A stretch of DNA of 64,000 nt, taken from NCBI RefSeq assembly GCF_000503055.1, contig NZ_AYVY01000012.1, positions 1 through 64,000 on the forward strand. The letters run 5' to 3'. Shown here in pieces: positions 1 through 64,000 of this stretch (the first letter of the stretch is position 1; each line of letters starts with the position of its first letter). A model generated the notes under the pieces. The model saw only the letters and a list, made by a program, of their open reading frames with translations. It made no database searches and was not told the DNA's origin. This DNA is from Mesorhizobium sp. LSHC420B00. GTDB taxonomy: Bacteria > Pseudomonadota > Alphaproteobacteria > Rhizobiales > Rhizobiaceae. Position numbers and translations under genes: made by a program.

Positions 1-1
1 C

Positions 2-142
2 GTCGCCCAGGTCGCCCGCCGCGGCGCGGTCAACCGCCTCGCCTGGCACGCGGCCGGGCCGGTGGCGATGGCCCGCAACCTGTTCCTGGCGATGCGCTCA
101 CCCGAAAAGCTCGCCGCCGATCTTGATTGGCTTTATGGCTAG
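2..142 (+). CDS. C-terminal end of a probable FAD-dependent monooxygenase (5' end outside window)
   Basis: The frame is open from the left edge and ends with TAG at 140-142. The last 46 residues read like the tail of UbiH/salicylate-hydroxylase-type flavin monooxygenases, with WHAAGPVAMARN followed by a terminal ADLDWLYG. The FAD and NADPH motifs would lie outside the window. The family assignment rests only on this tail, so the substrate is unknown. The next gene is on the other strand, so this one ends its own transcription unit. Confidence 0.5.
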   Translation, partial: VAQVARRGAVNRLAWHAAGPVAMARNLFLAMRSPEKLAADLDWLYG

Positions 143-335
143 CGGGCGCGCGAGTCTGGGGATCGGCGATAAAAAGCTCGATAGGCCGGCGGGACAGCGC
201 CCCCCTCTGTCCTGCCGGACATCTCCCCACAAGGAGGGAGATTGGCAGTTTCGGCGCCTTGCTAGGTCCTGCAACGTTAGAGATTGGCGAAAGGAGGGCT
301 CGAAGGATCGCGGCGTTGATCAGCCGGAACCCTCT

Positions 336-1007
336 TCAATTGTGAAGCCGCATCGACAGGCCGAGCGAGGCTGGCAGCGGGTTCCACCAGCCGGTGCGCA
401 GCCCGGCCGTGCGCAGTGCCGCCGCCGTCCAGGTGTTGCAGCCGATCAGCGCGTTGAAATGGCCATTGGCTTCGAAGAAACGATCGAAGCGGGAATAGGC
501 CGCATTCTCGATCGGAATGGCCCCGTTCGGCCCACGCTGGAAGCTTGCCGCAATGTAATCGAGCAGCGCCGCAAAGCGTTCGTCGCCGATGTCGAAGCCG
601 GCGACGTCGGGATGCGGCTCGGCGATGTCGCCGGAAATGTCGACATGCATCACCGAGGCATCGACGGTCAGCGCCTTCATCACTGGCATCGGCTTCAGCT
701 CCGACAAGGTCGGCGTCTCCAGATAGAAGGCGCGGCCGCCCCAGCCGAAGACGATGTAGCGGACCTCCGCCATGTCGGCAGGAATGCCGGCATCGACCAG
801 GAAATGGAAGCGCCGGCGCATATCGTCGTCGACCGGGATGGCGATGTCGGTGTGGATCGGATTTTGCAGCACCAAGATGCGGTGGCTTGCGCCGATCGGA
901 TCGGCAACTGCCGCCGGCCAGAGCGGGCGCGGCAGCAGCGTGCCCAGCGCTGCGGCAAGCACTGTTGCAACGACCAGCAGGCCAAGAAAACGGGCAAGCT
1001 TCTTCAT
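336..1007 (-). CDS. DUF2459 (TIGR02117-type) exported or membrane-anchored protein
   Basis: A 223-residue protein with one N-terminal hydrophobic segment (about residues 5-25, MKKLARFLGLLVVATVLAAA) and a periplasmic remainder. The pattern IHTDIAIP near residue 52 and GCNTWTAAALR near residue 190 fit the DUF2459 family, which includes a conserved Cys and His and is often seen in rhizobia, sometimes near urease genes. No biochemical role is established. It stands alone here, convergent with the flanking monooxygenase fragment and divergent from the metal cluster. Confidence 0.75.
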   Translation of the reverse strand: MKKLARFLGLLVVATVLAAALGTLLPRPLWPAAVADPIGASHRILVLQNPIHTDIAIPVDDDMRRRFHFLVDAGIPADMAEVRYIVFGWGGRAFYLETPTLSELKPMPVMKALTVDASVMHVDISGDIAEPHPDVAGFDIGDERFAALLDYIAASFQRGPNGAIPIENAAYSRFDRFFEANGHFNALIGCNTWTAAALRTAGLRTGWWNPLPASLGLSMRLHN

Positions 1008-1082
1008 GGGAAAGGCTTAGAGCAAGCCATGCTCAAGGTGAAGCGTCTCTGGAGTTGCACGGCTGACAAAGCGCTTGACGCG

Positions 1083-1101
1083 TATCCTCCCCGGGAGGAT
1101 A
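1083..1101 (+). promoter_or_regulatory. 19 bp perfect palindrome, candidate DmeR operator overlapping the ribosome binding site
   Basis: TATCCTCCC, one central C, then GGGAGGATA: 9 bp arms with no mismatch. C/G-tract palindromes in front of the repressor's own gene are typical of RcnR/CsoR-family operators. The right arm contains the GGGAGGA Shine-Dalgarno of the repressor gene (ATG at 1111), so a bound repressor, or a hairpin in the mRNA, would cover it. The site is seen; its binding by this repressor is inferred. Confidence 0.65.
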
Positions 1102-1110
1102 TGCTCAAGC

Positions 1111-1374
1111 ATGTCAGATCACCTCCACGCCTCGCATCCTTCCATCATAAAGCGCCTGAAGCGCGCGCAAGGTCACCTTGCGGCGGTGCTGGCCATGATC
1201 GAGGCGCATCGCCCTTGCGTTGATCTGGCGCAGCAGCTTCATGCCGTCGAAAGGGCCATCAGCAGCGCCAAGCGCGAGCTGATCAACGATCACATCGAGC
1301 ATTGCCTCACGGACAGCGTGGAAACCGGCGGCAACTCGCTGGCGGAACTCAAGCAGCTGGCGAAGTATCTATGA
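1111..1374 (+). CDS. dmeR: Metal-sensing transcriptional repressor, RcnR/CsoR family (DmeR-like)
   Basis: An 87-residue all-alpha protein of the DUF156 family. It has the family opening HPSIIKRLKRAQGHLAAV, a single PC cysteine in helix 2 and later histidines (LHAVERAISSAKRE, NDHIEHCL), the ligand set expected of nickel/cobalt or formaldehyde sensors rather than the Cys-His-Cys copper CsoR set. The ATG at 1111 was chosen over the upstream one at 1075 because it follows GGGAGGA and starts where the family starts. Its stop overlaps the start of the exporter gene by ATGA. In Rhizobium leguminosarum a DmeR-DmeF pair responds to Ni and Co; the same role is inferred here. Confidence 0.85.
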   Translation: MSDHLHASHPSIIKRLKRAQGHLAAVLAMIEAHRPCVDLAQQLHAVERAISSAKRELINDHIEHCLTDSVETGGNSLAELKQLAKYL

Positions 1375-2399
1375 ATGCCATCGTAGCCCGCATTCTGGAC
1401 TGGCTCGGGTTCGGCTCGCACGCCGCACATCATCACGGCGATCACGGTTCGCACGGTCACACCCACGGCGTCATCGATGCGACAATTGCTACCACCGACC
1501 GGGGCATCTGGGCAATCAAATGGTCGTTCGTAATCCTGGCCATCACCGCGGCGTTGCAGATGGTCGTGGTTGTGCTGTCGGGAAGCGTGGCATTGCTGGC
1601 CGACACGATCCATAACATCGGCGATGCGACAACGGCGATCCCGCTATGGATTGCGTTCGTGCTGGCGCGGCGCAAGCCGTCGCGAACCTTTACCTATGGC
1701 TTGGGCCGGGTCGAGGATCTGGCCGGCATCATCATCGTGCTCATCATCCTGTTCAGCGCTGTTGTCGCCGCCGATCAAGCCATCGACAGGCTGATCAATC
1801 CACAAATTGTGACACACCTCGGCTGGCTGACGGCGGCGGGCATTGTCGGCTTCCTCGGCAACGAGGCGGTTGCCGTGTTCCGTATCCGCGTCGGCCGCGA
1901 AATCAACAGCGCGGCACTCATTGCCGACGGCTACCACGCCCGCACCGACGGACTTACCAGCCTTGCCGTGGTCATCGGAGCCATCGGCGTCTGGCTCGGC
2001 TTTTCCTTGGCCGACCCGATCGTCGGCCTGCTGATCACGATTGCGATCTTCGGTATCGTGTGGCAATCGGCCCGTTCGGTGCTGACCCGCATGCTGGACG
2101 GAATCGAACCCGGTGTGATGGATGAAATCCGACATGCCGCCGAGCATGTTGCGGGCGCCCATATTGTCGATGCTAAGGCGCGCTGGGTCGGTCATAGATT
2201 GCACGCCGACATCGCAATTGCCGCGGACGAAACCTTACCGCTGTCGGCGGCGAACAAGATCGCGGCAGCGCTGAAAGACGAACTGTCCCAGCATATGCCA
2301 GCCCTGGCTGAGGCGAATGTCCGGTTTTCAACGGAACGTGGAGAGAACGACCATCCGCACCCTCACGAGCACACGCATGACCACGGCCACATGCACTGA
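1371..2399 (+). CDS. dmeF: Cation diffusion facilitator metal exporter (DmeF-like)
   Basis: A 342-residue CDF transporter. A histidine-rich N-terminus (HHHGDHGSHGHTHG), six hydrophobic segments between about residues 45 and 240, the membrane metal-site pattern LLADTIHNIGD in helix 2 and DGYHARTDGLTSL in helix 5, a cytoplasmic ferredoxin-like domain, and a second His cluster at the C-terminus (HPHPHEHTHDHGHMH). This double His-tail arrangement is that of Ni/Co exporter DmeF. The ATG at 1371 overlaps the repressor stop (ATGA), so the two are translationally coupled. The ion is inferred from family and context. Confidence 0.9.
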   Translation: MNAIVARILDWLGFGSHAAHHHGDHGSHGHTHGVIDATIATTDRGIWAIKWSFVILAITAALQMVVVVLSGSVALLADTIHNIGDATTAIPLWIAFVLARRKPSRTFTYGLGRVEDLAGIIIVLIILFSAVVAADQAIDRLINPQIVTHLGWLTAAGIVGFLGNEAVAVFRIRVGREINSAALIADGYHARTDGLTSLAVVIGAIGVWLGFSLADPIVGLLITIAIFGIVWQSARSVLTRMLDGIEPGVMDEIRHAAEHVAGAHIVDAKARWVGHRLHADIAIAADETLPLSAANKIAAALKDELSQHMPALAEANVRFSTERGENDHPHPHEHTHDHGHMH

Positions 2400-2429
2400 C
2401 GCTCGCCGATTTTCTGCTAGTCTCGTCCG

Positions 2430-3143
2430 ATGTTCCAGACGCTCGTCGAATTTCAGCGCACGATCTATCTGACGCTCGGCGAGCAGATCAAGCTGCTTGC
2501 GGCCGGAGGCAATTGGCTGGCATTCATGGCCTTCCTGCCGATGGGCGTCGTGTTCGGGGCTGCCCATGCGCTGACGCCGGGTCATAGCAAGGCGGTCCTG
2601 GCGACCTATCTTGCCGGTTCGGATGCGAAGGTCTCGCGCGGCCTGCTCGTGTCTATCACGCTATCGTTCACGCATGTGACGATTGCCGTTCTGATTGCGG
2701 CTCTCTCGCTGCCACTGGTCTCCATAGCATTGGGCAGCGTTGGCCGCGCTCCGCTTCTGGAGCATATCAGTCGTGGGCTGCTCGGCCTCATTGGCGTCTG
2801 GATGCTCTGGCGCGCTTTGAGCCACAGCCATCACCACAGGCACGAAGGCGAGGCTGTCGGCGTGATGGCAGGCCTGATCCCCTGCCCGCTGACGCTTTTC
2901 GCGATGACTTTCGCGATCTCCAGGGGTGTTCCGGCAGCGGGCGTCCTGTTTGCCATCACCATGATGGTCGGCGTGGCGCTGACGCTGTCCTGCGTCGCGG
3001 TATTGTCGATCGTGTTTCGGGAACGGCTTGTACAGTTTTTCGCGCGCCAGCCACGGCTGTTCGAAACCATCTCCCGGGCCATCGAGGGCGCTGCCGGTCT
3101 CGCCCTTGCCGGCGTCGCTGTCTGGCAGATCACATCAGCTTAA
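2430..3143 (+). CDS. NicO-family nickel/cobalt efflux protein (RcnA-like)
   Basis: A 237-residue membrane protein with about six hydrophobic segments. The signature AHALTPGHSKAVLATYL (residues about 46-62) is the HxxxxGHSKA motif of NicO/RcnA transporters, and a short cytoplasmic His loop (SHSHHHRHEG) sits near residue 131. LIPCPLTLF is the second conserved helix motif. It lies 30 bp after the CDF gene on the same strand, so it probably shares the metal-repressed transcript and provides a second efflux route. Confidence 0.85.
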   Translation: MFQTLVEFQRTIYLTLGEQIKLLAAGGNWLAFMAFLPMGVVFGAAHALTPGHSKAVLATYLAGSDAKVSRGLLVSITLSFTHVTIAVLIAALSLPLVSIALGSVGRAPLLEHISRGLLGLIGVWMLWRALSHSHHHRHEGEAVGVMAGLIPCPLTLFAMTFAISRGVPAAGVLFAITMMVGVALTLSCVAVLSIVFRERLVQFFARQPRLFETISRAIEGAAGLALAGVAVWQITSA

Positions 3144-3217
3144 GAGAAAACATGGTTTCAGCCACTGCATGGCGTCCGGGCCGGTGCAGCGGTTGGAACG
3201 AGCCAAGCCGACGCCGG

Positions 3218-5137
3218 TCATGTCACATCGATCACGACCATCAGCCCGCCGCCGCCCTTCTCCTCGACATTGTTGTTCGTGGTGTGATGCGGGATGTGGC
3301 AATGGATCAGCCATTTGCCCGGACGCTGTGCCTTCCAGATCACGTCATAGCGCTGACCTGGCCCGACGTTGACTGTATCGGCAAGGAAACGACCCGAGGC
3401 AGGGATCGTCTCGCCGTCGCGGGCAACGACCTCGAACGGTCCGCCATGGATGTGCATCGGATGGATGAAGCCGTTGTTGGTGCCGATGAACCGCACCTTG
3501 AGCGTCTCGCCGACCTTCATCGGAATCGTCTCGGTCGAGGGATAGGCCTTGCCGTTGATGGTGAAGAAATTCGGCATGCCGCCGTCCATCGGCATCGACG
3601 GGTAGGTCAGCCCTTCCCGCACCAGCCATTCCTGAAGCTCGATGACGTAATCATGGTCGGCCGCGACCTCATCGGCGGGATTGGCGGGATCGATGATCAG
3701 CGCACCGTAGAGGCCGAGCGCCTGGGTCCGGTCCGGCTTGGCATGGGGGTGGTAGAAATAGGTTCCGTGCTGGGTTGCGGTGAACTCGTATGAATAGGAT
3801 TGCCCGGGCTCGATCGGCGCCTGGGTGATTTCGGCTGGCCCATCCATCTGGTTCGGCAGGATCAGGCCATGCCAATGCACCGTCGTTTCCTCAGGCAGGC
3901 CGTTGGTGACGTTGATCCTGATCCGGTCGCCCTGGCGAATGTGAATTCGCGGGCCGGGAATCTGGCCATTATAGGCATAAGCGTCGACCGCAACGTCCGG
4001 CAGGATCTGCCAGCGGACCACCGAAGGCCTGAGCTCGAACACTTTGACGCCGTTCTCCATTCGAAACGGCAGGTCCTGGTCGCCCTTTGCCGGCAGACCA
4101 TAAGAGGCGGTCACGAGGCGCGGATCGGTGGCGGCCATGTCGCGCATTGCGTCGGCGGGCGTGTCGCGATCCATGATCATGCCTTGCGGCATGATCACCC
4201 CGCCGACATCGCGCGCCGACAAGGTTAGGTTCAGCCAGTTCGCCGGCGCGATCATGCCGATGGCGAGGGCCAGCAGGGAGACCATGCTGAGGGCGGCGAC
4301 TTGCGGGGTCGTGGCATCCGTCTCCATGTGATGACCGGCGCCGCCTTTGCCTTTGTGGGAAGCCATATCGTGGTGCTGCCCGTGATGGCCGCTGGCGTCG
4401 GCCTGCTGCATTTGCATCTGCGCGTGTTGCCCTTGGTGGGGCTGCTCCCGACCGTCGGTGCCGGCCGCCTGTTGGCGCTGTGTCATCAGCCCATGTTTCA
4501 AGCCGCGGGCGACCAGCCAGACATTGGCCGGGTAGGCAAGCGCAAAGCCGGCGATGACGCCGATCGACATCACGCCCCAGAACAAAAGCTCCGTCGGTTC
4601 CATCGCGCGCATGTCGCGGCCCATCATCAGAAAACTCATGACCGGCGCCATGCCGGCCATCATGAAGTTCATGGAGATGAACTCGGGCAGAAAGCTCTTG
4701 CGCACATTCTCCCAATAGGTGCCGCCCATCATCGATTTCATGAACAGCGACTGGAAGATGAACAGGCCGAAGGCAAAGCCGGCGAGATATTCGACGATCA
4801 GGTCGATCCACATCGGCAGGCCGAGCGCCGCCGTGACGGCGGCGGCAAGAATGATGCCGGTGGCATCGCCGGCGACGCAGTGGATGGTGGAGCCGACGCC
4901 CTGCTTCCAGAGCGGCCGGGTAAAGAGTTCATGCTCGCCCGGCCGGGGCTCCTTGTCGGCTAGCACGTAGAGCAGCAAGCCGAGCGGACCCATATAGAGG
5001 GTAACCAGGATGAATCCCCATTTCATCACCACCGGCTCGGGATTGTTGCGATATTGATCGAAGCCGACATAAAGCGTCGAAGCCAGCGCCAGTGCGAACC
5101 AGACGACGAGAAAATAATCGATCGGTTGGATGAGCAT
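3218..5137 (-). CDS. DUF4396 membrane domain fused to a multicopper oxidase
   Basis: 639 residues in two parts. Residues 1-220 carry several membrane segments and read as DUF4396 (STIHCVAGDATGI, GGTYWENVRKSFLPEF). A His/Met-rich linker (about 230-272) and one more membrane helix (about 279-297) follow. Residues 370-639 are a multicopper oxidase with all four copper motifs: HWHG at 421, YHPHAK at 462, HPMHIHGG at 559 and HCHIPHH at 612. Only two cupredoxin blocks are apparent, about 270 residues, shorter than a classical three-domain CopA or laccase. It probably oxidises Cu(I) or another metal outside the membrane. It converges with the Ni/Co efflux genes. Confidence 0.85.
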   Translation of the reverse strand: MLIQPIDYFLVVWFALALASTLYVGFDQYRNNPEPVVMKWGFILVTLYMGPLGLLLYVLADKEPRPGEHELFTRPLWKQGVGSTIHCVAGDATGIILAAAVTAALGLPMWIDLIVEYLAGFAFGLFIFQSLFMKSMMGGTYWENVRKSFLPEFISMNFMMAGMAPVMSFLMMGRDMRAMEPTELLFWGVMSIGVIAGFALAYPANVWLVARGLKHGLMTQRQQAAGTDGREQPHQGQHAQMQMQQADASGHHGQHHDMASHKGKGGAGHHMETDATTPQVAALSMVSLLALAIGMIAPANWLNLTLSARDVGGVIMPQGMIMDRDTPADAMRDMAATDPRLVTASYGLPAKGDQDLPFRMENGVKVFELRPSVVRWQILPDVAVDAYAYNGQIPGPRIHIRQGDRIRINVTNGLPEETTVHWHGLILPNQMDGPAEITQAPIEPGQSYSYEFTATQHGTYFYHPHAKPDRTQALGLYGALIIDPANPADEVAADHDYVIELQEWLVREGLTYPSMPMDGGMPNFFTINGKAYPSTETIPMKVGETLKVRFIGTNNGFIHPMHIHGGPFEVVARDGETIPASGRFLADTVNVGPGQRYDVIWKAQRPGKWLIHCHIPHHTTNNNVEEKGGGGLMVVIDVT

Positions 5138-5394
5138 CGGGATGAACCTTGACCTGCCGCCGCACGCGCCAACGCGGCTCGTTATACAACTCCCAATGGC
5201 AATGAACGCAGCCGGCGCGCTTATGATCCGTGCCGGCCTTAGCTACCAGGTTGCAAGGTGACCACTCGAGCGGCCTGAAGCACGCTTGCTATCTTCTCGC
5301 GCCGCGCACGGTCAGCGCTCGTCGAATACGCGTAAGGCCCTGAGCAACGCAGCGAGCCCGGTCCGCCGGTCTTGTTCCGAACCGGCGTACAGGA

Positions 5395-6198
5395 TCAGTG
5401 CAGGATCTGCGACAGGAACAGTTTCGTGCGTTCGTGGCGCGGGTGGTCGAAGAACTCGGCCGGCGTGTTCTGCTCGACGATCTGGCCTTGGTCCATGAAG
5501 ATCACCCGGTTGGCGACTTTGCGCGCAAAGCCCATTTCATGGGTGACGCAGAGCATGGTCATGCCTTCCTCGGCCAGCCCGACCATCGTCTCCAGCACTT
5601 CCTTGATCATTTCCGGGTCGAGCGCCGAGGTCGGCTCGTCGAACAGCATGATACGCGGGTTCATGCACAGCGAGCGGGCGATCGCCACGCGCTGTTGCTG
5701 GCCGCCGGAAAGCTGGCCGGGATATTTGTTGGCCTGTTCCGGGATCTTGACGCGCGTGAGGAAATGCATGGCGATTTCCTCGGCCTGCTTCCGCGGCATC
5801 TTGCGCACCCAGATCGGCGCCAGCGTGCAATTCTCGAGGATGGTCAGATGCGGAAACAGGTTGAAGTGCTGGAACACCATGCCGACTTCGCGGCGCACCT
5901 CGTCGATCTTCTTCAGATCGTTGGTCAGTTCCTTGCCGTCGACTATGATCTTGCCCTTCTGGTGTTCCTCCAGCCGGTTGATGCAGCGGATCATCGTCGA
6001 TTTGCCGGAGCCCGACGGGCCGCAGATGACGATCCGCTCGCCGCGCATCACCTTTAGATTGATGTCCTTCAGGACATGGAATTCGCCGTACCATTTGTGC
6101 ATGGCGATGATGTCGATGGCGACATCGGTGGTGGAAATATGCATCTTGGCGGCATTGACCTTGATCTCTTCCGCGCTGACGGCGTTTTCTATGACCAT
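5395..6198 (-). CDS. aapP: General L-amino acid ABC transporter, ATP-binding protein AapP
   Basis: A 267-residue ATPase of the polar amino-acid uptake family. Walker [10 protein letters not shown] (about 60-68), signature LSGGQQQR (about 163), Walker [14 protein letters not shown] (about 182), and the H-loop [13 protein letters not shown]. The ~28-residue N-terminal extension before the [16 protein letters not shown] start of the core is normal for AapP. It is the last gene of aapJQMP, 15 bp after aapM, and energises uptake of a broad range of L-amino acids; in Rhizobium this system is needed for symbiotic nutrient exchange. Confidence 0.95.
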
Positions 6199-6213
6199 GA
6201 CAAGGTCCCCTTT

Positions 6214-7371
6214 TTAGCGTTTGTGGCCGGTGTCGAGACGGCGTTCCGTGTACATTGAATAGCGCGACATGCCGAAGCAGAACAGCCAGAAGATGAAGGC
6301 CGCGAACACCAGGCCGGACCTGGCCGTCTGCGGCGTTGCCCAGCTGGCGTCGGAGAAGTTCTGCTTGACGATGCCGAGGAGGTCGAACATCGAGATGACG
6401 ATGACCAGGCTGGTGTCCTTGAACATGCCGATGAAGGTGTTGACGATGCCGGGAATGACCAGCTTCAGCGCCTGCGGCATGACGACCAGACCCATCTTCT
6501 GCCAGTAGCTGAGGCCGAGCGAATCGGCGCCCTCATACTGGCCTTTGGGGATCGCCTGCAGGCCGCCGCGCACCACTTCGGCCATGTAGGCGGCGGCAAA
6601 CAGCGACACGCCGATCAGCGCGCGCAGGAACTTGTCGAAGCTGACGCCGGCCGGCAGGAACAGCGGTAGCATCACGCTGGCAAAGAACAGCACCGTAATC
6701 AGCGGGATGCCGCGTACCGTCTCGATGAAGATCACGCACAGCAGCTTGACGATCGGCATGTTCGAGCGCCGGCCGAGCGCCAGCACGATGCCGACCGGCA
6801 GCGACACAGCGATGCCCACGAAGGACAGGCTGAGTGTCACCAGCAGTCCACCCCAAAGCGGGGTTTCGACATAGGGCAGGCCGAACATGCCGCCGAGCAG
6901 CAGAACGAAGGCGACGACCGGCAGCGCAAAAAAGAGAAGAATGGCATTCAGCCCCTTGCGCGGTACGCGCGGAATGAGCAGCGGCACCAGCAGCGCCACG
7001 AACAGGATGGCGACCAGGATCGGGCGCCAACGCTCTTCCAGGGGATAGCGGCCGAACATGAACTGGCCGAACTTGGCGTTGACGAAGGCCCAGCAGGCGC
7101 CGGTCCAGCCGTCCGGCTGGATGCCGCCCTGCGCCACGGTGGCGCAGACCGTGCGATCCGGTCCCGTCCACTGGGCGTTGATGAAAGCCCAATTGACGAT
7201 CTGCGGCAGGATCATGGCAACCAGCACGATGCCGATGATGGTCAGGATGGTGTCGCCGGTCGACGCGATCAGATTCTTGCGGACCCAGGCGCCGAGGCCG
7301 CGCTCGCTCGACGGCGCCGCCTGCGCCAGCGCCATCTCCGTCCGCACCCAGGACATATCGTGCTCTTGCAT
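6214..7371 (-). CDS. aapM: General L-amino acid ABC transporter permease AapM
   Basis: A 385-residue permease. After an N-terminal membrane segment and a periplasmic loop, the inner-membrane transport domain of the HisM/GlnP type occupies the C-terminal half, with the EAA loop region near [20 protein letters not shown] followed by [23 protein letters not shown]. It starts 4 bp after the stop of aapQ and is certainly co-translated with it. AapM and AapQ form the heterodimeric channel. ATG at 7371 is used; the internal ATG six residues later is an alternative. Confidence 0.95.
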
Positions 7372-7375
7372 GGCC

Positions 7376-8563
7376 TTATCTCTCCACCAGCGCCATCCTG
7401 GCGTTCACCACGTTCATGACCGCCGACGTGATCAGGCTGAGCGCCAGGTACACCGCCATCATGATCACCACGCCTTCGACTGCCTGCCCGGTCTGGTTCA
7501 AGACCGTGCCAGCCGTCGCCGTCAGGTCCGGATAGCCGATGGCGATGGCGAGCGAGGAATTCTTGGTCAGGTTGAGGTACTGGCTGGTCAGCGGCGGAAT
7601 AACGATGCGCATCGCCTGCGGCACGACGACAAGCCTGAGGATCGATCCCGAACGCAGCCCGAGTGCAGCGGCCGCCTCGGTCTGGCCTGCGCTGACGCCC
7701 CTGATGCCGGCGCGCACGATCTCGGCGATAAAGGCGGCCGTATAGCAGGACAACGCCAGATAGAGTGACAGGAACTCGGGCCTGACCTGAAAGCCACCGA
7801 CGAGATTGAAGGTCGACTGCTTTGGAAATTCAAAGCTCAGCGGAAAGCCGCTCAGCGCGTAGGCCAGCAGCGGCAGGCCGACGATCAACGCTATGGATGT
7901 CCAGAACACCGGGAATGGCTGCCCCGTCGCCATCTGCCGCTGTCGCGCCTTGCGGGCGACGAACCAGGCCATGGCGATGCCGAGGAGCAGTGCGACCAGG
8001 ATCAGCCAGGATCCCTCGCCCCACATAGCGCGGGGAAAATAGAAGCCGCGCTGGTTGAGAAAGGAGCCGAACGGCAAATTGATGCTGTCGCGCGGCGGCG
8101 GCAGCACGGCGAGCACGCCGGAATACCAGAAGAAGATGACCAGCAGCGGTGGGATGTTGCGGAACACCTCGACATAAACGGTGCAGATCTTCCTGATCAG
8201 CCAGTTATGCGACAGCCGGCCTATGCCGACGATGAAACCGATGATGGTGGCGGTGATGATGCCGACGACAGCAACGATCACGGTGTTGATAAAGCCAACC
8301 AGGATGGCACGGAAATAGGTCGAATCCGATGAATAAGCGATGGCGCTTTCGCTGATGTCGAAGCCGGCGCGGCCCTTGAGAAAGCCGAAGCCGGAAGCGA
8401 TGTGCAGCCGCGTCAAATTGGCGATGACGTTGTGGGTGACCCACCAGACACCCGCTACCAGCAGGACGAGGACCAGTGCTTGAAAGAATATGCCGCGGAC
8501 GCGAGGATCATTGATGAAGGAACCGCGGCTTGGCTCCTCGCGAAGAATTTCCTGCGATGCCAT
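7376..8563 (-). CDS. aapQ: General L-amino acid ABC transporter permease AapQ
   Basis: A 395-residue permease with the same architecture as AapM: an N-terminal helix (about 27-47), a periplasmic insert, then the transport domain with [20 protein letters not shown] and [20 protein letters not shown] as the EAA loop, which contacts AapP. It follows aapJ after 80 bp containing a strong hairpin, and is followed after 4 bp by aapM. Length and motif order match the AapQ family. Confidence 0.95.
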
Positions 8564-8605
8564 TAAACCACCACCCTTCTGGCGACCATCCCCTGGAAAG
8601 AGAAA

Positions 8606-8631
8606 CCGGAAGGCAGGAAGCTGCCTTCCGG
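8606..8631 (-). promoter_or_regulatory. Intercistronic hairpin between aapJ and aapQ
   Basis: CCGGAAGGCAG, a 4-base loop, CTGCCTTCCGG: an 11 bp perfect stem in the 80 bp between the binding-protein gene and the first permease gene, followed on the coding strand by a pyrimidine-rich run. Such hairpins commonly protect the binding-protein mRNA or partly terminate transcription, giving more binding protein than membrane components. That function is inferred. Confidence 0.6.
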
Positions 8632-8643
8632 ATCACATTTCGA

Positions 8644-9672
8644 TCAGCGGATCGGCGGAGCGTATTGCAGGCCACCCTTGGTCCACAACGCGTTGATGCC
8701 GCGCGCGATCTTCAGCGGGCTGCCCGAACCGACATTGCGTTCGAACATTTCGCCGTAGTTGCCAACTGCTTTGACGATGTTGACGACCCAGTCGTTGGAG
8801 ACGCCGAGATCGGTGCCGATCTTGGTGTCGGCTTCCTGGCCGAGCACGCGCTTGATCTCAGGATTGTCCGAGTTCTTCATCTCGTCGACATTAGCCTGGG
8901 TGATGCCCAGTTCCTCGGCCTGCAACAGCGCAAAGTAGGTCCACTTGACGATGTGGTACCACTGGTCGTCACCCTGGCGCACGGCCGGGCCGAGCGGTTC
9001 CTTGGAGATGATCTCGGGCAGCACGACATGGTCGGCCGGCGCGCTGAGCGTCAGGCGGATGCCGTAGAGACCCGACTGGTCGGTGGTGTAGACGTCGCAG
9101 CGGCCGGCGTCATAGGCGGCGTTGACCTCATCCAGCTTTTCGAAGACGACGGGGTTGTATTCCATCTTGTTCGCCTTGAAGTAGTCGGCGAGATTGAGCT
9201 CGGTCGTGGTGCCGCTCTGCACGCAGACCGCCGCGCCCGAAAGCTGCAGCGCCGAATTGACGCCCGGCAGTTTCTTGGCGTTGATCATGAAGCCCTGACC
9301 GTCATAATAGGTGACGCCGACGAAGTTCAGGCCAAGTGCCGTATCGCGGTTGATGGTCCAGGTGGTGTTGCGCGACAGGATGTCGACCTCGCCCGACTGC
9401 AGCGCGGTGAACCGCTCCTTGGCGCTGAGCGGCGTGAATTTGACTTTGGTGCCATCGCCGAAGACGGCGGCCGCCACGGCGCGGCAGAAATCCACATCGA
9501 TGCCTTTCCATTCACCCTTGTCGTCCGGCGCCGCGAAGCCAGCAAGACCTGTGTTGGTGCCGCACTGGATGAAGCCTTTCGCCTTGACGTCGTCGAGCGT
9601 GCTCGCGGATGCGGCCGAAGCCGCGAATCCAAACGCGGCGGCGCCCAAAACGCCGATTGCAATGTGTTTCAT
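8644..9672 (-). CDS. aapJ: General L-amino acid ABC transporter, periplasmic binding protein AapJ
   Basis: A 342-residue secreted protein. A Sec signal (MKHIAIGVLGAAAFGFAAS, cleavage after ASAAS-AS or close by) leads into STLDDVKAKGFIQCGTNTGL, the SBP family-3 fold used for polar amino acids. DVDFCRAVAAAVFGD and FTALQSGEVDILSRNTTWT carry the conserved ligand-binding region. It is the first gene of aapJQMP and binds a wide spectrum of L-amino acids. The operon promoter lies in the 436 bp between this start and metC. Confidence 0.95.
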   Translation of the reverse strand: MKHIAIGVLGAAAFGFAASAASASTLDDVKAKGFIQCGTNTGLAGFAAPDDKGEWKGIDVDFCRAVAAAVFGDGTKVKFTPLSAKERFTALQSGEVDILSRNTTWTINRDTALGLNFVGVTYYDGQGFMINAKKLPGVNSALQLSGAAVCVQSGTTTELNLADYFKANKMEYNPVVFEKLDEVNAAYDAGRCDVYTTDQSGLYGIRLTLSAPADHVVLPEIISKEPLGPAVRQGDDQWYHIVKWTYFALLQAEELGITQANVDEMKNSDNPEIKRVLGQEADTKIGTDLGVSNDWVVNIVKAVGNYGEMFERNVGSGSPLKIARGINALWTKGGLQYAPPIR

Positions 9673-10108
9673 GACCCACAGACCCTTTTCTGTTTTTTCC
9701 AGGCGAACCTGACTTTTTCCCGTGTGAACGCAGCTTCGTATCCCGGCCCATTACCGGAATCCCGCATCGTAACCGACGCGCTGTCTCCCATTCACGAACA
9801 ACATCGAAGGCGATTATTCCTGTGAGGTCAAGGGAAATGACCAAATCCGAAAGACTTTGAAAACCAACTGGCTGAAATGCCTGAATCGCAGACAAACGCG
9901 CCCGCAAATCGGTCAACGCGCCGATAAAGCCGGCAAAATCCGATCGCGCCTTCCCGACCGCGACTTCCCGACCGCGCCGGGCGCCCTGCGGATCTACGGC
10001 GCATTGCTGAATTGGCATATTCAAGACCTTTGCCTGGCGAGTGCGGTGCGGTTGCGCGGCCAATGCCGCCGCACTATGGCTAACGACCTACTCACGGGAC
10101 GAAATGCA
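9673..10108. other. Divergent intergenic region between aapJ and metC
   Basis: 436 bp with no convincing gene. The frame open upstream of metC from 9857 is not supported by family length. The stretch must hold the aapJ promoter (minus strand) and the metC promoter (plus strand). I could not recognise a SAM-responsive riboswitch or a clear operator. Confidence 0.5.
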
Positions 10109-11278
10109 ATGGCAAAAGACGGCAGCGAGATGGGCATCAACACGCGGCTCGCCCATTCCGGCAACAACCCGCATGACTATTTCGGCTTCGTCAACCCGCC
10201 GGTGGTGCATGCCTCGACCGTGCTTTATCCCAACGCGGCGGCGATGGCTTCACGCAGCCAGAAATACACCTACGGAACGCGGGGCACGCCGACCACCGAT
10301 GCGCTGAACAGCGCGATCGATGCGCTGGAAGGCTCTGCGGGCACGGTCGCGGTTCCATCGGGCCTGGCGGCGGTGACGCTGCCGCTGCTCGCCTTCCTGT
10401 CGGCCGGCGATCATCTGCTGATCGTCGATTCCGTCTATCACCCGACCCGCAATTTCGCCGACACGATGCTGAAGCGGCTGGGCATCGAGGTCGAGTATTA
10501 CGAACCGCGCATCGGCGCCGGCATCGCGGCGCTGATCAAGCCCAACACCAGGGTGGTGTTCACCGAATCGCCGGCCTCCAACACTTTCGAGGTGCAGGAC
10601 ATACCGGCCATCGCCAAGGCAGCGCATGCCGCCGGCGCCATCGTCATGATGGACAACACATGGGCGACGCCGCTCTACTTCCGCCCGCTCGACCATGGCG
10701 TCGACATCTCGATCCATGCGGCGACGAAATACCCGGCCGGCCATTCCGACGTGCTGCTCGGCACGGTCTCGGCCAACGCAGCCTGCTGGAAGCAGCTTTG
10801 CGAGACGTTCAACACGATGGGATGCTGCGCCGGGCCGGATGACGTCTACCAGGTGCTGCGCGGCCTGCGCACAATGGGCGTGCGGCTGGAGCACCATCAA
10901 AAGAGCGCGCTTGCCCTCGCCGGCTGGCTGGAGGGCCAGCCGGGCGTGGCGCAGGTGCTGCATCCGGGGCTGCCCAGCCATCCCGACCACGTTTTGTGGA
11001 AGCGCGATTTTTGCGGATCGAGCGGCATCTTCTCTATCGTCCTTGCAGGCGGCGGACAGAAGCAGCAGCACGCCTTCCTCGACGCGTTGAAGTTTTTTGG
11101 CCTCGGCTATTCCTGGGGCGGCTATGAGAGCCTTGCCGTGCCGGTACTCCTGGGCGACCGTACCGTCGCCAAGGGCCCGTATGACGGACCGCTGGTGCGC
11201 CTGCAGATCGGGCTCGAGGATGTCGAGGATTTGAAGGCCGACCTGGCGCGCGGGCTGGCGGCGGCCGCAGAGGCCTGA
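10109..11278 (+). CDS. metC: Cystathionine beta-lyase
   Basis: A 389-residue PLP enzyme of the Cys/Met metabolism family that splits cystathionine to homocysteine, pyruvate and ammonia. KYTYGTRGTPTTDALNSAID near residue 52, the Asp that holds the pyridine ring in IVMMDNTWATPL (about 175), and the Schiff-base lysine in SIHAATKYPAGHSDVL (about 198). The C-terminal SLAVPVLL is typical of MetC/CBL rather than MetB. ATG at 10109 follows GGGACGA and fits family length; an in-frame ATG at 10076 is an alternative. Divergent from aapJ. Confidence 0.9.
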   Translation: MAKDGSEMGINTRLAHSGNNPHDYFGFVNPPVVHASTVLYPNAAAMASRSQKYTYGTRGTPTTDALNSAIDALEGSAGTVAVPSGLAAVTLPLLAFLSAGDHLLIVDSVYHPTRNFADTMLKRLGIEVEYYEPRIGAGIAALIKPNTRVVFTESPASNTFEVQDIPAIAKAAHAAGAIVMMDNTWATPLYFRPLDHGVDISIHAATKYPAGHSDVLLGTVSANAACWKQLCETFNTMGCCAGPDDVYQVLRGLRTMGVRLEHHQKSALALAGWLEGQPGVAQVLHPGLPSHPDHVLWKRDFCGSSGIFSIVLAGGGQKQQHAFLDALKFFGLGYSWGGYESLAVPVLLGDRTVAKGPYDGPLVRLQIGLEDVEDLKADLARGLAAAAEA

Positions 11279-11468
11279 GCCAGCACCTTGCCAGACTGAG
11301 TCAGGAATCGGCGTAACAGCCTGGAAACACTGCGATCCTGAGCGGTGTCATGGCGACCGATCAGCCGATGAAGCGGCGTCTACAAAATAGAGACGCCGGC
11401 GTGGCGGAAGCGATAGAATAGCTTCTGCCGGCGCTTGATGCGGATCGAGGCTGGCCGGCGGATCGGTC

Positions 11469-11498
11469 GGGAACCTTTTGTCGGCCGATGCATCCAAT
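11469..11498 (+). promoter_or_regulatory. Candidate ECF-type promoter in front of the sigma factor gene
   Basis: GGGAAC, 16 bases, then CATCCAAT. The same 30 bp layout (GGGAAC-N-TTTT-N9-TGCATCCAAT) recurs at 12220-12249 in front of the next gene with identical spacing. The 16 bp spacing between GGGAAC and CATCCA is that of ECF promoters. It ends 32 bp before the sigma gene start, so it suggests autoregulation. Confidence 0.6.
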
Positions 11499-11530
11499 AT
11501 CCCGATGAGAAGCCTATCAGGAGATCGCCA

Positions 11531-12202
11531 ATGCCGGCTGTGTTGACGGCAACGTCCGCCGCTTCCGGCGACATGCAGCTTGTCGGCCGCGCGCTGGCAC
11601 GCGATGGCGATGCATTCCGCACCATCATCAAGACGCACAACCAGAGGCTCTACCGCATCGCCCGCGGCGTTGTGCGCAACGACAGCGAGGCCGAGGACAT
11701 CGTCCAGGAGGCCTATGTCAGGGCGTTTGCCCACCTCGAGGCCTTTCGTGGCGATGCCTCGCTCGCCACGTGGCTGTCGCGTATCGTCATCAACGAAGCG
11801 CTCGGCCGCTTGCGCAAAAGGCGGCGAATGGTGGCGATACCTGAAAATCCGCAAGCCGAAATCATCCGGTTTCCCCTCAACCCGAGCGACGATCCGGAGC
11901 GGACGATGGCGCAACGGCAGATCCTTGAGCTTGTCGAACGGGCAACCGACAGTCTTCCCGATGTCTACCGGCTGGTGTTCGTGGCGCGAGTCATCGAGGG
12001 GCTGAGCATCGAGGAGACCGGCGAACTGCTTGGCGTGCGACCAGAAACCATCAAGACCCGGCTGCACCGCGCTCGTGCGCTGGTACGCAAGGCGCTGGAC
12101 GACCAGATCGGCCCGGTGCTGCTCGACGCGTTTCCGTTCGCGGGCCGGCGCTGTGAACGGCTGACCAATGCCGTGATGCAGCGGCTTGGTCTTTCCGGAT
12201 AG
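11531..12202 (+). CDS. ECF-family RNA polymerase sigma factor
   Basis: A 223-residue sigma-70 group-4 protein with only regions 2 and 4. Region 2 includes RLYRIARGVVRNDSEAEDIV and FRGDASLATWLSRIVINEAL; region 4 includes LPDVYRLVFVARVIEGLSIE and the helix-turn-helix GVRPETIKTRLHRARALV. ATG at 11531 follows AGGAGA and removes an unsupported 32-residue extension. No anti-sigma gene lies beside it. It is followed by the DUF4142 and cupredoxin genes, preceded by a copy of the same promoter motif, so these are its likely targets. Confidence 0.9.
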   Translation: MPAVLTATSAASGDMQLVGRALARDGDAFRTIIKTHNQRLYRIARGVVRNDSEAEDIVQEAYVRAFAHLEAFRGDASLATWLSRIVINEALGRLRKRRRMVAIPENPQAEIIRFPLNPSDDPERTMAQRQILELVERATDSLPDVYRLVFVARVIEGLSIEETGELLGVRPETIKTRLHRARALVRKALDDQIGPVLLDAFPFAGRRCERLTNAVMQRLGLSG

Positions 12203-12219
12203 GTCGCGTCGATTTTCGC

Positions 12220-12249
12220 GGGAACGTTTTCCGGCGACCTGCATCCAAT
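12220..12249 (+). promoter_or_regulatory. Candidate ECF-type promoter in front of the DUF4142 gene
   Basis: Second copy of GGGAAC-N-TTTT-N9-TGCATCCAAT, matching 11469-11498 at every fixed position and in spacing. It lies 57 bp before the DUF4142 start. The two-copy match in a 0.8 kb region argues that the sigma factor encoded between them recognises it. Confidence 0.6.
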
Positions 12250-12306
12250 GAGCATCACTGAAAACGAAGCCCGATGCAGCTCGGCGTCGGGGCGAAGGAG
12301 AGCATC

Positions 12307-12831
12307 ATGTTTATTCGATCGACCACGGCACTGGCCGCATTTTTCCTGCTTAGCGCAGCGCCCTTGTCGCAAGCTGCCGACAAGCCGACCGATCCGCAGA
12401 TCGCACATATCGCCTACACAGCGGGCGTGCTTGACGTCGAGGCGGCCAAGCAGGCGCTGCAGAAATCGAAAAACAAAGAGGTCGTAGATTTCGCCAAGGA
12501 CATGGTGCGGGATCACGAGGCCGTCAACAAACAGGCTCTCGACCTGGTCAAGAAGCTCAAGGTCACGCCTGAGGACAATCCGACCAGCAAAGCGCTGACC
12601 AAGGCGGCGGCCGAGGAACGTGCCAAGCTTGCCAAGCTCAAGGGCGCGGCGTTCGACAAGGCCTATGTCGCCAGCGAGGTGGCCTACCACAAGCAGGTCA
12701 ATGGCGCGCTCGAAACTCTGCTGATCCCGTCGGCCGGCAATGCCGAGCTGAAGAGCCTGCTGGAAACCGGCCTGAAAATATTCCAGGGCCACGAACAGCA
12801 CGCCGAACACGTCGCCGGTATGCTGAAGTGA
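12307..12831 (+). CDS. Exported DUF4142 (ferritin-like) protein
   Basis: A 174-residue periplasmic protein with a Sec signal (about residues 1-23, ending LSQAA-D). The mature part is a helical DUF4142 domain: AHIAYTAGVLDVEAAKQAL, DFAKDMVRDHEAVNKQALDL, AYVASEVAYHKQVNGALETL and FQGHEQHAEHVAGML. DUF4142 is related to ferritin-like four-helix bundles; many members sit in stress regulons, but no activity is established. ATG at 12307 follows AAGGAG. Its stop overlaps an in-frame GTG of the cupredoxin gene, so the two are probably translated together. Confidence 0.85.
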   Translation: MFIRSTTALAAFFLLSAAPLSQAADKPTDPQIAHIAYTAGVLDVEAAKQALQKSKNKEVVDFAKDMVRDHEAVNKQALDLVKKLKVTPEDNPTSKALTKAAAEERAKLAKLKGAAFDKAYVASEVAYHKQVNGALETLLIPSAGNAELKSLLETGLKIFQGHEQHAEHVAGMLK

Positions 12832-12842
12832 GGATCGGGCCA

Positions 12843-13157
12843 ATGGTGTCGAGGCGGCATCTGTGGGTTGCGCTGGCGCTGACCATCGGCGCCGCACCTG
12901 CCAAGGCCGAAACCATTGAGGTGACGATCGACAAGGTTGTGTTTTCGCCGGCAAAGATCGAGGCGAAGGTCGGCGACACGATCAAGTGGGTGAACAAGGA
13001 CGTGTTCGCCCACACGGCAACCGTCAACGGCGGCTGGGAAGTGATGATCCCGCCGAAGCAGGCAGCAAGCCTGATGGTGAAGAAGGCCGAATCGGTCGAT
13101 TATTTCTGCCGCTTCCATCCCAATATGAAGGGCCATGTGACGGTCACATCGCCCTGA
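12843..13157 (+). CDS. Small secreted cupredoxin (amicyanin/plastocyanin-like)
   Basis: A 104-residue protein with a signal peptide ending near APAKA and one cupredoxin domain. The type-1 copper ligands are visible: His in VFAHTATV, then Cys, His and Met in CRFHPNM (C-x2-H-x2-M), as in amicyanin-like proteins. It would carry single electrons or bind copper in the periplasm. ATG at 12843 is used; an in-frame GTG at 12828 overlaps the previous stop (GTGA) and would add five residues. Third gene of the ECF sigma unit. Confidence 0.85.
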   Translation: MVSRRHLWVALALTIGAAPAKAETIEVTIDKVVFSPAKIEAKVGDTIKWVNKDVFAHTATVNGGWEVMIPPKQAASLMVKKAESVDYFCRFHPNMKGHVTVTSP

Positions 13158-13161
13158 CTGG

Positions 13162-13269
13162 CTAATGCATGTCGCGCAAAAGTGTGCAGCGGTTTTGCGA
13201 TAACGCCATGCATTAAACAAGAGCCTAAAGCGCGTCGCATGAGGCCGGTCGAACGCGACGCGCTTTTAG
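13162..13269 (-). repeat. Two-hairpin intergenic repeat, copy 1 (reverse orientation)
   Basis: 108 bp, reverse complement of the elements at 39082-39189 and 51817-51923. One module is a palindrome built on CTAAAGCGCGTCGC...GCGACGCGCTTTAG, the other pairs ATGCATG...CATGCAT around an AAAACCGCTGCACACTTTT core. Its end supplies the TAA stop of the permease gene at 13266. It resembles the mosaic palindromic elements known from rhizobia; I cannot name the family with certainty. Confidence 0.8.
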
Positions 13270-14486
13270 GCCGCCAGCCATGCCGTCCCGACAAGAAGCG
13301 TGACCAGCGTCAATGGCAGGCCAACCTTGAAGAAGGCGATGAAGCCCAGCGGCTTGCCGGAGACCCGCGCGTGCTCGGCAACGATCAGATTGGCGACCGA
13401 GCCGAGCAGCGTGAAATTGCCGGCCAGGGTCGAGCTCATGGCGACGACCAGCCAGGCACGCTCTGGATTCTCCAGGCCGGGTATGAACGGCCGCAGCGCC
13501 AGCACGGCCGGGACGTTGCTCATGATGTTGGACAGCACTGCGGTGAAGCCGGACAGCCGCCAGACATCATTCAGCCCAAGGTCCTTTGCCGAAGCGACGA
13601 TGTCGGGCGTAAGCAGCGTCTTCTCCGCCCCGGCGACGACGATGAAAAGCCCGGCGAACATGAACAGCAGCGGCCCATCGATCTCGCGATAGATGCGCTC
13701 AGGCTTGATGGCGCGGGTCAGCAACAGGATCGCGCCGCCGATCAGCGCAGCTTTGGCAACGGGAACGCCGGCAAAGAAAGCGACCGCCAAACCGATACAG
13801 ACCACCACCGCCTTCAGCACTTGCCCCGGCAGCATGCGACCGCGATAGACTTCGGGGCTAAGCTCGGCCTTGCGCGAAAATTCGGCGCGGTAGACGATGC
13901 GGATGATGACGATGACGGCGACGAGGCCGAACAGGGCCACCGGCGCAAGCGCCGCCGAGAAGGCCGGATAGGAAATCCCCGACAGGGCGCCGATGACCAT
14001 GTTCTGCGGATTGCCGGTGATGGTGGCGACACTGCCGCAATTAGATGCAGTGGCGGTGGCGATCAGATAGGGAACCGGGTTGCGGTTGATGACGCGGGTG
14101 ACATGGACGACGATCGGCGCCATGACCAGGCAGATGGCGTCGTTGACCAGGAATGCCGACAGGACGCCGGTCAACAGCGTCACCATCACCAGCAGCATGA
14201 ATGGCGCATGCGCATGCTCAATGGCGAACCCGCCGAGCGCGCGAAAAGCGCCGGACACTTTCAGATGCGCCACGACGATCATCATGCCGAGCAAAAGCGT
14301 GATGGTGTCGAAGCTGATGGCGCGGTAGGCGTCCTCCATGCTGAGCGCGCCGATGGCGATCATCGCCGCACCGCCGAGCAGCGCGATGCCTGCCCGGTCG
14401 AGGCGCAGCCCTGGTATCCTGCCGATTGCGACGCCGGCATAGGTCAGGACAAGGATCAGCAGTGCCGCCGCGCCCATCGCTGTCAT
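13266..14486 (-). CDS. SLC13/ArsB-type anion permease
   Basis: A 406-residue membrane protein with about ten hydrophobic segments and the ion-transporter superfamily layout: SAFLVNDAICLVMAPIVV and ATASNCGSVATITGNPQNMV in the first half, FTAVLSNIMSNVPAVLAL and STLAGNFTLLGSVANLIVAE in the second. These paired N-D and N-P/N-V loops are typical of ArsB/SLC13/CitMHS permeases. The substrate cannot be read from the sequence; arsenite, sulfate and dicarboxylates are all possible. No ars genes are near. The stop codon lies inside a repeat arm. Confidence 0.8.
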   Translation of the reverse strand: MTAMGAAALLILVLTYAGVAIGRIPGLRLDRAGIALLGGAAMIAIGALSMEDAYRAISFDTITLLLGMMIVVAHLKVSGAFRALGGFAIEHAHAPFMLLVMVTLLTGVLSAFLVNDAICLVMAPIVVHVTRVINRNPVPYLIATATASNCGSVATITGNPQNMVIGALSGISYPAFSAALAPVALFGLVAVIVIIRIVYRAEFSRKAELSPEVYRGRMLPGQVLKAVVVCIGLAVAFFAGVPVAKAALIGGAILLLTRAIKPERIYREIDGPLLFMFAGLFIVVAGAEKTLLTPDIVASAKDLGLNDVWRLSGFTAVLSNIMSNVPAVLALRPFIPGLENPERAWLVVAMSSTLAGNFTLLGSVANLIVAEHARVSGKPLGFIAFFKVGLPLTLVTLLVGTAWLAA

Positions 14487-14546
14487 GTTTCGGAAATCCT
14501 GTTCGCGACTGGCGAGTGAACCTGTCCGGAATGGACCTGAATTGTT

Positions 14547-14623
14547 TGGCGATCCCGACAGGATTCGAACCTGTGACCATCGGCTTAGAAGGCCGGTGCT
14601 CTATCCAGCTGAGCTACGGGACC
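14547..14623 (-). tRNA. tRNA-Arg (anticodon TCT)
   Basis: 77 nt with encoded CCA. The acceptor strands GGTCCCG and CGGGATC pair (one G-U), the D arm reads AGCTCAGCTGGATAGAGC, the anticodon loop is CTTCTAA with TCT at 34-36, and the T arm is CAGGTTCGAATCCTG. The outermost anticodon-stem pair is a C-A mismatch. It decodes AGA and AGG. Confidence 0.95.
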
Positions 14624-14678
14624 GCTGGCCGGCCGCATGACCGGCTGATTGTTGGGCGCCGGCAGGGCCGGCATAGGA

Positions 14679-14984
14679 TCAATGCGTCCAGGGCGTCCTG
14701 CGGTCATAGCGGAAATTCTCCGCATAGGAAATCTGGCGGCGTTTGATTTCCTTCGGCTCCTCGACGCGGAAAGCCAGCCCTTCCTTCTCGGCATAGGCGA
14801 CCGCCTCTTCCCTGGTGTCGAAGGTCAGCCTGATCTGGCTTCGCATGTCGCCGGACGTGGTGTAGCCCATCAGCGGATCGATCTTCTTGCGCTGCTCCGG
14901 ATCGAATTCCAGCACCCAGTAGCCGGTCTTGGCCTTGCCGGACTGCATCGCGGTTTTGGCTGGGCTGAAAATGCGGGCTGACAT
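14679..14984 (-). CDS. NDUFS4-like complex I accessory subunit
   Basis: A 101-residue protein of the ETC complex I subunit conserved region family. SARIFSPAKTAMQSGKAKTG at the start, WVLEFDPEQ and a terminal RWTxH-like end (RRTPWTH), with LTFDTREEAVAYAEKEGL in the middle. Alphaproteobacterial complex I contains this homologue of the mitochondrial 18 kDa subunit NDUFS4. ATG at 14984 was chosen because the family starts at MSARIF; nine upstream residues are not conserved. It lies between two tRNA genes. Confidence 0.85.
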   Translation of the reverse strand: MSARIFSPAKTAMQSGKAKTGYWVLEFDPEQRKKIDPLMGYTTSGDMRSQIRLTFDTREEAVAYAEKEGLAFRVEEPKEIKRRQISYAENFRYDRRTPWTH

Positions 14985-15142
14985 GACCACCTCATTGCTG
15001 GTTGCAAGCACATGACCCGAGACCAGATTACTGTTCTCTGGCCATGCACTAGCTCGTCATTACTGCGCAATGCCGCCGGCAGCAAGGCCGATGGCTTTTT
15101 AGCTTGCTTTGGCGGGCCGAAATCACTAGGCAACAGACCGTT

Positions 15143-15219
<77 letters not shown>

Positions 15220-15343
15220 TTCATCAAGCAAATCTCGTCGGCAGGGCAAGCGGATCACGCTCGAGCGTGTCTCCTGTCGCCGGTCATGCTTAAGCGACGG
15301 ACGGACAGCACGAGCCTGCGCTGCCCGTCCGATATGCGAGCCG

Positions 15344-16171
15344 TCAGCCCTGGATGAAGGCCAGCAGATCCGGATTGATGATCTCCGGATGGGTGGTGCA
15401 CATGCCGTGCGGCAGGCCCTTGTAGACCTTGAGCGTGCCATGCTTCACCAGCTTGGCCGCAAGCAGCGCGGAATCGGCGATCGGCACGATCTGGTCGTCG
15501 TCGCCATGCATGATCAGGACGGGAACCTCGATCTTTTTGAGGTCGTCGGTGAAATCGGTCTCCGAGAATGCCTTGATGCAGTCGTAATGGGCCTTGGCTC
15601 CGCCCATCATGCCCTGGCGCCACCAATTGTCGACGGCGCCTTGCGAGATCTTGGCGCCCTCGCGGTTGAAGCCATAGAACGGGCCGGCCGGCACATCCCT
15701 GTAGAACTGGGCGCGGTTAGCGGCCAGAGCCGCGCGAAAGCCGTCGAAGACTTCGATCGGCAAGCCGCCGGGGTTGCTGTCGGTCTTGACCATAATCGGC
15801 GGCACGGCGCCAATCAGCACCGCCTTGGCAACACGGCCGCCGCCGCCATAAAGCGCGACGTAACGCGCCACCTCGCCGCCACCTGTCGAGTGGCCGATGT
15901 GGATCGCATCCCTGAGATCGAGATGCGCCGCCAGCGCCGCGACGTCGGCAGCGTAGGTATCCATGTCGTTGCCGGTCGCGGTCTGCGACGAGCGGCCGTG
16001 CCCGCGGCGGTCATGGGCGATGACGCGGTAGCCCTTTTCGAGGAAGAACAGCATCTGGTTGTCCCAGTCGTCTGAGCTCAGCGGCCAGCCGTGATGGAAC
16101 ACGATCGGCTGGCCCTTGCCCCAATCCTTGTAGAAAACCTCGGTGCCGTCATGGGTGGTGAATGTGCTCAT
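15344..16171 (-). CDS. Alpha/beta hydrolase, non-haem chloroperoxidase/arylesterase type
   Basis: A 275-residue single-domain hydrolase. Oxyanion loop [14 protein letters not shown] (about 26), nucleophile elbow GHSTGGGEV (Ser about 96), acid HGDDDQIVP (about 226) and catalytic His in [10 protein letters not shown] (about 254) all match cofactor-free haloperoxidases/esterases. Whether it works as an esterase, perhydrolase or lactonase is open. It is divergent from a GlxA-type regulator whose probable operator lies 96-130 bp upstream of this start, so it is a likely regulatory target. Confidence 0.85.
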
Positions 16172-16266
16172 CGTCCTACTCCTTGATGGAAAAGTTGGCG
16201 GGTAACAGGGAAGCTTTTAGCCCCCTTCAGCTGGACAAATTATAACAGTGCGGTCAGGGTGAGCAT

Positions 16267-16301
16267 TGGCAAAACGGACATTCAACGTGGCAAAACTGAC
16301 A
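16267..16301 (+). promoter_or_regulatory. Direct repeat with 21 bp period, candidate operator of the GlxA-type regulator
   Basis: TGGCAAAACGGACA at 16267-16280 and TGGCAAAACTGACA at 16288-16301: 13 of 14 bases identical, spaced 21 bp, two turns of the helix. AraC-family dimers bind such direct repeats. The second copy ends one base before the regulator's ATG, where binding would repress its own gene; on the other side it could activate the hydrolase gene. Binding is inferred. Confidence 0.65.
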
Positions 16302-16302
16302 A

Positions 16303-17304
16303 ATGACGGCTGCGCGTGATCTGATCGAAATCGGCCTTGTCTTGTATCCCGGCGTGCAGGAAGCAGCCGTGCTCGGCCTGACCGATCTTTTCATGCTGGC
16401 AAACCGGCTGGCTGTCGAGCGGTCGCCGGAGGCGGCGACGCTTCGCGTCAGCCATTGGCGGCTGCAGGAGGCGAGCCCAACGGTTATCCGCACCTTCGAC
16501 AGCGGGTCCGGTGCTGGCCATGGACCTGCCATGGTCATCTTGCCCCCGACCCTAGGTGATCCGATTCCGCGCGAGGCGGCAGCACCCTATGCCGGGTGGC
16601 TCAGGGACCGCCACATGGCAGGGGCGACGCTCGGTTCGGTCTGCGCCGGCGCCTTCGTGCTTGCCGAGACCGGCCTGTTGTCCGGCCGTGCGGCGACGAC
16701 GCACTGGGCCTATCGCGACGCGCTGGCGCTACGCTTTCCAGACATCCTGCTCGACGCCGACAGGCTGGTCATCGACGATGGCGATATCATCACCGCCGGC
16801 GGCTACATGGCCTGGACCGACCTTGGCCTCAAGCTGGTGGACAGGGTGCTCGGGTCAGCCGTCATGATGGACACGGCCCGTTTCATGCTGGTCGATCCGC
16901 CGGGCCGCGAGCAACGTTTTTACAGCCCGTTTGCGCCGCGACTGACCCATGGCGACGAAGCGATCCTCAAGGTGCAGCACTGGCTGCAGGCGAACGGCGC
17001 GCGTGACGTGACGCTTGGCGCCATGGCCGAGCATGCCGGACTGGAGGAGCGGACTTTCCTACGCAGGTTCCGCAACGCCACCGGCCTCAAGCCGACCGAA
17101 TATTGTCAGCACCTGCGGGTCGGCAAGGCGCGCGAGATGCTGGAAACCACGATGCGATCGATCGACCAGATCGCCTGGGAGGTCGGCTATGACGATCCCG
17201 GCTCGTTCCGCAAAGTATTCGCCAGGATAACCGGATTGGTGCCCGGCGACTATCGCAAGCGCTTTGGCACGGAACGAGCTGTGATTGTGGGTGGAGAGAG
17301 CTGA
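16303..17304 (+). CDS. GlxA-family transcriptional regulator (DJ-1/PfpI domain plus AraC HTH)
   Basis: 333 residues. Residues about 8-195 form a DJ-1/PfpI-like sensor with the nucleophile-elbow pattern GSVCAGAFVLAETGLLSGR followed by ATTHW. Residues about 225-325 carry the AraC tandem helix-turn-helix: VTLGAMAEHAGLEERTFLRR and SIDQIAWEVGYDDPGSFRKV. Members control catabolic genes for small nitrogen or carbonyl compounds; the ligand is unknown. It is transcribed away from the hydrolase gene over a shared 131 bp region with a 21-bp-period repeat. Confidence 0.9.
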   Translation: MTAARDLIEIGLVLYPGVQEAAVLGLTDLFMLANRLAVERSPEAATLRVSHWRLQEASPTVIRTFDSGSGAGHGPAMVILPPTLGDPIPREAAAPYAGWLRDRHMAGATLGSVCAGAFVLAETGLLSGRAATTHWAYRDALALRFPDILLDADRLVIDDGDIITAGGYMAWTDLGLKLVDRVLGSAVMMDTARFMLVDPPGREQRFYSPFAPRLTHGDEAILKVQHWLQANGARDVTLGAMAEHAGLEERTFLRRFRNATGLKPTEYCQHLRVGKAREMLETTMRSIDQIAWEVGYDDPGSFRKVFARITGLVPGDYRKRFGTERAVIVGGES

Positions 17305-17510
17305 GGCCCGGCCGCCGCGCAATGGCGCTATCGATTCGATGCTGCCAAAGGCAAGCTCGCCGGGAAGAGAACCCCAACCACCCCATCTCCCGGCGAGCCT
17401 ACTTACCTGATTGATACGCAATCAGGACCGGGATCAGCCGGCAAGCTCCTTGCTGCAAGACGGATGCCAGCTTTTGTTCCCGAAATGGGACAGTGGCTGA
17501 ACTGGAATCG

Positions 17511-18215
17511 TCAAATCTCGAACTCGCCCTGCCCTTCATCCATGGCGCTGACCGTCTCGGCTGCGAGCGCTCGCGTTATCGGCGTCTTGCGCTCGAGCGC
17601 GGTGCGGTCGAGCCGTTCGACCACCCGCATGGCGGTGGCCAGCGAGCGTTCGATGCGGCGCACCAGGTATTGCACGACATGCGGCTCGACCTCGACCTGG
17701 CGGTCGGCGAACAGTTTTGTGATGACGCCGGCCAGCAAGAGATCGTCGGGCTCGTGGATCTCGACGGTAGCCGCCGCCTTGAGCCGCGAGGCCAGGTCGG
17801 GCAGCCTGACGCCCCAGGCGGAGGGAAAGCGGCGCGCCGTCAACAGTAAGGTCGAGCCGGCGCCGCGCACCGCATTGATCAGGTGGAACAGGCCGTGCTC
17901 GTCGACCGGGCCGGCGTCGACATCGTCGATCAGGGCCGGATGCGCGCCGAGATTTTCGATACAGTCGCCGATGCGGGCGGCCTCCACTTTCACCGCGTCG
18001 GCGCGGGTCCGCCAGATCGAGGCCAGATGGGTTTTTCCCGAGCCGGCCGGCCCAGCCAGCACGACAACCGGCGACGGCCAGTCCGGCCAGCGGTCGACAA
18101 GCGCCGCGGCCTGGCTGTTGGTGGCGGAGACGACGAGCTCGTCACGCGAATAGCCGGTGCCGTGGCCTAGATCGAGCGGCAATTGGCGCGGCGGATCGAT
18201 CTTGTTGTCCGGCAT
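17511..18215 (-). CDS. hdaA: DnaA regulatory inactivator HdaA
   Basis: A 234-residue AAA+ protein lacking the DnaA DNA-binding domain. The N-terminal QLPLDL is a beta-clamp binding motif, Walker A is GPAGSGKTH (about 55-63), Walker B ALIDDVD (about 94). With the DNA-loaded clamp it stimulates ATP hydrolysis by DnaA and prevents re-initiation, as in Caulobacter. Start ATG at 18215 follows the permease stop after 5 bp. The AI-2E permease followed by hdaA is an arrangement also found in other rhizobia. Confidence 0.88.
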   Translation of the reverse strand: MPDNKIDPPRQLPLDLGHGTGYSRDELVVSATNSQAAALVDRWPDWPSPVVVLAGPAGSGKTHLASIWRTRADAVKVEAARIGDCIENLGAHPALIDDVDAGPVDEHGLFHLINAVRGAGSTLLLTARRFPSAWGVRLPDLASRLKAAATVEIHEPDDLLLAGVITKLFADRQVEVEPHVVQYLVRRIERSLATAMRVVERLDRTALERKTPITRALAAETVSAMDEGQGEFEI

Positions 18216-18220
18216 CTGGC

Positions 18221-19447
18221 TCAACCGCGCGCGCCCCCGCGGCGCCGAACCGGCAGCGGCGGCACCGGCTCGTCGGCATGGCCCTTGTAGAGCGGCGATT
18301 CGAGATAGCGCGCGATGGCGAAACGCACCAGAACGGCAACGGCGGCGGAAGCCGGAACGGCGATCAGCAGGCCGACGAAGCCGAACAGCGCGCCGAAGGC
18401 AAACAGCGCAAACATCAGCCATACCGGATGCAGGCCGACGCTTTTGCCGACTAACCGCGGCTGCAGGATGTTGCCCTCGATGAACTGGCCGACGAAGAAC
18501 ACGCCTGCCACTGCCGCGATCATGGTCCAGTCCGGCCAGAACTGGACGAAGGCAACGCCGACAGCCAGCACCAGCCCGGTCAGCGAGCCGACATAGGGGA
18601 TGAACGAGATCAGCCCGGCGAACAGGCCGATGAGGATGCCGAAATTCAGGCCCGTCAGCGTCAGGCCGGTGGCATACATGGCGCCGAGCACCAGGCAGAG
18701 CGTACCCTGGCCGCGCACGAAGCCGGCGGTCGCGGTGTTGATGTCCCTGGCGATCGCCCGGACCGTCTTGACATAGTCGCGCGGCACCCAGCCGTCGACG
18801 ATTGCCACCATGCGGTCCCAGTCGAGCAGCATGTAGAAGGCGACGACCGGCGTCACCACGAACAGGCTGACAACCGAGACCAGCGCCACGCCGGAGCTCC
18901 AGATCGAGGTGAAGACCGTAGTCAGGAGACCGAAGCCGGAGGTCAGCAGCGAGTTCAGCCCTTCGCGCAGGCCATTGGCGTCGACGCCGAATTTCTCTTC
19001 CAGCCATTTCGGGTCGAAACTGGTGATCAGGCTCTGCAGCCGGGTCAGATAGTCCGGCAGCTTGCTGGCGAAATCAGCCATCTGCGAGGCGAGCACCGGA
19101 ACCAGGATGACGACGGCCAGCACCAGGACGACGATAAAGGCGATGAGGATGACCACCGTCGCCATCAGCCTGGACAGGCCGAGACGCTCCAGCCGGTCGG
19201 CGACAGGGTCGAGGAAATAGGCGAGCACCATGCCGGCGACGAAGGGCAGAAGGATGCCGCTGAAGACATAGAGGAAGACGGCGAGGATGATGGCGCTGAC
19301 CAGCCAGAAGCGGATCTGGCGGCGAAACGACGCCGATGCCGCAGCCTCCGCTGCCGCGGCTTCGGCCTCGGCGTCGATCGACCGTTCGTCGGGTCCCTGG
19401 TGTTCAGGTGCCCCGCGTTCAGGTGCCGGGTGTGGAGCCTTCGCCAT
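18221..19447 (-). CDS. AI-2E family transporter (PerM-like permease)
   Basis: 408 residues with an acidic, alanine-rich cytoplasmic N-terminus (1-42) and about eight membrane segments. FVAGMVLAYFLDPVADRLER, the middle loop with FDPKWLEEKFG, and FVGQFIEGNILQPRLVGKSV are typical of this family. Despite the name, most members are not shown to export autoinducer-2; some act in cation or osmotic homeostasis. It overlaps the upstream phosphatidyltransferase gene by 29 bp and precedes hdaA by 5 bp, so the three form one operon. Confidence 0.88.
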   Translation of the reverse strand: MAKAPHPAPERGAPEHQGPDERSIDAEAEAAAAEAAASASFRRQIRFWLVSAIILAVFLYVFSGILLPFVAGMVLAYFLDPVADRLERLGLSRLMATVVILIAFIVVLVLAVVILVPVLASQMADFASKLPDYLTRLQSLITSFDPKWLEEKFGVDANGLREGLNSLLTSGFGLLTTVFTSIWSSGVALVSVVSLFVVTPVVAFYMLLDWDRMVAIVDGWVPRDYVKTVRAIARDINTATAGFVRGQGTLCLVLGAMYATGLTLTGLNFGILIGLFAGLISFIPYVGSLTGLVLAVGVAFVQFWPDWTMIAAVAGVFFVGQFIEGNILQPRLVGKSVGLHPVWLMFALFAFGALFGFVGLLIAVPASAAVAVLVRFAIARYLESPLYKGHADEPVPPLPVRRRGGARG

Positions 19448-19982
19448 AGCCGCTCATATGCCTCAGCCAAGCCACGAGATAGGCCGCGGCCGAAGCCACG
19501 GTCAAGACCCCGGACAGCAATATGAGGGCCGGCCTCAGCGGATCGAGACGGATGTCAAAGGCGAGTTCGCCCAACACCACTGCCGCCAGCACGATCTGGA
19601 TCGCGGTGTTGGCCTTCGACACCAGGAGCGGCTTCATCTCAACCGGATGCGCCATGACGGTGGACAAAAGCACGGCGCAGACGATCAGCGCGTCGCGCGA
19701 CACCATGGTGATGACCAGCCATAGCGGCAACTCGCCGCTGATGCCCATGACCACGAAGACGGAGACCAGCAGCAGCTTGTCGGCCATCGGGTCGAGATAG
19801 GCGCCGAGCCTGGAAAACTGATTGAAATGGCGGGCGATGAAGCCGTCGACGCCGTCGGAAATGCCGGCAATGAGGAAGCCGGCAAAGGCCCAGTCCCAGC
19901 GTTCCTGCAGCATGGCCAGCACCACGGCCGGCACCAGCACGAAGCGCATGATCGTGATCATGTTGGGGATGGTCAAACGCAT
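19419..19982 (-). CDS. CDP-alcohol phosphatidyltransferase family protein
   Basis: A 187-residue membrane enzyme with the full catalytic motif DGxxARx8GxxxDxxxD at residues about 46-67 (DGFIARHF...GAYLDPMADK). It transfers a phosphatidyl group from CDP-diacylglycerol to an alcohol. It is a second paralogue beside pgsA at 44097 and probably uses another or the same polyol. ATG at 19982 matches the family start (MRLTIPNMITIMR); the longer open frame upstream is not supported. First gene of the operon ending in hdaA. Confidence 0.85.
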   Translation of the reverse strand: MRLTIPNMITIMRFVLVPAVVLAMLQERWDWAFAGFLIAGISDGVDGFIARHFNQFSRLGAYLDPMADKLLLVSVFVVMGISGELPLWLVITMVSRDALIVCAVLLSTVMAHPVEMKPLLVSKANTAIQIVLAAVVLGELAFDIRLDPLRPALILLSGVLTVASAAAYLVAWLRHMSGYGEGSTPGT

Positions 19983-20150
19983 TATCCCGTCGCTCTTGTT
20001 TGTCGATACATGATGGAGATGGAGGGTCACGGCAAGTGAGAAGCGACAAAAGTTGGGCCGTGCACGGGTTTGTCGAGAGCGCACTGGCCGCGAAGCTATT
20101 TTGGAACAAGCGGCGCAGTGGCTGGACTCTTCGGCAACCATCAAGGCACC

Positions 20151-20810
20151 ATGGCGCAACAAAGAGGGAGTGGAACCTTGTCTTTGGCCGTTGGCGAAGC
20201 GCGTAAGTATCTCGATACGTTCATGATGGGACATGGCTTTCGCCGCATCCGGAAAGGCGTCTTCGAAGTCGACCGGAGCGACGATATTAGCCTGATTCTC
20301 GAAGAAGCCTTTACTGCAAGCTCTGGCGATGTTCATGTGAACATGCTCGTTTACCTGGACTTTCTTACCGTCAGGCCGTTGCTTGAAAGGCTGTACGGCA
20401 AAAAATGGATCTGGCCCGGACTGTCGCAGTTTCATCCCGAAACGATATTTAACAATGAGCTGAAAGCTTATGGTCGTTACTTCGAGAACCTTGACCAGAC
20501 GAGCATAGATAGGTTGCTGGGGAAATATGTCGAGCTGGCGCGACGGATCAGGGCTCAGAATCCGGACCTCGCCAGTTACGTCGCCGGACATAGCGAGCTG
20601 CTCGACAAACCTTACGAATTCACACAGCCCTTCGCCGTTCGGATCCTCGCGCTGATTGCCTGCGAAATCGAACTTGGGCACTACGAGCGGGTGAGGCAGG
20701 CTGTGCACTGGATTCGAACGAACAATAGCGGAATAGCGCTGAGCGGCTACGCCAAGGCACAACTCGACCGCGTCGACATGGTTCTGGCGGAACGAGAGGG
20801 ACGTCCATAA
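20151..20810 (+). CDS. Protein of unknown function, possibly DUF4304-like
   Basis: 219 residues from ATG 20151, soluble, no signal peptide. The first third, KYLDTFMMGHGFRRIRKGVF followed by a VNMLVYLDFLTVRPLLERL stretch, weakly recalls DUF4304 proteins found with immunity or stress genes, but I am not sure. The C-terminal half looks helical (LLGKYVELARRIRAQNPDLA, IELGHYERVRQAVHWIR). The start is uncertain because no clear ribosome site precedes it. Codon use is less G+C-biased than neighbours, so it may be acquired. Confidence 0.55.
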   Translation: MAQQRGSGTLSLAVGEARKYLDTFMMGHGFRRIRKGVFEVDRSDDISLILEEAFTASSGDVHVNMLVYLDFLTVRPLLERLYGKKWIWPGLSQFHPETIFNNELKAYGRYFENLDQTSIDRLLGKYVELARRIRAQNPDLASYVAGHSELLDKPYEFTQPFAVRILALIACEIELGHYERVRQAVHWIRTNNSGIALSGYAKAQLDRVDMVLAEREGRP

Positions 20811-20889
20811 GGGCGGCAGCTTGGGCGACTGTCCACTCTTTTGTCGAGCCAAGACAGTCTGATCCCGCCGTCATCCTTGCGAGGTGCGG

Positions 20890-20909
20890 CCGTTCATGCG
20901 AAGAGCCCG
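20890..20909 (+). repeat. 20 bp direct repeat, left copy
   Basis: CCGTTCATGCGAAGAGCCCG, identical at 21393-21412. The two copies flank the small membrane-protein gene at 20942-21355, 503 bp apart, with partly similar sequence around each. Confidence 0.8.
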
Positions 20910-20941
20910 GGAAAGCAATAGCTTATTTTCCCTACTGCTGA

Positions 20942-21355
20942 ATGACGATGGCGCAGAGAATCACAATCGCTTGGCGAGTAACGCTTTGCTATCTGGCCGG
21001 ACTGACAGAAAGTCTGCTGGCTTTCGCATCTTTCGGAGCCCCGCACCGCAACATAGCGACGCAAGATCTTCTGTGGGCCTTCGCTCTTGAGCTGGCCGTG
21101 GGCGTGGTCGTCTCTTGGCCCCTCTGGCTGACGGCTGCGGTCGTGGCGTTTCTGTTCGCGAGGTCGGTCGTTGCAAATCCAGGTCTGTGGGCTGCCGCGG
21201 CGGCTTTGGTCGCCGCCGGCTTCTCGTATGGAATCCTGCCCTTCGACGGTGAAATCAGGTCTCTTGCCACCGTCGGTGGCCTCGCCGCAATTCTGGCGGG
21301 GATTTCTTTTTACTGTTGGAGTATATCGCGCCCGGTTCCGCCGGTATCCAACTGA
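20942..21355 (+). CDS. Small membrane protein of unknown function
   Basis: 137 residues with about four hydrophobic segments (about 10-28, 41-69, 77-98, 106-126) and few charged residues. I recognise no family. A second ATG two codons in (20948) is an equally good start. The gene is bracketed by a perfect 20 bp direct repeat and lies between two unrelated blocks, upstream of purM; it may have arrived as a small insertion. Confidence 0.5.
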   Translation: MTMAQRITIAWRVTLCYLAGLTESLLAFASFGAPHRNIATQDLLWAFALELAVGVVVSWPLWLTAAVVAFLFARSVVANPGLWAAAAALVAAGFSYGILPFDGEIRSLATVGGLAAILAGISFYCWSISRPVPPVSN

Positions 21356-21392
21356 AAACACCATCATCGCGCGCTTGCCTTGCGGGGCAAAA

Positions 21393-21412
21393 CCGTTCAT
21401 GCGAAGAGCCCG
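21393..21412 (+). repeat. 20 bp direct repeat, right copy
   Basis: Identical to 20890-20909. It lies 54 bp before the purM start. Confidence 0.8.
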
Positions 21413-21465
21413 CAAGCGAATGAAACCAGCGACAGGCAAGCGCAACAGATGAGCAGGCGCCGGAA

Positions 21466-22530
21466 ATGAGCAAGCGCAAGAACGGGCTCACCTATGCCGA
21501 AGCGGGCGTCGACATCGATGCCGGCAATCTCATGGTCGAGAAGATCAAGCCGCTGGTGCGTGCGACCCGCCGGCCGGGCGCCGATGGCGAGATCGGCGGC
21601 TTCGGCGGCCTGTTCGACCTAAAGGCCGCCGGCTTCACCGATCCGGTGCTGGTCGCCGCCAATGACGGCGTCGGCACCAAGCTGAAGATCGCCATCGACG
21701 CCGGCAAGCACGATACGATCGGCATCGACCTCGTCGCCATGTGCGTCAACGACATCGTCGTGCAAGGCGCCGAGCCGCTGTTCTTCCTCGACTATTTCGC
21801 CACCGGCAAGCTCGATCCCGACCAGGGTGCTTCGATCGTCGGTGGTATCGCCGCCGGCTGCCGGCAGGCCGGCTGCGCGCTGATCGGTGGCGAGACGGCG
21901 GAAATGCCGGGCATGTATCACGACAAGGACTACGACCTTGCCGGCTTTGCAGTTGGTGCCGCCGAACGCGGCCAGCTGTTGCCGACCGACGACATCGTCG
22001 AGGGCGACGTGCTGCTCGGCCTTGCCTCGTCGGGCCTGCATTCGAACGGCTTTTCGCTGGTCCGCCGCATCGTCGCGATAAGCGGCCTTGGCTGGGGCGA
22101 TCCGGCGCCGTTCAATGACGAGGCGACACTGGCCGAGGCGCTGCTCGAGCCGACGCGCATCTACGTCAAGTCGATCCTCAAGGCGATCCGCAACACGCAT
22201 GGCATCAAGGCGCTGGCCCATATCACCGGCGGCGGCTTTCCCGAAAACATCCCGCGCGTTCTGCCCAAGGATTTTTCGGCCGAGCTCGATCTCGGCGCCA
22301 TCGAGGTGCCACCGGTGTTTTCGTGGCTGGCCAAGACCGGCGGCGTCGCGCCGGAAGAGATGATGCGCACCTTCAATTGCGGCATCGGCATGATCCTGGT
22401 CGTCGCCTCCGGTCAGGCGGCGCAGGTCGCCGCCGTTCTGCAGGAGGCCGGCGAGACGGTGACGCCGATCGGCCAGATCGTGCCGCGCCGCGATGCCGGC
22501 GTCATCTATCGGGGCTCGATCGGCCTATGA
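21466..22530 (+). CDS. purM: Phosphoribosylformylglycinamidine cyclo-ligase (AIR synthetase)
   Basis: 354 residues, the usual PurM length. [13 protein letters not shown] at the start, [41 protein letters not shown] and [16 protein letters not shown] are the conserved ATP and FGAM site segments; [13 protein letters not shown] follows. It closes the imidazole ring in the fifth step of purine synthesis. The stop overlaps the purN start (ATGA), so the two are translationally coupled. Confidence 0.97.
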
Positions 22531-23234
22531 CCAGAAAACGCACCGTAGTGCTTATTTCGGGGCGCGGCTCCAACATGACGGCGCTGATCGCGGCCGCCGG
22601 CAGCCCGGCCTATCCGGCCGAGATCGTCGGCGTCATCTCCGATCGCGCCAATGCCGCCGGCCTCGGCATCGCCGCGGCTCGCGGCATCGCCACCAAGGTG
22701 ATTTCGCGCTCCGATTATGCCAGCAAGGAAGCGCATGACGGGGCGATCGATGCGGCCCTCTTGTCGTTCGGCGCCGAAATCGTCGCGCTGGCCGGCTATA
22801 TGCGCATCCTCGGCGCGCGTTTCGTCGAGAAGTGGCAGGGCCGGATGGTCAATATCCACCCTGCCCTGCTGCCTGCCTTCAAGGGGCTGGATACGCACGC
22901 GCGAGCCATCCGCGCAGGCATGCGCATCCATGGCTGCACAGTGCATTTCGTCACGCTCGACATGGATGACGGGCCGATCATCGCCCAGGCCGCAGTGCCG
23001 GTGATGGTCGGCGACAATGAGGACACGCTGGCCGCGCGCGTGCTCAAGGCCGAGCACCAGCTCTATCCGCTGGCGCTGGGCCTGGTCGCCGAAGGCAAGG
23101 CGCGGATGGAAGGCGGCCGCACGGTGTTTTCGCGCTTCGCCGACGATGCCGACAACGCCACGTCGGTGGTGATCGCGCCCGACCCGCTGCGTGAAGAGAC
23201 CGATCTTGAGCACCTGGCGCGGATAACGCCGTGA
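22527..23234 (+). CDS. purN: Phosphoribosylglycinamide formyltransferase
   Basis: 235 residues. [11 protein letters not shown] near residue 11 binds the GAR phosphate, the catalytic Asn and His are in [14 protein letters not shown] (about 109), and the catalytic Asp in [13 protein letters not shown]. It uses 10-formyl-THF to formylate GAR, the third purine step. ATG at 22527 lies inside the purM stop and gives a family-length protein. Confidence 0.96.
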
Positions 23235-23397
23235 TTGCTTTTCAATCGGCTGGGTCGTGAACCCCACAAATTAGCCGTGCGGTGGGCTGCGAAAGCCTGC
23301 TGTGTCTCGATAGCGGCCAGATTTTCGGCAGCACAGCGCAAGGACGCGATGTGCCAAAGGCAGACGCCAGTGATATTGATTTCGGGTATAACGAGGT

Positions 23398-24108
23398 ATG
23401 ACGTCCGTGCCCGAAACGACAGACTATGACACCATCGCCGGGCGTTACTCGGCGATGATCGATGAGCGGCCCTGGAATGCTCTCTACGAGCGCCCGACGA
23501 CCTTGCATCTCCTGCCACCGGTCGACAATATCGATGTTCTTGATGCCGGTTGCGGTCACGGCTGGTACGCCGATTGGCTGATGTGCCACGGTGCTCGCGT
23601 GGTTGCTGTCGACCGTAGCGCCGCAATGGTTGCTCTCGCGCAAAAGCGCGTCGCAGGTCGCGCCCGCGTGATCCAGGGCGACGTGAGCAATCTGCAAGGT
23701 ATCCTCGGCGACGAGACTTTTGACCTCGTGCTATCTTCGCTCGTCCTCCATTACCTAGCGGACCTACCAGCCGTTTTTTCTGAATATGCGCGGCTGCTTC
23801 GACCAACTGGCACGCTGGTATTTTCGACGCATCACCCAGTTCACGATCAAGTCAGCATTCTCGATCCTGGATATTTGAATGCCGAACTGATCGAGGAGGA
23901 ATGGGGATGGCTCGGGCAGAAAATGCGCTACTATCGAAGGCCGCTACGCGATCTGACTGACCCTCTTGCGGATGCTGGATTTGTCATTGAGCGGATGTGC
24001 GAGCCGACGCCAAGTGAGGAACTGAGACTGAAGGACCCAAAGGGATATGATCGACTTTGCCGCCTCCCGGCGTTCATTTTCGTGCGCGCCCGGAAGGGCA
24101 GCTCATAG
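23398..24108 (+). CDS. Class I SAM-dependent methyltransferase
   Basis: 236 residues. Motif I VLDAGCGHGWYADWL (about 47), the acidic residue of motif II in VVAVDRSAAMV, motif III-like IQGDVSNLQ, and motif IV FDLVLSSLVLHYL. The fold is UbiE/UbiG-like, but the substrate is unknown. Codon use is less G+C-rich than purMN and it is followed by a decayed toxin-antitoxin locus, so it may belong to an acquired segment of about 1.2 kb. Confidence 0.85.
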   Translation: MTSVPETTDYDTIAGRYSAMIDERPWNALYERPTTLHLLPPVDNIDVLDAGCGHGWYADWLMCHGARVVAVDRSAAMVALAQKRVAGRARVIQGDVSNLQGILGDETFDLVLSSLVLHYLADLPAVFSEYARLLRPTGTLVFSTHHPVHDQVSILDPGYLNAELIEEEWGWLGQKMRYYRRPLRDLTDPLADAGFVIERMCEPTPSEELRLKDPKGYDRLCRLPAFIFVRARKGSS

Positions 24109-24156
24109 ACGATGCGACGTCGCCGACAGCACAGGTAAGTCATAGTAGACAGCTTG

Positions 24157-24359
24157 ATGGCGACCGTCGAAAAAGTCAGCGAGGTGCTACCCGAATGCGG
24201 GCTTGGCCAGCCCTTGCGCATAGCCGAAGCGGAGCGATTACGGAAAGCCTGGGCGGAGGGGCTGGAGAGTGGTCCGTCCGCCCCGTTCGACATCGAGGAT
24301 ATAAAAAAAAAGCCCGCAGCAGGTTCGGCAACGCCATCAAAAACCAGCGGAATGGCTGA
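24157..24359 (+). pseudogene. ParD-like antitoxin gene with a frameshift in an A tract
   Basis: The first frame reads AERLRKAWAEGLESGPSAPF followed by DIEDIKKK, the C-terminal pattern of ParD/CC2985-type antitoxins. At the A9 run 24303-24311 the frame should step to give ARSRFGNAIKNQRNG and a stop at 24357-24359; one A is missing for this. Either the gene is dead or slippage on the A run restores it. Just downstream lies a scrap of the toxin gene. Confidence 0.6.
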
Positions 24360-24400
24360 CATCCGGATCGTTGACGGCAAATTATCTCGTGCTTTATTGA

Positions 24401-24469
24401 CTGGCCGAACAATGCGTCGAGATTGTCCGCGTCGTGCATGGCGCACGCGATGTTTCGGCCTTATTTTGA
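24401..24469 (+). pseudogene. C-terminal remnant of a ParE/RelE-type toxin gene
   Basis: This frame reads LAEQCVEIVRVVHGARDVSA followed by LF and TGA. The terminal strand IVRVVHGARD is the hallmark of ParE toxins. The N-terminal three quarters are absent, so the toxin cannot work. With the broken antitoxin frame upstream it marks a decayed type II toxin-antitoxin locus. Confidence 0.65.
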
Positions 24470-24473
24470 AACC

Positions 24474-24989
24474 ATGATGCAATTGCTGCTCCTGCGTCAC
24501 GCTAAGTCGAGCTGGGACGATCCTGGCCTCATCGATTTCGACCGGCCGCTGTCCGGGCGCGGGCGGAAAGCAGCGCCGCTGGTCGGGCGCGAACTGACCC
24601 GGCGCGGCTGGCTGCCGGAGCTGGCGCTGGTGTCGCCGGCGCTGCGCACCCGCGACACATGGCGGCTGGTTTCGGCGGAATTGCCGGCGAAGGTGCAGGC
24701 CAAATTTGCCCAGGCGCTCTACGAGGCAGCGGCGGCGGACATCCTCGCCAAGGTGCGGCAAGTAAAGGCGGAGACCGGAACGCTGCTGGTGCTTGGCCAC
24801 AATCCCGGGTTGGAGGAGTTCGCGCGCGGGCTTGCCGGGGCTGGATCGGATGAAGCGGCGCTGAAAAAGCTGGCGGAAAAATTCCCGACCGCGGCCCTGG
24901 CTCGGTTCGACGTCGATGGCGATTGGGCCGGTCTCACCTTCGGCAGCGCCCGACTGACGCACTGCATTTGGCCGAAGGATCTGCGTTAG
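24474..24989 (+). CDS. SixA-like phosphohistidine phosphatase (histidine phosphatase superfamily)
   Basis: A 171-residue one-domain protein. The phosphate pocket LLLRHAKSSW (RHG-type motif) lies at the start, FDRPLSGRGRKAAP follows, and the second catalytic His is in VLGHNPGLEEFARGL (about 110). It removes phosphate from histidine of phosphotransfer proteins or from small substrates. Start ATG at 24474 or 24477; both follow only a weak ribosome site, consistent with the junk DNA upstream. Confidence 0.88.
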   Translation: MMQLLLLRHAKSSWDDPGLIDFDRPLSGRGRKAAPLVGRELTRRGWLPELALVSPALRTRDTWRLVSAELPAKVQAKFAQALYEAAAADILAKVRQVKAETGTLLVLGHNPGLEEFARGLAGAGSDEAALKKLAEKFPTAALARFDVDGDWAGLTFGSARLTHCIWPKDLR

Positions 24990-25053
24990 GGATTTACCAA
25001 CAGGCCGGGGGAAAAACCGCCGATCCCTCGACCGACCGAGCTTCGCACAAACA

Positions 25054-25085
25054 AGAGCGGCGGGCCAAGCCCGCCGTTCTTTGTG
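25054..25085 (-). terminator. Rho-independent terminator of the 90-residue DUF680 gene
   Basis: A 12 bp stem (25054-25065 with 25069-25080, one G-U) around a 3-base loop, GC-rich at its base, with AAAGAACGGCGGGC in the minus-strand reading. It ends the gene at 25104 and could also serve sixA on the other strand. A near-identical stem follows the paralogue at 25603-25631. Confidence 0.7.
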
Positions 25086-25103
25086 CTCCCGGGGTTTGAG
25101 GAA

Positions 25104-25376
25104 CTAGCGGCCCCAGTTGCCCCGGCCAGATTGGGGCACTACGGGCTGATCCGTGCCGAATCGGGTCGTCGCCCCGGTGTCGACGGCGTTGTGCTCAGCC
25201 GCCAGCGGCTTGCGGATGGAACCGGTAAACCCGCTGTCGATAGCGCCGACAGGCGCATTGCCAACAGGCGCGGCCGGCTGGTTGGCACCGTCCGAACCAT
25301 AGTGGTCGCTGCCGGCAAAGGCGCTGCCCGTGGCGGTGAGGACGATAGCGGCGATGGTAAGAGCAATCTTGGTCAT
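25104..25376 (-). CDS. Small exported protein, DUF680 type, copy A
   Basis: 90 residues. MTKIALTIAAIVLTATGSAFA is a signal peptide, and the mature protein opens GSDHYGSDGANQPAA and carries GFTGSIRKP in the middle, ending GNWGR. It is a paralogue of the gene at 25653 with matching start, GSDHYGS, FTGSIRKP and C-terminal GR. This family (DUF680, as I recall) is known mainly from Mesorhizobium and has no assigned function. ATG 25376 matches the paralogue start. Confidence 0.75.
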   Translation of the reverse strand: MTKIALTIAAIVLTATGSAFAGSDHYGSDGANQPAAPVGNAPVGAIDSGFTGSIRKPLAAEHNAVDTGATTRFGTDQPVVPQSGRGNWGR

Positions 25377-25602
25377 TTCGGGTACTCCAGTGTGCTGGTC
25401 ATTCGTGAGTTGTCGTTGCTTTCGACGCATTCGAGATGAGAGCGCTGCCCGCGCCGACGAATACGCATCGGCTTTTTCCGACGTGCACGTTGCTGGACGA
25501 TTTCAGCAACCGAGATTGTGGCTACAGATGAAACCTGCAATTCAAAGTATTCGATTGGCGCAGGATTCGATCCAGCGCTCGTCCCGGCTGATACGCGAAA
25601 GC

Positions 25603-25631
25603 AAGAGTAGCGGGCCGAGCCCGCCGCTCTT
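25603..25631 (-). terminator. Rho-independent terminator of the 77-residue DUF680 gene
   Basis: GCGGGC at 25610-25615 pairs with GCCCGC at 25619-25624 around CGA, and the stem continues to AAGAG/CTCTT with one mismatch and one G-U. Sequence close to the element at 25054, showing that gene and terminator were duplicated together. Confidence 0.7.
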
Positions 25632-25652
25632 TGTGTTCCGGGGCTGTGATAA

Positions 25653-25886
25653 TCAGCGGCCCCAGATGCCTGGGCCGGATTCAGGCGCCACCGACTCGGA
25701 AGTCGTCTTGGCACCGGTATGCTCGGAAGTAACCGGCTTGCGGATCGAGCCGGTGAACGTGTTGTCAACGTTGGCAGCAGGAGCGGCCGGCTGGTTGACG
25801 TTGTCCGAGCCATAATGGTCGCTGCCCGCAAAAGCGGTGCCGGTGGCAACGAGGATGGCGGCGGCGGTAAGAGCGATCTTGGTCAT
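25653..25886 (-). CDS. Small exported protein, DUF680 type, copy B
   Basis: 77 residues, signal peptide MTKIALTAAAILVATGTAFA, then GSDHYGSDNVNQPAAPAANV, NTFTGSIRKPVTSEH and terminal GIWGR. Strongly similar to copy A, which has a longer linker before FTGSIRKP. Its own terminator follows. Tandem paralogues with separate terminators suggest separate regulation or dosage. Function unknown. Confidence 0.75.
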   Translation of the reverse strand: MTKIALTAAAILVATGTAFAGSDHYGSDNVNQPAAPAANVDNTFTGSIRKPVTSEHTGAKTTSESVAPESGPGIWGR

Positions 25887-26264
25887 TTCAGGTACTCCGG
25901 TAGTTCTTTGGTCTGTCCGTCAAGTGGCGTGCCTTGGGAAGAATTCGCGTCGCTCGGACCGCCCCGAGATGGGTCCGCAAGCTTGTCGTTTCCAATCACA
26001 AAAATTTTGTACGGGTGCGCCAAATTGGCCGCTTGAAATTCGACATGCGGCTCCTTTCGCCACAATGTTCTTATTTCTTTTCAATTGGTTATGCGGTTAT
26101 TGGTGATTTTCAGCACGAACATTCTGTGAGCCGGCGTTCACCCATTCCTGTATCCTCTGTCAACAGAACCGAACCGTTCGGTTCGAACTATTTTACGTTT
26201 GGCTGGATCAGCGCTTCAGAGCCTCGATCGACATGCCTGCCGACCGATCAATGCCCAGTAAAAA
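25887..26264. other. Intergenic region upstream of the DUF680 gene
   Basis: 378 bp without a convincing gene, comparatively A+T-rich around 26000-26110. It should contain the promoter of the DUF680 gene (minus strand). A short palindrome, CGAACCG-TT-CGGTTCG at 26170-26185, has TetR-operator shape but no regulator gene is next to it. Confidence 0.5.
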
Positions 26265-28601
26265 TCACGCTGCCAGCTCAGCGCCAGCGGTGTCATGCTT
26301 GGGCCGCGCGCTGGCCAGAAGCACGACGGGGCAGTTGCAGGCGGCTAAAACAGCGCCGGCGGTTTCGCCGAAGAACAGGTCCTCACCCGGACGTTGGGTG
26401 ACACCCATCACGACGATCGCCGCGCCTTTGGCCGCCTCCCTAGTGATCGCCTTGTCGGGTGTGACGCGGGTATGGAACGCGGTGTCGATATGCAGGCCGT
26501 AGCGGCCCGCCAAGTCGGCGATGTCTTTCAGCATGGCCTCTTCGCGGCTATGCGACACGGATGTCGACCTGCGCCCCTTGGCTGCTTTTTGCGAGACGTA
26601 GAGAACCTTGATCCGCGCCCGGTTTGGACGGGCCAGCGCCAGCGCCAAGTCGGCGGCGCGGCGCGCCACCTGGGTACCGTTGACGGGGACGAGAATGCTG
26701 GTGCCGGCCTTCAGCGTTGGCATCTTTTCGGCAGCATTGCCGCCGTTCAGGACCAGGCAAAGCGGGCCGTCAAATCCTGCGGCAATGTCGTTGAGGGCCG
26801 GCGCGAAGGCGCCATCGGCGGTCAGCACATTGTCAAGGCCGACCAGCAACAGGCCGTATCCCTTGCGGGCCTCTTCGGCGATCGTCTCACCGGTGGCTTC
26901 CAACTCGGTGCGGGCCGTCAGGTGGAATTTGCCGACAAGCGTATCTTCGATCCGTTTTACCGCCTGGGCGCTTTTCTTTGCACCCTTCTTGATTTCCTGC
27001 AGGGCGCGCTCCTGTCCCTTGCTGTCGCTCGGCCTGTCAATTCGGCCGTCTTTCGGCTGAAGCAAGGTGGTGGGCAGGCGAAGCAAGGTAGTGGGCATGC
27101 CGCTGCCTCCGCCGACCAGTCCGGCGAGATGGGCAGTGAACTTGCCAATCCTGCTGTCGTCGACCAGCACCAGCAGCCGCTCCAGCCTGGAAATGAAGCC
27201 GTATTCGTCCAACGCCTCGCGCTCGACACGCTGCTGCTCGTCGTGCCCAACCGGCAGCCGGCCGAGCGCCCAGCGCAGCATCGGCGGCATGGCCAGCGTG
27301 GTGATCACGGCCATGGTGACGATCATGGTGAAGAGATTGTGCGACAGGATGTTCATCGACAGGCCGATGCTGGCGACGATCACCTCGGTCGAGCCGCGCG
27401 CGTTCATGGCGCTGCCCACGGCGATTGCTCCCTTGAACGACATGGCGGCGAGCCTAGCGCCGATGAACGCGCCGCCAAACTTGCCGATGCTGGCGATAAC
27501 CACCAGAGCGCCCGTCAGCATGGCAAGCGTCGGATCGGCAAGCACTGTGAGATCGGCGGAAAGCCCCGCCATGCCGAAGAAGATCGGCATGAACAGCGCG
27601 GTGATGACGCCGCGCAGCTGGCCTTCGATATGGCTGGAGAGGATGGGCGATTCCCCGACAAGGATACCGGCGACGAACGCACCCAGCACCGTATGCACGC
27701 CTATCATATTGGTGATCAGCGCCATCACGCCCATGATGATGAGGATCATGGTGATCACAGCGAACTCGCTGTGGAATTGATCGTTGGTCCAGCGGATCAA
27801 GGTGAAGACAAGACGGCGGCCAATGGTGAAGGAGAACACCATGAACAGTGCCACCGCGGCGATGGTGGTCACCAGCGGCGCGAACTGCAGCCTGCCATTG
27901 GTGGCGATGCCGAAGGTTACGGCGATGATAAGCCAGCCGATCGTGTCCTCGATGATCGCCGAGGAAATAATCACCTGTCCGAGGTTGCGGCGCATGAAGT
28001 TCATCTCGCGCACCACCATGGCGACGATCTTGACCGACGAGATCGACAGCGCGGTGCCCAGGAACAGCCCGGCGACGGTGCGTTGCGTGGCGTCAGACAG
28101 CAATGCGTCCGGCAGGAACTGCGCCAGCGCGAAACCGCAGATGAAGGGCACCACGACGCCGGTCGCCGAAATGGAAAAACAGGCCGCGCCAACCCGGCGC
28201 ACCAGCCGCAGGTCCGTCTCCATGCCGGTCAGCAAAAGCAGCATCAGGATGCCGAGCTGTGAGACGGCGTCGATCATGCCCTTTTGCGCAGGATCGCTGG
28301 GAAAGATCAGGTGCTGAGCCGATGGCCATAGCCAGCCGAACAGCGAAGGACCGAGCAGGATGCCGCCGATCAGTTGGCCCATGATTGCCGGCTGGCCATA
28401 GCGCTGCAGCACTTCGCCCAGGCCGCGCCCGACAAGCAGCAGCAGGACGATCTCGGCAACGAAAGCGCCTTCGCCCGAACCGCCCATTCCCGAAGCCTTG
28501 GTTCCGGCAACAAGCGTCTCCGCCGCCCGGGCCGCTCCTGCGGGGACGAATGCACAAACCAACAGCGCCAGGCTGGAACGTGTCGGAGCCTGCCAAGCCA
28601 T
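26265..28601 (-). CDS. CPA2-type cation/proton antiporter with universal-stress-protein domain
   Basis: 778 residues. A signal-like first helix, then about twelve membrane segments (residues about 40-430) with the CPA2 features GQPAIMGQLIGGILLGPSLF, LTGMETDLRLVRRVG, FGMAGLSADL and GSAMNARGSTEVIVASIGLS. A C-terminal soluble part (about 490-760) is UspA-like, with ILVPVNGTQVARRAADLAL and VVMGVTQRPGEDLFFGETA. It probably moves K+ or Na+ against protons under nucleotide control. ATG at 28601 was chosen; an extra 23-residue upstream extension is unlikely. Confidence 0.88.
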   Translation of the reverse strand: MAWQAPTRSSLALLVCAFVPAGAARAAETLVAGTKASGMGGSGEGAFVAEIVLLLLVGRGLGEVLQRYGQPAIMGQLIGGILLGPSLFGWLWPSAQHLIFPSDPAQKGMIDAVSQLGILMLLLLTGMETDLRLVRRVGAACFSISATGVVVPFICGFALAQFLPDALLSDATQRTVAGLFLGTALSISSVKIVAMVVREMNFMRRNLGQVIISSAIIEDTIGWLIIAVTFGIATNGRLQFAPLVTTIAAVALFMVFSFTIGRRLVFTLIRWTNDQFHSEFAVITMILIIMGVMALITNMIGVHTVLGAFVAGILVGESPILSSHIEGQLRGVITALFMPIFFGMAGLSADLTVLADPTLAMLTGALVVIASIGKFGGAFIGARLAAMSFKGAIAVGSAMNARGSTEVIVASIGLSMNILSHNLFTMIVTMAVITTLAMPPMLRWALGRLPVGHDEQQRVEREALDEYGFISRLERLLVLVDDSRIGKFTAHLAGLVGGGSGMPTTLLRLPTTLLQPKDGRIDRPSDSKGQERALQEIKKGAKKSAQAVKRIEDTLVGKFHLTARTELEATGETIAEEARKGYGLLLVGLDNVLTADGAFAPALNDIAAGFDGPLCLVLNGGNAAEKMPTLKAGTSILVPVNGTQVARRAADLALALARPNRARIKVLYVSQKAAKGRRSTSVSHSREEAMLKDIADLAGRYGLHIDTAFHTRVTPDKAITREAAKGAAIVVMGVTQRPGEDLFFGETAGAVLAACNCPVVLLASARPKHDTAGAELAA

Positions 28602-28672
28602 GAAACCCCCATCGCCCAATGCACCTGCCCCACAACGCGCGACAGGCCGTTGCGTTGCTAGACAGGGCATTG

Positions 28673-29371
28673 CTAGACGTGGACGTCACCGAAGGAGAGT
28701 TCGCCGTCGTCGCTCTCCGTCAGGTAGGCTGCCATCAGCAGGCCGGCATAGAGGACGGCGACCAGCACGACGATGGCGCCACCAGGAACTGGACCCAGCG
28801 CAGCACTGGCGACGGCCTCACGCATCGACCCGACGAAGCCGATGCGGACGCCTTCGTTTAAGAGGCTGGGGGTCGACAGTTTGAGGATCCAGGCCAGCAG
28901 CAGGATCAGCAGCATGTAGATGTAATTCCGACGCAGACGGCGCGCCAAAGCCACGCGTTGCGAAATCAGGAATTTTGGTGCGCGCAGGCTCTCGCCGACG
29001 ATCAACAGCCAATCGGACGCGAAATCCGGCTGCGGCGAGAATACCTGTGCGAAATAGTGCCGTTCGAACTGGCGCACGCGAGCCCGATAGAAGTCGAAGA
29101 AGCGGTATCGCCGCGCCTCGATCCACAGCAGCAGCAGAACAAGCAGCATGGCAAACAGCAGCACGCCATGGTGAGCGCTGGCTGTCGAAAGCGAGACGGA
29201 CAGCATCGCCGCGACAACCGTTATCGCCCAATTGCTCGTCCGGTCCAGGCGGTCGCGCCACCCAGCCATGCGCGCAATCTCGGCGCGATGGAAGTGGGAC
29301 ATCGTGGTTACGAGTTCGCCGGACGAAAGCGTTCGCCCGATGGGGTCCGGCGCCGCCAACGCTTCTGCCAT
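28673..29371 (-). CDS. DUF2270 membrane protein
   Basis: A 232-residue protein with hydrophobic segments at about residues 47-83 (two close helices), 149-169 and 195-215. SHFHRAEIARMAGWRDRLDRT and RYRFFDFYRARVRQFERHYF are the conserved DUF2270 stretches. ATG at 29371 follows GGTGGAGG at good spacing; the frame is open to an ATG at 29413. It lies 71 bp before the antiporter gene on the same strand and may be its partner. Function unknown. Confidence 0.8.
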   Translation of the reverse strand: MAEALAAPDPIGRTLSSGELVTTMSHFHRAEIARMAGWRDRLDRTSNWAITVVAAMLSVSLSTASAHHGVLLFAMLLVLLLLWIEARRYRFFDFYRARVRQFERHYFAQVFSPQPDFASDWLLIVGESLRAPKFLISQRVALARRLRRNYIYMLLILLLAWILKLSTPSLLNEGVRIGFVGSMREAVASAALGPVPGGAIVVLVAVLYAGLLMAAYLTESDDGELSFGDVHV

Positions 29372-29428
29372 GACCATGCCTCCACCCGCCATGCGAAACG
29401 GCCGGAGGAACATATCGTTCCGAACGCT

Positions 29429-31537
29429 TCAAGTTGCCGGGCGCAGCCAGACCTTGTTGTCGTGGAAGGCGGCGCCGCCATAGGGCGCCGGCGCATCGGC
29501 GCCAGTCAGCACGTTGATGCCCTCGCCGCGCTCATGGGCGCTGTTCGGCCAGATGCCTTCGGCGATGACCACGCCGCGCTTGATGCCGTCGAACAGTTTT
29601 GCGTGCAGCACCACTTCGCCACGCTGGTTGCCGACTTCGATGCGGCCGCCGTCGGCGACGCCGAGTGCCGCCGCATCATCGGGATGCAAGAGCAGCTCCG
29701 GCCGGCGCTCTTTTGCCTGCGACACCGGCGTTTCGGTGAAGGTCGAATTGAGGAAATTGCGCGCCGGCGAGGTGGTCAGCCGGAACGGGTGCGCCTCGTC
29801 CGCCACCTCGATCAGATCGACATGGTCGGGGAATTCCGGCAGGCTCGCCACCGGCCCGAACAGGCCCATGCTTTTCGGTGGCCGATTGGGCGACGCCTGG
29901 CCCGTCCAGTCGGCGCGAAAATGAAACTTCTTGTCGGCATGGCCGAAGCCGTCGAGGTAATGCGCGGCATCGAAATCCGGCTGCAAATCGACCCATTTCT
30001 GCTCTTTCAGGCTCGAAAAGCTGCCCAGCCCGCGCTTGCCCAGAATGACGTCGATATGCTGCTGCTCGGTCATGCCGAAGCCCGGGCGATCGGCGACACC
30101 GAGTCTTTTGCCGAGTTCCTCGATGACGAAATGGTTGGTGCGCGGACCTTCCGGCGGGTCGATCAGCTTCGGCCCGAGCGTGATGTGCTGGTTGCCGCCG
30201 CCCTTGTAGACGTCGTCATGCTCAAGAAACATCGTCGCCGGCAGCACCACATCGGCGAGCTTGGCGGTGTCGGTCATGAACTGCTCGTGCACGCAGGAGA
30301 ACAGATCGTCGCGCAAAAAACCCTGCTTCACCAGCCGCTGCTCCGGCGCGACATTGACCGGATTGGTGTTCTGGATCAGCAGCGCCGTCACCGGCGGGCC
30401 CCCATAGAGCGCATCCTCAGCCCCGGTCAGCACCGGGCCGATGCGCGAATGGTCGAGATGACGGATCGCGGGGTCGCGCATCCGCGTGCCTTCGAGCAGT
30501 TCCTGATTGAGCTTGAAGATGCCCGAATTGGTATGGAAGGCGCCGCCGCCTTCATATTGCCAGCAGCCGGTGACCGCGGCGATCGAGGCTGCGGCGTGCA
30601 TGTTGACCGAACCGTTGCGCTGGCGCGAAAACCCGTAGCCGAGGCGGAAGTAGGTCTTGTTCGTCGTGCCGACGAGACGGGCGAAGGTCTCGATTTCGTC
30701 GACAGAAAGCCCGGTGATATCAGCGGCCCATTGCGGCGTCCTCGTTTGAAGATGCGCTTCCAGACCATGCGGGTCGTCGGTGTATTTTTCCAAATAAGCG
30801 CGGTCGGCCATGCCGTCACGGAACAGCACGTGCATCACCGCGCAGGCCAGCGCGCCGTCGGTGCCGGGCTTCAGCACCAGGCCGAGATCGGCCTGCTTCA
30901 TCGTCGCGTTCTCGTAAACATCGATGACGACGATCTTGGCGCCGCGTTCCTTGCGCGCCTTGATGGCGTGGGTCATGACGTTGACCTGCGTGACCACGGC
31001 GTTGGTGCCCCAGATCACCACGCAATCGGACTTCGCCATCTCGCGCGGATCGGGGCCGCGCAGTGCGCCTGCCCCCATCATCCAGCCGGTCCAGGCCAGA
31101 TTGGTGCAGATCGAACTGAAGAAGCCGGAGTATTTCTTGGCATGCCTGAGCCGCTCGATGCCGTCGCGCTGCACCAGACCCATCGTGCCGGCATAGTAAT
31201 AGGGCCAGACCGTCTCCGAGCCGAATTTTGCCTCCGCCGCGATGAACTTTTCGGCGACAAGGTCGAGTGCGGCCTCCCAGCTCGCTTCCTTCCAGGCGCC
31301 CTCGCCCTTGGCGCCCGCCCGGACCAGCGGTTTCAGCAGGCGGTCGGGATGATGGACGCGGTCGGCGTAGCGGGCGACCTTGGCGCAGATGACGCCGGCC
31401 GTGTAGCTGTTGGCCTTGGCGCCATGGACGCGGCCGATACGCCTGGCGTCAAGCAACTCGACCTCGAGCGCGCAGGTTGAGGGACAATCATGCGGACAGG
31501 CCGAATGGCCGATTTTGAGCTTGGCGTGCTGATTCAT
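29429..31537 (-). CDS. Molybdopterin oxidoreductase of the formate dehydrogenase/DMSO reductase superfamily
   Basis: 702 residues. The N-terminal 4Fe-4S motif is CPHDCPSTC with a fourth Cys in GVICAKV about 36 residues later, then the bis-MGD domain (VVIWGTNAVVTQVNVMTHAI, VVIDVYENATMKQADLGLVL, LRLGYGFSRQRNG-like FRLGYGFSRQRNGS) and the C-terminal beta-barrel (FLNSTFTETPVSQAKE, NQRGEVVLHAKLFDG). No signal peptide, so cytoplasmic. The substrate is not clear; no partner subunit is adjacent. moaD and moaE lie 12 kb away. Confidence 0.85.
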   Translation of the reverse strand: MNQHAKLKIGHSACPHDCPSTCALEVELLDARRIGRVHGAKANSYTAGVICAKVARYADRVHHPDRLLKPLVRAGAKGEGAWKEASWEAALDLVAEKFIAAEAKFGSETVWPYYYAGTMGLVQRDGIERLRHAKKYSGFFSSICTNLAWTGWMMGAGALRGPDPREMAKSDCVVIWGTNAVVTQVNVMTHAIKARKERGAKIVVIDVYENATMKQADLGLVLKPGTDGALACAVMHVLFRDGMADRAYLEKYTDDPHGLEAHLQTRTPQWAADITGLSVDEIETFARLVGTTNKTYFRLGYGFSRQRNGSVNMHAAASIAAVTGCWQYEGGGAFHTNSGIFKLNQELLEGTRMRDPAIRHLDHSRIGPVLTGAEDALYGGPPVTALLIQNTNPVNVAPEQRLVKQGFLRDDLFSCVHEQFMTDTAKLADVVLPATMFLEHDDVYKGGGNQHITLGPKLIDPPEGPRTNHFVIEELGKRLGVADRPGFGMTEQQHIDVILGKRGLGSFSSLKEQKWVDLQPDFDAAHYLDGFGHADKKFHFRADWTGQASPNRPPKSMGLFGPVASLPEFPDHVDLIEVADEAHPFRLTTSPARNFLNSTFTETPVSQAKERRPELLLHPDDAAALGVADGGRIEVGNQRGEVVLHAKLFDGIKRGVVIAEGIWPNSAHERGEGINVLTGADAPAPYGGAAFHDNKVWLRPAT

Positions 31538-31579
31538 GGGAGCAAACTAGCCGGTTGTGATAGCGGCGTGTAGGGCCAG

Positions 31580-31777
31580 TTACACGCCATCAATGCGCTT
31601 GAACAAGGCGTTGTAGGCACCGCATTTCGGGCAATGTATGTGGCGCTCGACATGCGATGATCCGGCTCCGGCGTCGATGACCAGCAGATTGCCGTCTCCA
31701 CACTCAGGACATTTTACGACAGCTCCGGAATTGACGGCCAAAACCTTGGCAGCTTCGATCCACAGTTTTGCCGACAT
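31580..31777 (-). CDS. 65-residue zinc-ribbon protein
   Basis: A small protein with KCPECGDGNLL and HIHCPKCGAYN, two CPxCG knuckles that would hold one zinc. The N-terminal helix MSAKLWIEAAKVLAVN precedes it. It starts 4 bp after the ABC-F stop on the same strand, so it is probably translated from the same mRNA, and ends 42 bp before the molybdopterin enzyme gene. The function is unknown; RNA or protein binding is possible. Confidence 0.65.
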   Translation of the reverse strand: MSAKLWIEAAKVLAVNSGAVVKCPECGDGNLLVIDAGAGSSHVERHIHCPKCGAYNALFKRIDGV

Positions 31778-31781
31778 CGTC

Positions 31782-33659
31782 CTACTCCGCCGTGCCTTCC
31801 TCGTACTCCGCCGACATCGACAGCCATTTCTCCTCGTGGCCGGCCAGCTGTTGCGCGAGTTGTGAGCGTTCCTTGGCCAGCCTTGTCGCGGTCGAGGGGT
31901 CCTTTTCGTAGACGGCCGGATTGGCGAGTTCGTCCTCGATCAGGTCGATGCGCTTGCGGAGGCGGTCCATCAGCGCTTCGGTGGCGCGGATTTCCTTGGC
32001 CAGCGGCTCGAAAGCGGCGCGGCGCGCGGCTGCATCGCGGCGGCGGTCGGCCTTCGAGGCTTTGTCCGCCTCGCGCTTGCCGCGGCGGTCGCCGGAGACG
32101 CCGGTGACCAGCGTCTTGTAGTCCTCGAGGTCGCCGTCATACGGGTTAACCGCGCCCTCCTTGACCAGCCACAGCCGGTCGGCGGTCGCCTCGAGCAGAT
32201 GGCGGTCGTGCGAGATCAGGATGACGGCGCCGGGAAAATCGTTCAGCGCATGGATCAGCGATTCACGGCTGTCGATGTCGAGATGGTTGGTCGGCTCGTC
32301 GAGGATGAACAGGTTCGGCCCCTCGAAGGCCGACAGGCCCATCAGGAGCCGCGCCTTTTCGCCGCCGGACAGGTCTTTGGCGGCGGTGTTCATCTTTTCG
32401 GTGGTCAGGCCGAACTGCGCGACGCGGCCGCGCACCTTGGATTCCGGCGCGTCCGGCATCAGCCGGCGGACATGCTCATAGGCGTTTTCGTCGGGCCTGA
32501 GGTCGTCGAGCTGGTGCTGGGCGAAGATTGCCACCTTCAGCCCGGGCGCCACGGTCATGCCGCCGGTCTCCGGCTTCAGCCGGCCGGCCAACAGCTTGGC
32601 GAAGGTCGACTTGCCGTTGCCGTTGGCGCCGAGCAGCGCGATGCGGTCGTCGGCATCGACGCGCAGCGTCATCTTCTTCAGGATCGGCGCACCCTCGGTA
32701 TAGCCGACATTGACGTTGTTCAGCGCGATGATCGGCGAGGCCACCGTCTTCACCGGCTCCGGAAAGGAGAACGGCCGAACCGTGTCGTTCACAATCGCGG
32801 CGATCGGCTTCATCTTCTCCAGCGCCTTGATGCGCGACTGCGCCTGCCTCGCCTTCGACGCCTTGGCGCGGAAGCGCTCGACGAAGGATTCCATGTGCTT
32901 GCGCGCGGCTTCCTGCTTCACGCGGCCCTTCTCCTGCAATTCGCGCTGCTCGGTATATTGGCGCTCGAACTGATCGTAGCCGCCGCGCCAGAACGTCAGC
33001 TTCTTCTGGTCGAGATGGACGATCGAATTGACGGCTCGGTTGAGCAGGTCGCGGTCGTGCGAAATCAGCAGCACAGTGTGCGGGTATTTCGACACGTAGT
33101 TTTCCAGCCACAGCGTGCCTTCGAGATCAAGATAATTGGTCGGCTCGTCGAGCAGCAGCAGATCGGGCTCGGCAAACAGCACCGCGGCCAGCGCGACGCG
33201 CATGCGCCAGCCGCCGGAGAAGGACGAGGCCGGGCGCCGTTGTGCGGCGTCGTCGAAGCCGAGGCCGGCGAGAATGGTGGCGGCGCGTGACTCGGCCGAG
33301 TGCGCATCGATATCGGCCAGCCGCATATGGATATCGGCGATGCGGTGCGGATCGGTCGCCGTCTTTTCCTCTTCGAGCAGCGCACTCCGTTCAAGGTCGG
33401 CCTTGAGCACGATCTCGATCAGCGGCTCCTCGGTGCCCGGCGCTTCCTGAGCGACCTGGCCGATGCGTGTGTTCTTGGGCAGACTGATCGAGCCGGTCTC
33501 GGAGGCGAGGTCGCCGGTGATCGCCTTGAACAAGGTCGTCTTGCCGGTGCCGTTGCGGCCGACAAGGCCAGCCTTGCTGCCGGCCGGCAAGGTCAGCGAG
33601 GCATGGTCGAGAAGCAGGCGTCCGGCCATGCGGAGCGAAAGGTCGTTGATGATCAGCAT
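31782..33659 (-). CDS. ABC-F family translation ATPase
   Basis: 625 residues with two ABC domains and no membrane segments. First Walker A GRNGTGKTTL (about 38), signature SFSGGWRMRVALA, Walker B LLLLDEPTNYLD; second Walker A GANGNGKSTF (about 345), signature LSGGEKARLL, Walker B LFILDEPTNHLD. The linker between domains (about 245-300) is the P-site tRNA interaction motif region; a charged coiled C-terminal extension (about 540-625) resembles the YheS/Uup type. It acts on the ribosome. ATG at 33659 fits the family; the longer frame to 33923 runs through a hairpin. Confidence 0.9.
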   Translation of the reverse strand: MLIINDLSLRMAGRLLLDHASLTLPAGSKAGLVGRNGTGKTTLFKAITGDLASETGSISLPKNTRIGQVAQEAPGTEEPLIEIVLKADLERSALLEEEKTATDPHRIADIHMRLADIDAHSAESRAATILAGLGFDDAAQRRPASSFSGGWRMRVALAAVLFAEPDLLLLDEPTNYLDLEGTLWLENYVSKYPHTVLLISHDRDLLNRAVNSIVHLDQKKLTFWRGGYDQFERQYTEQRELQEKGRVKQEAARKHMESFVERFRAKASKARQAQSRIKALEKMKPIAAIVNDTVRPFSFPEPVKTVASPIIALNNVNVGYTEGAPILKKMTLRVDADDRIALLGANGNGKSTFAKLLAGRLKPETGGMTVAPGLKVAIFAQHQLDDLRPDENAYEHVRRLMPDAPESKVRGRVAQFGLTTEKMNTAAKDLSGGEKARLLMGLSAFEGPNLFILDEPTNHLDIDSRESLIHALNDFPGAVILISHDRHLLEATADRLWLVKEGAVNPYDGDLEDYKTLVTGVSGDRRGKREADKASKADRRRDAAARRAAFEPLAKEIRATEALMDRLRKRIDLIEDELANPAVYEKDPSTATRLAKERSQLAQQLAGHEEKWLSMSAEYEEGTAE

Positions 33660-34113
33660 GGCCGCGCTTTTGCACGGGACAACCATGCTTCGCAAGGGCT
33701 TGAGCCCCGGTTCGCCGCATAAGGCGCGAAAACCGGCAAGCAGGTGACGTCGACCCCCGCGCACCGCGACTTCCCGCAAAACGCAAAAAGAACCCGCTAT
33801 CCTGAGGGGGGACAAGGAAAGCGGGTTCTTTCGTGAACGGCGGCCTTGGGAGCGTCCGATCGACACCCAAACACGCAGCAGCCGGGTTTGTTCCATGGGA
33901 TAGACAAACCATGTGATGAACAAACGCCGGCGTGGCGGCAGGTTTGTCCACAGGGCGTGCCGTTTGTACGCTATCGGACCATGACGCTGCGGAAAGACTC
34001 GGCTATTCTTGGATGTGCGGCGGGCCTGATCTCCGCCTGGCCGGCGTCATCAGCTTCCTCCCAAGCGGCGCCGGCCACCCTTTTTTGACCGGCGCCGACG
34101 CCATTTGAAGCGG
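33660..34113. other. Leader and promoter region of the ABC-F gene
   Basis: 454 bp with no convincing gene. A long-looped hairpin with a T run (33787-33831) lies 128 bp before the ABC-F start on its strand. The rest holds the ABC-F promoter and the end of the lipoprotein gene's transcription unit. Confidence 0.5.
33787..33831 (-). terminator. Terminator-like hairpin in the ABC-F leader
   Basis: AAAGAACCCGCT at 33787-33798 pairs perfectly with AGCGGGTTCTTT at 33820-33831 (12 bp) around a 21-base loop. On the ABC-F coding strand the second arm runs into TTTT, as in an intrinsic terminator. Because it lies inside the expected leader it could attenuate the ABC-F gene; it could equally end a transcript coming from upstream. 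Confidence 0.5.
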
Positions 34114-34293
34114 TCATTGTTTCGGCGGCGTGCCGGGCTGATCGCCGCCGGTCGTCGACTTCGGCACCGGATTCTTGTCGACCTGCGGATTCTGCTCGAC
34201 CGTATCGCCAGGGGCCTTGGTCGGCTGGATGTTGTTGTCGCAACCCGCAACGGTCAGCGCTGCCACAAGCAGCAGGATTGAGCGCTTTTTCAT
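34114..34293 (-). CDS. Small lipoprotein of unknown function
   Basis: 59 residues. MKKRSILLLVAALTVAGC is a lipoprotein signal with lipobox VAGC (Cys 18), then a polar Pro/Gly/Thr-rich tail DNNIQPTKAPGDTVEQNPQV. It would be anchored by lipid to a membrane, probably the outer one. ATG at 34293 follows GAGGAGA; an upstream in-frame ATG at 34383 is not supported. No relatives with known function recognised. Confidence 0.7.
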   Translation of the reverse strand: MKKRSILLLVAALTVAGCDNNIQPTKAPGDTVEQNPQVDKNPVPKSTTGGDQPGTPPKQ

Positions 34294-34425
34294 CGCAGTC
34301 TCCTCTCGCCCGACAACGAGGCGTCGGCGATTTGGTTGCGCGATCGGTGTCGTTCCCGCATTCGCCGAGCAGTCGGGGAACAAAATGCCGCGTCTCCGGT
34401 TGCTCCAGAATCAATGGAGGAAGCC

Positions 34426-34599
34426 ATGATCCGTCTGCTTATCGCCGGGGCAATCGTCTATGTTGCCTATCGCGTCGCCAAGAAAGTGATCGACGAGGTG
34501 CCCGACGATTTCGATCCGCTGCTGCTGCCGCCACCAGAAGACGATCGCGAGGCGCTGCGGCGGCAATCGGCAAGGATGGGCGTCGAGCCCGGGCGTTAG
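34426..34599 (+). CDS. 57-residue membrane-anchored protein
   Basis: MIRLLIAGAIVYVAYRVAKK is one membrane helix with a basic end, followed by an acidic proline-rich tail (DEVPDDFDPLLLPPPEDDRE). A strong ribosome site TGGAGGA precedes the ATG, which argues for a real gene. It is divergent from the lipoprotein gene and lies 94 bp before the helicase gene on the same strand. Function unknown. Confidence 0.55.
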   Translation: MIRLLIAGAIVYVAYRVAKKVIDEVPDDFDPLLLPPPEDDREALRRQSARMGVEPGR

Positions 34600-34693
34600 T
34601 CAACGGGCCTGCCCGCAAGGCTTCTTCGTTCACGAGCCCCATTCCGGCTCCGCAAACCGTTGCGAACAAAGCGGAAACGATGCTTGATGGGCG

Positions 34694-36775
34694 ATGAACC
34701 TCGCCGCCCGTGATTCGTCCTTCCAGCCGGCCTATCTGGCAAAGCTCAACGCCGAGCAGCGGCTTGCCGTCGAACACGGCGACGGCAAGATCGCGGGGCC
34801 ATTGCTGGTGATTGCCGGCGCCGGCTCCGGCAAGACCAACACGCTGGCGCACCGGGTCGCGCATCTGATCGTTAGGGGTGCCGATCCGCGCCGCATCCTT
34901 TTGATGACATTTTCGCGCCGTGCCGCGGCGGAAATGGCCAAGCGGGTCGAGCGCATCGCCGGCGAGGTGCTGGGCCGCGATGCTTCCGTCATCACCGATG
35001 CGCTGAGCTGGGCCGGCACGTTCCACGGTATCGGCGCCAGGCTGCTGCGTGATTATGCGCTGGAGATCGGTCTCGATCCCGCCTTCACCATCCATGACCG
35101 CGAGGATTCCGCCGACCTGATGAACCTCGCCCGCCACGAGCTTGGGTTTTCGAAGACCGAAGCCCGCTTCCCGACCAAGGGCACCTGCCTTGCGATCTAT
35201 TCGCGTGCCGTCAATGCACAGGCGCCGCTCGGCGAGGTGCTGGGTTCGGTGTTCCCGTGGTGCGCCGGCTGGGCCGAACAGCTGAAACAATTATTCGCCA
35301 GATATGTCGAGGCCAAGCAGGCGCAGAACGTGCTCGATTACGACGATCTGCTGCTCTACTGGGCGCAGATGGCCGGCGAGCCGGAAATCGCCGCGCATCT
35401 GGGTGCACGTTTCGACCATGTGCTGGTCGATGAATACCAGGACACCAACCGGCTGCAGGCCTCGATCCTGACGGCCCTCAAGCCCGACGGATCGGGGCTG
35501 ACGGTGGTCGGCGACGACGCGCAGTCGATCTATTCGTTCCGCGCCGCGGAAGTGCGCAATATCCTGGATTTTCCCAAGCAGTTCGCGCAGCCGGCCGAGG
35601 TCGTCATGCTGGAGCGCAACTACCGCTCGACCGAGACGATCCTGGCGGCGGCCAATGCGGTGATCGGCGAAGCGTCGGAACGTTTCACCAAAAATCTCTG
35701 GTCGGAGCGCAAATCGGCGGAAAAGCCGAAGCTGGTGAGCGTGCGCGACGAGATCGAGCAGGCGAGCTATGTCTGCCAGGCGATACTCACCGAGCGCGAG
35801 GCCGGTACCGTTCTCAAAGCGCAGGCCGTGCTGTTTCGCGCCTCGCACCATAGCGGCCCGCTGGAGATCGAACTGACGCGCCGCAACATCCCCTTCGTCA
35901 AATTCGGCGGGCTGAAATTCCTCGATGCCGCCCACGTCAAGGACGTGCTGGCCGTGCTGCGCTTTGCCGAAAACCCGCGCGACCGCGTCGCCGGCTTTCG
36001 CGTGCTGCAACTTCTGCCCGGCATCGGCCCTTCGGCCGCCAATGCGATCGTCGAGACCATGGCGACGTCGCTCGACGAGACGATGGGGCTTGCGCGCTAC
36101 CGGCCGCCGCAGCGGGCCGCCGACGACTGGCCGGGCTTTGTCGCGCTCTATTGCGGCCTGCGCGCCGGCGCAAAGAAATGGCCGGCCGACATCGAGCAGG
36201 TCAGGCTCTGGTACGAGCCGCATCTGGAACGCATCCACGAGGATGCGACGACGCGCCGGGCCGATCTCCTGCAGCTCGAGCAGATCGCCTCCGGCTATGG
36301 ATCGCGCGAGCGCTTCCTCACCGAGCTGACGCTCGATCCGCCGGACGCGACCAGCGACGAAGCCGGACCTCCGCACCGCGACGAGGATTATCTGATCCTG
36401 TCGACCATCCATTCGGCCAAGGGCCAGGAGTGGAAGAACGTCTTCGTGCTCAACACCGTCGACGGCTGCATCCCGATCGACCTAGGGGTCGGCAGCAAGG
36501 AGGACGTCGACGAGGAGCGGCGGCTGCTCTACGTGGCCATGACGCGGGCCAAGGATAGCCTGCATTTGGTGATGCCGCAGCGTTTTTTCGTCCACGGCCA
36601 GGCGGCGCGCGGCGACCGCCATGTCTATGCCTCGCGCACGCGCTTCATCCCGCGCCCGATCCTTGGTGCCTTCGAGCAGGTGGCGTGGGCCAGCGTCCAG
36701 GCCAGGGACGATCCGCGCCGCCAGCCGCAGGTGCGCGTCGACCTCGGCGCCCGCATGCGCGGCATGTGGAAATAG
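34694..36775 (+). CDS. UvrD/PcrA-like superfamily 1 DNA helicase
   Basis: 693 residues. Q motif LNAEQRLAVEHGDG, Walker A VIAGAGSGKTNTL (about 40), motif Ia LLMTFSRRAAAEM, motif II VLVDEYQDTNRLQ (about 246), motif III VVGDDAQSIYSFRAA, motif IV LERNYRSTETIL, motif V LILSTIHSAKGQEWKNVFVL and motif VI EERRLLYVAMTRAKDSLHL. It is a 3'-5' helicase for repair or replication restart. It lacks the long C-terminal clamp-binding tail of UvrD proper, so it may be a distinct paralogue. Confidence 0.9.
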   Translation: MNLAARDSSFQPAYLAKLNAEQRLAVEHGDGKIAGPLLVIAGAGSGKTNTLAHRVAHLIVRGADPRRILLMTFSRRAAAEMAKRVERIAGEVLGRDASVITDALSWAGTFHGIGARLLRDYALEIGLDPAFTIHDREDSADLMNLARHELGFSKTEARFPTKGTCLAIYSRAVNAQAPLGEVLGSVFPWCAGWAEQLKQLFARYVEAKQAQNVLDYDDLLLYWAQMAGEPEIAAHLGARFDHVLVDEYQDTNRLQASILTALKPDGSGLTVVGDDAQSIYSFRAAEVRNILDFPKQFAQPAEVVMLERNYRSTETILAAANAVIGEASERFTKNLWSERKSAEKPKLVSVRDEIEQASYVCQAILTEREAGTVLKAQAVLFRASHHSGPLEIELTRRNIPFVKFGGLKFLDAAHVKDVLAVLRFAENPRDRVAGFRVLQLLPGIGPSAANAIVETMATSLDETMGLARYRPPQRAADDWPGFVALYCGLRAGAKKWPADIEQVRLWYEPHLERIHEDATTRRADLLQLEQIASGYGSRERFLTELTLDPPDATSDEAGPPHRDEDYLILSTIHSAKGQEWKNVFVLNTVDGCIPIDLGVGSKEDVDEERRLLYVAMTRAKDSLHLVMPQRFFVHGQAARGDRHVYASRTRFIPRPILGAFEQVAWASVQARDDPRRQPQVRVDLGARMRGMWK

Positions 36776-36923
36776 GCACCCGCCTCGGCGCGCTGCTCAC
36801 CCGGGCGAGCGAAAAAAACAAATCACGGCAACATGGAACCTCGCGCCGTGATCCGCGTTTCTGCCCGACCCCCAGACCGGAGAACGGCGTCCGCCGTGAC
36901 CTCCGCCCATTCGAGAGGCCAGA

Positions 36924-37226
36924 ATGCACGACAGGACGTTTTCCACACCGGTCGCCCTAACCGTTGGCGCCGGCTACAAGCGGACGATCGCTTCGTTCTC
37001 CGAGATGCACGAGTTCCTGACCGAGTTCCCGCCTTCGCGCCGGCGGCTGAGCTATGGCGCCGCGGTAAAGGCCTGCGAGGCGGCACGCGCCGGCGAGATC
37101 TCGGCCGAAGCGGCACGCGACGCCCTGATCACCTTCGCCGTGACGGCCGGCATCCTCTGGCCGGCCGCCCAGCCGGCAGTCTCGGTCAAGCCGGTCGTCC
37201 GGGGCCTCGGCGGCTACGCCGCCTGA
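36924..37226 (+). CDS. DUF982 protein
   Basis: 100 residues. ALTVGAGYKRTIASFSEMHE, then LTEFPPSRRRLSYGAAVKAC with EAARAGEISAEAARDALITF: the DUF982 pattern (a loop then A-x3-C-x2-A). The family is largely confined to rhizobia and relatives, often in many copies per genome, with no known function. It stands alone after the helicase gene. Confidence 0.75.
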   Translation: MHDRTFSTPVALTVGAGYKRTIASFSEMHEFLTEFPPSRRRLSYGAAVKACEAARAGEISAEAARDALITFAVTAGILWPAAQPAVSVKPVVRGLGGYAA

Positions 37227-37295
37227 CGCAACCTCTTCGTCATCATGGCCGGCCGGAGATGCGGTCCGTTGTCGGTGGTTTTAGGTCGGCAGATC

Positions 37296-37466
37296 CTAAA
37301 TCAGCTGCCTTCTGATGCTCATCCGGGTCACCGCAGTCACAAGAATGGCGCCGATCATGAAATAGATGGTCGCGACAATGTCGCCCTGGTGGAAATAATA
37401 ACCGGAGTTGAGAAGCGCCAGGACCACGGCGAAGAACGCCACAAGGCGCAAGGGTTCATTGGGCAT
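37296..37466 (-). CDS. 56-residue two-helix membrane protein
   Basis: MPNEPLRLVAFFAVVLALLN and a second segment DIVATIYFMIGAILVTAVTR make a hairpin membrane protein with a basic tail (RMSIRRQLI). ATG at 37466 gives a sensible start; the longer frame to 37583 has no support. No family recognised. It follows dinB on the same strand. Confidence 0.5.
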   Translation of the reverse strand: MPNEPLRLVAFFAVVLALLNSGYYFHQGDIVATIYFMIGAILVTAVTRMSIRRQLI

Positions 37467-37605
37467 GCGTGCCAATTCTCGCTGTTGCTGCTGAATGCTG
37501 CTGAAGCGGCCGCCCTCACGACCGTGCGCTCCATAAAATGTTTTGGCGCGTTTTGCAATCTCGGCAGATCGTCCCCTATCCACCGCTTCCCCAGCCGCCC
37601 CAGGT

Positions 37606-38118
37606 TCAGGCGAATGCCCTGCCCTCCTCGCTGCGCTGGAACATCGTCAGGTCCAGTCCGAGGCTCGGCTTGCCCAGAATGGTCAGGATCGCATGCGCCT
37701 GGCCGCGGTGGTGGGTCTGGTGGTTGAAGAAGTGGTCGAGCGCCGGCGCCAGCCGCTGCGAGACGGTGCGCATATCCGAGACGGTCATGTAGGAGAAGCG
37801 GCCCGACAGCGCCTTGTCGCTCAGGCCGTCGACCCAGTCGATGATCCGTTTGTCCTCGGCCTCGCGCGCCAGCCGCAAGCCGGGCAAGGCGCGATGCAGG
37901 ATCGTGTCGAGCCTTGCCGGCGCGTCGCCCTCGCCGGTGAAGCGTTTCATCCAGATACGGTCGGCTGCCAGGAGGTGGTTGAGCGTTCCCATCATCGATG
38001 CGAAGAAGACGCCGATATTGCGGTCGAACTCTTCCTCGTCGAGATCGGCGGCGGCATCGTAGATGCGGCCATTGGCCCATTGATTGTAGGCCGCAAACAT
38101 CCTGAAATGCTGTTTCAT
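37606..38118 (-). CDS. DinB family protein (putative metal-dependent thiol S-transferase fold)
   Basis: 170 residues, four-helix bundle. The metal-ligand histidines are expected in TLNHLLAADRIWMKRF (about 47) and in FNHQTHHRGQAHAIL (about 133-140), the classic DinB pair. The opening HFRMFAAYNQWANGRIYDAA is typical. Members act as mycothiol/bacillithiol-type transferases or are uncharacterised. ATG at 38118 was chosen by family start. Divergent from the GST gene. Confidence 0.85.
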   Translation of the reverse strand: MKQHFRMFAAYNQWANGRIYDAAADLDEEEFDRNIGVFFASMMGTLNHLLAADRIWMKRFTGEGDAPARLDTILHRALPGLRLAREAEDKRIIDWVDGLSDKALSGRFSYMTVSDMRTVSQRLAPALDHFFNHQTHHRGQAHAILTILGKPSLGLDLTMFQRSEEGRAFA

Positions 38119-38195
38119 TCTTCTCTCGACCTGCGAGACCCTGTTTCGCGTGGGTCTGTTTCGGGCATAGTTAGACTGCAAGGACGCTGCCGCCA

Positions 38196-38906
38196 ATGAC
38201 CATTCTGCTCTACGACCTTGTCGGACGCGACGCCGCCCGCCCATTCAGCCCACATTGCTGGAAGGCGGCGATTGCGCTGGCCCACAAAGGGCTCGACATC
38301 ACCAGCGTGCCGACCCGTTTTCTCGAAGTGCCGAAGGTGGAAGGCGGCGTCTCGAAGCTCGTTCCGGTGATCCGCGACGGCGAGACGGTGGTCGCCGATT
38401 CCTTCGCTATCGCGCTCTATCTCGAGGAGGCCTATCCCGAGCGGCCGACATTGTTTTCCGGCGACGGCGGCAAGGCGACGGCGCGCTTCATCGAACGCTG
38501 GTCGCAGCTGACCATCCATCCCTACGTCACCACCGCTGCGATATTGGACCTGCACGCCATGCAGGACGAGGCGAACGCCGCCTATTTCCGGCAGAACCGC
38601 GAGCAGCGCTTCGGCAAGCGCCTGGAGGCGGTATACACCACCCGCGACGCTGGGCTCGCCAGCTTCCGGGCCTCGCTGGAGCCGCTCCGCTCGATGCTTG
38701 GCTATCAGCCCTTCATCGGCGGCCCGTCGCCGCTATTTGCCGACTACATCGTTTTCGGCGCGCTGCAATGGGCGCGCATCGCCACGCCCTACCGGCTGCT
38801 CGACGATAGCGACGTCGTGGCGCAATGGTTCGAACGATGCCTCGATCTGCATGGCGGCCTCGGCCGCACCGTCGCGCCGGCGGCGCTCGCCTCGCTTGAG
38901 AGTTGA
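38196..38906 (+). CDS. Glutathione S-transferase family protein
   Basis: 236 residues. An N-terminal thioredoxin-like domain with RPFSPHCWKAAIALAHKGLD and the cis-Pro region KLVPVIRDGETVVADSFAIA, then an all-helical C-terminal domain. The SPHCWK site and length recall beta-etherase-like GSTs of alphaproteobacteria. Substrate unknown. It is divergent from the DinB gene over 77 bp. Confidence 0.85.
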   Translation: MTILLYDLVGRDAARPFSPHCWKAAIALAHKGLDITSVPTRFLEVPKVEGGVSKLVPVIRDGETVVADSFAIALYLEEAYPERPTLFSGDGGKATARFIERWSQLTIHPYVTTAAILDLHAMQDEANAAYFRQNREQRFGKRLEAVYTTRDAGLASFRASLEPLRSMLGYQPFIGGPSPLFADYIVFGALQWARIATPYRLLDDSDVVAQWFERCLDLHGGLGRTVAPAALASLES

Positions 38907-38971
38907 AATCGGCAGTTTTACAGCGGCGCCACATTTTGTTCTTGCTTTGTGCCGGCAGCTATGCTACTAAT

Positions 38972-39030
38972 CTGGGTATGGTGCTAATTGGCTCCAACGA
39001 CCCGCCCGGCTTGCCGAGGCGGGTTTTGTT
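38972..39030 (+). ncRNA. Candidate small RNA of about 58 nt ending in an intrinsic terminator
   Basis: TTGTTC (38936-38941), 18 bases, TATGCT (38960-38965) resembles a housekeeping promoter; transcription would start near 38972 and stop at the hairpin CCCGCC...GGCGGG followed by TTTTG (39001-39028). No open frame fits between. It may equally be only the terminator of the GST gene. Confidence 0.3.
39001..39028 (+). terminator. Rho-independent terminator after the GST gene or small RNA
   Basis: CCCGCC at 39001-39006 pairs with GGCGGG at 39018-39023 and is followed by TTTTGTTTG. The loop CGGCTTGCCGA can itself pair (CGGC/GCCG). Confidence 0.7.
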
Positions 39031-39081
39031 TGCCGATCAAGGTCCAACGGCGCAGATGGCGGCAATGTCGCCGGGCCTCGG

Positions 39082-39189
39082 CTAAAGCGCGTCGCGTTCG
39101 ACCGGCCTCATGCGATGCGCTTTAGGTTCTTGTTTTGATGCATGTCGTTAGCGCAAAACCGCTGCACACTTTTGCGCGACATGCATTAG
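39082..39189 (+). repeat. Two-hairpin intergenic repeat, copy 2
   Basis: 108 bp, forward orientation, closest to copy 3 (51817-51923). First module CTAAAGCGCGTCGCGTTCGA...GCGATGCGCTTTAG, spacer GTTCTTGTTTTG, second module ATGCATGTCG...GCGCGACATGCATTAG. It lies between the GST gene and bluB. The hairpins would form in RNA or single-stranded DNA. Confidence 0.8.
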
Positions 39190-39321
39190 AATTGCCGCCC
39201 CGGCGAAATGCGACAATGCGGGTAGACGACGTGTCGCTCGAAGCGCCTCATCACTGCCCGGATCGAAGCAAACAAGATGAAAGTCCGGCGAACCGGACAA
39301 TCACAACAGAGGCAGCGCGCC

Positions 39322-39957
39322 ATGACCGCAAGCCCAGAGTTCCCGGCCGACTTTCGCGCCGGGCTCGCCAATCTTTTCCTGTGGCGACGCGACGTCAGGC
39401 GGTTCAAGCCGACGCTGCTCCCCGAAGGGGCGCTGGAGCGGCTGCTCGAGCTTGCCAGCGCCGCGCCGTCTGTCGGGCTGAGCCAGCCCTGGCGCTTCGT
39501 TATCGTCGAGAGCGAAGCATGCCGCGCCGCCGTTAGGGCATGCTTCGAGCGCTGCAACGCGGAGGCACTCGCAAATTTTTGCGGTGAACGCGCCGCGCTC
39601 TATGGGCGCCTGAAGCTTGCCGGCCTGAATGAGGCGCCCTGCCAGCTTGCGGTTTTCGCCGACCGCACAACCGAGCAAGGGCATGGGCTCGGCCGCCTGA
39701 CCATGCCAGCCACCATAGACTATTCCGCTGTCATGGCGGTTCACACGATGTGGCTGGCGGCGCGCGCCGAAGGAATAGGCATGGGCTGGGTCTCGATCCT
39801 CGATCCGGCCGAGATGGTGACGATCCTGGACGCACCGCCGGAGTGGACGCTGATCGGCTATTTCTGCGTCGGCTATCCAAGCGAGGAACACAGCGTGCCG
39901 GAACTGGAACGGCAAGGCTGGGAAGTCCGGCGCGCTTCGATCGTGATAAAACGGTAG
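39322..39957 (+). CDS. bluB: 5,6-dimethylbenzimidazole synthase
   Basis: 211 residues of the nitroreductase fold. FLWRRDVRRFKP, ASAAPSVGLSQPWRFVIVES, the middle TIDYSAVMAVHTMWLAARAE and GMGWVSILDP are BluB signatures; the enzyme breaks down reduced FMN with oxygen to make the lower ligand of cobalamin. ATG at 39322 was chosen by family start. I saw no cobalamin riboswitch upstream; the intergenic DNA holds the two-hairpin repeat instead. Confidence 0.9.
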   Translation: MTASPEFPADFRAGLANLFLWRRDVRRFKPTLLPEGALERLLELASAAPSVGLSQPWRFVIVESEACRAAVRACFERCNAEALANFCGERAALYGRLKLAGLNEAPCQLAVFADRTTEQGHGLGRLTMPATIDYSAVMAVHTMWLAARAEGIGMGWVSILDPAEMVTILDAPPEWTLIGYFCVGYPSEEHSVPELERQGWEVRRASIVIKR

Positions 39958-39970
39958 TGCAACGGCCCGC

Positions 39971-40061
39971 TGCCATTCTCGTTGCAGGAAAGCCATTCTC
40001 TTTGCAGGGAAGCCATTCTCTTTGCAGGGGAGAATGACTCCTCCCCTGCAGGGCAGAATGG
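39971..40061 (+). repeat. Three tandem 20 bp repeats ending in a long interrupted hairpin
   Basis: Units at 39971-39990, 39991-40010 and 40011-40030 share AGCCATTCTCTTTGCAGGGA with few changes. The last unit pairs with the following DNA: CCATTCT (40013) with AGAATGG (40055), and TGCAGGGGAG (40023) with CTCCCCTGCA (40041), loop of 8. It follows bluB. No spacers, so not CRISPR. Confidence 0.85.
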
Positions 40062-40153
40062 ATGTCATGGAGGTTTCGCCGATCGTCAGCATCGCCGACG
40101 AGAGACCAAGGCAAAGCCAGTCGTGACGGCCTTGACCTGAGGAAGGGCATAGA

Positions 40154-40450
40154 ATGTTTCGCTGCGAGGTGCAGGCCGAGATCTGGGTCTATCCGGGAAA
40201 GGGCGGCTGGCATTTCGTGACGCTGCCGCTGGAACCTGGAGCCTGGATCAAGACGGCGATGGTGGGGATGGCAAGGCCCTGGGGCTCGCTTGGCGTGGAA
40301 GCCGTCATCGGCCAGACCAGATGGCGGACATCGCTGTTTCCCGACAAGAAATCCGGCAGCCTGCTCTTGCCGATCAAGACGGCGGTGCGGGTCCGCGAAG
40401 GCCTTAGGGCTGGCGACACGGCCAACCTGACGATCGAGATAGAGCTATGA
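40154..40450 (+). CDS. DUF1905 protein
   Basis: 98 residues. [20 protein letters not shown], then [20 protein letters not shown] and [19 protein letters not shown]: the DUF1905 beta-barrel pattern, including the lysine before the conserved AVR. The family often occurs alone or fused to YdeI-type domains; function unknown. It precedes ndk by 118 bp on the same strand. Confidence 0.75.
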
Positions 40451-40568
40451 CACATTGGGTCTGGCTGACGGCGACGCGCTGTGCGCCCACCTCCCCTTGG
40501 CAAGCCGGCGGGCGGCTTGTATAGAGCCCGCCACCCTCAATTCCACTCTCCATCACAAGGACGATCCC

Positions 40569-40991
40569 ATGGCGCTCGAACGCACCTTTTCCATGATCAA
40601 GCCGGACGCGACCCGCCGCAATCTCACCGGCGCCATTACCAAGATACTGGAAGATGCCGGTCTGCGCGTGGTCGCTTCGCGCCGGGTGTGGATGAGCCGC
40701 CGCGAGGCGGAAGGTTTCTATGCCGTCCACAAGGAGCGTCCGTTCTTCGGCGAGCTGGTCGAGTCGATGTCGTCGGGCCCGACCATCGTGCAGGTGCTGG
40801 AAGGCGAGAATGCCATCGCCAAGAACCGCGAAGTGATGGGCGCCACCAATCCGGCGAGCGCCGCCGAAGGCACCATCCGCAAGCTGCATGCGCTGTCGAT
40901 CGGCGAGAATTCCGTGCATGGTTCCGATGCGCCGGAAACCGCCGCGCAGGAGATCAAATACTGGTTCTCGGACACCGAAATCGTCGGCTGA
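40569..40991 (+). CDS. ndk: Nucleoside diphosphate kinase
   Basis: 140 residues, standard length. [15 protein letters not shown], the strand [36 protein letters not shown] and the active-site His in [16 protein letters not shown]. It balances nucleoside triphosphate pools by phospho-His transfer. A strong terminator follows 22 bp later. Confidence 0.97.
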
Positions 40992-41012
40992 GCCGGCATC
41001 CTAAACCCCATC

Positions 41013-41041
41013 AAAAAGGCCGGCGCAACGCCGGCCTTTTT
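41013..41041 (+). terminator. Rho-independent terminator after ndk
   Basis: AAAAAGGCCGGCG (41013-41025), CAA loop, CGCCGGCCTTTTT (41029-41041): 13 bp perfect stem with T run, works in both directions. Confidence 0.92.
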
Positions 41042-41144
41042 CGTTAGCAGACATTTTCAGCTTCAGGCTCCTCGACGGGTCATGGGTGCGTTAAGCTCGA
41101 GGGCACGGATCAAACGCGGTCGCGACAACGGAGCCGACCAGGCC

Positions 41145-41753
41145 ATGACCAGCACCATTCCCGGCTTGTTTCAGGGCACCGAGATGCCGACCGGCGGCTG
41201 GTGGGAGGCGTTGTGGCCCGACCCTGCCGGGGTGTTGACGGCGGTGGGAATGAAGCCCGGCATGGATGTGGTCGATCTCTGCTGCGGCGACGGCTGGTTC
41301 ACGCTGCCAATGGCCAGGGTCGTTCGTCAGGTCATCGCCATCGACATCGATGCCGATCTGCTCGAAGTCGCCCGGCGGCGGCTGGCCGACGGAGGCGCGA
41401 GCAATTGCGAGTTTGTGGCGGGCGACGCCTATGAGCTTGCCGGGCTGGTGCCCCGGCCCGTCGACTTCGTCTTCATGGCCAACGCTTTCCATGGCGTTCC
41501 GGACCGGCCGCGCCTTGCCCGCGCCGTGCGGGCGACGCTTGGCAGGGCCGGTCGTTTTGCCATCGTCAACTGGCACCAGAAGCCGCGCGAGCAGACCACG
41601 GTTCTGGGCGAGCCGCGCGGACCGAAGACCGAGCTGAGGCTGTCACCCGAACAGACCACCGCGGCTGTGGAAGCAAGCGGGTTCAAGCTCGCCGAGCTGG
41701 TTGATGTGCCGCCCTATCACTATGGCGCGGTATTCAAACTCGCGACAAATTGA
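41145..41753 (+). CDS. Class I SAM-dependent methyltransferase
   Basis: 202 residues. Motif I VVDLCCGDGWFTLPMA, IDIDADLLEVARRRLADGGA as motif II, FVAGDAYELAG, FVFMANAFHGVPDRPRLARA and IVNWHQKPREQTTVLG. The DLCCGDG variant and the C-terminal PYHYGAVFKL are seen in a family of uncharacterised proteobacterial methyltransferases. ATG at 41145 chosen over 41082 by start of homology. Confidence 0.85.
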   Translation: MTSTIPGLFQGTEMPTGGWWEALWPDPAGVLTAVGMKPGMDVVDLCCGDGWFTLPMARVVRQVIAIDIDADLLEVARRRLADGGASNCEFVAGDAYELAGLVPRPVDFVFMANAFHGVPDRPRLARAVRATLGRAGRFAIVNWHQKPREQTTVLGEPRGPKTELRLSPEQTTAAVEASGFKLAELVDVPPYHYGAVFKLATN

Positions 41754-41824
41754 GAATGCCTGGTGTATGCGGTCGTCGCCCGATAGATCTCGCCCGCCGC
41801 CCCCTAGCGGCGGGTTCTGCCAGT

Positions 41825-42094
41825 CTATTTCGCCTGGCGTTCCTTCACGTTCGCATGTTCGTTCGCCGCTTCCGTGTCGGTGGCCGGCGTCTGTGTATCG
41901 TGACCGGTGAACGGGCTGCCCTGCCCGGGCGCGAGATCGCCGCTATGACCAGCCTTGTTGGTCTGGAAAGGCTGGCTGTCAGGACTGAGACCATGTTGAA
42001 GGGCATCGAACAGATGGTCGTCCGCCTTGGCAAGGCCGGTGAAGGCAAGGAGCGATGCACCGGTGGCGGCAAGGATAAGCGCGTGCGTTTTCAT
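41825..42094 (-). CDS. Small exported protein of unknown function
   Basis: 89 residues. Signal peptide MKTHALILAATGASLLAFTG with cleavage near LAKA-DD, then a hydrophilic mature part rich in His, Gln, Thr (DSQPFQTNKAGHSGDLAPGQ). ATG 42094; the upstream frame to 42187 is not needed. No family recognised. Confidence 0.55.
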   Translation of the reverse strand: MKTHALILAATGASLLAFTGLAKADDHLFDALQHGLSPDSQPFQTNKAGHSGDLAPGQGSPFTGHDTQTPATDTEAANEHANVKERQAK

Positions 42095-42259
42095 GTCTGG
42101 ACTCCTTTGAGTTAAGGCCAGAACGGGCCGCAGCCATTCTGGCGGCATCAACGAAGGGACAAACATCCCTTTTGCCTTACCCGCCATCGTATGAGGACGT
42201 AACGCGCGCTCTGTCCGGTTTATTCCGGCTGAAACACAACGTGATCGACATGCGGCCGA

Positions 42260-42394
42260 TCAGGCGACCGAATAGCCGCCATCGGCGAGCAGGCCGTGGC
42301 CGGAGACGAACGAGGCGTCATCGGAAGCAAGGAAGGCCACGACCGTCGCTATCTCTTCCGGCGAGCCAGCCTTTGATGCGCCGCTTCGGCCTGA
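42260..42394 (-). pseudogene. C-terminal fragment of a short-chain dehydrogenase
   Basis: The last ~36 codons read SPEEIATVVAFLASDDASFV followed by SGHGLLADGGYSVA and TGA, the canonical end of an SDR enzyme. Upstream codons do not match; the cofactor-binding and catalytic parts are missing. A decayed remnant. Confidence 0.75.
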
Positions 42395-42500
42395 CGTCTG
42401 CGCCGCCACCACAGGTGTGATCGTTTCGGAACGGTCCAAGGCCTGTTGAGAATCAGGGCAGGCCGAGCCGGTGCAGGCCTCACCTGAATATCGACAAGTC

Positions 42501-43268
42501 TCAACTCGCAGCATTGAACCGCAGGATGACGCGGTCATCCTTGTCGGCGATGATGAGCTTGCCGGCGTCGATATGGTACGACGCTGCCTTGGCTAGCGCC
42601 TCGAACAGCGCCTTTTCCTCGGCCATGACCTGAGGCGCGCAGGCCTTGAAGGTCGAGCCGATGTCGCTGATGGCGATCGTCGAGCCGTCTACCCTGGCGG
42701 TGGCGAAGTAGACGTTGCAAGGGCCGCTGCCGCCGGCCTTGCCGGCTTCGCTGATCCGGAATGTCGCCCGCGGCTCGGCAATCACGCCGATGCCATCGAT
42801 ATATTCGACCAGCCAGCTTTGGCCGAACACGGAGGCTGCCGCCGGCTCATCGCTCGGCGCCGCCATTTTCAGCGTGATGGTCTGTAGCGCGTCGCTGAGC
42901 GGATCGACCTGGTGGCGCGTGTCGGTGACGAACAGCAGCCGGTCGTCGACAGTGATGCGCGCCTGCAGAGCGTAGGTCATATCAGGCCGGATCACCTGCG
43001 GATCGAAGCTGATCTCGAACTTGATCGGCACCTGGCCGGCCGGCACCACCTTGCGCTCACCGATGATTGCGGCCGGCGCATCGGCCAGCGACACGTCGGC
43101 AAGCTGCACGGAAAGCACGGCATTGGGCGGCAGCGCGATGCGCTCGCGATACATCACCTCGCCCTTGAGGGACCTTTCGGCAGCCACGGAACGATCCGGA
43201 ACGGCAAGTATGCCGACGGCTAGCGGCACCAGTCCGAAGATGAAGAACTCGGCGATCCTGTCCAGCAT
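42501..43268 (-). CDS. Exported protein with YbaY-like and META (HslJ-like) domains
   Basis: 255 residues. After a signal helix, residues about 34-130 match the YbaY family (LKGEVMYRERIALPPNAVLS, QLADVSLADAPA), and about 145-250 the META domain (WLVEYIDGIGVIAEPRATFR, GGSGPCNVYFATARVDGSTI, ISDIGSTFKACAPQVMAEEK). These domains occur in outer-membrane or periplasmic proteins linked to motility or heat-shock responses. It probably acts in the periplasm. Confidence 0.8.
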   Translation of the reverse strand: MLDRIAEFFIFGLVPLAVGILAVPDRSVAAERSLKGEVMYRERIALPPNAVLSVQLADVSLADAPAAIIGERKVVPAGQVPIKFEISFDPQVIRPDMTYALQARITVDDRLLFVTDTRHQVDPLSDALQTITLKMAAPSDEPAAASVFGQSWLVEYIDGIGVIAEPRATFRISEAGKAGGSGPCNVYFATARVDGSTIAISDIGSTFKACAPQVMAEEKALFEALAKAASYHIDAGKLIIADKDDRVILRFNAAS

Positions 43269-43354
43269 GATCCTGCTCCCCTTCCGGCAAAGGGTTTCGC
43301 AGGATTGCGGTCAATGAATGGCCGGCGGCGTATGGGCATGGCTGTCCCAGGGAT

Positions 43355-43834
43355 TTATTTGGACGGCGGGCGCTTCCAACGGTCCGCCGCCTTGTCGTCG
43401 GCATCCTTGGCGTCGACCCAGTTGCCCTCGGAACCGTCGCTATGGTGTTCCTTTTTCCAGAACGGCGCCCGTGATTTCAAATAATCCATCAGGAAATTCG
43501 CGGCGTCGAACGCCGCCTGCCGGTGGGCGGAAGCGGCCACTACCAGCACGATGTTTTCGCCCGGCGCGATCTTGCCGTGGCGATGGATGACGGTGAGCCC
43601 CTGCAGCGGCCAGCGCTCGATTGCCTCGCAGGCGATGCGGGATATCTCGGCTTCCGCCATGCCGGGATAATGTTCGAGCTCGAGCGCGGAGAGCCTGCCT
43701 TGCTCGTCGCGGCAGAGGCCGGAGAAGGTCACCACAGCGCCGATGTCGTTGCGACCCCTGGTCAGCCTGGCGATCTCGGCGGCGACGTCAAAATCCTCCG
43801 CCTGGATGCGCACGACAGGCACCACCGCGGACAT
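43355..43834 (-). CDS. moaE: Molybdopterin synthase catalytic subunit MoaE
   Basis: 159 residues. LTRGRNDIGAVVTFSGLCRD near residue 24, LELEHYPGMAEAEI, VIHRHGKIAPGENIVLVVAA and AANFLMDYLKSRAPFWKKEH carry the conserved residues of the active site with the catalytic Lys pair. With MoaD thiocarboxylate it converts precursor Z to molybdopterin. It follows moaD by 3 bp. Confidence 0.95.
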   Translation of the reverse strand: MSAVVPVVRIQAEDFDVAAEIARLTRGRNDIGAVVTFSGLCRDEQGRLSALELEHYPGMAEAEISRIACEAIERWPLQGLTVIHRHGKIAPGENIVLVVAASAHRQAAFDAANFLMDYLKSRAPFWKKEHHSDGSEGNWVDAKDADDKAADRWKRPPSK

Positions 43835-43837
43835 GGT

Positions 43838-44095
43838 TCAGCCACCGGTCATCGGCGGGAACAGCGCGATCTCGCGCGCGCCGGCAATCTTCTCGTGGTG
43901 CTCGACATGTTCCTGGTTGATGGCGACGCGGATCACGTCAGGATATTGCAGCGCGTTCTCGTACTCCTCGCCGCGCGATTTCAGCCAGCGCAACAGGTCG
44001 GCGACCGTTTCGATGCCGGCCGGCAGTTCGACCTCTTCCTCCGGTCTGCCGATCCGCTCGCGCACCCAGGCGAAATAGATGAGCTTCGTCGACAT
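43838..44095 (-). CDS. moaD: Molybdopterin synthase sulfur-carrier subunit MoaD
   Basis: 85 residues, beta-grasp. TKLIYFAWVRERIGRPEEEV at the start and the essential C-terminal Gly-Gly in FPPMTGG. ATG at 44095 is preferred because GGATG stands at the right distance; an ATG three codons upstream (44104) overlaps the pgsA end. It sits in the order pgsA-moaD-moaE. Confidence 0.93.
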   Translation of the reverse strand: MSTKLIYFAWVRERIGRPEEEVELPAGIETVADLLRWLKSRGEEYENALQYPDVIRVAINQEHVEHHEKIAGAREIALFPPMTGG

Positions 44096-44096
44096 T

Positions 44097-44693
44097 TTAT
44101 TCATCCATGATGTGCTTGAGGCCGGCGCGGAAATAGTCGTAGCCGGTGTAGAGCGTCACCAGGGCTGCGATCCACAGCAGCACCAGCCCGGTCTGGGTGG
44201 TCAGCGGGAAGATCTTGTCGCCGGCGGGACCTGCAAGCAGGAAGGCGATGGCGATCATCTGGATGGTGGTCTTCCATTTGGCGAGCTGCGTCACCGGCAC
44301 CGAGACCTTCAAGGCCGCCAGATATTCGCGCAGGCCCGAGACCAGGATCTCGCGGCACAGAATGATGATCGCCGCCCATAGCGACCAGCCGGCGATGCCG
44401 GCATGGCGGTCGGTGTCGGCGGCAAGCAGCAGCAGGCAAGTGGCGACCAGCAGCTTGTCGGCGATCGGGTCGAGCATCTTGCCGATGTTGGAGGTCTGCT
44501 GCCAGGCGCGCGCCAGATAGCCGTCGAAGTAATCGGTGATCGAGGCGAGCAGGAAAATGATGAGCGCCGACCAGCGCGCGAAGTCGCTCGATTTCAGATG
44601 GCCTTCCAGGAAGAAGCACAGCACCACCAGCGGCACCGCCAGGATGCGGGCGTAAGTGAGCATGTTGGGCAGGTTGAACGCGCGCTGGGACAT
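44097..44693 (-). CDS. pgsA: CDP-diacylglycerol-glycerol-3-phosphate 3-phosphatidyltransferase
   Basis: 198 residues, membrane enzyme. FNLPNMLTYARILAVPLVVL at the start and the CDP-alcohol motif in DYFDGYLARAW...GKMLDPIADKLL (about 55-80). It makes phosphatidylglycerol phosphate. It precedes moaD with overlapping ends. uvrC, its usual upstream neighbour in rhizobia, is 2.3 kb away because of an inserted block. Confidence 0.93.
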   Translation of the reverse strand: MSQRAFNLPNMLTYARILAVPLVVLCFFLEGHLKSSDFARWSALIIFLLASITDYFDGYLARAWQQTSNIGKMLDPIADKLLVATCLLLLAADTDRHAGIAGWSLWAAIIILCREILVSGLREYLAALKVSVPVTQLAKWKTTIQMIAIAFLLAGPAGDKIFPLTTQTGLVLLWIAALVTLYTGYDYFRAGLKHIMDE

Positions 44694-45019
44694 GTTTTGG
44701 GAACTCTTTCTGCCTGCTTAGTCAAATCAGAAGCGAATGTGGGGGGTCAACAGGCCAGAATCGATTAGCCAGCCGAAATATCGGCAATAGGGGCTTAGCT
44801 CTCGTGAAATAATTATTCGGGACAAACCGCGCAACGTTGCAACCACATGCTCCGATGTCGCGAATCGCCTGTCCCCGCAGCGAACCGCGTAATGCAGGAC
44901 GCAACCCCCTAAAACATGGGGACAGGAAGACGCTTCTCAACGTACCCTGCGGCAATCAACCGCTCAACATGTAGCATTTTGCGGTCCTCAAGCTTGCACG
45001 ATCGCGAGCAATACCATCT
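44694..45019. other. Start of the inserted block between pgsA and uvrC
   Basis: 326 bp with no convincing gene. It should hold the pgsA promoter on the minus strand. Base composition drops relative to neighbours around 44790-44830. Confidence 0.45.
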
Positions 45020-45301
45020 CACCAGGCGACGTTCAAACGTAAACCCGGTTCGGCACCTTTAGCATTGATGGCCACGCGCGATACGGAACGGCGCTATGTC
45101 GGTTCGGCAAACTTCGCCCTGACCAAGGCTATGCGCGAACGCCTTTGGCAACGTGTTCAAGCCGGCAAAGGCACACCACCAAAGGGCGCCGACAAGAACG
45201 AGGCCGAATGGATCAAGCCGGACCTTGTCGGCCGGGTCAAAACCCTCAAACGCGAAGACAAGCTACCCCATGCGACCTTGCGAGCTATCCGCGAGGAATA
45301 G
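45020..45301 (+). pseudogene. C-terminal fragment of an ATP-dependent DNA ligase (LigD-type)
   Basis: The frame reads FKRKPGSAPLALMATRDTER, RYVGSANFALTKAMRERLWQ and AEWIKPDLVGRVKTLKR, the end of the OB-fold domain of ATP-dependent DNA ligases used with Ku in end joining. The adenylation domain is absent and the frame is closed by a stop at 44972. A start inside (ATG 45068) would give a 77-residue protein, so it may be annotated as a gene, but I read it as a remnant. Confidence 0.6.
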
Positions 45302-45381
45302 TGGTTCCAGTACCAATGATGGCGCATGAAGATTGACAGGAGAGCCTCCAACAACGACTGATGTCCTGTTGGGGGAGCGAG

Positions 45382-45579
45382 ATGAAACGTTTTGATTTGC
45401 TGGGGCTTGCTGTTCTTGTCGCAACCGTAGCGGCAGTAAGTTATTTCACGACCGGGTCTATCGCCGGCGGGTTTGCCTATGTCGCCGGCGAGGCAGTCGG
45501 TATCTTTCTGATGCTTAGCCTAGTTTACTACGCCCTCATAAAGTCCGCGCGCACTAATTTTCGCCACGATATTCTTTGA
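45382..45579 (+). CDS. 65-residue two-helix membrane protein (first gene of unknown operon)
   Basis: Hydrophobic segments at about residues 5-24 (LLGLAVLVATVAAVSYFTTG) and 33-56 with GEAVGIFLMLSLVYYAL, then a basic tail KSARTNFRHDIL. ATG 45382 follows GGGGGAG. The stop overlaps the next start (TGATG). No family recognised. With low G+C codon use it looks acquired. It may be the membrane part of a split protein completed by the next gene. Confidence 0.55.
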   Translation: MKRFDLLGLAVLVATVAAVSYFTTGSIAGGFAYVAGEAVGIFLMLSLVYYALIKSARTNFRHDIL

Positions 45580-46295
45580 TGACTGCTGCAGTTCTGGTTC
45601 TATCAAACCAAGCAAGGATAAGCGGCTATATCGACGTAAAGCGCTTCCAACGCGACATTCAGGCGGGGGGCGCGGAGAACTTTGAGAAGGCGTTAAGCAC
45701 ATCGCAGACTGTGATAGGGTCTGTAGGTCGCGACAGCCGAGAGGTAACTGACCAGACGAACAATAGTGTTGGACAACTTTTCACTCAATTTGATGACCAC
45801 ACCCTTGATGGGTTTCTAGAAACTGCGAAGGTCAAGGACCGCAGTGTACTATTGGCCTCGTATCAAGCGGCCAACGCCAAGCTGGTACAAGTCCGGCTTG
45901 TTATGCCCGCGGTCGATGCATTGCTGGCCGACGAGCGCACGAAAATTGTCGTTATAGCAAGCCGTTTGCCTGAAGGGTCACGAGATCCATTTCTTGGAGG
46001 GTTGTCCCAAGAACGGGCCGCAGAGCGCAATTTCGTGGAGCGTAGGGCTACGAATTACCAGCGCATGTTTGAGATCGCCGCGTCAGCGACAAAGCTTCTC
46101 TTGGATATGGGAGAGATTTCCATAAATGAGAGTGGCCAAATCCTATTTCCTGACCAGAATGCCCTTAAAAACTACAACGATCTCGTGGACGCTCTCCGAC
46201 AAGTTGCGCTAGAGGATGAAAAAATCACCGTTGAAGCAGCCGCGTACGACAAAGCGCGCCTAGCCAGTGGCTGGAAGAAGATGATCGGCAACTAA
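45579..46295 (+). CDS. 238-residue protein of unknown function (second gene of unknown operon)
   Basis: No family recognised. A short hydrophobic start (MTAAVLVLSNQARISGYIDV) is followed by a charged helical protein with likely coiled regions (DALLADERTKIVVIASRLPE, RNFVERRATNYQRMFEIAAS, ALRQVALEDEKITVEAAAYD). No catalytic motif is obvious. The ATG shares two bases with the previous stop. Codon choice is visibly less G+C-rich than in pgsA or uvrC, pointing to transfer. Confidence 0.6.
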   Translation: MTAAVLVLSNQARISGYIDVKRFQRDIQAGGAENFEKALSTSQTVIGSVGRDSREVTDQTNNSVGQLFTQFDDHTLDGFLETAKVKDRSVLLASYQAANAKLVQVRLVMPAVDALLADERTKIVVIASRLPEGSRDPFLGGLSQERAAERNFVERRATNYQRMFEIAASATKLLLDMGEISINESGQILFPDQNALKNYNDLVDALRQVALEDEKITVEAAAYDKARLASGWKKMIGN

Positions 46296-46708
46296 TCGCC
46301 GGTCACCTAGTCGCGCGTCAACCGATCGACAGTCTCAATGATCGCCTTCTACCCTGTGGCAAATGTTGCAGGGATAAAGCGCCAATGTCCCTCAATCCGA
46401 ATGCTACAAACCCGGGTGCCGCATGGGACGGAATCATTTCGCGAACAAATGAACGGCGTACGCGAGGGCGCGCGGTCATCTCGGTATGGTGTAAGTAACG
46501 CAGATGTGATCGCCCCGTTTCGCGTAAGTTCGTTCCACTCAATGCACGTTGGTTCCACTCTATTCCTGTTCGTGCCACTTGTTCCCCAAACGTCTCGGGT
46601 ATCACGGCATTTTGCCCGTTGACATCGCGCCGCCTGCCTGCGTCTATCTTAGCAGTTCCTTTTAGAACTTTTCTCAATGGCGAGATCTGTCTTGAAAGGA
46701 ACGCCCCC
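46296..46708. other. Gene-poor part of the inserted block
   Basis: 413 bp without a convincing gene; open frames on either strand have no family resemblance. It contains three GTTCCACT-like words between 46529 and 46580 and a small palindrome AGTTC-N6-GAACT at 46654-46669 in front of the next small gene. Confidence 0.4.
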
Positions 46709-46840
46709 ATGATAGTTACTCTCGACCTCGGGCAGGTGCTCACCCTGACCGCGAGCCTATTTGGCGTCGTCGCCGGTCTGATCGCGATTGCTCGCTTCAT
46801 CAAATGGTGGTGGCACAAACCCCAGGAACCGGGCGAATGA
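46709..46840 (+). CDS. 43-residue membrane microprotein
   Basis: MIVTLDLGQVLTLTASLFGV continues VAGLIAIARFIKWWWHKPQE: one long helix with a Trp/Lys interface end. AAAGGA precedes the ATG at good spacing. It is the last gene of the block before uvrC. Function unknown; the size and shape recall regulators of membrane proteins or small toxins. Confidence 0.45.
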   Translation: MIVTLDLGQVLTLTASLFGVVAGLIAIARFIKWWWHKPQEPGE

Positions 46841-47035
46841 TCGCGACCGCATACCGATCACCTACCCCCTGCCCTGACACACAGCGCGGTGTGACGGGTT
46901 TGGCGACCTCGACGCACTATGATCACCCCCGATATGAAACGCGCGCTGACCGCCCCTACAAAACGAATCTGCCAGAAATATCCGGTAGTTATGGCAGATA
47001 TGAAAGCATCCGGCGATCAATGCGCCAAGGCATTT

Positions 47036-49114
47036 TCATTTCTCGTGAAAATGATTGTAGACCAATTTCGCCACCTGCTCGGAAATGCCGTCGATCTTGA
47101 CCAGGTCCTCGACGGCGGCGCGGCTGACGGCCTTGGCCGTACCAAAATGCATCAGCAGCGCGCGCTTGCGGCCGGGTCCGATGCCGCTGATCTCGTCGAG
47201 CGTGCTCTTGACCATCTCCTTCTTGCGGCGGGCGCGGTGCGAACCGATTGCGAAGCGATGGACCTCGTCGCGCAGCCGCTGGACGAAATAGAGCACCGGA
47301 TCGCGAACGGGCAGCGAGAATGAGTCCCTGCCCTTGACGAAGAAGCGTTCGCGGCCGGCGTCACGGTCCTGACCCTTGGCGATGCCGATGGCCACGACGC
47401 GGTTCTCGATGCCGAGATCGGACAGGATCTTGCGCACCGCCGTCATCTGGCCTTGGCCGCCGTCGATGAGGATGACGTCGGGCCAGGCCGGAAAGCCGCC
47501 GGCGTCCTCGACATCGTCGCCCGGTCCGGTAGCGCCCGCCTCGTCCGCGCTCTCGGTTTGCGGGGCATCGCCATGTTCCTTCAACAGCCGCGAGAAGCGC
47601 CGCTGCATCACCTCGCGCATCATGCCGAAATCGTCGCCCGGCGTGATCTCGGTCGAGCGGATGTTGAACTTTCGATACTGGTTCTTCACAAACCCTTCCG
47701 GCCCGGCGACGACCATCGCGCCGACGGCGTTGGTGCCCATGATGTGCGAGTTATCATAGACCTCGATGCGCACCGGCGGCTTTTCCAGGCCGAAGGTCTC
47801 GGCAAAGCCGGTGAGCAGCCGCGCCTGGGTCGAGGTCTCGGCGAGCCGCCGGCCGAGCGCTTCGCGCGCGTTCTGCAGCGCGTTGTCGGTCAGGTCCTTC
47901 TTCTCGCCGCGCTGCGGCACCGAGATCGACACCTTGCGGCCGGCGCGGGTGGAGAGGGCCTCCGCCAGCAATTCCTGGTCCTCGACGCCATACGACAACA
48001 GGATGGTGCGTGGCGTCGGCTTGTCGTCGTAGAACTGCGCCAGGAACGAACCCAGCACCTCGCCAGCTTCGAGCGCCGGATCGGCCTTGGGAAAATAGGC
48101 GCGGTTGCCCCAGTTCTGGCCGGTGCGGAAGAAGAACACCTGGATGCAGACCTGGCCGCCCTCCTGATGAATGGCGAAGACATCGGCCTCGTCGACGGTC
48201 TGCGGATTGATACCTTGATGGCTCTGCACATGCGACAGCGCCGCCAGCCGGTCGCGATAGATGGCGGCGCGTTCGAAATCGAGGTTCTCCGAAGCCTGCT
48301 GCATGGCGGCGGAGATCTCCGTCTTCACCTTCTGGCTGCGGCCGGAGAGAAAATCCTTCGCCTCGGCGACAAGCCTTGCATAGTCGCCATGCGAGATCTC
48401 GCCGGTGCACGGGCCGGCACAGCGCTTGATCTGGAACAAAAGGCAAGGCCGGGTGCGGTTCTCGTAGAAGGAGTTGGTGCAGCTCCTGAGCAGGAAGGCG
48501 CGCTGCAGCGAATTGATGGTGCGGCCGACGGCGCCGGCTGAGGCAAAGGGGCCGAAATAGTCGCCCTTGCGCGAGCGCGCGCCGCGATGCTTGTAGATGC
48601 CGGGCGAGACATGGTCGCCGGTCAACAGGATATAGGGAAACGACTTGTCGTCGCGCATCAGCACGTTGAAGCGCGGCCGCAAGCGCTTGATGAGGTTGGC
48701 TTCAAGCAGCAGCGCTTCGATCTCGGTGCGGGTGACGACGAACTCCATCGTCGACGTCTCGCGCACCATGCGGCCGATGCGGCTGGTGTGGAACCGACCT
48801 TGCGCGTAGTTGGTGACCCGCTTCTTCAGGCTGCGTGCCTTGCCGACATAGAGCACGTCGCCGGCGGCATTCATCATGCGGTAGACGCCGGGCGCGTTGG
48901 GCAGCCGCTTGACCAGCGTCTGGATCACCTCGGCGCCGACCATGCCGTCGGCATCGCCGGCATGCGGCGTCCAGTCGATGGCGGTGAAGGTGACGTCCGG
49001 ACCAGCGGCTGCAGGCTCGACGACCTCCTCGGCTGCCTCGTCCTCGAGGTCGATTTCGGGCGGCAGGTCGTCGGCGCCGCCGCGCGTTTTTTGTTTCTGG
49101 TCCATGGGGCTCAT
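47036..49114 (-). CDS. uvrC: UvrABC excinuclease subunit C
   Basis: 692 residues. GIY-YIG nuclease domain ([20 protein letters not shown]), UVR motif ([20 protein letters not shown]), the RNase H-like second nuclease ([38 protein letters not shown]) and the C-terminal helix-hairpin-helix pair ([36 protein letters not shown]). An acidic N-terminal extension of ~60 residues is normal for rhizobia. The ATG at 49114 overlaps the SDR stop; 49105 is the alternative. Confidence 0.96.
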
Positions 49115-49887
49115 TCCGTCATGCCTGTCACATCGGGCGTCTGCCATGCAAGATGCTGGCCGCCGTCAAGCGCGATCATCTGGCCGGTGACCGAGCGTGC
49201 CGCCCAGAGGTAACGGATGGTGTCACCGAATTCGGGCAATTCCGGGCCGCGCTTCAGGATCAGGCCGGCAATCTGCGCGTCGAAATCGCTGTCGTGCTGG
49301 CGCGTGTTCTTCAAGGTCGGGCCCGGACCGATGGCGTTGACGCGGATGCGGGGACCCAGCGCCTGCGCCATCATCTCGGTCGCTGCCCACAAGGTCGACT
49401 TCGACAGCGCATAGGAGAAATAACGCGGCGTCGGCCGCCAGACGCGCTGGTCGATCATGTTGACGATCAACCCCTCACTGCTCTGCGGCAAGGCCCGGGC
49501 GAAAGTCTGCGCCAACAGAGCCGGCGCCTTGACATGCACGGCGAAATGGCGATCCCAGGCCGGCCAGTCGAAATCGTCAACACTGTCGTGCTCGAACAGC
49601 GAGGCGTTGTTGACCAGCAGCGACACCGGTCCGAGCGCCGCCGCCGCGCGGCCGACAAGGTTGCCGACGGCGTCCATGTCGGTCAGGTCGGCAGCAACCA
49701 CAGCGGCCCTGCCGTCTCGACCAAAATGACCACTGTTGATCCCGGCCGCCAGTGCCTCCGCCTCGGCCAGCGAGCGATTACAGTGAATGGCGACGGCAAA
49801 ACCGTGCGCAGCAAGATCCTCGACGATCGCCCTGCCGATCCGCTTCGCCCCGCCTGTCACCAGTGCCGTCGCGGCGACCTTGCTCAT
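49111..49887 (-). CDS. SDR-family oxidoreductase, pteridine-reductase-like
   Basis: 258 residues. Cofactor loop [20 protein letters not shown] (TGGAKRIG, where FolM/PTR1 enzymes have TGxxKRIG), [15 protein letters not shown], catalytic Tyr-Lys in [12 protein letters not shown], and the terminal [13 protein letters not shown]. The Ala-Lys-Arg start and R at this position favour NADPH and pteridines. The stop overlaps uvrC, so both come from one transcript. Confidence 0.85.
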
Positions 49888-50309
49888 CTGTCAATCCTCA
49901 ATCTGATGCCGATTCCGACCTGCCGGGACCGGGCCGGCAAAATATGGCCTGCCAAGTGTTAAATCCCATTTCCACCTGGGGCAGGATTGTGGCAAAGTGG
50001 CCCGGTCGGCATTCTGGCTCGACCGGAATCCGGGCCAGCCCGACCGCAATATAGGGCGCGGGAGCCCTTGCACCAAGCCGTGTGCAGTGCAGCACGGCGA
50101 ACCTGCTGACATCTCGCTGTTGCGAAGATGCAACGTCAAGGTTCTGCCTCATTCGTGCCAGGGAATGACCCAAGTTCAGGTTCGCTTCAGCCGCATTTCG
50201 ACACGACATTTGGAACCGTTGAACGCCGGATCCGTTTCACCCCCCGGACGGGTTGAGGGCGCTCATGAAAAAACAAGCCTGTGTCCTGTGGCTTAAGGAG
50301 TAAAGAACA
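49888..50309. other. Divergent region between the SDR and outer-membrane protein genes
   Basis: 422 bp with no convincing gene. It holds the promoter for SDR-uvrC on the minus strand and that of the beta-barrel gene on the plus strand, which has an AAGGAGT ribosome site at 50297-50303. Confidence 0.5.
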
Positions 50310-50960
50310 ATGCAAGCCAATCTTAAATTTGCGCGACCGCTCGCGGTGGCGTTTGGGCTGTTCGCCCTCGGCGGAACCGCCTATGCCGCGGACGTGGTTC
50401 AGGAAGAGCCGCCGGCACCTGCCCCGATCGCCGAACTTCCGGTCGCATCCTGGGCCGGCCCCTATGCCGGTGTGAGCGTCGGCTACGGCTTCGCCGGCCA
50501 TGCCGATGCCAAAACCGTTGGTGTCGACATCGATACCAAGGGCTTCGTCGGCGGCGTCTTCGGCGGCTACAACTGGCAGCAGGAGAACTTCGTCTACGGT
50601 GCCGAAGCCGATATCGGCTATAACGGCGTCAAGGGCGACGATGCCGGCATCGAGGCCAAGGGCGGCGTCGAAGGCTCGCTGCGCGCTCGCCTCGGCTACG
50701 CTGTTACCCCGGAAATCCTGCTCTACGGCACCGCCGGTGGCGCGCTGAAGAACCAGAAGGTGGAAGCCGCCGGCTTCAGCGACACCAACACCATGCTCGG
50801 CTGGACGGCCGGCGTCGGCACCGACATCAAGATTACCGACAATGTGTTCGGCCGTGTCGAGTACCGCTACACCGATTTCGGCGACAAGAACTTCGACGGT
50901 ATCGGCAAGGTCAAGTCGACCGACAATCGCGTCACTTTCGGCGTCGGTATGAAGTTCTAA
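50310..50960 (+). CDS. Outer-membrane beta-barrel protein (Omp25/31-like)
   Basis: 216 residues. Signal peptide ending in GTAYAADVV, a Pro-rich linker (QEEPPAPAPIAELPV), then an eight-strand barrel opening WAGPYAGVSVGYGFAGHADA and ending RVTFGVGMKF with the C-terminal Phe used for insertion. FGRVEYRYTDFGDKNF is the usual penultimate strand. The family includes Brucella Omp25/Omp31. It is the kind of abundant OMP that ends in a strong terminator, as here. Confidence 0.9.
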   Translation: MQANLKFARPLAVAFGLFALGGTAYAADVVQEEPPAPAPIAELPVASWAGPYAGVSVGYGFAGHADAKTVGVDIDTKGFVGGVFGGYNWQQENFVYGAEADIGYNGVKGDDAGIEAKGGVEGSLRARLGYAVTPEILLYGTAGGALKNQKVEAAGFSDTNTMLGWTAGVGTDIKITDNVFGRVEYRYTDFGDKNFDGIGKVKSTDNRVTFGVGMKF

Positions 50961-50980
50961 GTCGTCCAAGCCACGACACG

Positions 50981-51011
50981 AAAAAGCCGGGCCTCGCGCC
51001 CGGCTTTTTTT
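50981..51011 (+). terminator. Rho-independent terminator after the outer-membrane protein gene
   Basis: AAAAAGCCGGGC (50981-50992), CTCGC loop, GCCCGGCTTTTTTT (50998-51011). Confidence 0.92.
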
Positions 51012-51057
51012 GTGCCCGGTGCCCATCCTGTCGGCATGGGCACGCGTGATCTCGAGG

Positions 51058-51726
51058 TCAGCGTTGAGCCAGCATCCGGTCGACCAGGACCAGAACTTCG
51101 GCTGCTGCGATGAAACCGAGGGCGATAGTGGCGCCATTCGACATGACTGCGACCCAGCCATTGGCGGACACATCTATGAACGGGTAAGCGTATTTCCCTT
51201 CAGCGACACCACGAGCCAGGGCATAAGCGAGATAGGCCAGGGGATAGAGCGCCCATAGAAGCGGATCGCGCCACGAGAGCCTCCCCTTTCGCGTGAATAG
51301 AAGCCAGAACAATAAGACAAGGACAGGATTGAGTTGGTGGAGCAGAAAGTTTGCTTCGGCGGTCGCGCCAGCCAAAGTGCGCAGCCCTTGGAGCAACACC
51401 GCGAAAATCACCCCGACCAGGGCCATCACGGCAGCCGTCCACGCCACCAGCGTTGGATGGTCGAAACGCTCCCCGAGGAGCGCTATGGCTGCGAATACAA
51501 TGGCGACAAGACCGTTGGTCAGGATCGTGAAATATCCCACCAACACCCACAGCGAGCCAAGCATCGATGCACCGCCCTTGATCAAGGTGCTGAGTTCAAG
51601 GCCAATGCCAGTGCACGCGGATAGACAAATGATCAGGGCAAACAAGCGCTGTATCAAATCGCCCTCCCCCACCGGCTTACGTTTGAGAAAGCGACGATAA
51701 GACTGGGCGGAACGTCTGTCGACCAA
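51058..51726 (-). CDS. Pr6Pr-type membrane protein
   Basis: 222 residues, about six helices. LWVLVGYFTILTNGLVAIVF and the histidine in FLLHQLNPVLVLLFWLLFTR, with LYPLAYLAYALARGVAEGKY and ANGWVAVMSN, fit the Pr6Pr (FAR-17a/AIG1-like) family, whose eukaryotic relatives include lipid hydrolases. The bacterial function is unknown. It converges with the outer-membrane protein gene. Confidence 0.75.
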   Translation of the reverse strand: MVDRRSAQSYRRFLKRKPVGEGDLIQRLFALIICLSACTGIGLELSTLIKGGASMLGSLWVLVGYFTILTNGLVAIVFAAIALLGERFDHPTLVAWTAAVMALVGVIFAVLLQGLRTLAGATAEANFLLHQLNPVLVLLFWLLFTRKGRLSWRDPLLWALYPLAYLAYALARGVAEGKYAYPFIDVSANGWVAVMSNGATIALGFIAAAEVLVLVDRMLAQR

Positions 51727-51816
51727 AATGCCCCCAAGACCAACCTTCCAGCCTCGCCGGCCCGGCTCACTCCCAGCATGTCGAAATTGGCCGTTGCGCC
51801 TCCCGCCAGGAATCCG

Positions 51817-51923
51817 CTAAAGCGCGTCGCGTTCGACCGGCGGCATGCGACGCGCTTTAGGTTCCTGTTTTATGCATGTCGTTATCACAAAACCGCTGCA
51901 CACTTTTGCGCGACATGCATTAG
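51817..51923 (+). repeat. Two-hairpin intergenic repeat, copy 3
   Basis: 107 bp, forward, nearly identical to copy 2 (spacer GTTCCTGTTTT, second module starting ATGCATGTCGTTATCAC). It lies between the Pr6Pr and GST genes, which end or start on the minus strand. Confidence 0.8.
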
Positions 51924-51954
51924 GGGAAGATCGGTAGCTTCGCCATCCCCGCCC

Positions 51955-52551
51955 TCAAGCCGGGATGCCGGGCTTCAGCTCCGGGAATTTCTCGTCGAAG
52001 CGTGCCGCCCAGCGCGTCAGCCGGCCGCGGCCCTTTTCCCATTTTCCGGCGAAGCGCAGCGAGAGATAGCCGAGGCAAGCGCGCAGCGCGATCTGGCCGA
52101 CAGTGATTTTCTTCGGCAGCTTCGGCGGGTTGGCGTTGAGCAGATCGAGCGCGGCCGAAATCTTGCTCCACTGGCGCTCGAGCCAAGGCTGGTAGACCAT
52201 CTCTTCGGGCCGCGTGCGCCGCTCATAGACCATCGACAGCGCGCAGTCGCAGATGCCGTCGGCCAACGCCTCCAGCACCTCCGCCTCGAGGCGCTTGTCG
52301 GGATTGCGCGGAAACAATGCGTTCTTGGACATCCGGTTGAGATGCTGGGTGATGGCGCGGCTGTCGTGGACCGAGCGGCCGTCGTCGAGCACCAGCACCG
52401 GGATCTTGCCGAGCGGATTGGCGCCGATCAGCGCGGCCGGCTTTTCCTCGGTCTTTATCGGCACGAGATCGACCGCAATGCCGGCATGAAGTGCTGCCAT
52501 GCGCACCTTGGAACTGTAGGGAGAAGTAGACGCGTAGAGCAGTCTGGGCAT
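51955..52551 (-). CDS. Glutathione S-transferase family protein
   Basis: 198 residues. LYASTSPYSSKVRMAALHAG carries the active-site Ser/Tyr region, NPLGKIPVLVLDDGRSVHDS the cis-Pro and GSH site; the helical C-terminal domain begins about residue 85. Second GST of the window; substrate unknown. ATG 52551 gives family length; the open frame to 52680 is not needed. Confidence 0.85.
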   Translation of the reverse strand: MPRLLYASTSPYSSKVRMAALHAGIAVDLVPIKTEEKPAALIGANPLGKIPVLVLDDGRSVHDSRAITQHLNRMSKNALFPRNPDKRLEAEVLEALADGICDCALSMVYERRTRPEEMVYQPWLERQWSKISAALDLLNANPPKLPKKITVGQIALRACLGYLSLRFAGKWEKGRGRLTRWAARFDEKFPELKPGIPA

Positions 52552-53046
52552 TGTCGATTCCTGTTTACCGGCTACAGCTCCATATGTCCTGTTGGACGCG
52601 CAAGAGGACGCGGTAGCATTGTGACTTCGCGCATGACCCTCACCGAAAATCGATTCCGATTGGGGCTCGTGCGTGGGCACTGTTGACGACCGATCATGCT
52701 GGCTTCATCAACGGCCAGAGGCGGAAAACCGCGCCGCCAGCGCGCAGCCATTGTCTCGACTTCAATCTGGATGCGATGAGCCGGAGGTGCGGCGGCAGAA
52801 GCGAGCAGGTCGGACAATCCAAATCCGATCAGCTACCAACTCGGCCTTGCACCGAAGGTTGGTCTTTGGCAGCCACGAAAATCCCACCGGACTTCGCCGC
52901 GTGGCGAAGTCCTGGGAGCTGCGAAAAGACATCTTCCTCCCGCCTCTTTCTCGTCCTGCCCGACCGTCAGCTAGCAAGCGAGGCGCCTGTCCGGCATCCC
53001 GCCCTGGCTGTCTTGAGTACTGTCCCCGGCGATCGGAGAGCGGCGA
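52552..53046. other. Intergenic region between GST and histone-like genes
   Basis: 495 bp. No supportable gene. It contains AAAATCGATTCCGATT (around 52646), a word common in rhizobial intergenic palindromes. It should hold the GST promoter on the minus strand. Confidence 0.4.
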
Positions 53047-53472
53047 CTACTTCTTGGCCTTCGCCTTTGCGGGCGCTGCCTTCGGCTTGGCCGCGGGCGC
53101 TGCTTTCTTCACTGCTGCGGAAGATTTTGCAGCGGCGGCCTTTGCCGGTGCTGCCTTCTTCGCAGCGGGTTTCGCAGCGGCCTTTGCAGCCGGCTTCTTG
53201 GCCGGTGCCGCCTTCTTTGCCGGTGCAGCCTTGGCCTTGGCCGGTGCTGCTTTTGCCTTGGCAGGTGCTGCTTTCTTCACGGCTGGTTTTGCTGCCGCCT
53301 TGGCGGCCGGCTTTTTCGCCGGCGCTGCTTTTGCCTTAGGCGCGGCGGCCTTCGCTTTGGCAGCGGGTGCTGCTTTCTTCACAGCAGTTGCGGCCTTTGC
53401 CGCCGCTGCTTTTACTGGTGCTTTCTTTGCCGGTGCCTTGGATGCCGGCGCTTTGGATGACTGCTTAGCCAT
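53047..53472 (-). CDS. Histone H1-like Ala/Lys/Pro-rich DNA-binding protein
   Basis: 141 residues, almost only Ala, Lys and Pro with no aromatic residue after the start. The sequence is built of KKAAPAKAKAAPAK-type units, and PAKKPAAKAAAKPA followed by KKAAPAK occurs twice (about residues 51 and 90), showing internal duplication. Such proteins compact DNA non-specifically. The reverse strand gives a long open frame by chance because of the repeats; it is not a gene. Number of units could vary between strains. Confidence 0.85.
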   Translation of the reverse strand: MAKQSSKAPASKAPAKKAPVKAAAAKAATAVKKAAPAAKAKAAAPKAKAAPAKKPAAKAAAKPAVKKAAPAKAKAAPAKAKAAPAKKAAPAKKPAAKAAAKPAAKKAAPAKAAAAKSSAAVKKAAPAAKPKAAPAKAKAKK

Positions 53473-53966
53473 ATCATGCCCCTTCCGTTGTGCCGACGGC
53501 CGTTATTGACCCGGCGCGCAATGCATATCTGACTCGCGGCTTGCTAGCCAGCGAAGCATTAGAATGATTTCTGCAGCTTAAGTTTCGGTTACGGCGAGCG
53601 CGCGACCATTTTACCGGTGCAAAAATCGGCTGCGAATCTTTGTGTCGCGCAGCGAAATTCTGCGACAGAAATTCTGCTCGCTCTATCTCGACCGGTCTTC
53701 GCGTCAAGCTCAGGACCTTTTCGACCAGCTCTGCGCTTCAACGTCCGACGCTCAGCGCGAACATTGTCAAGAGCGAAGGCGGTCGCCCGCCTCGTCTTGT
53801 CCGAAACGATAAACTACAGGTAAGTACGAAGCAACGCGACGAGCACGCCGCTGCACTATCTTGCACGACGCGATGAAAGTAAGCAGATAGCTCGCATTTC
53901 TGAAAGACAGGATATCGCTCGATAGATCCGGTCGAGCCGATCTCCTAATCGAAAACGCTCGGCCGT
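53473..53966. other. Intergenic region between the H1-like and DinB genes
   Basis: 494 bp, less G+C-rich than neighbours. No supportable gene on either strand. It holds the H1-like promoter on the minus strand. Confidence 0.4.
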
Positions 53967-54497
53967 TCAGGCGCCGAGCGGCTCGCGCTGCTTCTGCAGC
54001 CGGCGCGAAGGCTCGGCCCTGTGGAGATGGACGGCGAAGGTATCCCATGGCGGCGTGACGGAAATCTGCGCCAGGATGCGCCCCGCTTCACCGCGATGAT
54101 AGACGCCGTGCAGTACGACGTGGGTCAGCATTTCCTGTCGCGACATCAATGCCTTATCCCCGTCGGTGAACACGAATGCGACGGGCTCGGAGAGCTGTTG
54201 CGACGAAACGGTTTCGAGATAATCGAGATACCACCGATCGGTCGCCGCGACTGCGGCACGAAGTTCGTCGAGGGCCGGCGTGTCCTCGCTGGCGTCGGCG
54301 GAGTAGCCATGGCTTGCACCAACCAGGTGGGCTGAGAATATCGGCGACACCACATGGCTGTGATCGATGAGCCGTATCACGGCCTGCCGTTCCTTGCCGT
54401 GAACGGGCGGGTCGAGACTGACGAGCCTTTCCAGCAGTTCGTCATTTGCCCAGGCCTGATAGGCAAACAGGCTGCGAAGCAGGGCGTGCGCACTCAT
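53967..54497 (-). CDS. DinB family protein
   Basis: 176 residues, four-helix bundle. LRSLFAYQAWANDELLERLV at the start; metal-ligand histidines in LIDHSHVVSPIFSAHL (about 45) and in THVVLHGVYHRGEAGRILAQ (about 127-134). It belongs to the other DinB subgroup than the gene at 37606. It is divergent from a TetR-type regulator that starts about 62 bp away and may be its target. Confidence 0.85.
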   Translation of the reverse strand: MSAHALLRSLFAYQAWANDELLERLVSLDPPVHGKERQAVIRLIDHSHVVSPIFSAHLVGASHGYSADASEDTPALDELRAAVAATDRWYLDYLETVSSQQLSEPVAFVFTDGDKALMSRQEMLTHVVLHGVYHRGEAGRILAQISVTPPWDTFAVHLHRAEPSRRLQKQREPLGA

Positions 54498-54559
54498 GGT
54501 CGGTGTCCTTTTCTGGAAATGCGAGTATGTTGTTCATATTTTCAGGAGAATGGGCGGGC

Positions 54560-55195
54560 GTGTCTACTCGCATTGCAAAACCGTATCCGCGCATGCGCAA
54601 GCAGCCGCGCCAGGCGCGTTCCAGGGCGACCGTAGAGGCGATCGTCGAGGCAGGGGCTCATGTTCTGAGCGGGCTGGGCTGGGCCGGCTTCACCACCAAC
54701 AAGGTGGCCGAGACTGCGGGCGTGAGCATCGGCACGCTCTACCAGTATTTTCCCGACAAGCTTTCCCTGCTCGAAGCCGTCCGGCGCCGTCATTTCGATC
54801 ATGTGCTGTCGGTCATTCGCGATTCGGCGGAAGGCCAAAAGCCGCTCAGGAAATTCGCGCAGGAGCTGGTGCGCGGCATGATCGCGGCGCACAGCATTCA
54901 CCCGACACTGCATCAGGTGCTGCTCGACGAGGCGCCGGGCGATCGCGGCTCCAGGGCCGCCCACGCTTCGTTCCAGACACAATATCTCAACCACTACGCG
55001 ACCGCCGTCGCCGCCTATCGCAAGCCAAGGAAAGGCGCCGACATGGAGACCGTCGCGCGCGTGCTGTCGTCGGCGATCGAAGGTGTGATCCATAACGCGG
55101 CACGCCGGAACATGCTCGCCGCGCCGGAGCTGCAAAAGCAACTCGTCGAACTGATCTGCGCCTACCTATCGGGCGCGGGCCGCATCGGTCGATAG
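54560..55195 (+). CDS. TetR/AcrR-family regulator
   Basis: 211 residues from GTG 54560. The HTH is TTNKVAETAGVSIGTLYQYF (about residues 46-65), preceded by the first helix RATVEAIVEAGAHVLSGLGW. The C-terminal ligand domain includes LRKFAQELVRGMIAAHSIHP and ends KQLVELICAYLSGAGR. A GGAGAA stands before the GTG; an ATG at 54527 would leave only 29 bp to the DinB start. AGTATG-N5-CATATT near 54524-54540 could be the operator for both genes. Confidence 0.8.
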   Translation: MSTRIAKPYPRMRKQPRQARSRATVEAIVEAGAHVLSGLGWAGFTTNKVAETAGVSIGTLYQYFPDKLSLLEAVRRRHFDHVLSVIRDSAEGQKPLRKFAQELVRGMIAAHSIHPTLHQVLLDEAPGDRGSRAAHASFQTQYLNHYATAVAAYRKPRKGADMETVARVLSSAIEGVIHNAARRNMLAAPELQKQLVELICAYLSGAGRIGR

Positions 55196-55236
55196 CGCAG
55201 GGCACGGCGGAAGTCGGGGATTTCTGTACGTCGGAT

Positions 55237-55989
55237 TCAAACCCGGCTCATGAGATGCGGCAAGGCCGATGCCAGCAATGCCGCACCTGATGCGGCCAAG
55301 AGCGTGAGGACGATCTTTCGAAACGTTGCTTCGCTGATGCCGATGTAGAGTCTCGCGCCAAGGAGTGTCGGTATCAACATCGCCGGCGCGACGATGGCAA
55401 ACATCGGCAGCATTTCGAGCTTGATCTTTCCGGTCGCAAGATAGGCGGCCATCGTCATGGAGAGGGTCACAAGGTTGAAATTCTGGATGACAATGCGCTG
55501 CCTGTCCTTTTCCCATTGCCGCAGCACGCACCACAACGTTGGAACCGGGCCGGTGAAGCCGCCAAGCCCGCCCATGATGCCGCCAACCAGACCTATTGCA
55601 CCGTCTGCAACAGGACCCCCGAACGTGATGGGAGGGAGGCGACGGGCAAAAAGCATCAAGGGACACCAAACGACCAGCAGCGCGCCGAAGATCAACTTGA
55701 ACAAGTGCACATCCAGCAGGGGCAGGATGGCGACACCGACCGGAATTCCTATGGTCCCGCCGATCAGGAATGGCAGCAGAAGCTTGAGGTCGAAACCCCG
55801 GCGGACGGTGACGGCGGCGATGATTTGGCCGGTGAGCGCCCCAAAGACCGCCATGGCAGCAGCAAGCTGGGGCTCCACGGTCCAAACCCAAAACGACATG
55901 GCAACCAGGCTGAAAGCGAACCCGGACAGCCCTTGGACGAAACCTGCAACGACCGCCCCAATTGCAACAATATAAACAAGCGAATCCAT
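55237..55989 (-). CDS. TauE/SafE-family sulfite/anion exporter
   Basis: 250 residues, about eight helices. The repeated family pattern is visible in GFVQGLSGFAFSLVAMSFWV near the start and GGIMGGLGGFTGPVPTLWCV in the second half. Members export sulfite, sulfoacetate or other organosulfonates. ATG at 55989 was chosen because the family begins there; upstream codons to 56100 are not conserved. No sulfonate genes are adjacent. Confidence 0.85.
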   Translation of the reverse strand: MDSLVYIVAIGAVVAGFVQGLSGFAFSLVAMSFWVWTVEPQLAAAMAVFGALTGQIIAAVTVRRGFDLKLLLPFLIGGTIGIPVGVAILPLLDVHLFKLIFGALLVVWCPLMLFARRLPPITFGGPVADGAIGLVGGIMGGLGGFTGPVPTLWCVLRQWEKDRQRIVIQNFNLVTLSMTMAAYLATGKIKLEMLPMFAIVAPAMLIPTLLGARLYIGISEATFRKIVLTLLAASGAALLASALPHLMSRV

Positions 55990-56115
55990 GTAGTGCTGTT
56001 TCCCCGCAAAGTGATCGATGTGGCCGGTTGGCGTTGACCTGCATGGAAATCTACGATTTTCGCAACCTCCGTCCGACCTTGAGCGCCGGACAGTCCACAC
56101 ACCAAAGAGGTATGA

Positions 56116-56477
56116 ATGCCCCCCTTGCCGAGCTTGGCATTTGTCACATGGTTTTCGGCTGACCCCAGATCAGCCGCGGCTTTCTATGCGAATTTCGGAA
56201 TTGTCTTCAGGCAAGAGCAGCACGGCTCCGGTCCGATACATTTCGCGTTCCAAGGTCAAGGGCTCGCGATCGAACTCTATCCGGCAAACGAAGGAACGAC
56301 GGCGGAAGGAGCGGGAACGATGATCGGCTTCGAGGTCACCGACGCGGACGAAGCGGCTTCTGCCGCGAAGGCCAATGGTTTTGGAATCATTGCGGATGTC
56401 AAGGCGACGGCTATGGCAGGCGTGTGATCGTCCGCGATCCTGACGGCCGTCAGGTGTTTCTTTTCTCGACCACCTAA
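56116..56477 (+). pseudogene. VOC (glyoxalase/bleomycin-resistance) family gene with one frameshift
   Basis: Frame 1 reads ADPRSAAAFYANFGIVF, HGSGPIHFAFQGQGLAIELY and ADEAASAAKANGFGIIADVK then stops at 56425. Adding one base at 56403-56404 (AAGGCGAC to AAGGGCGAC) continues as GDGYGRRVIVRDPDGRQVFL and a normal stop at 56475, which completes the VOC fold with its metal-site Glu region. One base lost in a G run is the simplest cause. Confidence 0.7.
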
Positions 56478-56515
56478 GTGACGCAACAATCCATCGGGAA
56501 TCGGAAGGCACTGGT

Positions 56516-56968
56516 TCAGCGCAGGACGCGGCAGCGGCCGTGGTAGACCATCCAGCGGTCGAAGCCCGAGACGCAGAATTCGACATTGTCGCCTATCGAG
56601 GCAAAGCCTTGGCCTTCCTCGATCAGATACCAGATGGTGCGGGCGTGGCCGTCGGAGAGGCTGACGGTGGCGCCGCAATAACGGCGGCCGATCGGCCAGG
56701 TGTCGTCGGCCGGCAGATAGCGATGCTGGTGGATGCGCTGGAAATCGACGATCTGCACATCCGGCAGATGCGGCACGTGATGCACCTGATACGAGAAGCG
56801 GTCGGTGATTTTGTTCAGCACCCAGGCCTCGCCGCAGACGCCGCTGTCCTCATCGGTATAGATTGCAAGGTCGGCGGCCTGCACCGCCTGAGTAACGCCG
56901 AGAGGCGCAGCCAGCGGCGTGCAAACGGCGAGCAGTGCGGCAAGGGCGGATTGGGCGAAGCGAGTCAT
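56516..56968 (-). CDS. Exported protein of unknown function
   Basis: 150 residues. A signal peptide (about 1-31, cleavage near VQA-AD) and a mature domain with four Cys (GVCGEAW, RRYCGATV, VEFCVSG, HGRCRVL), probably two disulfides, plus HHVPHLPDVQIVDFQRIHQH and DGHARTIWYLIEEGQGF. It occurs in other rhizobia, as I recall, without a known role. Probably periplasmic. Confidence 0.65.
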   Translation of the reverse strand: MTRFAQSALAALLAVCTPLAAPLGVTQAVQAADLAIYTDEDSGVCGEAWVLNKITDRFSYQVHHVPHLPDVQIVDFQRIHQHRYLPADDTWPIGRRYCGATVSLSDGHARTIWYLIEEGQGFASIGDNVEFCVSGFDRWMVYHGRCRVLR

Positions 56969-57093
56969 GGCAGCCTCTCAAGGTCGACTGCGCGCACTGT
57001 GCGGATTCGCTGACGCGCGGTCAAGCGGTTGTAGTGACGATGGTTACGGTGACGAAGGTTGCGCTGAGGGAACGGCAAGGACCGCACCTCAAA

Positions 57094-57942
57094 CTACTCT
57101 CCCGCCAGCCAGTCCAGCGTCCAATGCGATGGCTGCTCGACAGCAAGCAGCCGGTGCAGCGCCGGCAGCAGCGTCCGCAACTCGCCCTCCAGGGTGAAGG
57201 GCGGATTGACCATCACCATGCCGCAGCCGTCGAGGCTCGGCTCGACCGAGGCCGGCCTAATCTCAAAGCCGACGTCGAGCAGCCTGGGAATGCCCGTTTG
57301 CTTCAGCGCCTTTCGGAAGGCGGCGACCGCCTTGCGGTCCTTGAGCGGATACCACAGCGCGTAAATGCCGCCTGGCCAGCGCCGATGGGCTCTTTGCAGC
57401 CCGTCGACCAAGCGACCGAACTCGCCCTCTTCCTCGAAAGGCGGATCGATGAGCACGAGGCCGCGCTTCTCCTTTGGCGGCAGATGCGCGCCGAGCGCCA
57501 GCCAGCCGCCGAGCTCGATCACCCGGGTCTGGAAGTCACCGTCGAACAGCGCCTTCAGCCTGGCAGCATCCTTAGGGTGCAGCTCGACCGCCGACAGCCG
57601 GTCCTGCTTGCGCAGCAGGTGCCGGGCGATCAGCGGCGAACCCGGGTATTTTTTCACGCCGCCGTCCGGATTGAGCGAACGGACGGCTCCAAGATACGGT
57701 GCCAGCAATGCCGCCGCCGGGGCGTCGAGGGCGGCATCGGCCAGCCGGCCGATGCCGCCCTGCCATTCGCCCGTCTTTTGCGCTTCGGTTGAGGACAGAT
57801 CGTAGCGGCCGATGCCGGCATGGGTGTCGATGACCCGAAACGCCTTGTCCTTCTGCTTCAGATATTCGATCAGCCGGCTGAGCACGGCATGCTTGACGAC
57901 GTCGGCGAAGTTCCCGGCATGGTAGGCGTGGCGATAGTTCAA
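57094..57942 (-). CDS. rlmJ: 23S rRNA (adenine-2030-N6)-methyltransferase RlmJ
   Basis: 282 residues. NYRHAYHAGNFADVVKHAVL is the RlmJ opening; VIDTHAGIGRYDL is the SAM motif I and LVLIDPPFEEEGEF the catalytic DPPF. It methylates A2030 of 23S rRNA. The start codon is TTG (rc of 57940-57942) and overlaps the previous stop (TTGA), so it is translationally coupled to the gene upstream. Confidence 0.92.
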   Translation of the reverse strand: MNYRHAYHAGNFADVVKHAVLSRLIEYLKQKDKAFRVIDTHAGIGRYDLSSTEAQKTGEWQGGIGRLADAALDAPAAALLAPYLGAVRSLNPDGGVKKYPGSPLIARHLLRKQDRLSAVELHPKDAARLKALFDGDFQTRVIELGGWLALGAHLPPKEKRGLVLIDPPFEEEGEFGRLVDGLQRAHRRWPGGIYALWYPLKDRKAVAAFRKALKQTGIPRLLDVGFEIRPASVEPSLDGCGMVMVNPPFTLEGELRTLLPALHRLLAVEQPSHWTLDWLAGE

Positions 57943-58550
57943 TTGGAGCCCCTGCCCCAGCGCGGCGGTGGCGGCTGCGAGTTCGGATTTTCCGGCCGGC
58001 GGCCGCCGAAACGGAATGCCAGCGCCAGCCCGGCCAGGCCGGCCGCCATCAGGGAAAAACCGACCGGCCGCGCCCGGCGGTCGACCTCGCCGGCAGCCGA
58101 GCGCAGGACGAGGTCGACGGCCCGCATCGGAATGCCCTCGGCGTCGCCCGGACCGACGGTGAAGATGTAGGAACCGGGGGTAACGCTCGGGATCAGGCCG
58201 GCCTCGTCGCGAAAGATCCTGTCCGGCAGCTGTGGGCTGACCTGGCGCGGATTGTCGGAGTGATTGAACTGCAGCGTCGAGGCGAGCACCGTCCTGCCGC
58301 CGGTGGCGGCGGTCAGGGTCAGCACGGTGCGCTGCTGCGAGACGATGCGCTCGGCTCTTGCAGTGAGATCGACCAGCACGCGTAGCGGCCCGTCGCGTGC
58401 GCTCAGGGCCACCGTCACCGGCTTGAACCGGCCCTGGTCGTAAACCCGCCAGGTGCCGATCTCACGGCCGGAGAAATTGGTCATCGCCCAGGGATAGACG
58501 ACGCCGATGCCGGTACCGATGAGCAGGATCAGAAGAAACAAAAAGCGCAT
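57939..58550 (-). CDS. Exported membrane-anchored protein of unknown function
   Basis: 203 residues. An N-terminal helix (MRFLFLLILLIGTGIGVVYP), an extracytoplasmic beta-rich domain (PVTVALSARDGPLRVLVDLT, GRTVLASTLQFNHSDNP) and a second helix near the C-terminus (GFSLMAAGLAGLALAFRFGG). I recognise no family. ATG at 58550; a further ATG at 58574 would add eight residues. Coupled to rlmJ by a 4-base overlap. Confidence 0.6.
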   Translation of the reverse strand: MRFLFLLILLIGTGIGVVYPWAMTNFSGREIGTWRVYDQGRFKPVTVALSARDGPLRVLVDLTARAERIVSQQRTVLTLTAATGGRTVLASTLQFNHSDNPRQVSPQLPDRIFRDEAGLIPSVTPGSYIFTVGPGDAEGIPMRAVDLVLRSAAGEVDRRARPVGFSLMAAGLAGLALAFRFGGRRPENPNSQPPPPRWGRGSN

Positions 58551-58574
58551 GCGGACAATGCCCCGTTGATGCAA

Positions 58575-59234
58575 CTACCTCGCATTGGCACCGTCGCGGA
58601 TACGCTCCATCTCGTCCAGCAACATGTCGAGGCCTATATCGAAGGTCTTGTCAAAACCGGCTGTGCCGAAATATGCCCCGGCAGCCATGACGCCGGGGAA
58701 ATCCCGCGCTAGCGCTTCATCGCTCACCGTGGTGACCGCCGAAGGCCCTTTGGCGTAGCCGGCCGTCTCGTCAAGGATCGCGCCCATCAGATAGTAGCTC
58801 GTGGCTCGGAACAACCGGGCGCTGAGTTCCAAACCGAAACCGCCGGCTTCGAACAGGCCGATCACGTCGTTCAGCTTGGCGAGACATGTCGGCGAATTCA
58901 TGCGGTAGACCACAATGAACGGCGCAAAGGCCGGATGTTCGGTGGCGACCCGGCGGTATTCCTTCACGGCGACGTGGATCCGCTGGCGCCAACGCATGCC
59001 GTCGTCAGGAATCTTGATCGAGCTGATCTGTCGATCGACCAGTGCCTCGTAAAGATGCGCCTGGGAGGGGAAATGATGGTAGATGCTCATCGCTTCGCAG
59101 CCGAGTTCTGCCGCCAGCTTGCGCATCGAAAAGCCGGAAAGCCCCTCCCTCTCGATTACCTCGAAAGCCGCATCCTCGATCATCTCGCGAGACAGCCGGC
59201 CGCGCGTTCGCTTTTTTTTGACTGATATGTCCAT
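58575..59234 (-). CDS. TetR/AcrR-family repressor
   Basis: 219 residues. Helix 1 SREMIEDAAFEVIEREGLSG, HTH FSMRKLAAELGCEAMSIYHH, and a TetR_C-type ligand domain. ATG at 59234; the TTG at 59249 is also in frame. Two CTTAC-N3-GTAAG palindromes lie between this gene and the divergent broken gene (59250 and 59280), overlapping a TTGACA promoter, so it probably represses both itself and that gene. Confidence 0.85.
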   Translation of the reverse strand: MDISVKKKRTRGRLSREMIEDAAFEVIEREGLSGFSMRKLAAELGCEAMSIYHHFPSQAHLYEALVDRQISSIKIPDDGMRWRQRIHVAVKEYRRVATEHPAFAPFIVVYRMNSPTCLAKLNDVIGLFEAGGFGLELSARLFRATSYYLMGAILDETAGYAKGPSAVTTVSDEALARDFPGVMAAGAYFGTAGFDKTFDIGLDMLLDEMERIRDGANAR

Positions 59235-59242
59235 GGTGCCGC

Positions 59243-59270
59243 TTGACAACTTACGCTGTAAGGTTAATTT
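59243..59270 (+). promoter_or_regulatory. Promoter with perfect -35 box in front of the broken secreted-protein gene
   Basis: TTGACA at 59243-59248, about 16 bases, TAATTT near 59265-59270. The first TetR operator lies between the two elements. Confidence 0.6.
59250..59263 (+). promoter_or_regulatory. TetR operator, copy 1
   Basis: CTTACGCTGTAAGG, palindrome CTTAC-GCT-GTAAG inside the divergent region, between -35 and -10 of the plus-strand promoter. Confidence 0.65.
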
Positions 59271-59279
59271 TCGACATTA

Positions 59280-59294
59280 CCTTACATCGTAAGG
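59280..59294 (+). promoter_or_regulatory. TetR operator, copy 2
   Basis: CCTTACATCGTAAGG, palindrome CCTTAC-ATC-GTAAGG, 30 bp after copy 1 (about three turns), close to the transcription start. Confidence 0.7.
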
Positions 59295-59319
59295 CCAACC
59301 AAAACCAGAGGAGAACGCC

Positions 59320-59580
59320 ATGAACAGCTTCCATATCGTTTTCATTCCACGCCCTCTTCGCTTCATCATGCATCCTTGCTCGCCTCCACGGTCCACGCGC
59401 TGACCCTGACGCTGGCCTCCGCACCGGCCCGTGCCGACGACTATGACGCAACCATCAAGGACATCCAGTCGACCATGGGCGCTTGGAGCTCTATCTTCAA
59501 CGGCATGCAGGTCGATTTCGATCTTCAACGGCATGCAGGTCGATTTCGATACGTTCAGGAGGGAGACGGGCGGTCAGTAA
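59320..59580 (+). pseudogene. Broken gene for a small secreted protein, with a 28 bp tandem duplication
   Basis: GAGGAGA precedes ATG 59320, but that frame stops after 27 codons. A shifted frame from about 59376 gives a signal peptide (HALTLTLASAPARADD) and DYDATIKDIQSTMGAWSSIF, NGMQVDFD. Then 28 bp are repeated exactly (59493-59520 and 59521-59548), which shifts the frame; with one copy the end would be DTFRRETGGQ and stop at 59578. So at least two frame breaks separate promoter and product. It was presumably the TetR target. Confidence 0.6.
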
Positions 59581-59631
59581 TGCTTTCGTTTTTGGAGCGG
59601 GATGCGTTCAAACTGAATTCTCCATCCCGCT

Positions 59632-60534
59632 CTAACTGTTTGTGTGATCCGCCAGCACCTCATTGATAACCCGCCACGATTTTTCCGCCTCGCGCTGGTT
59701 GCCGTCATGTCCCGAAGCGACGATCAGCGCCTTCCAGAGCGCCCAGCCCCGAGCGCGCGCCCAGCTGTGCTCGTCAAGGGAAATGGCGTCGCGGAACGCC
59801 TGGCGGCTCTCGCCGTAAAATTCCGTCCATGCGATCACCAGGTCACAGGCAGGATCGCCGATAGCCGAACTGCCGAAATCGACGACCGCGCAGAGCTTGC
59901 CATCTTGGACGAGCAGATTGCCTGAGGCAACGTCGCCATGGACCCAGACCGGCGGCCCTTGCCATCGCGAGCCGAGCGCGGTCGCCCACACCGCCTCGGC
60001 GGTTGCCTTGTCGATGCGGCCGCCGAGCGCCGAAAGCGCGGCTCGGGTCTGGGCGTCGTAGACTGAAAGCTGGCCACCGCGGTGGAAATTATGCTGACCT
60101 GCCGGTGGTCCGCCAGCGGCGTCGATCCGGTAGAGCGCAACCAGAAAGCCGGCCAGCGAACGAGCGAATTCATTGAGATCGGCAATCAGCCCACCAGCCG
60201 CCGGCCGACCGCGAAGCCAGCGATAGACGGACCAAGGCCATGGATAGCCTTCACCGGGCGCGCCTCTGGCCAGTGGCACCGGTATCGGCAGAGGCAAGTG
60301 AGGCGCGAGGCGAGGCAGCCAGCGATGCTCCTTCTCGACCTGGGCAACATAGGCGGCAGCGCTGGGCAGCCGCACCGACATTCGATCGCCCAGCCGGAAG
60401 GTGCGGTTGTCCCAGCCGCCAGGCTCGACCGGCTCTACCGGCAGGTCCGCCCATTCAGGGAACTGCGCGGCAATCAAGCGGCGAACAAGTGCGGCATCTA
60501 TCGATATGCTTGGTGTTTGATCATCAGGCGGCAT
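59632..60534 (-). CDS. Aminoglycoside phosphotransferase (APH)-family kinase
   Basis: 300 residues, kinase-like fold. The catalytic loop is VWVHGDVASGNLLV (HGDxxxxN, about 197) and the metal motif VVDFGSSAIGDPACDL (about 217). WDNRTFRLGDRMSVRLP holds the glycine-poor ATP loop. Relatives phosphorylate aminoglycosides, macrolides, choline or sugars; resistance is not implied. It stands alone, 18 bp before holC downstream of it on the opposite order. Confidence 0.8.
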   Translation of the reverse strand: MPPDDQTPSISIDAALVRRLIAAQFPEWADLPVEPVEPGGWDNRTFRLGDRMSVRLPSAAAYVAQVEKEHRWLPRLAPHLPLPIPVPLARGAPGEGYPWPWSVYRWLRGRPAAGGLIADLNEFARSLAGFLVALYRIDAAGGPPAGQHNFHRGGQLSVYDAQTRAALSALGGRIDKATAEAVWATALGSRWQGPPVWVHGDVASGNLLVQDGKLCAVVDFGSSAIGDPACDLVIAWTEFYGESRQAFRDAISLDEHSWARARGWALWKALIVASGHDGNQREAEKSWRVINEVLADHTNS

Positions 60535-60552
60535 CGGGCTTGCTCAGGTCTT

Positions 60553-61002
60553 CTAAGCCTTGCGTTCCCAGCGCCGGTCCGGTGTTTGCTGCCAGTAGGT
60601 CACGGTGTGGCCGGCCTCCTTCATTGTCTTCCAGTGCGTGCGTGCCGCCTCTAGCTGGGCTGCATCGTGGCCGTCGAACAGGAACACGGCGCGCTGGTAG
60701 CCGCCAAGCTCCGGCGGCACCGCGCCATCGACCAGGAAGCGTATCTGCGCCTGGTTCGGATTGTCAGGTCCGACGGTCAGAAGCACCGGCTGCTCGGCGG
60801 GATGGGCTTCGCGGTCCGTTGCATGGGCCAGGAACGAATCGTCCCGGAAAGTCCACAGATGCTGGTCCAGCGCGTCGCGCCGTTCCTCGGTGCCGGTCTG
60901 CACCACGGCGCGCCAGCCGCGATCGATGCTGCGCTCCAGGAGGCCGGGCAGCGCGTCCTCCAGGGTCGATTCGGTCAGGTGATAGAACAGGATTTCGGCC
61001 AT
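60553..61002 (-). CDS. holC: DNA polymerase III chi subunit
   Basis: 149 residues. AEILFYHLTESTLEDALPGL at the start and LDQHLWTFRDDSFLAHATD near residue 45 match the alphaproteobacterial HolC family; VFLFDGHDAAQLEAARTHWK is the conserved C-terminal helix region. It binds SSB and psi in the clamp loader. It directly follows pepA, its usual neighbour in many Proteobacteria. Confidence 0.9.
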   Translation of the reverse strand: MAEILFYHLTESTLEDALPGLLERSIDRGWRAVVQTGTEERRDALDQHLWTFRDDSFLAHATDREAHPAEQPVLLTVGPDNPNQAQIRFLVDGAVPPELGGYQRAVFLFDGHDAAQLEAARTHWKTMKEAGHTVTYWQQTPDRRWERKA

Positions 61003-61032
61003 GACTTCAGTCTAAATCATTTAGCGCGCCGC

Positions 61033-62532
61033 TCATTGCTCGTAATGATCGCGCACCAATCGGTCGAGCAATCTGACGCCGAATCCGGAAGCCCATGACT
61101 GGTTGATCTCGTTGGAGGGCGAGCCCATCGCGGTGCCGGCAATGTCGAGATGCGCCCAGGGCGTGTCCTTGACGAAGCGCTGCAGGAACTGCGCGGCGAT
61201 GATGGCGCCGCCATAACGGCCGCCAATATTCTTCATGTCGGCATTCTTGGACTCGATCAGCTTGTCGTATTCGGCGCCGAGCGGCATGCGCCACAACCGC
61301 TCCTGCGTCGCCTGACCGGCCGCCGTCAGCCGGTCCGCCAGCTCGTCATTATTAGAGAACAGGCCGGCATAATGCTGGCCGAGCGCGACCATGATGGCGC
61401 CGGTCAGCGTCGCCAGATTGATCATGAATTTCGGCTGGAAGCGGTCGTTGCAGTACCACAGCGCATCGGCCAGCACGAGGCGGCCCTCGGCGTCGGTGTT
61501 GAGCACTTCGATGGTCTGGCCAGACATCGAGGTGACGATGTCGCCCGGTCGTTGAGCGTGGCCGTCGACGGCGTTTTCGACCAGCCCGACAATGCCCACG
61601 ACATTGACCTTCGCCTTGCGCGCGGCCAGCGCGTGCATCAGCCCGGTGACGGCAGCAGCGCCGCCCATGTCGCCCTTCATGTCCTCCATACCGGAGGCCG
61701 GTTTGATCGAATTGCCGCCGGTGTCGAAGGTGACTCCCTTGCCGACGAAGGCGACCGGGCTTTCCTTGGCCTTGCCGCCGTCCCACCGCATGACGGCGAT
61801 GCGGGCGCCACGCGGCGAGCCCTGCGCTACGCCCAGCAGCGAACCCATGCCGAGCTTCTTCATCTCCTTCTCGGCCAGGATCTCGACCGTGACGCCGAGC
61901 GCCTCCAGTTGGGCGATGCGGGCGGCGAATTCCACCGGTCCCAACACATTGGCCGGTTCATTGACCAAATCGCGCGCCAGCAAGACGCCGTCGATCACCG
62001 CCGCTTCATCGGCAAAGGCCTTCTTTGCGGCCGCCGGATCGGCCGTGTGAATGGTCACCTTTACCGGCTTTTTTGGCTCACGCTTGCCGTCACCATTGTC
62101 CTTTTTGGTCTTGTACTTGTCGAAGGAATAGCTGCGCAGCAGGATGCCCGCGGCAAGCTGAACGGCTTGCCTGCCGCTGACGGCGGCGCCGGGAAGATCG
62201 AGCACGACGGCCACTTCGGTTGCCTTGCGAAAGGATGCGGCAATCGTGCCGCCGAGCTTCAGCCAGGCGTAGTCATCGAGATTGGAGCCCTTGCCGGCGC
62301 CGACCGCCACCAGCCGCTCGAGCGACGTCCCTTCCGGTGCCAGCACTTCGACCTGGCTGGCGAATTTGCCGGTGAAGTCGGCGACGGGAAAGGCCCGCTC
62401 GAGGGTCTTTGCCGGATCGCAGGCCCTGACGGCATCACCGAGGCCGCCCTCGTCGGCCGCCAGAACGAAAACGCTGCCCTTTTTGGGCGCGGCGAATTTG
62501 GCGAAGGCGATCGAGGGTCTCGAATTCATCAT
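61033..62532 (-). CDS. pepA: Leucyl aminopeptidase
   Basis: 499 residues of the M17 family. Metal and catalytic residues are in [37 protein letters not shown] and [17 protein letters not shown]; the N-terminal regulatory domain is residues 1-170. It frees N-terminal residues from peptides using two metal ions. In enterobacteria PepA also acts as a DNA-binding regulator. Start ATG 62532 or the adjacent 62529. Confidence 0.95.
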
Positions 62533-62615
62533 GTCCTGCTTTCGGGGAAATGCGTTGGATTGTCGGGAGAGGCGTTCGATTGGGCAGATCGGACCTAAGA
62601 TGCCGTGTTGTTGCG

Positions 62616-62999
62616 TCAGTGAGCGGCGGGTTGAAACAGCTCGATGACATTGCCGGATGGGTCTTCGAGCAGGGTCTGGGAACCGCCGACGCCCGTTATG
62701 ATATCGTTGCGAAAGACAAGTCCAGCACTCTTGAGACGCGCAACCTCTTCTTTCAGGTCCGGCACCACCAGCAGGATGCGGTTCCAGCCTCCCGGCACCG
62801 GCTGCCGGCCGTCGGGCATCGCCCGTGCACCCGAACTGCCGGGTCCGCTTAGAAGGAGCCGTAACGCGCCGCGCGTGACGGAGGCAAAAGCCGGTCGCGC
62901 GTCCTGTTGGACGGTGAAGCCCAGATGTCCGCAATAAAAGTCGATCGAGGCGGCGACATCATCGACCATGTAGCGAATGCTGACTGGCGTCATGATCAT
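62616..62999 (-). CDS. VOC-family protein (glyoxalase/bleomycin-resistance type)
   Basis: 127 residues, two beta-alpha-beta modules. [20 protein letters not shown] then [41 protein letters not shown]; and the terminal Glu in [18 protein letters not shown], a metal ligand. Substrate unknown. ATG at 62999 follows AAAGGTC; the open frame upstream is not conserved. Confidence 0.8.
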
Positions 63000-63072
63000 T
63001 GACCTTTCGGTTCGAGAACGTTCCAACAAGGCGTATCTATTGCGGGGCGCACAGTCGGCATAGTCCTGCTCA

Positions 63073-64000
63073 TTATCGCTGCTTGACAATCCGCGCCGCT
63101 ATCGCCCTAGCCTGAATGCGGGCATTGGCGAAACAACCGCGAATGCTCGGCCGCATGCCGGTAAACCACAGACCGGGCAATCGCGGGTCGGCTTCGCCGC
63201 CGTTGAAAAGCGGAACGCCCTTGCCGTCGAGAACGCCGAGCTTGCCGACCATCTGCTCCAGCCCGGTCCGGTAGCCGGTCGCTGAGATGACGATATCGGG
63301 CGTGATAAACCTGCCGTCGTTCAATATGATGCCGTCGCGAGTAAATTCTCGCAATGGCGGCACCACCACGATCATGCCTGCCTTGATGGCGCGAACCGCG
63401 CCGTCATCGGCTGCGATCGCGGTGTAGTCGGCGCTCAGACGGCTCGCACCTCCTATGGAGGCCGGCGGAAGCCCGAATTTCGTCAGGTCGCCGAAAACCA
63501 GGCGCTGGGTTGTCGCCATCACCGCATCGGCAATCCGTACCGGCAAGCGCGCCATGAAAGGCGAAAGCCTGTGGACGGCGATCTTGCAGATGCGTTTCGG
63601 CAGCAATGACGGACCATTGCGGGCCGACAGCCAGATGCTTTCGGCGTCTGCATCCGCAAGATGATTGAGGACGTCGAAACCCGAATTGCCTGCACCGACC
63701 ACCAGCACCTTTTTGCCGGCATAGTCTTTCGCCTCGCCAAAATCTGCCGAATGGACGATCCGGCCGGCAAAATCCTTCATGCCTTTCCATGCGGGAATAA
63801 ACGGCTGCCGGTCGCGCCCGGTGGCGACGACGACATGGCGCGCCGGACGGGATCCGGAATTGGTCTGTACGGTCCAGTGATCGCCATCGAACGTGATCTC
63901 TTCGACGGCAACGCCGAATGTGACAGGCAGCCGGTGCACTTGGCTGAAATCGTTCAGATGGCGAATGACGGCGGTTCTGTGCGGGAAGGCCGGGGTGCCT
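63073..64000 (-). CDS. Flavin-containing monooxygenase, C-terminal part (5' end outside window)
   Basis: The frame is open to the right edge, so at least 308 codons are present. The NADPH-binding motif is VVGAGNSGFDVLNHLADADA, preceded by VATGRDRQPFIPAW and KDFAGRIVHSADF; the C-terminal part reads VISATGYRTGLEQM and LPGLWFTGMRPSIRGCF. These match FMO/Baeyer-Villiger-type monooxygenases; the FAD motif would be outside the window. An internal GTG at 63937-63939 is not the true start. Confidence 0.85.
   Translation of the reverse strand, partial: GTPAFPHRTAVIRHLNDFSQVHRLPVTFGVAVEEITFDGDHWTVQTNSGSRPARHVVVATGRDRQPFIPAWKGMKDFAGRIVHSADFGEAKDYAGKKVLVVGAGNSGFDVLNHLADADAESIWLSARNGPSLLPKRICKIAVHRLSPFMARLPVRIADAVMATTQRLVFGDLTKFGLPPASIGGASRLSADYTAIAADDGAVRAIKAGMIVVVPPLREFTRDGIILNDGRFITPDIVISATGYRTGLEQMVGKLGVLDGKGVPLFNGGEADPRLPGLWFTGMRPSIRGCFANARIQARAIAARIVKQR

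Follow-up and report, generated by a model that had tools for sequence, protein, structure and literature searches.

Sinorhizobium meliloti harbours the closest described system, the rpoE8 locus on pSymB. RpoE8 (SMb20592) is assigned to group ECF29, whose published promoter consensus consists of the -35 element GGGAAC and the -10 element GCATCCAA (PMC6180224). One of the two mapped rpoE8 starts was assigned to this ECF29 motif and the other start lacks it; a second motif was noted before SMb20593, where no start was found (PMC6180224). The same paper states that no candidate anti-sigma factor has been identified for the ECF29 group, and that no gene, not even SMb20593, rose when rpoE8 was overexpressed 126-fold in S. 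meliloti (PMC6180224). At the time of that paper, in 2018, the control and the function of ECF29 sigmas were unknown. Expression of rpoE8 is lower in a tolC mutant (PMC2912261). ECF29 is mentioned twice in PMC7730460 and is listed among the sigmas with regulatory extensions, with a mechanism still to be studied (PMC8999054); the main text of PMC3817407 does not mention it. A protein of Azospirillum named RpoE8 heads a different operon (PMC12826043).

Other described sigma systems resemble in part the locus found in the window, i.e. the whole stretch of 64,000 nucleotides of Mesorhizobium sp. LSHC420B00 analysed here. EcfG/RpoE2 (ECF15) shares the -35 GGAAC with the window element, but has another -10, a large regulon (320 genes for RpoE2; PMC6180224) and a partner-switch control (PMC8999054). 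Similar to what is proposed for the window, S. meliloti RpoE1/RpoE4 (ECF26, sulfite response) have small autoregulated ECF regulons, and the targets of RpoE4 likewise include a gene of the cupredoxin type (pseudoazurin SMc04047); unlike in the window, their promoters are of the GGAATA/GT type and transmembrane anti-sigmas are encoded next to them (PMC6180224). In CorE-type and ECF41 sigmas an on-board C-terminal extension replaces the anti-sigma factor, a likeness in the way of working only; the domain of CorE is cysteine-rich and that of ECF41 is of the SnoaL type, whereas the window sigma ends in about 30 residues with one Cys (PMC8999054).

The window encodes the same three genes as the S. 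meliloti pSymB rpoE8 locus, in the same order. The features of the locus are the following.

11469..11498, + strand: P1, putative promoter of the sigma gene, GGGAACCTTTTGTCGGCCGATGCATCCAAT
11469-11474, + strand: P1 -35, GGGAAC
11476-11479, + strand: P1 T-tract
11491-11496, + strand: P1 -10, CATCCA, after a 16-nt spacer
11531..12202, + strand: ECF sigma factor gene, 223 aa, counterpart of S. meliloti RpoE8
12107..12199, + strand: conserved C-terminal extension, sigma codons 193-223, proposed control element
12220..12249, + strand: P2, putative promoter of the DUF4142-cupredoxin unit, GGGAACGTTTTCCGGCGACCTGCATCCAAT
12220-12225, + strand: P2 -35, GGGAAC
12227-12230, + strand: P2 T-tract
12242-12247, + strand: P2 -10, CATCCA
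12307..12831, + strand: DUF4142 gene, 174 aa, counterpart of SMb20593
12843..13157, + strand: cupredoxin gene, 104 aa, counterpart of AmcY

The sigma is 62% identical to RpoE8 of the S. meliloti 1021 pSymB locus over residues 11-220, the DUF4142 protein 81% identical to SMb20593 over residues 25-174, and the cupredoxin 54% identical to AmcY over residues 19-101. The trio thus corresponds to rpoE8, SMb20593 and amcY, which makes the locus a Mesorhizobium member of an already described system; the system is known from S. meliloti, and the Mesorhizobium copy is newly added. The nearest named homologue was a Mesorhizobium MAG, at 97%. The sigma protein possesses a sigma2 domain (residues 33-99), a sigma4 domain (133-183) and a C-terminal extension (about 193-223), and scores 308 bits against NCBIfam PRK11922 (cut-off 204). 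Judged from its sequence, the window sigma is ECF29-type: the extension after sigma4, a trait of ECF29, is present, the neighbourhood is the sigma - DUF4142 - cupredoxin arrangement of this group, and both window copies of the motif match the -35 GGGAAC and the -10 GCATCCAA exactly. The same families were found in the annotated plasmid loci, where the cupredoxin is unlisted in L222 and L227. Membership in two other groups was rejected. ECF15 would have the -10 CGTT, and both window copies carry CATCCA; for ECF26, the -35 is GGGAAC and the next genes encode DUF4142 and cupredoxin proteins, not a transmembrane anti-sigma.

The N-terminus of the DUF4142 protein resembles a signal peptide by eye. 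The cupredoxin gene begins 11 nt after the DUF4142 gene, and His57, Cys89, His92 and Met95 of its product fit a type-1 copper site, as read from the sequence. Both promoter strings given for rpoE8 and SMb20593 in Table 1 of PMC6180224 were found verbatim in the fetched pSymB locus. The S. meliloti rpoE8 locus also has two promoters with a 16-nt spacer and no adjacent anti-sigma gene. It differs from the window in the upstream neighbour, which is acyP in S. meliloti and a MetC-like gene (by eye) in the window, and inspection by eye showed no PhaR-like palindrome ahead of P1. The stretch that separates P1 from the MetC-like gene contains a perfect 7-bp inverted repeat, GGCGTCT-N9-AGACGCC (11375-11397, by eye), which may be a terminator or an operator. 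Just past the cupredoxin gene lies an intergenic repeat, CATGTCGCGCAAAAGTGTGCAGCGGTTTTGCGATAACG (13168-13205), with 22 copies in the genome at up to 3 mismatches and none for the reversed control.

The preliminary description had reported a motif occurring twice with the same spacing, each copy just before a gene, with GGGAAC and CATCCA 16 bp apart as in ECF promoters, and all of this holds. Both copies are present, at 11469 and 12220, with a 16-nt spacer in each, P1 preceding the sigma gene and P2 the DUF4142 gene. From the start of the -35 to the ATG the distance is 62 nt for the sigma gene and 87 nt for the DUF4142 gene, and P2 starts 17 nt past the sigma stop codon. The pattern GGGAAC-N15..18-CATCCA matched twice in the window, compared with a mean of 0.05 and a maximum of 1 in shuffled sequences. 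The search of the whole genome (7.05 Mb, 89 contigs) for GGGAAC-N16-CATCCA, proposed in the preliminary description, returned two exact sites, P1 and P2, and one for the reversed control pattern. The relaxed pattern GGRAAC-N14..18-CATCYA gave 8 sites in the same genome versus 11 for the control. With up to 2 mismatches, GGGAAC-N16-CATCCA gave 475 sites versus 271, an excess that may reflect base composition; weak extra sites may nonetheless be among them. The pattern with the T-tract, GGRAACNTTTN12CATCYA, gave 3 sites at up to 1 mismatch versus 0 for the control, and the third of them (C25:4686), just upstream of an ORF resembling an aldehyde-dehydrogenase C-terminus by eye, is probably a chance match. 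No extra regulon members stand out in this genome in the exact, relaxed and T-tract searches, and its regulon probably comprises these two promoters and three genes. A simple scan of 11200-13300 found no sigma-70-like promoter (0.6 expected) and five terminator-like sites (2.1 expected), and an Rfam search of 9500-14500 gave no match.

The alignment of orthologous clusters, also proposed in the preliminary description, showed the motif conserved before both genes, and its absence before orthologues, which would have spoken against the promoter reading, was not what we found. Upstream regions of 250 bp were scanned with spacers of 14-18, a -10 of CATCCA or CATCTA and at most 1 mismatch, with 20 mononucleotide shuffles per region as control. 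The motif was present before 55/68 sigma homologues (4/1360 shuffled regions) and before 50/51 DUF4142 orthologues (7/1020 shuffled regions). The 68 sigma loci include five picked for a motif match (L149, L150, L151, L156, L157) and five picked for a missing strict motif (L158-L162). Twelve of the thirteen sigma misses correspond to homologues or paralogues less than 67% identical to the window sigma; paralogous or distant sigmas of about 45-67% identity (L069, L073, L075, L077, L078, L083, L149, L151, L153-L155 and L163) have no motif before their own genes. Among the matching sites the hexamers and the T-tract after the -35 are near-invariant, the other spacer positions vary, the spacer is nearly always 16 nt, and the -10 is mostly CATC[CT]A. 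In the 37 chosen sigma upstream regions, only the element, the T-tract and a few scattered positions reach 70% agreement. An apparent GACA...TAGCAT pattern upstream of P1 in aligned Mesorhizobium loci, considered as a conserved operator, was rejected, because by eye it belongs to the 3' end of the preceding coding sequence. Two betaproteobacterial plasmid loci possess both hexamers (CATCTA, CATCCA) with 17-nt spacers and without the T-tract; in Caballeronia and Paraburkholderia perfect hexamers with a 17-nt spacer precede the DUF4142 gene.

Gene order was compared in 73 loci, counting sites with at most 1 mismatch; of the 88 available, the 15 whose retrieval or choice rested on a motif match were set aside. 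Where the sigma gene comes first, the motif was found before the sigma gene in 46/47 loci and before the DUF4142 gene in 47/47, and in divergent loci before both in 3/3. Where the DUF4142 gene comes first with the sigma gene downstream on the same strand, it was found before DUF4142 in 4/4 loci and before the sigma gene in 0/4. Sigma-first loci with a gap of more than 600 nt had it in 2/3 before each gene; in these, GTP-cyclohydrolase-like and Rieske/FAD-reductase-like genes lie between sigma and DUF4142. Loci without DUF4142 in the stretch had it before sigma in 7/16. In all 88 loci the corresponding numbers are 56/57 and 57/57 (sigma first), 3/3 and 3/3 (divergent), 0/6 and 6/6 (DUF4142 first), 2/3 and 2/3 (long gap) and 7/19 (no DUF4142). 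These counts do not represent independent events, given the kinship among the loci and the origin of some of them in a single species. On this comparison, the element acts like a promoter heading each transcription unit. The gene-order comparison gives strong comparative support to the motif as promoter of both units, which the S. meliloti overexpression could not show.

The sigma was searched in 146 Mesorhizobium genomes (the window's own and 145 others), of which 117 gave hits at E <=1.2e-47 and 29 only at E >=3.0e-21, two clearly separated classes, with the threshold set by us; the 117 include G014, G087, G142 and G143, whose only homologue shares 45-51% identity, and G122, among the 29, has a completeness of just 79%. 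The strict motif GGGAACNTTTN12CATCYA was present in 109/117 sigma-positive and 0/29 sigma-negative genomes, and the reversed control in 0/146. The eight sigma-positive genomes without it are G014, G029, G069, G086, G094, G120, G142 and G143. Five of them (G029, G069, G086, G094, G120) carry one-mismatch or T-tract variants, and G014 and G143 possess only the sigma homologue of about 50% identity and a motif variant before a ferritin-like gene. No DUF4142 orthologue was found at E <=1e-15 in any of the 29 sigma-negative genomes, so the module seems to be lost or gained whole; that motif and sigma disappear together is in part self-evident, as the motif lies within the lost cluster. In an even sample of the order, the strict pattern was found in 17/297 genomes and the control in none. 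Eighteen of the 19 new loci from this sample (16 genomes, four of them Mesorhizobium) have sigma and/or DUF4142 within 3 kb; the remaining one, L180, has a globin gene only, and its genome (G336) encodes sigma and DUF4142 elsewhere, at a distance of megabases on the same contig. The sigma was also detected on plasmids, in 219/72,556 records at E 1e-40. Among the strict matches listed, three off-locus ones, in G007, G008 and G032, had no recognisable gene.

That the adjacent sigma reads the P1/P2 pair appears very probable from these comparisons. The autoregulated sigma controlling DUF4142 and cupredoxin genes, as predicted in the preliminary description, gains support at the sequence level from the conservation before orthologues and from the identity with the published ECF29 promoter. 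The sigma would transcribe its own gene from P1 and the downstream DUF4142-cupredoxin operon from P2, and a positive feedback of the sigma would thereby be coupled to the output of two exported proteins, probably metal- or redox-handling. We consider the complete reading, in which both elements are ECF29 promoters serving own-sigma feedback and operon output under extension-based control, to be probable, a judgement that reflects the promoter part more.

The -35 GGAAC is held in common with the general stress sigma EcfG (ECF15), and the element might belong to that regulator instead. The ECF15 promoter -10 consensus is CGTT, whereas both window copies have CATCCA and most orthologue sites CATC[CT]A. 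To our knowledge, EcfG is universal in Mesorhizobium, yet the strict motif is missing from 29/29 genomes without the ECF29 sigma. Of four RpoE2-associated promoters from Table 1, three have CGTT, while the rpoE5 promoter has CATTTCC (PMC6180224). An EcfG site is accordingly very unlikely. A two-part repeat with fixed spacing also fits a DNA-binding regulator, for which the repeat would be an operator or other shared site and not a promoter; however, the element is not palindromic, its distance from the gene that opens each unit varies little, and its sequence is that of the published ECF29 promoter, which accounts for one of the mapped rpoE8 starts (PMC6180224), all of which makes a shared operator extremely improbable.

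The absence of an anti-sigma gene beside the sigma, claimed in the preliminary description, was confirmed: none is found among the window neighbours, and PMC6180224 says likewise for the group. No adjacent anti-sigma was found in the window or in six related plasmid loci with incomplete gene tables. The C-terminal extension of the sigma carries the motif FPFxGxRC (FPFAGRRC in the window sigma), and its Cys208 is the only cysteine of the protein. In a set of 28 chosen homologues, which does not include L070 with its differing tail, F201, F203, G205 and C208 never vary. Cys208 is kept in 65/66 rows, and an FxFxGxxC-like pattern in 84/86, the exceptions being L070 and L169, the latter retaining the Cys. 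The extension is missing in 28/30 distant hits (L081-L110, mostly Paenibacillus) and present in L083 and L084. The distant homologue L079 has the Cys extension and no motif was found in its stretch, so the extension may be structural. The AlphaFold2 model of the sigma (mean pLDDT 78, pTM 0.51) predicts a helix at 206-219 after a poorly predicted linker, with pLDDT <50 at 197-201. Matches to PDB structures cover residues 9-195 only, which says nothing on the presence of the extension; together with the low linker values, the extension is unplaced in structure.

The inert 126-fold overexpression in S. meliloti speaks for gating after translation and weighs against both control by transcription alone and an anti-sigma that could be saturated; on-board control is therefore preferred. 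The part of the missing anti-sigma would be taken by the extension itself, with its flexible linker and a short helix in the FPFxGxRC region. We tentatively propose that sigma activity may be gated after synthesis by the C-terminal extension, a redox or metal signal most likely making contact at Cys208. The conserved cysteine extension offers a single-residue test of the control step.

ECF sigmas typically have an anti-sigma factor, and the sigma might read its promoters while being held by one that is unlinked or unrecognised. With no adjacent candidate such a factor would have to be distant. A small ORF of unknown function follows the sigma gene in two Burkholderiales plasmid loci. The joint absence of sigma and DUF4142 from 29 Mesorhizobium genomes and the occurrence of the sigma on plasmids agree poorly with a need for some remote partner on the chromosome. 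The overexpression should also have swamped a stoichiometric inhibitor, yet no target rose (PMC6180224), and this explanation seems rather doubtful. Alternatively, control could be transcriptional, the sigma being active once made and the loop being started by another regulator (e.g. PhaR/AniA in S. meliloti) or by upstream read-through. PhaR binds the rpoE8-acyP intergenic region by EMSA (PMC12542648), one of the two rpoE8 starts lacks the motif (PMC6180224), and the gene preceding P1 seems, by eye, to end immediately ahead of it in some Mesorhizobium loci. Nevertheless, overexpression alone should then have switched the targets on (PMC6180224), no longer conserved upstream element besides the promoter was found in the 37 aligned loci, and the simple scan of 11200-13300 gave no sigma-70-like promoter, so that purely transcriptional control is unlikely.

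The small proteins encoded after the sigma are at 4677-5132 of L222 and 4824-5069 of L224 (Caballeronia, Paraburkholderia). The C-terminal parts of the two contain cysteine and look similar, and a segment of the Caballeronia protein resembles a membrane span; a local sigma partner is possible.

In relatives, the ECF29 sigma may serve further targets. Other genes were collected with an element of 0 or 1 mismatch and spacers of 15-17, the T-tract being sometimes missing.

folE (GTP cyclohydrolase I): L036, L037, L058, L061, L066, L073, L075
Rieske/FAD-dependent reductase: L054, L080, and L221 at 1 mismatch
bacterial globin: L055, L180
TTHB210-like genes: L073, L077, L083, L151, L166
ferritin-like gene: L154, L155, L163 (GGGAAT variant, 17-nt spacer)
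cytochrome c-type genes: L149, L153, and L209 by the CxxCH motif

Representatives were confirmed with Pfam (folE in L036, reductase in L080, TTHB210-like in L073 and L151, globin in L055, cytochrome c in L149, ferritin-like in L154), and the remaining candidates were named by eye from sequence likeness. Most of the candidate sites are close to a sigma gene, and single 1-mismatch sites can be chance. Two sites are remote: the globin site of G336 is megabases from the sigma on the same contig, and the Rieske/FAD reductase site of G255, with 1 mismatch, is on another contig than the sigma. We found no literature on folE, Rieske reductase or globin as ECF29 targets; the 2021 ECF reclassification, outside this search, may list such neighbours. 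The recurring candidates (folE, Rieske/FAD reductase, globin, TTHB210-like, ferritin-like, cytochrome, DUF4142 and cupredoxin) point to a periplasmic redox/metal stress response and suggest inducers. More broadly, ECF29 sigmas might be one-protein sensors of redox, nitrosative or metal signals, through the C-terminal extension and its near-invariant single cysteine, driving a horizontally mobile periplasmic module from Alpha- to Betaproteobacteria, a generalisation that is speculative and that we hold doubtful. The module would consist of the ferritin-like DUF4142 protein and the cupredoxin; folE, Rieske/FAD reductase, globin and cytochromes would be optional additions.

Several further copies of the motif were observed. 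Mesorhizobium genomes also encode ECF29-like paralogues with no motif before their own genes (L149, L151, L153, L154, L155, L163), and beside these a cytochrome c, TTHB210-like or ferritin-like gene has the motif or a variant. In L036 and L037, from about 3144 downwards on the minus strand, a perfect motif precedes a decayed Rieske-type gene (by eye); L226 has a perfect motif at 3146 on the same strand, with no gene listed behind it on that strand. G076 possesses a third strict copy (L152, 1434-1461), which lies 1.3 kb upstream of the sigma-gene copy and is followed after 228 nt by an HPP/CBS-domain gene. In Shinella (L225) the module is located beside nirK, cbb3 oxidase and Crp/Fnr genes, and in Methylosinus (L227) near a cbb3-type oxidase gene, neighbourhoods that hint at a link to low-oxygen or nitrogen-oxide respiration.
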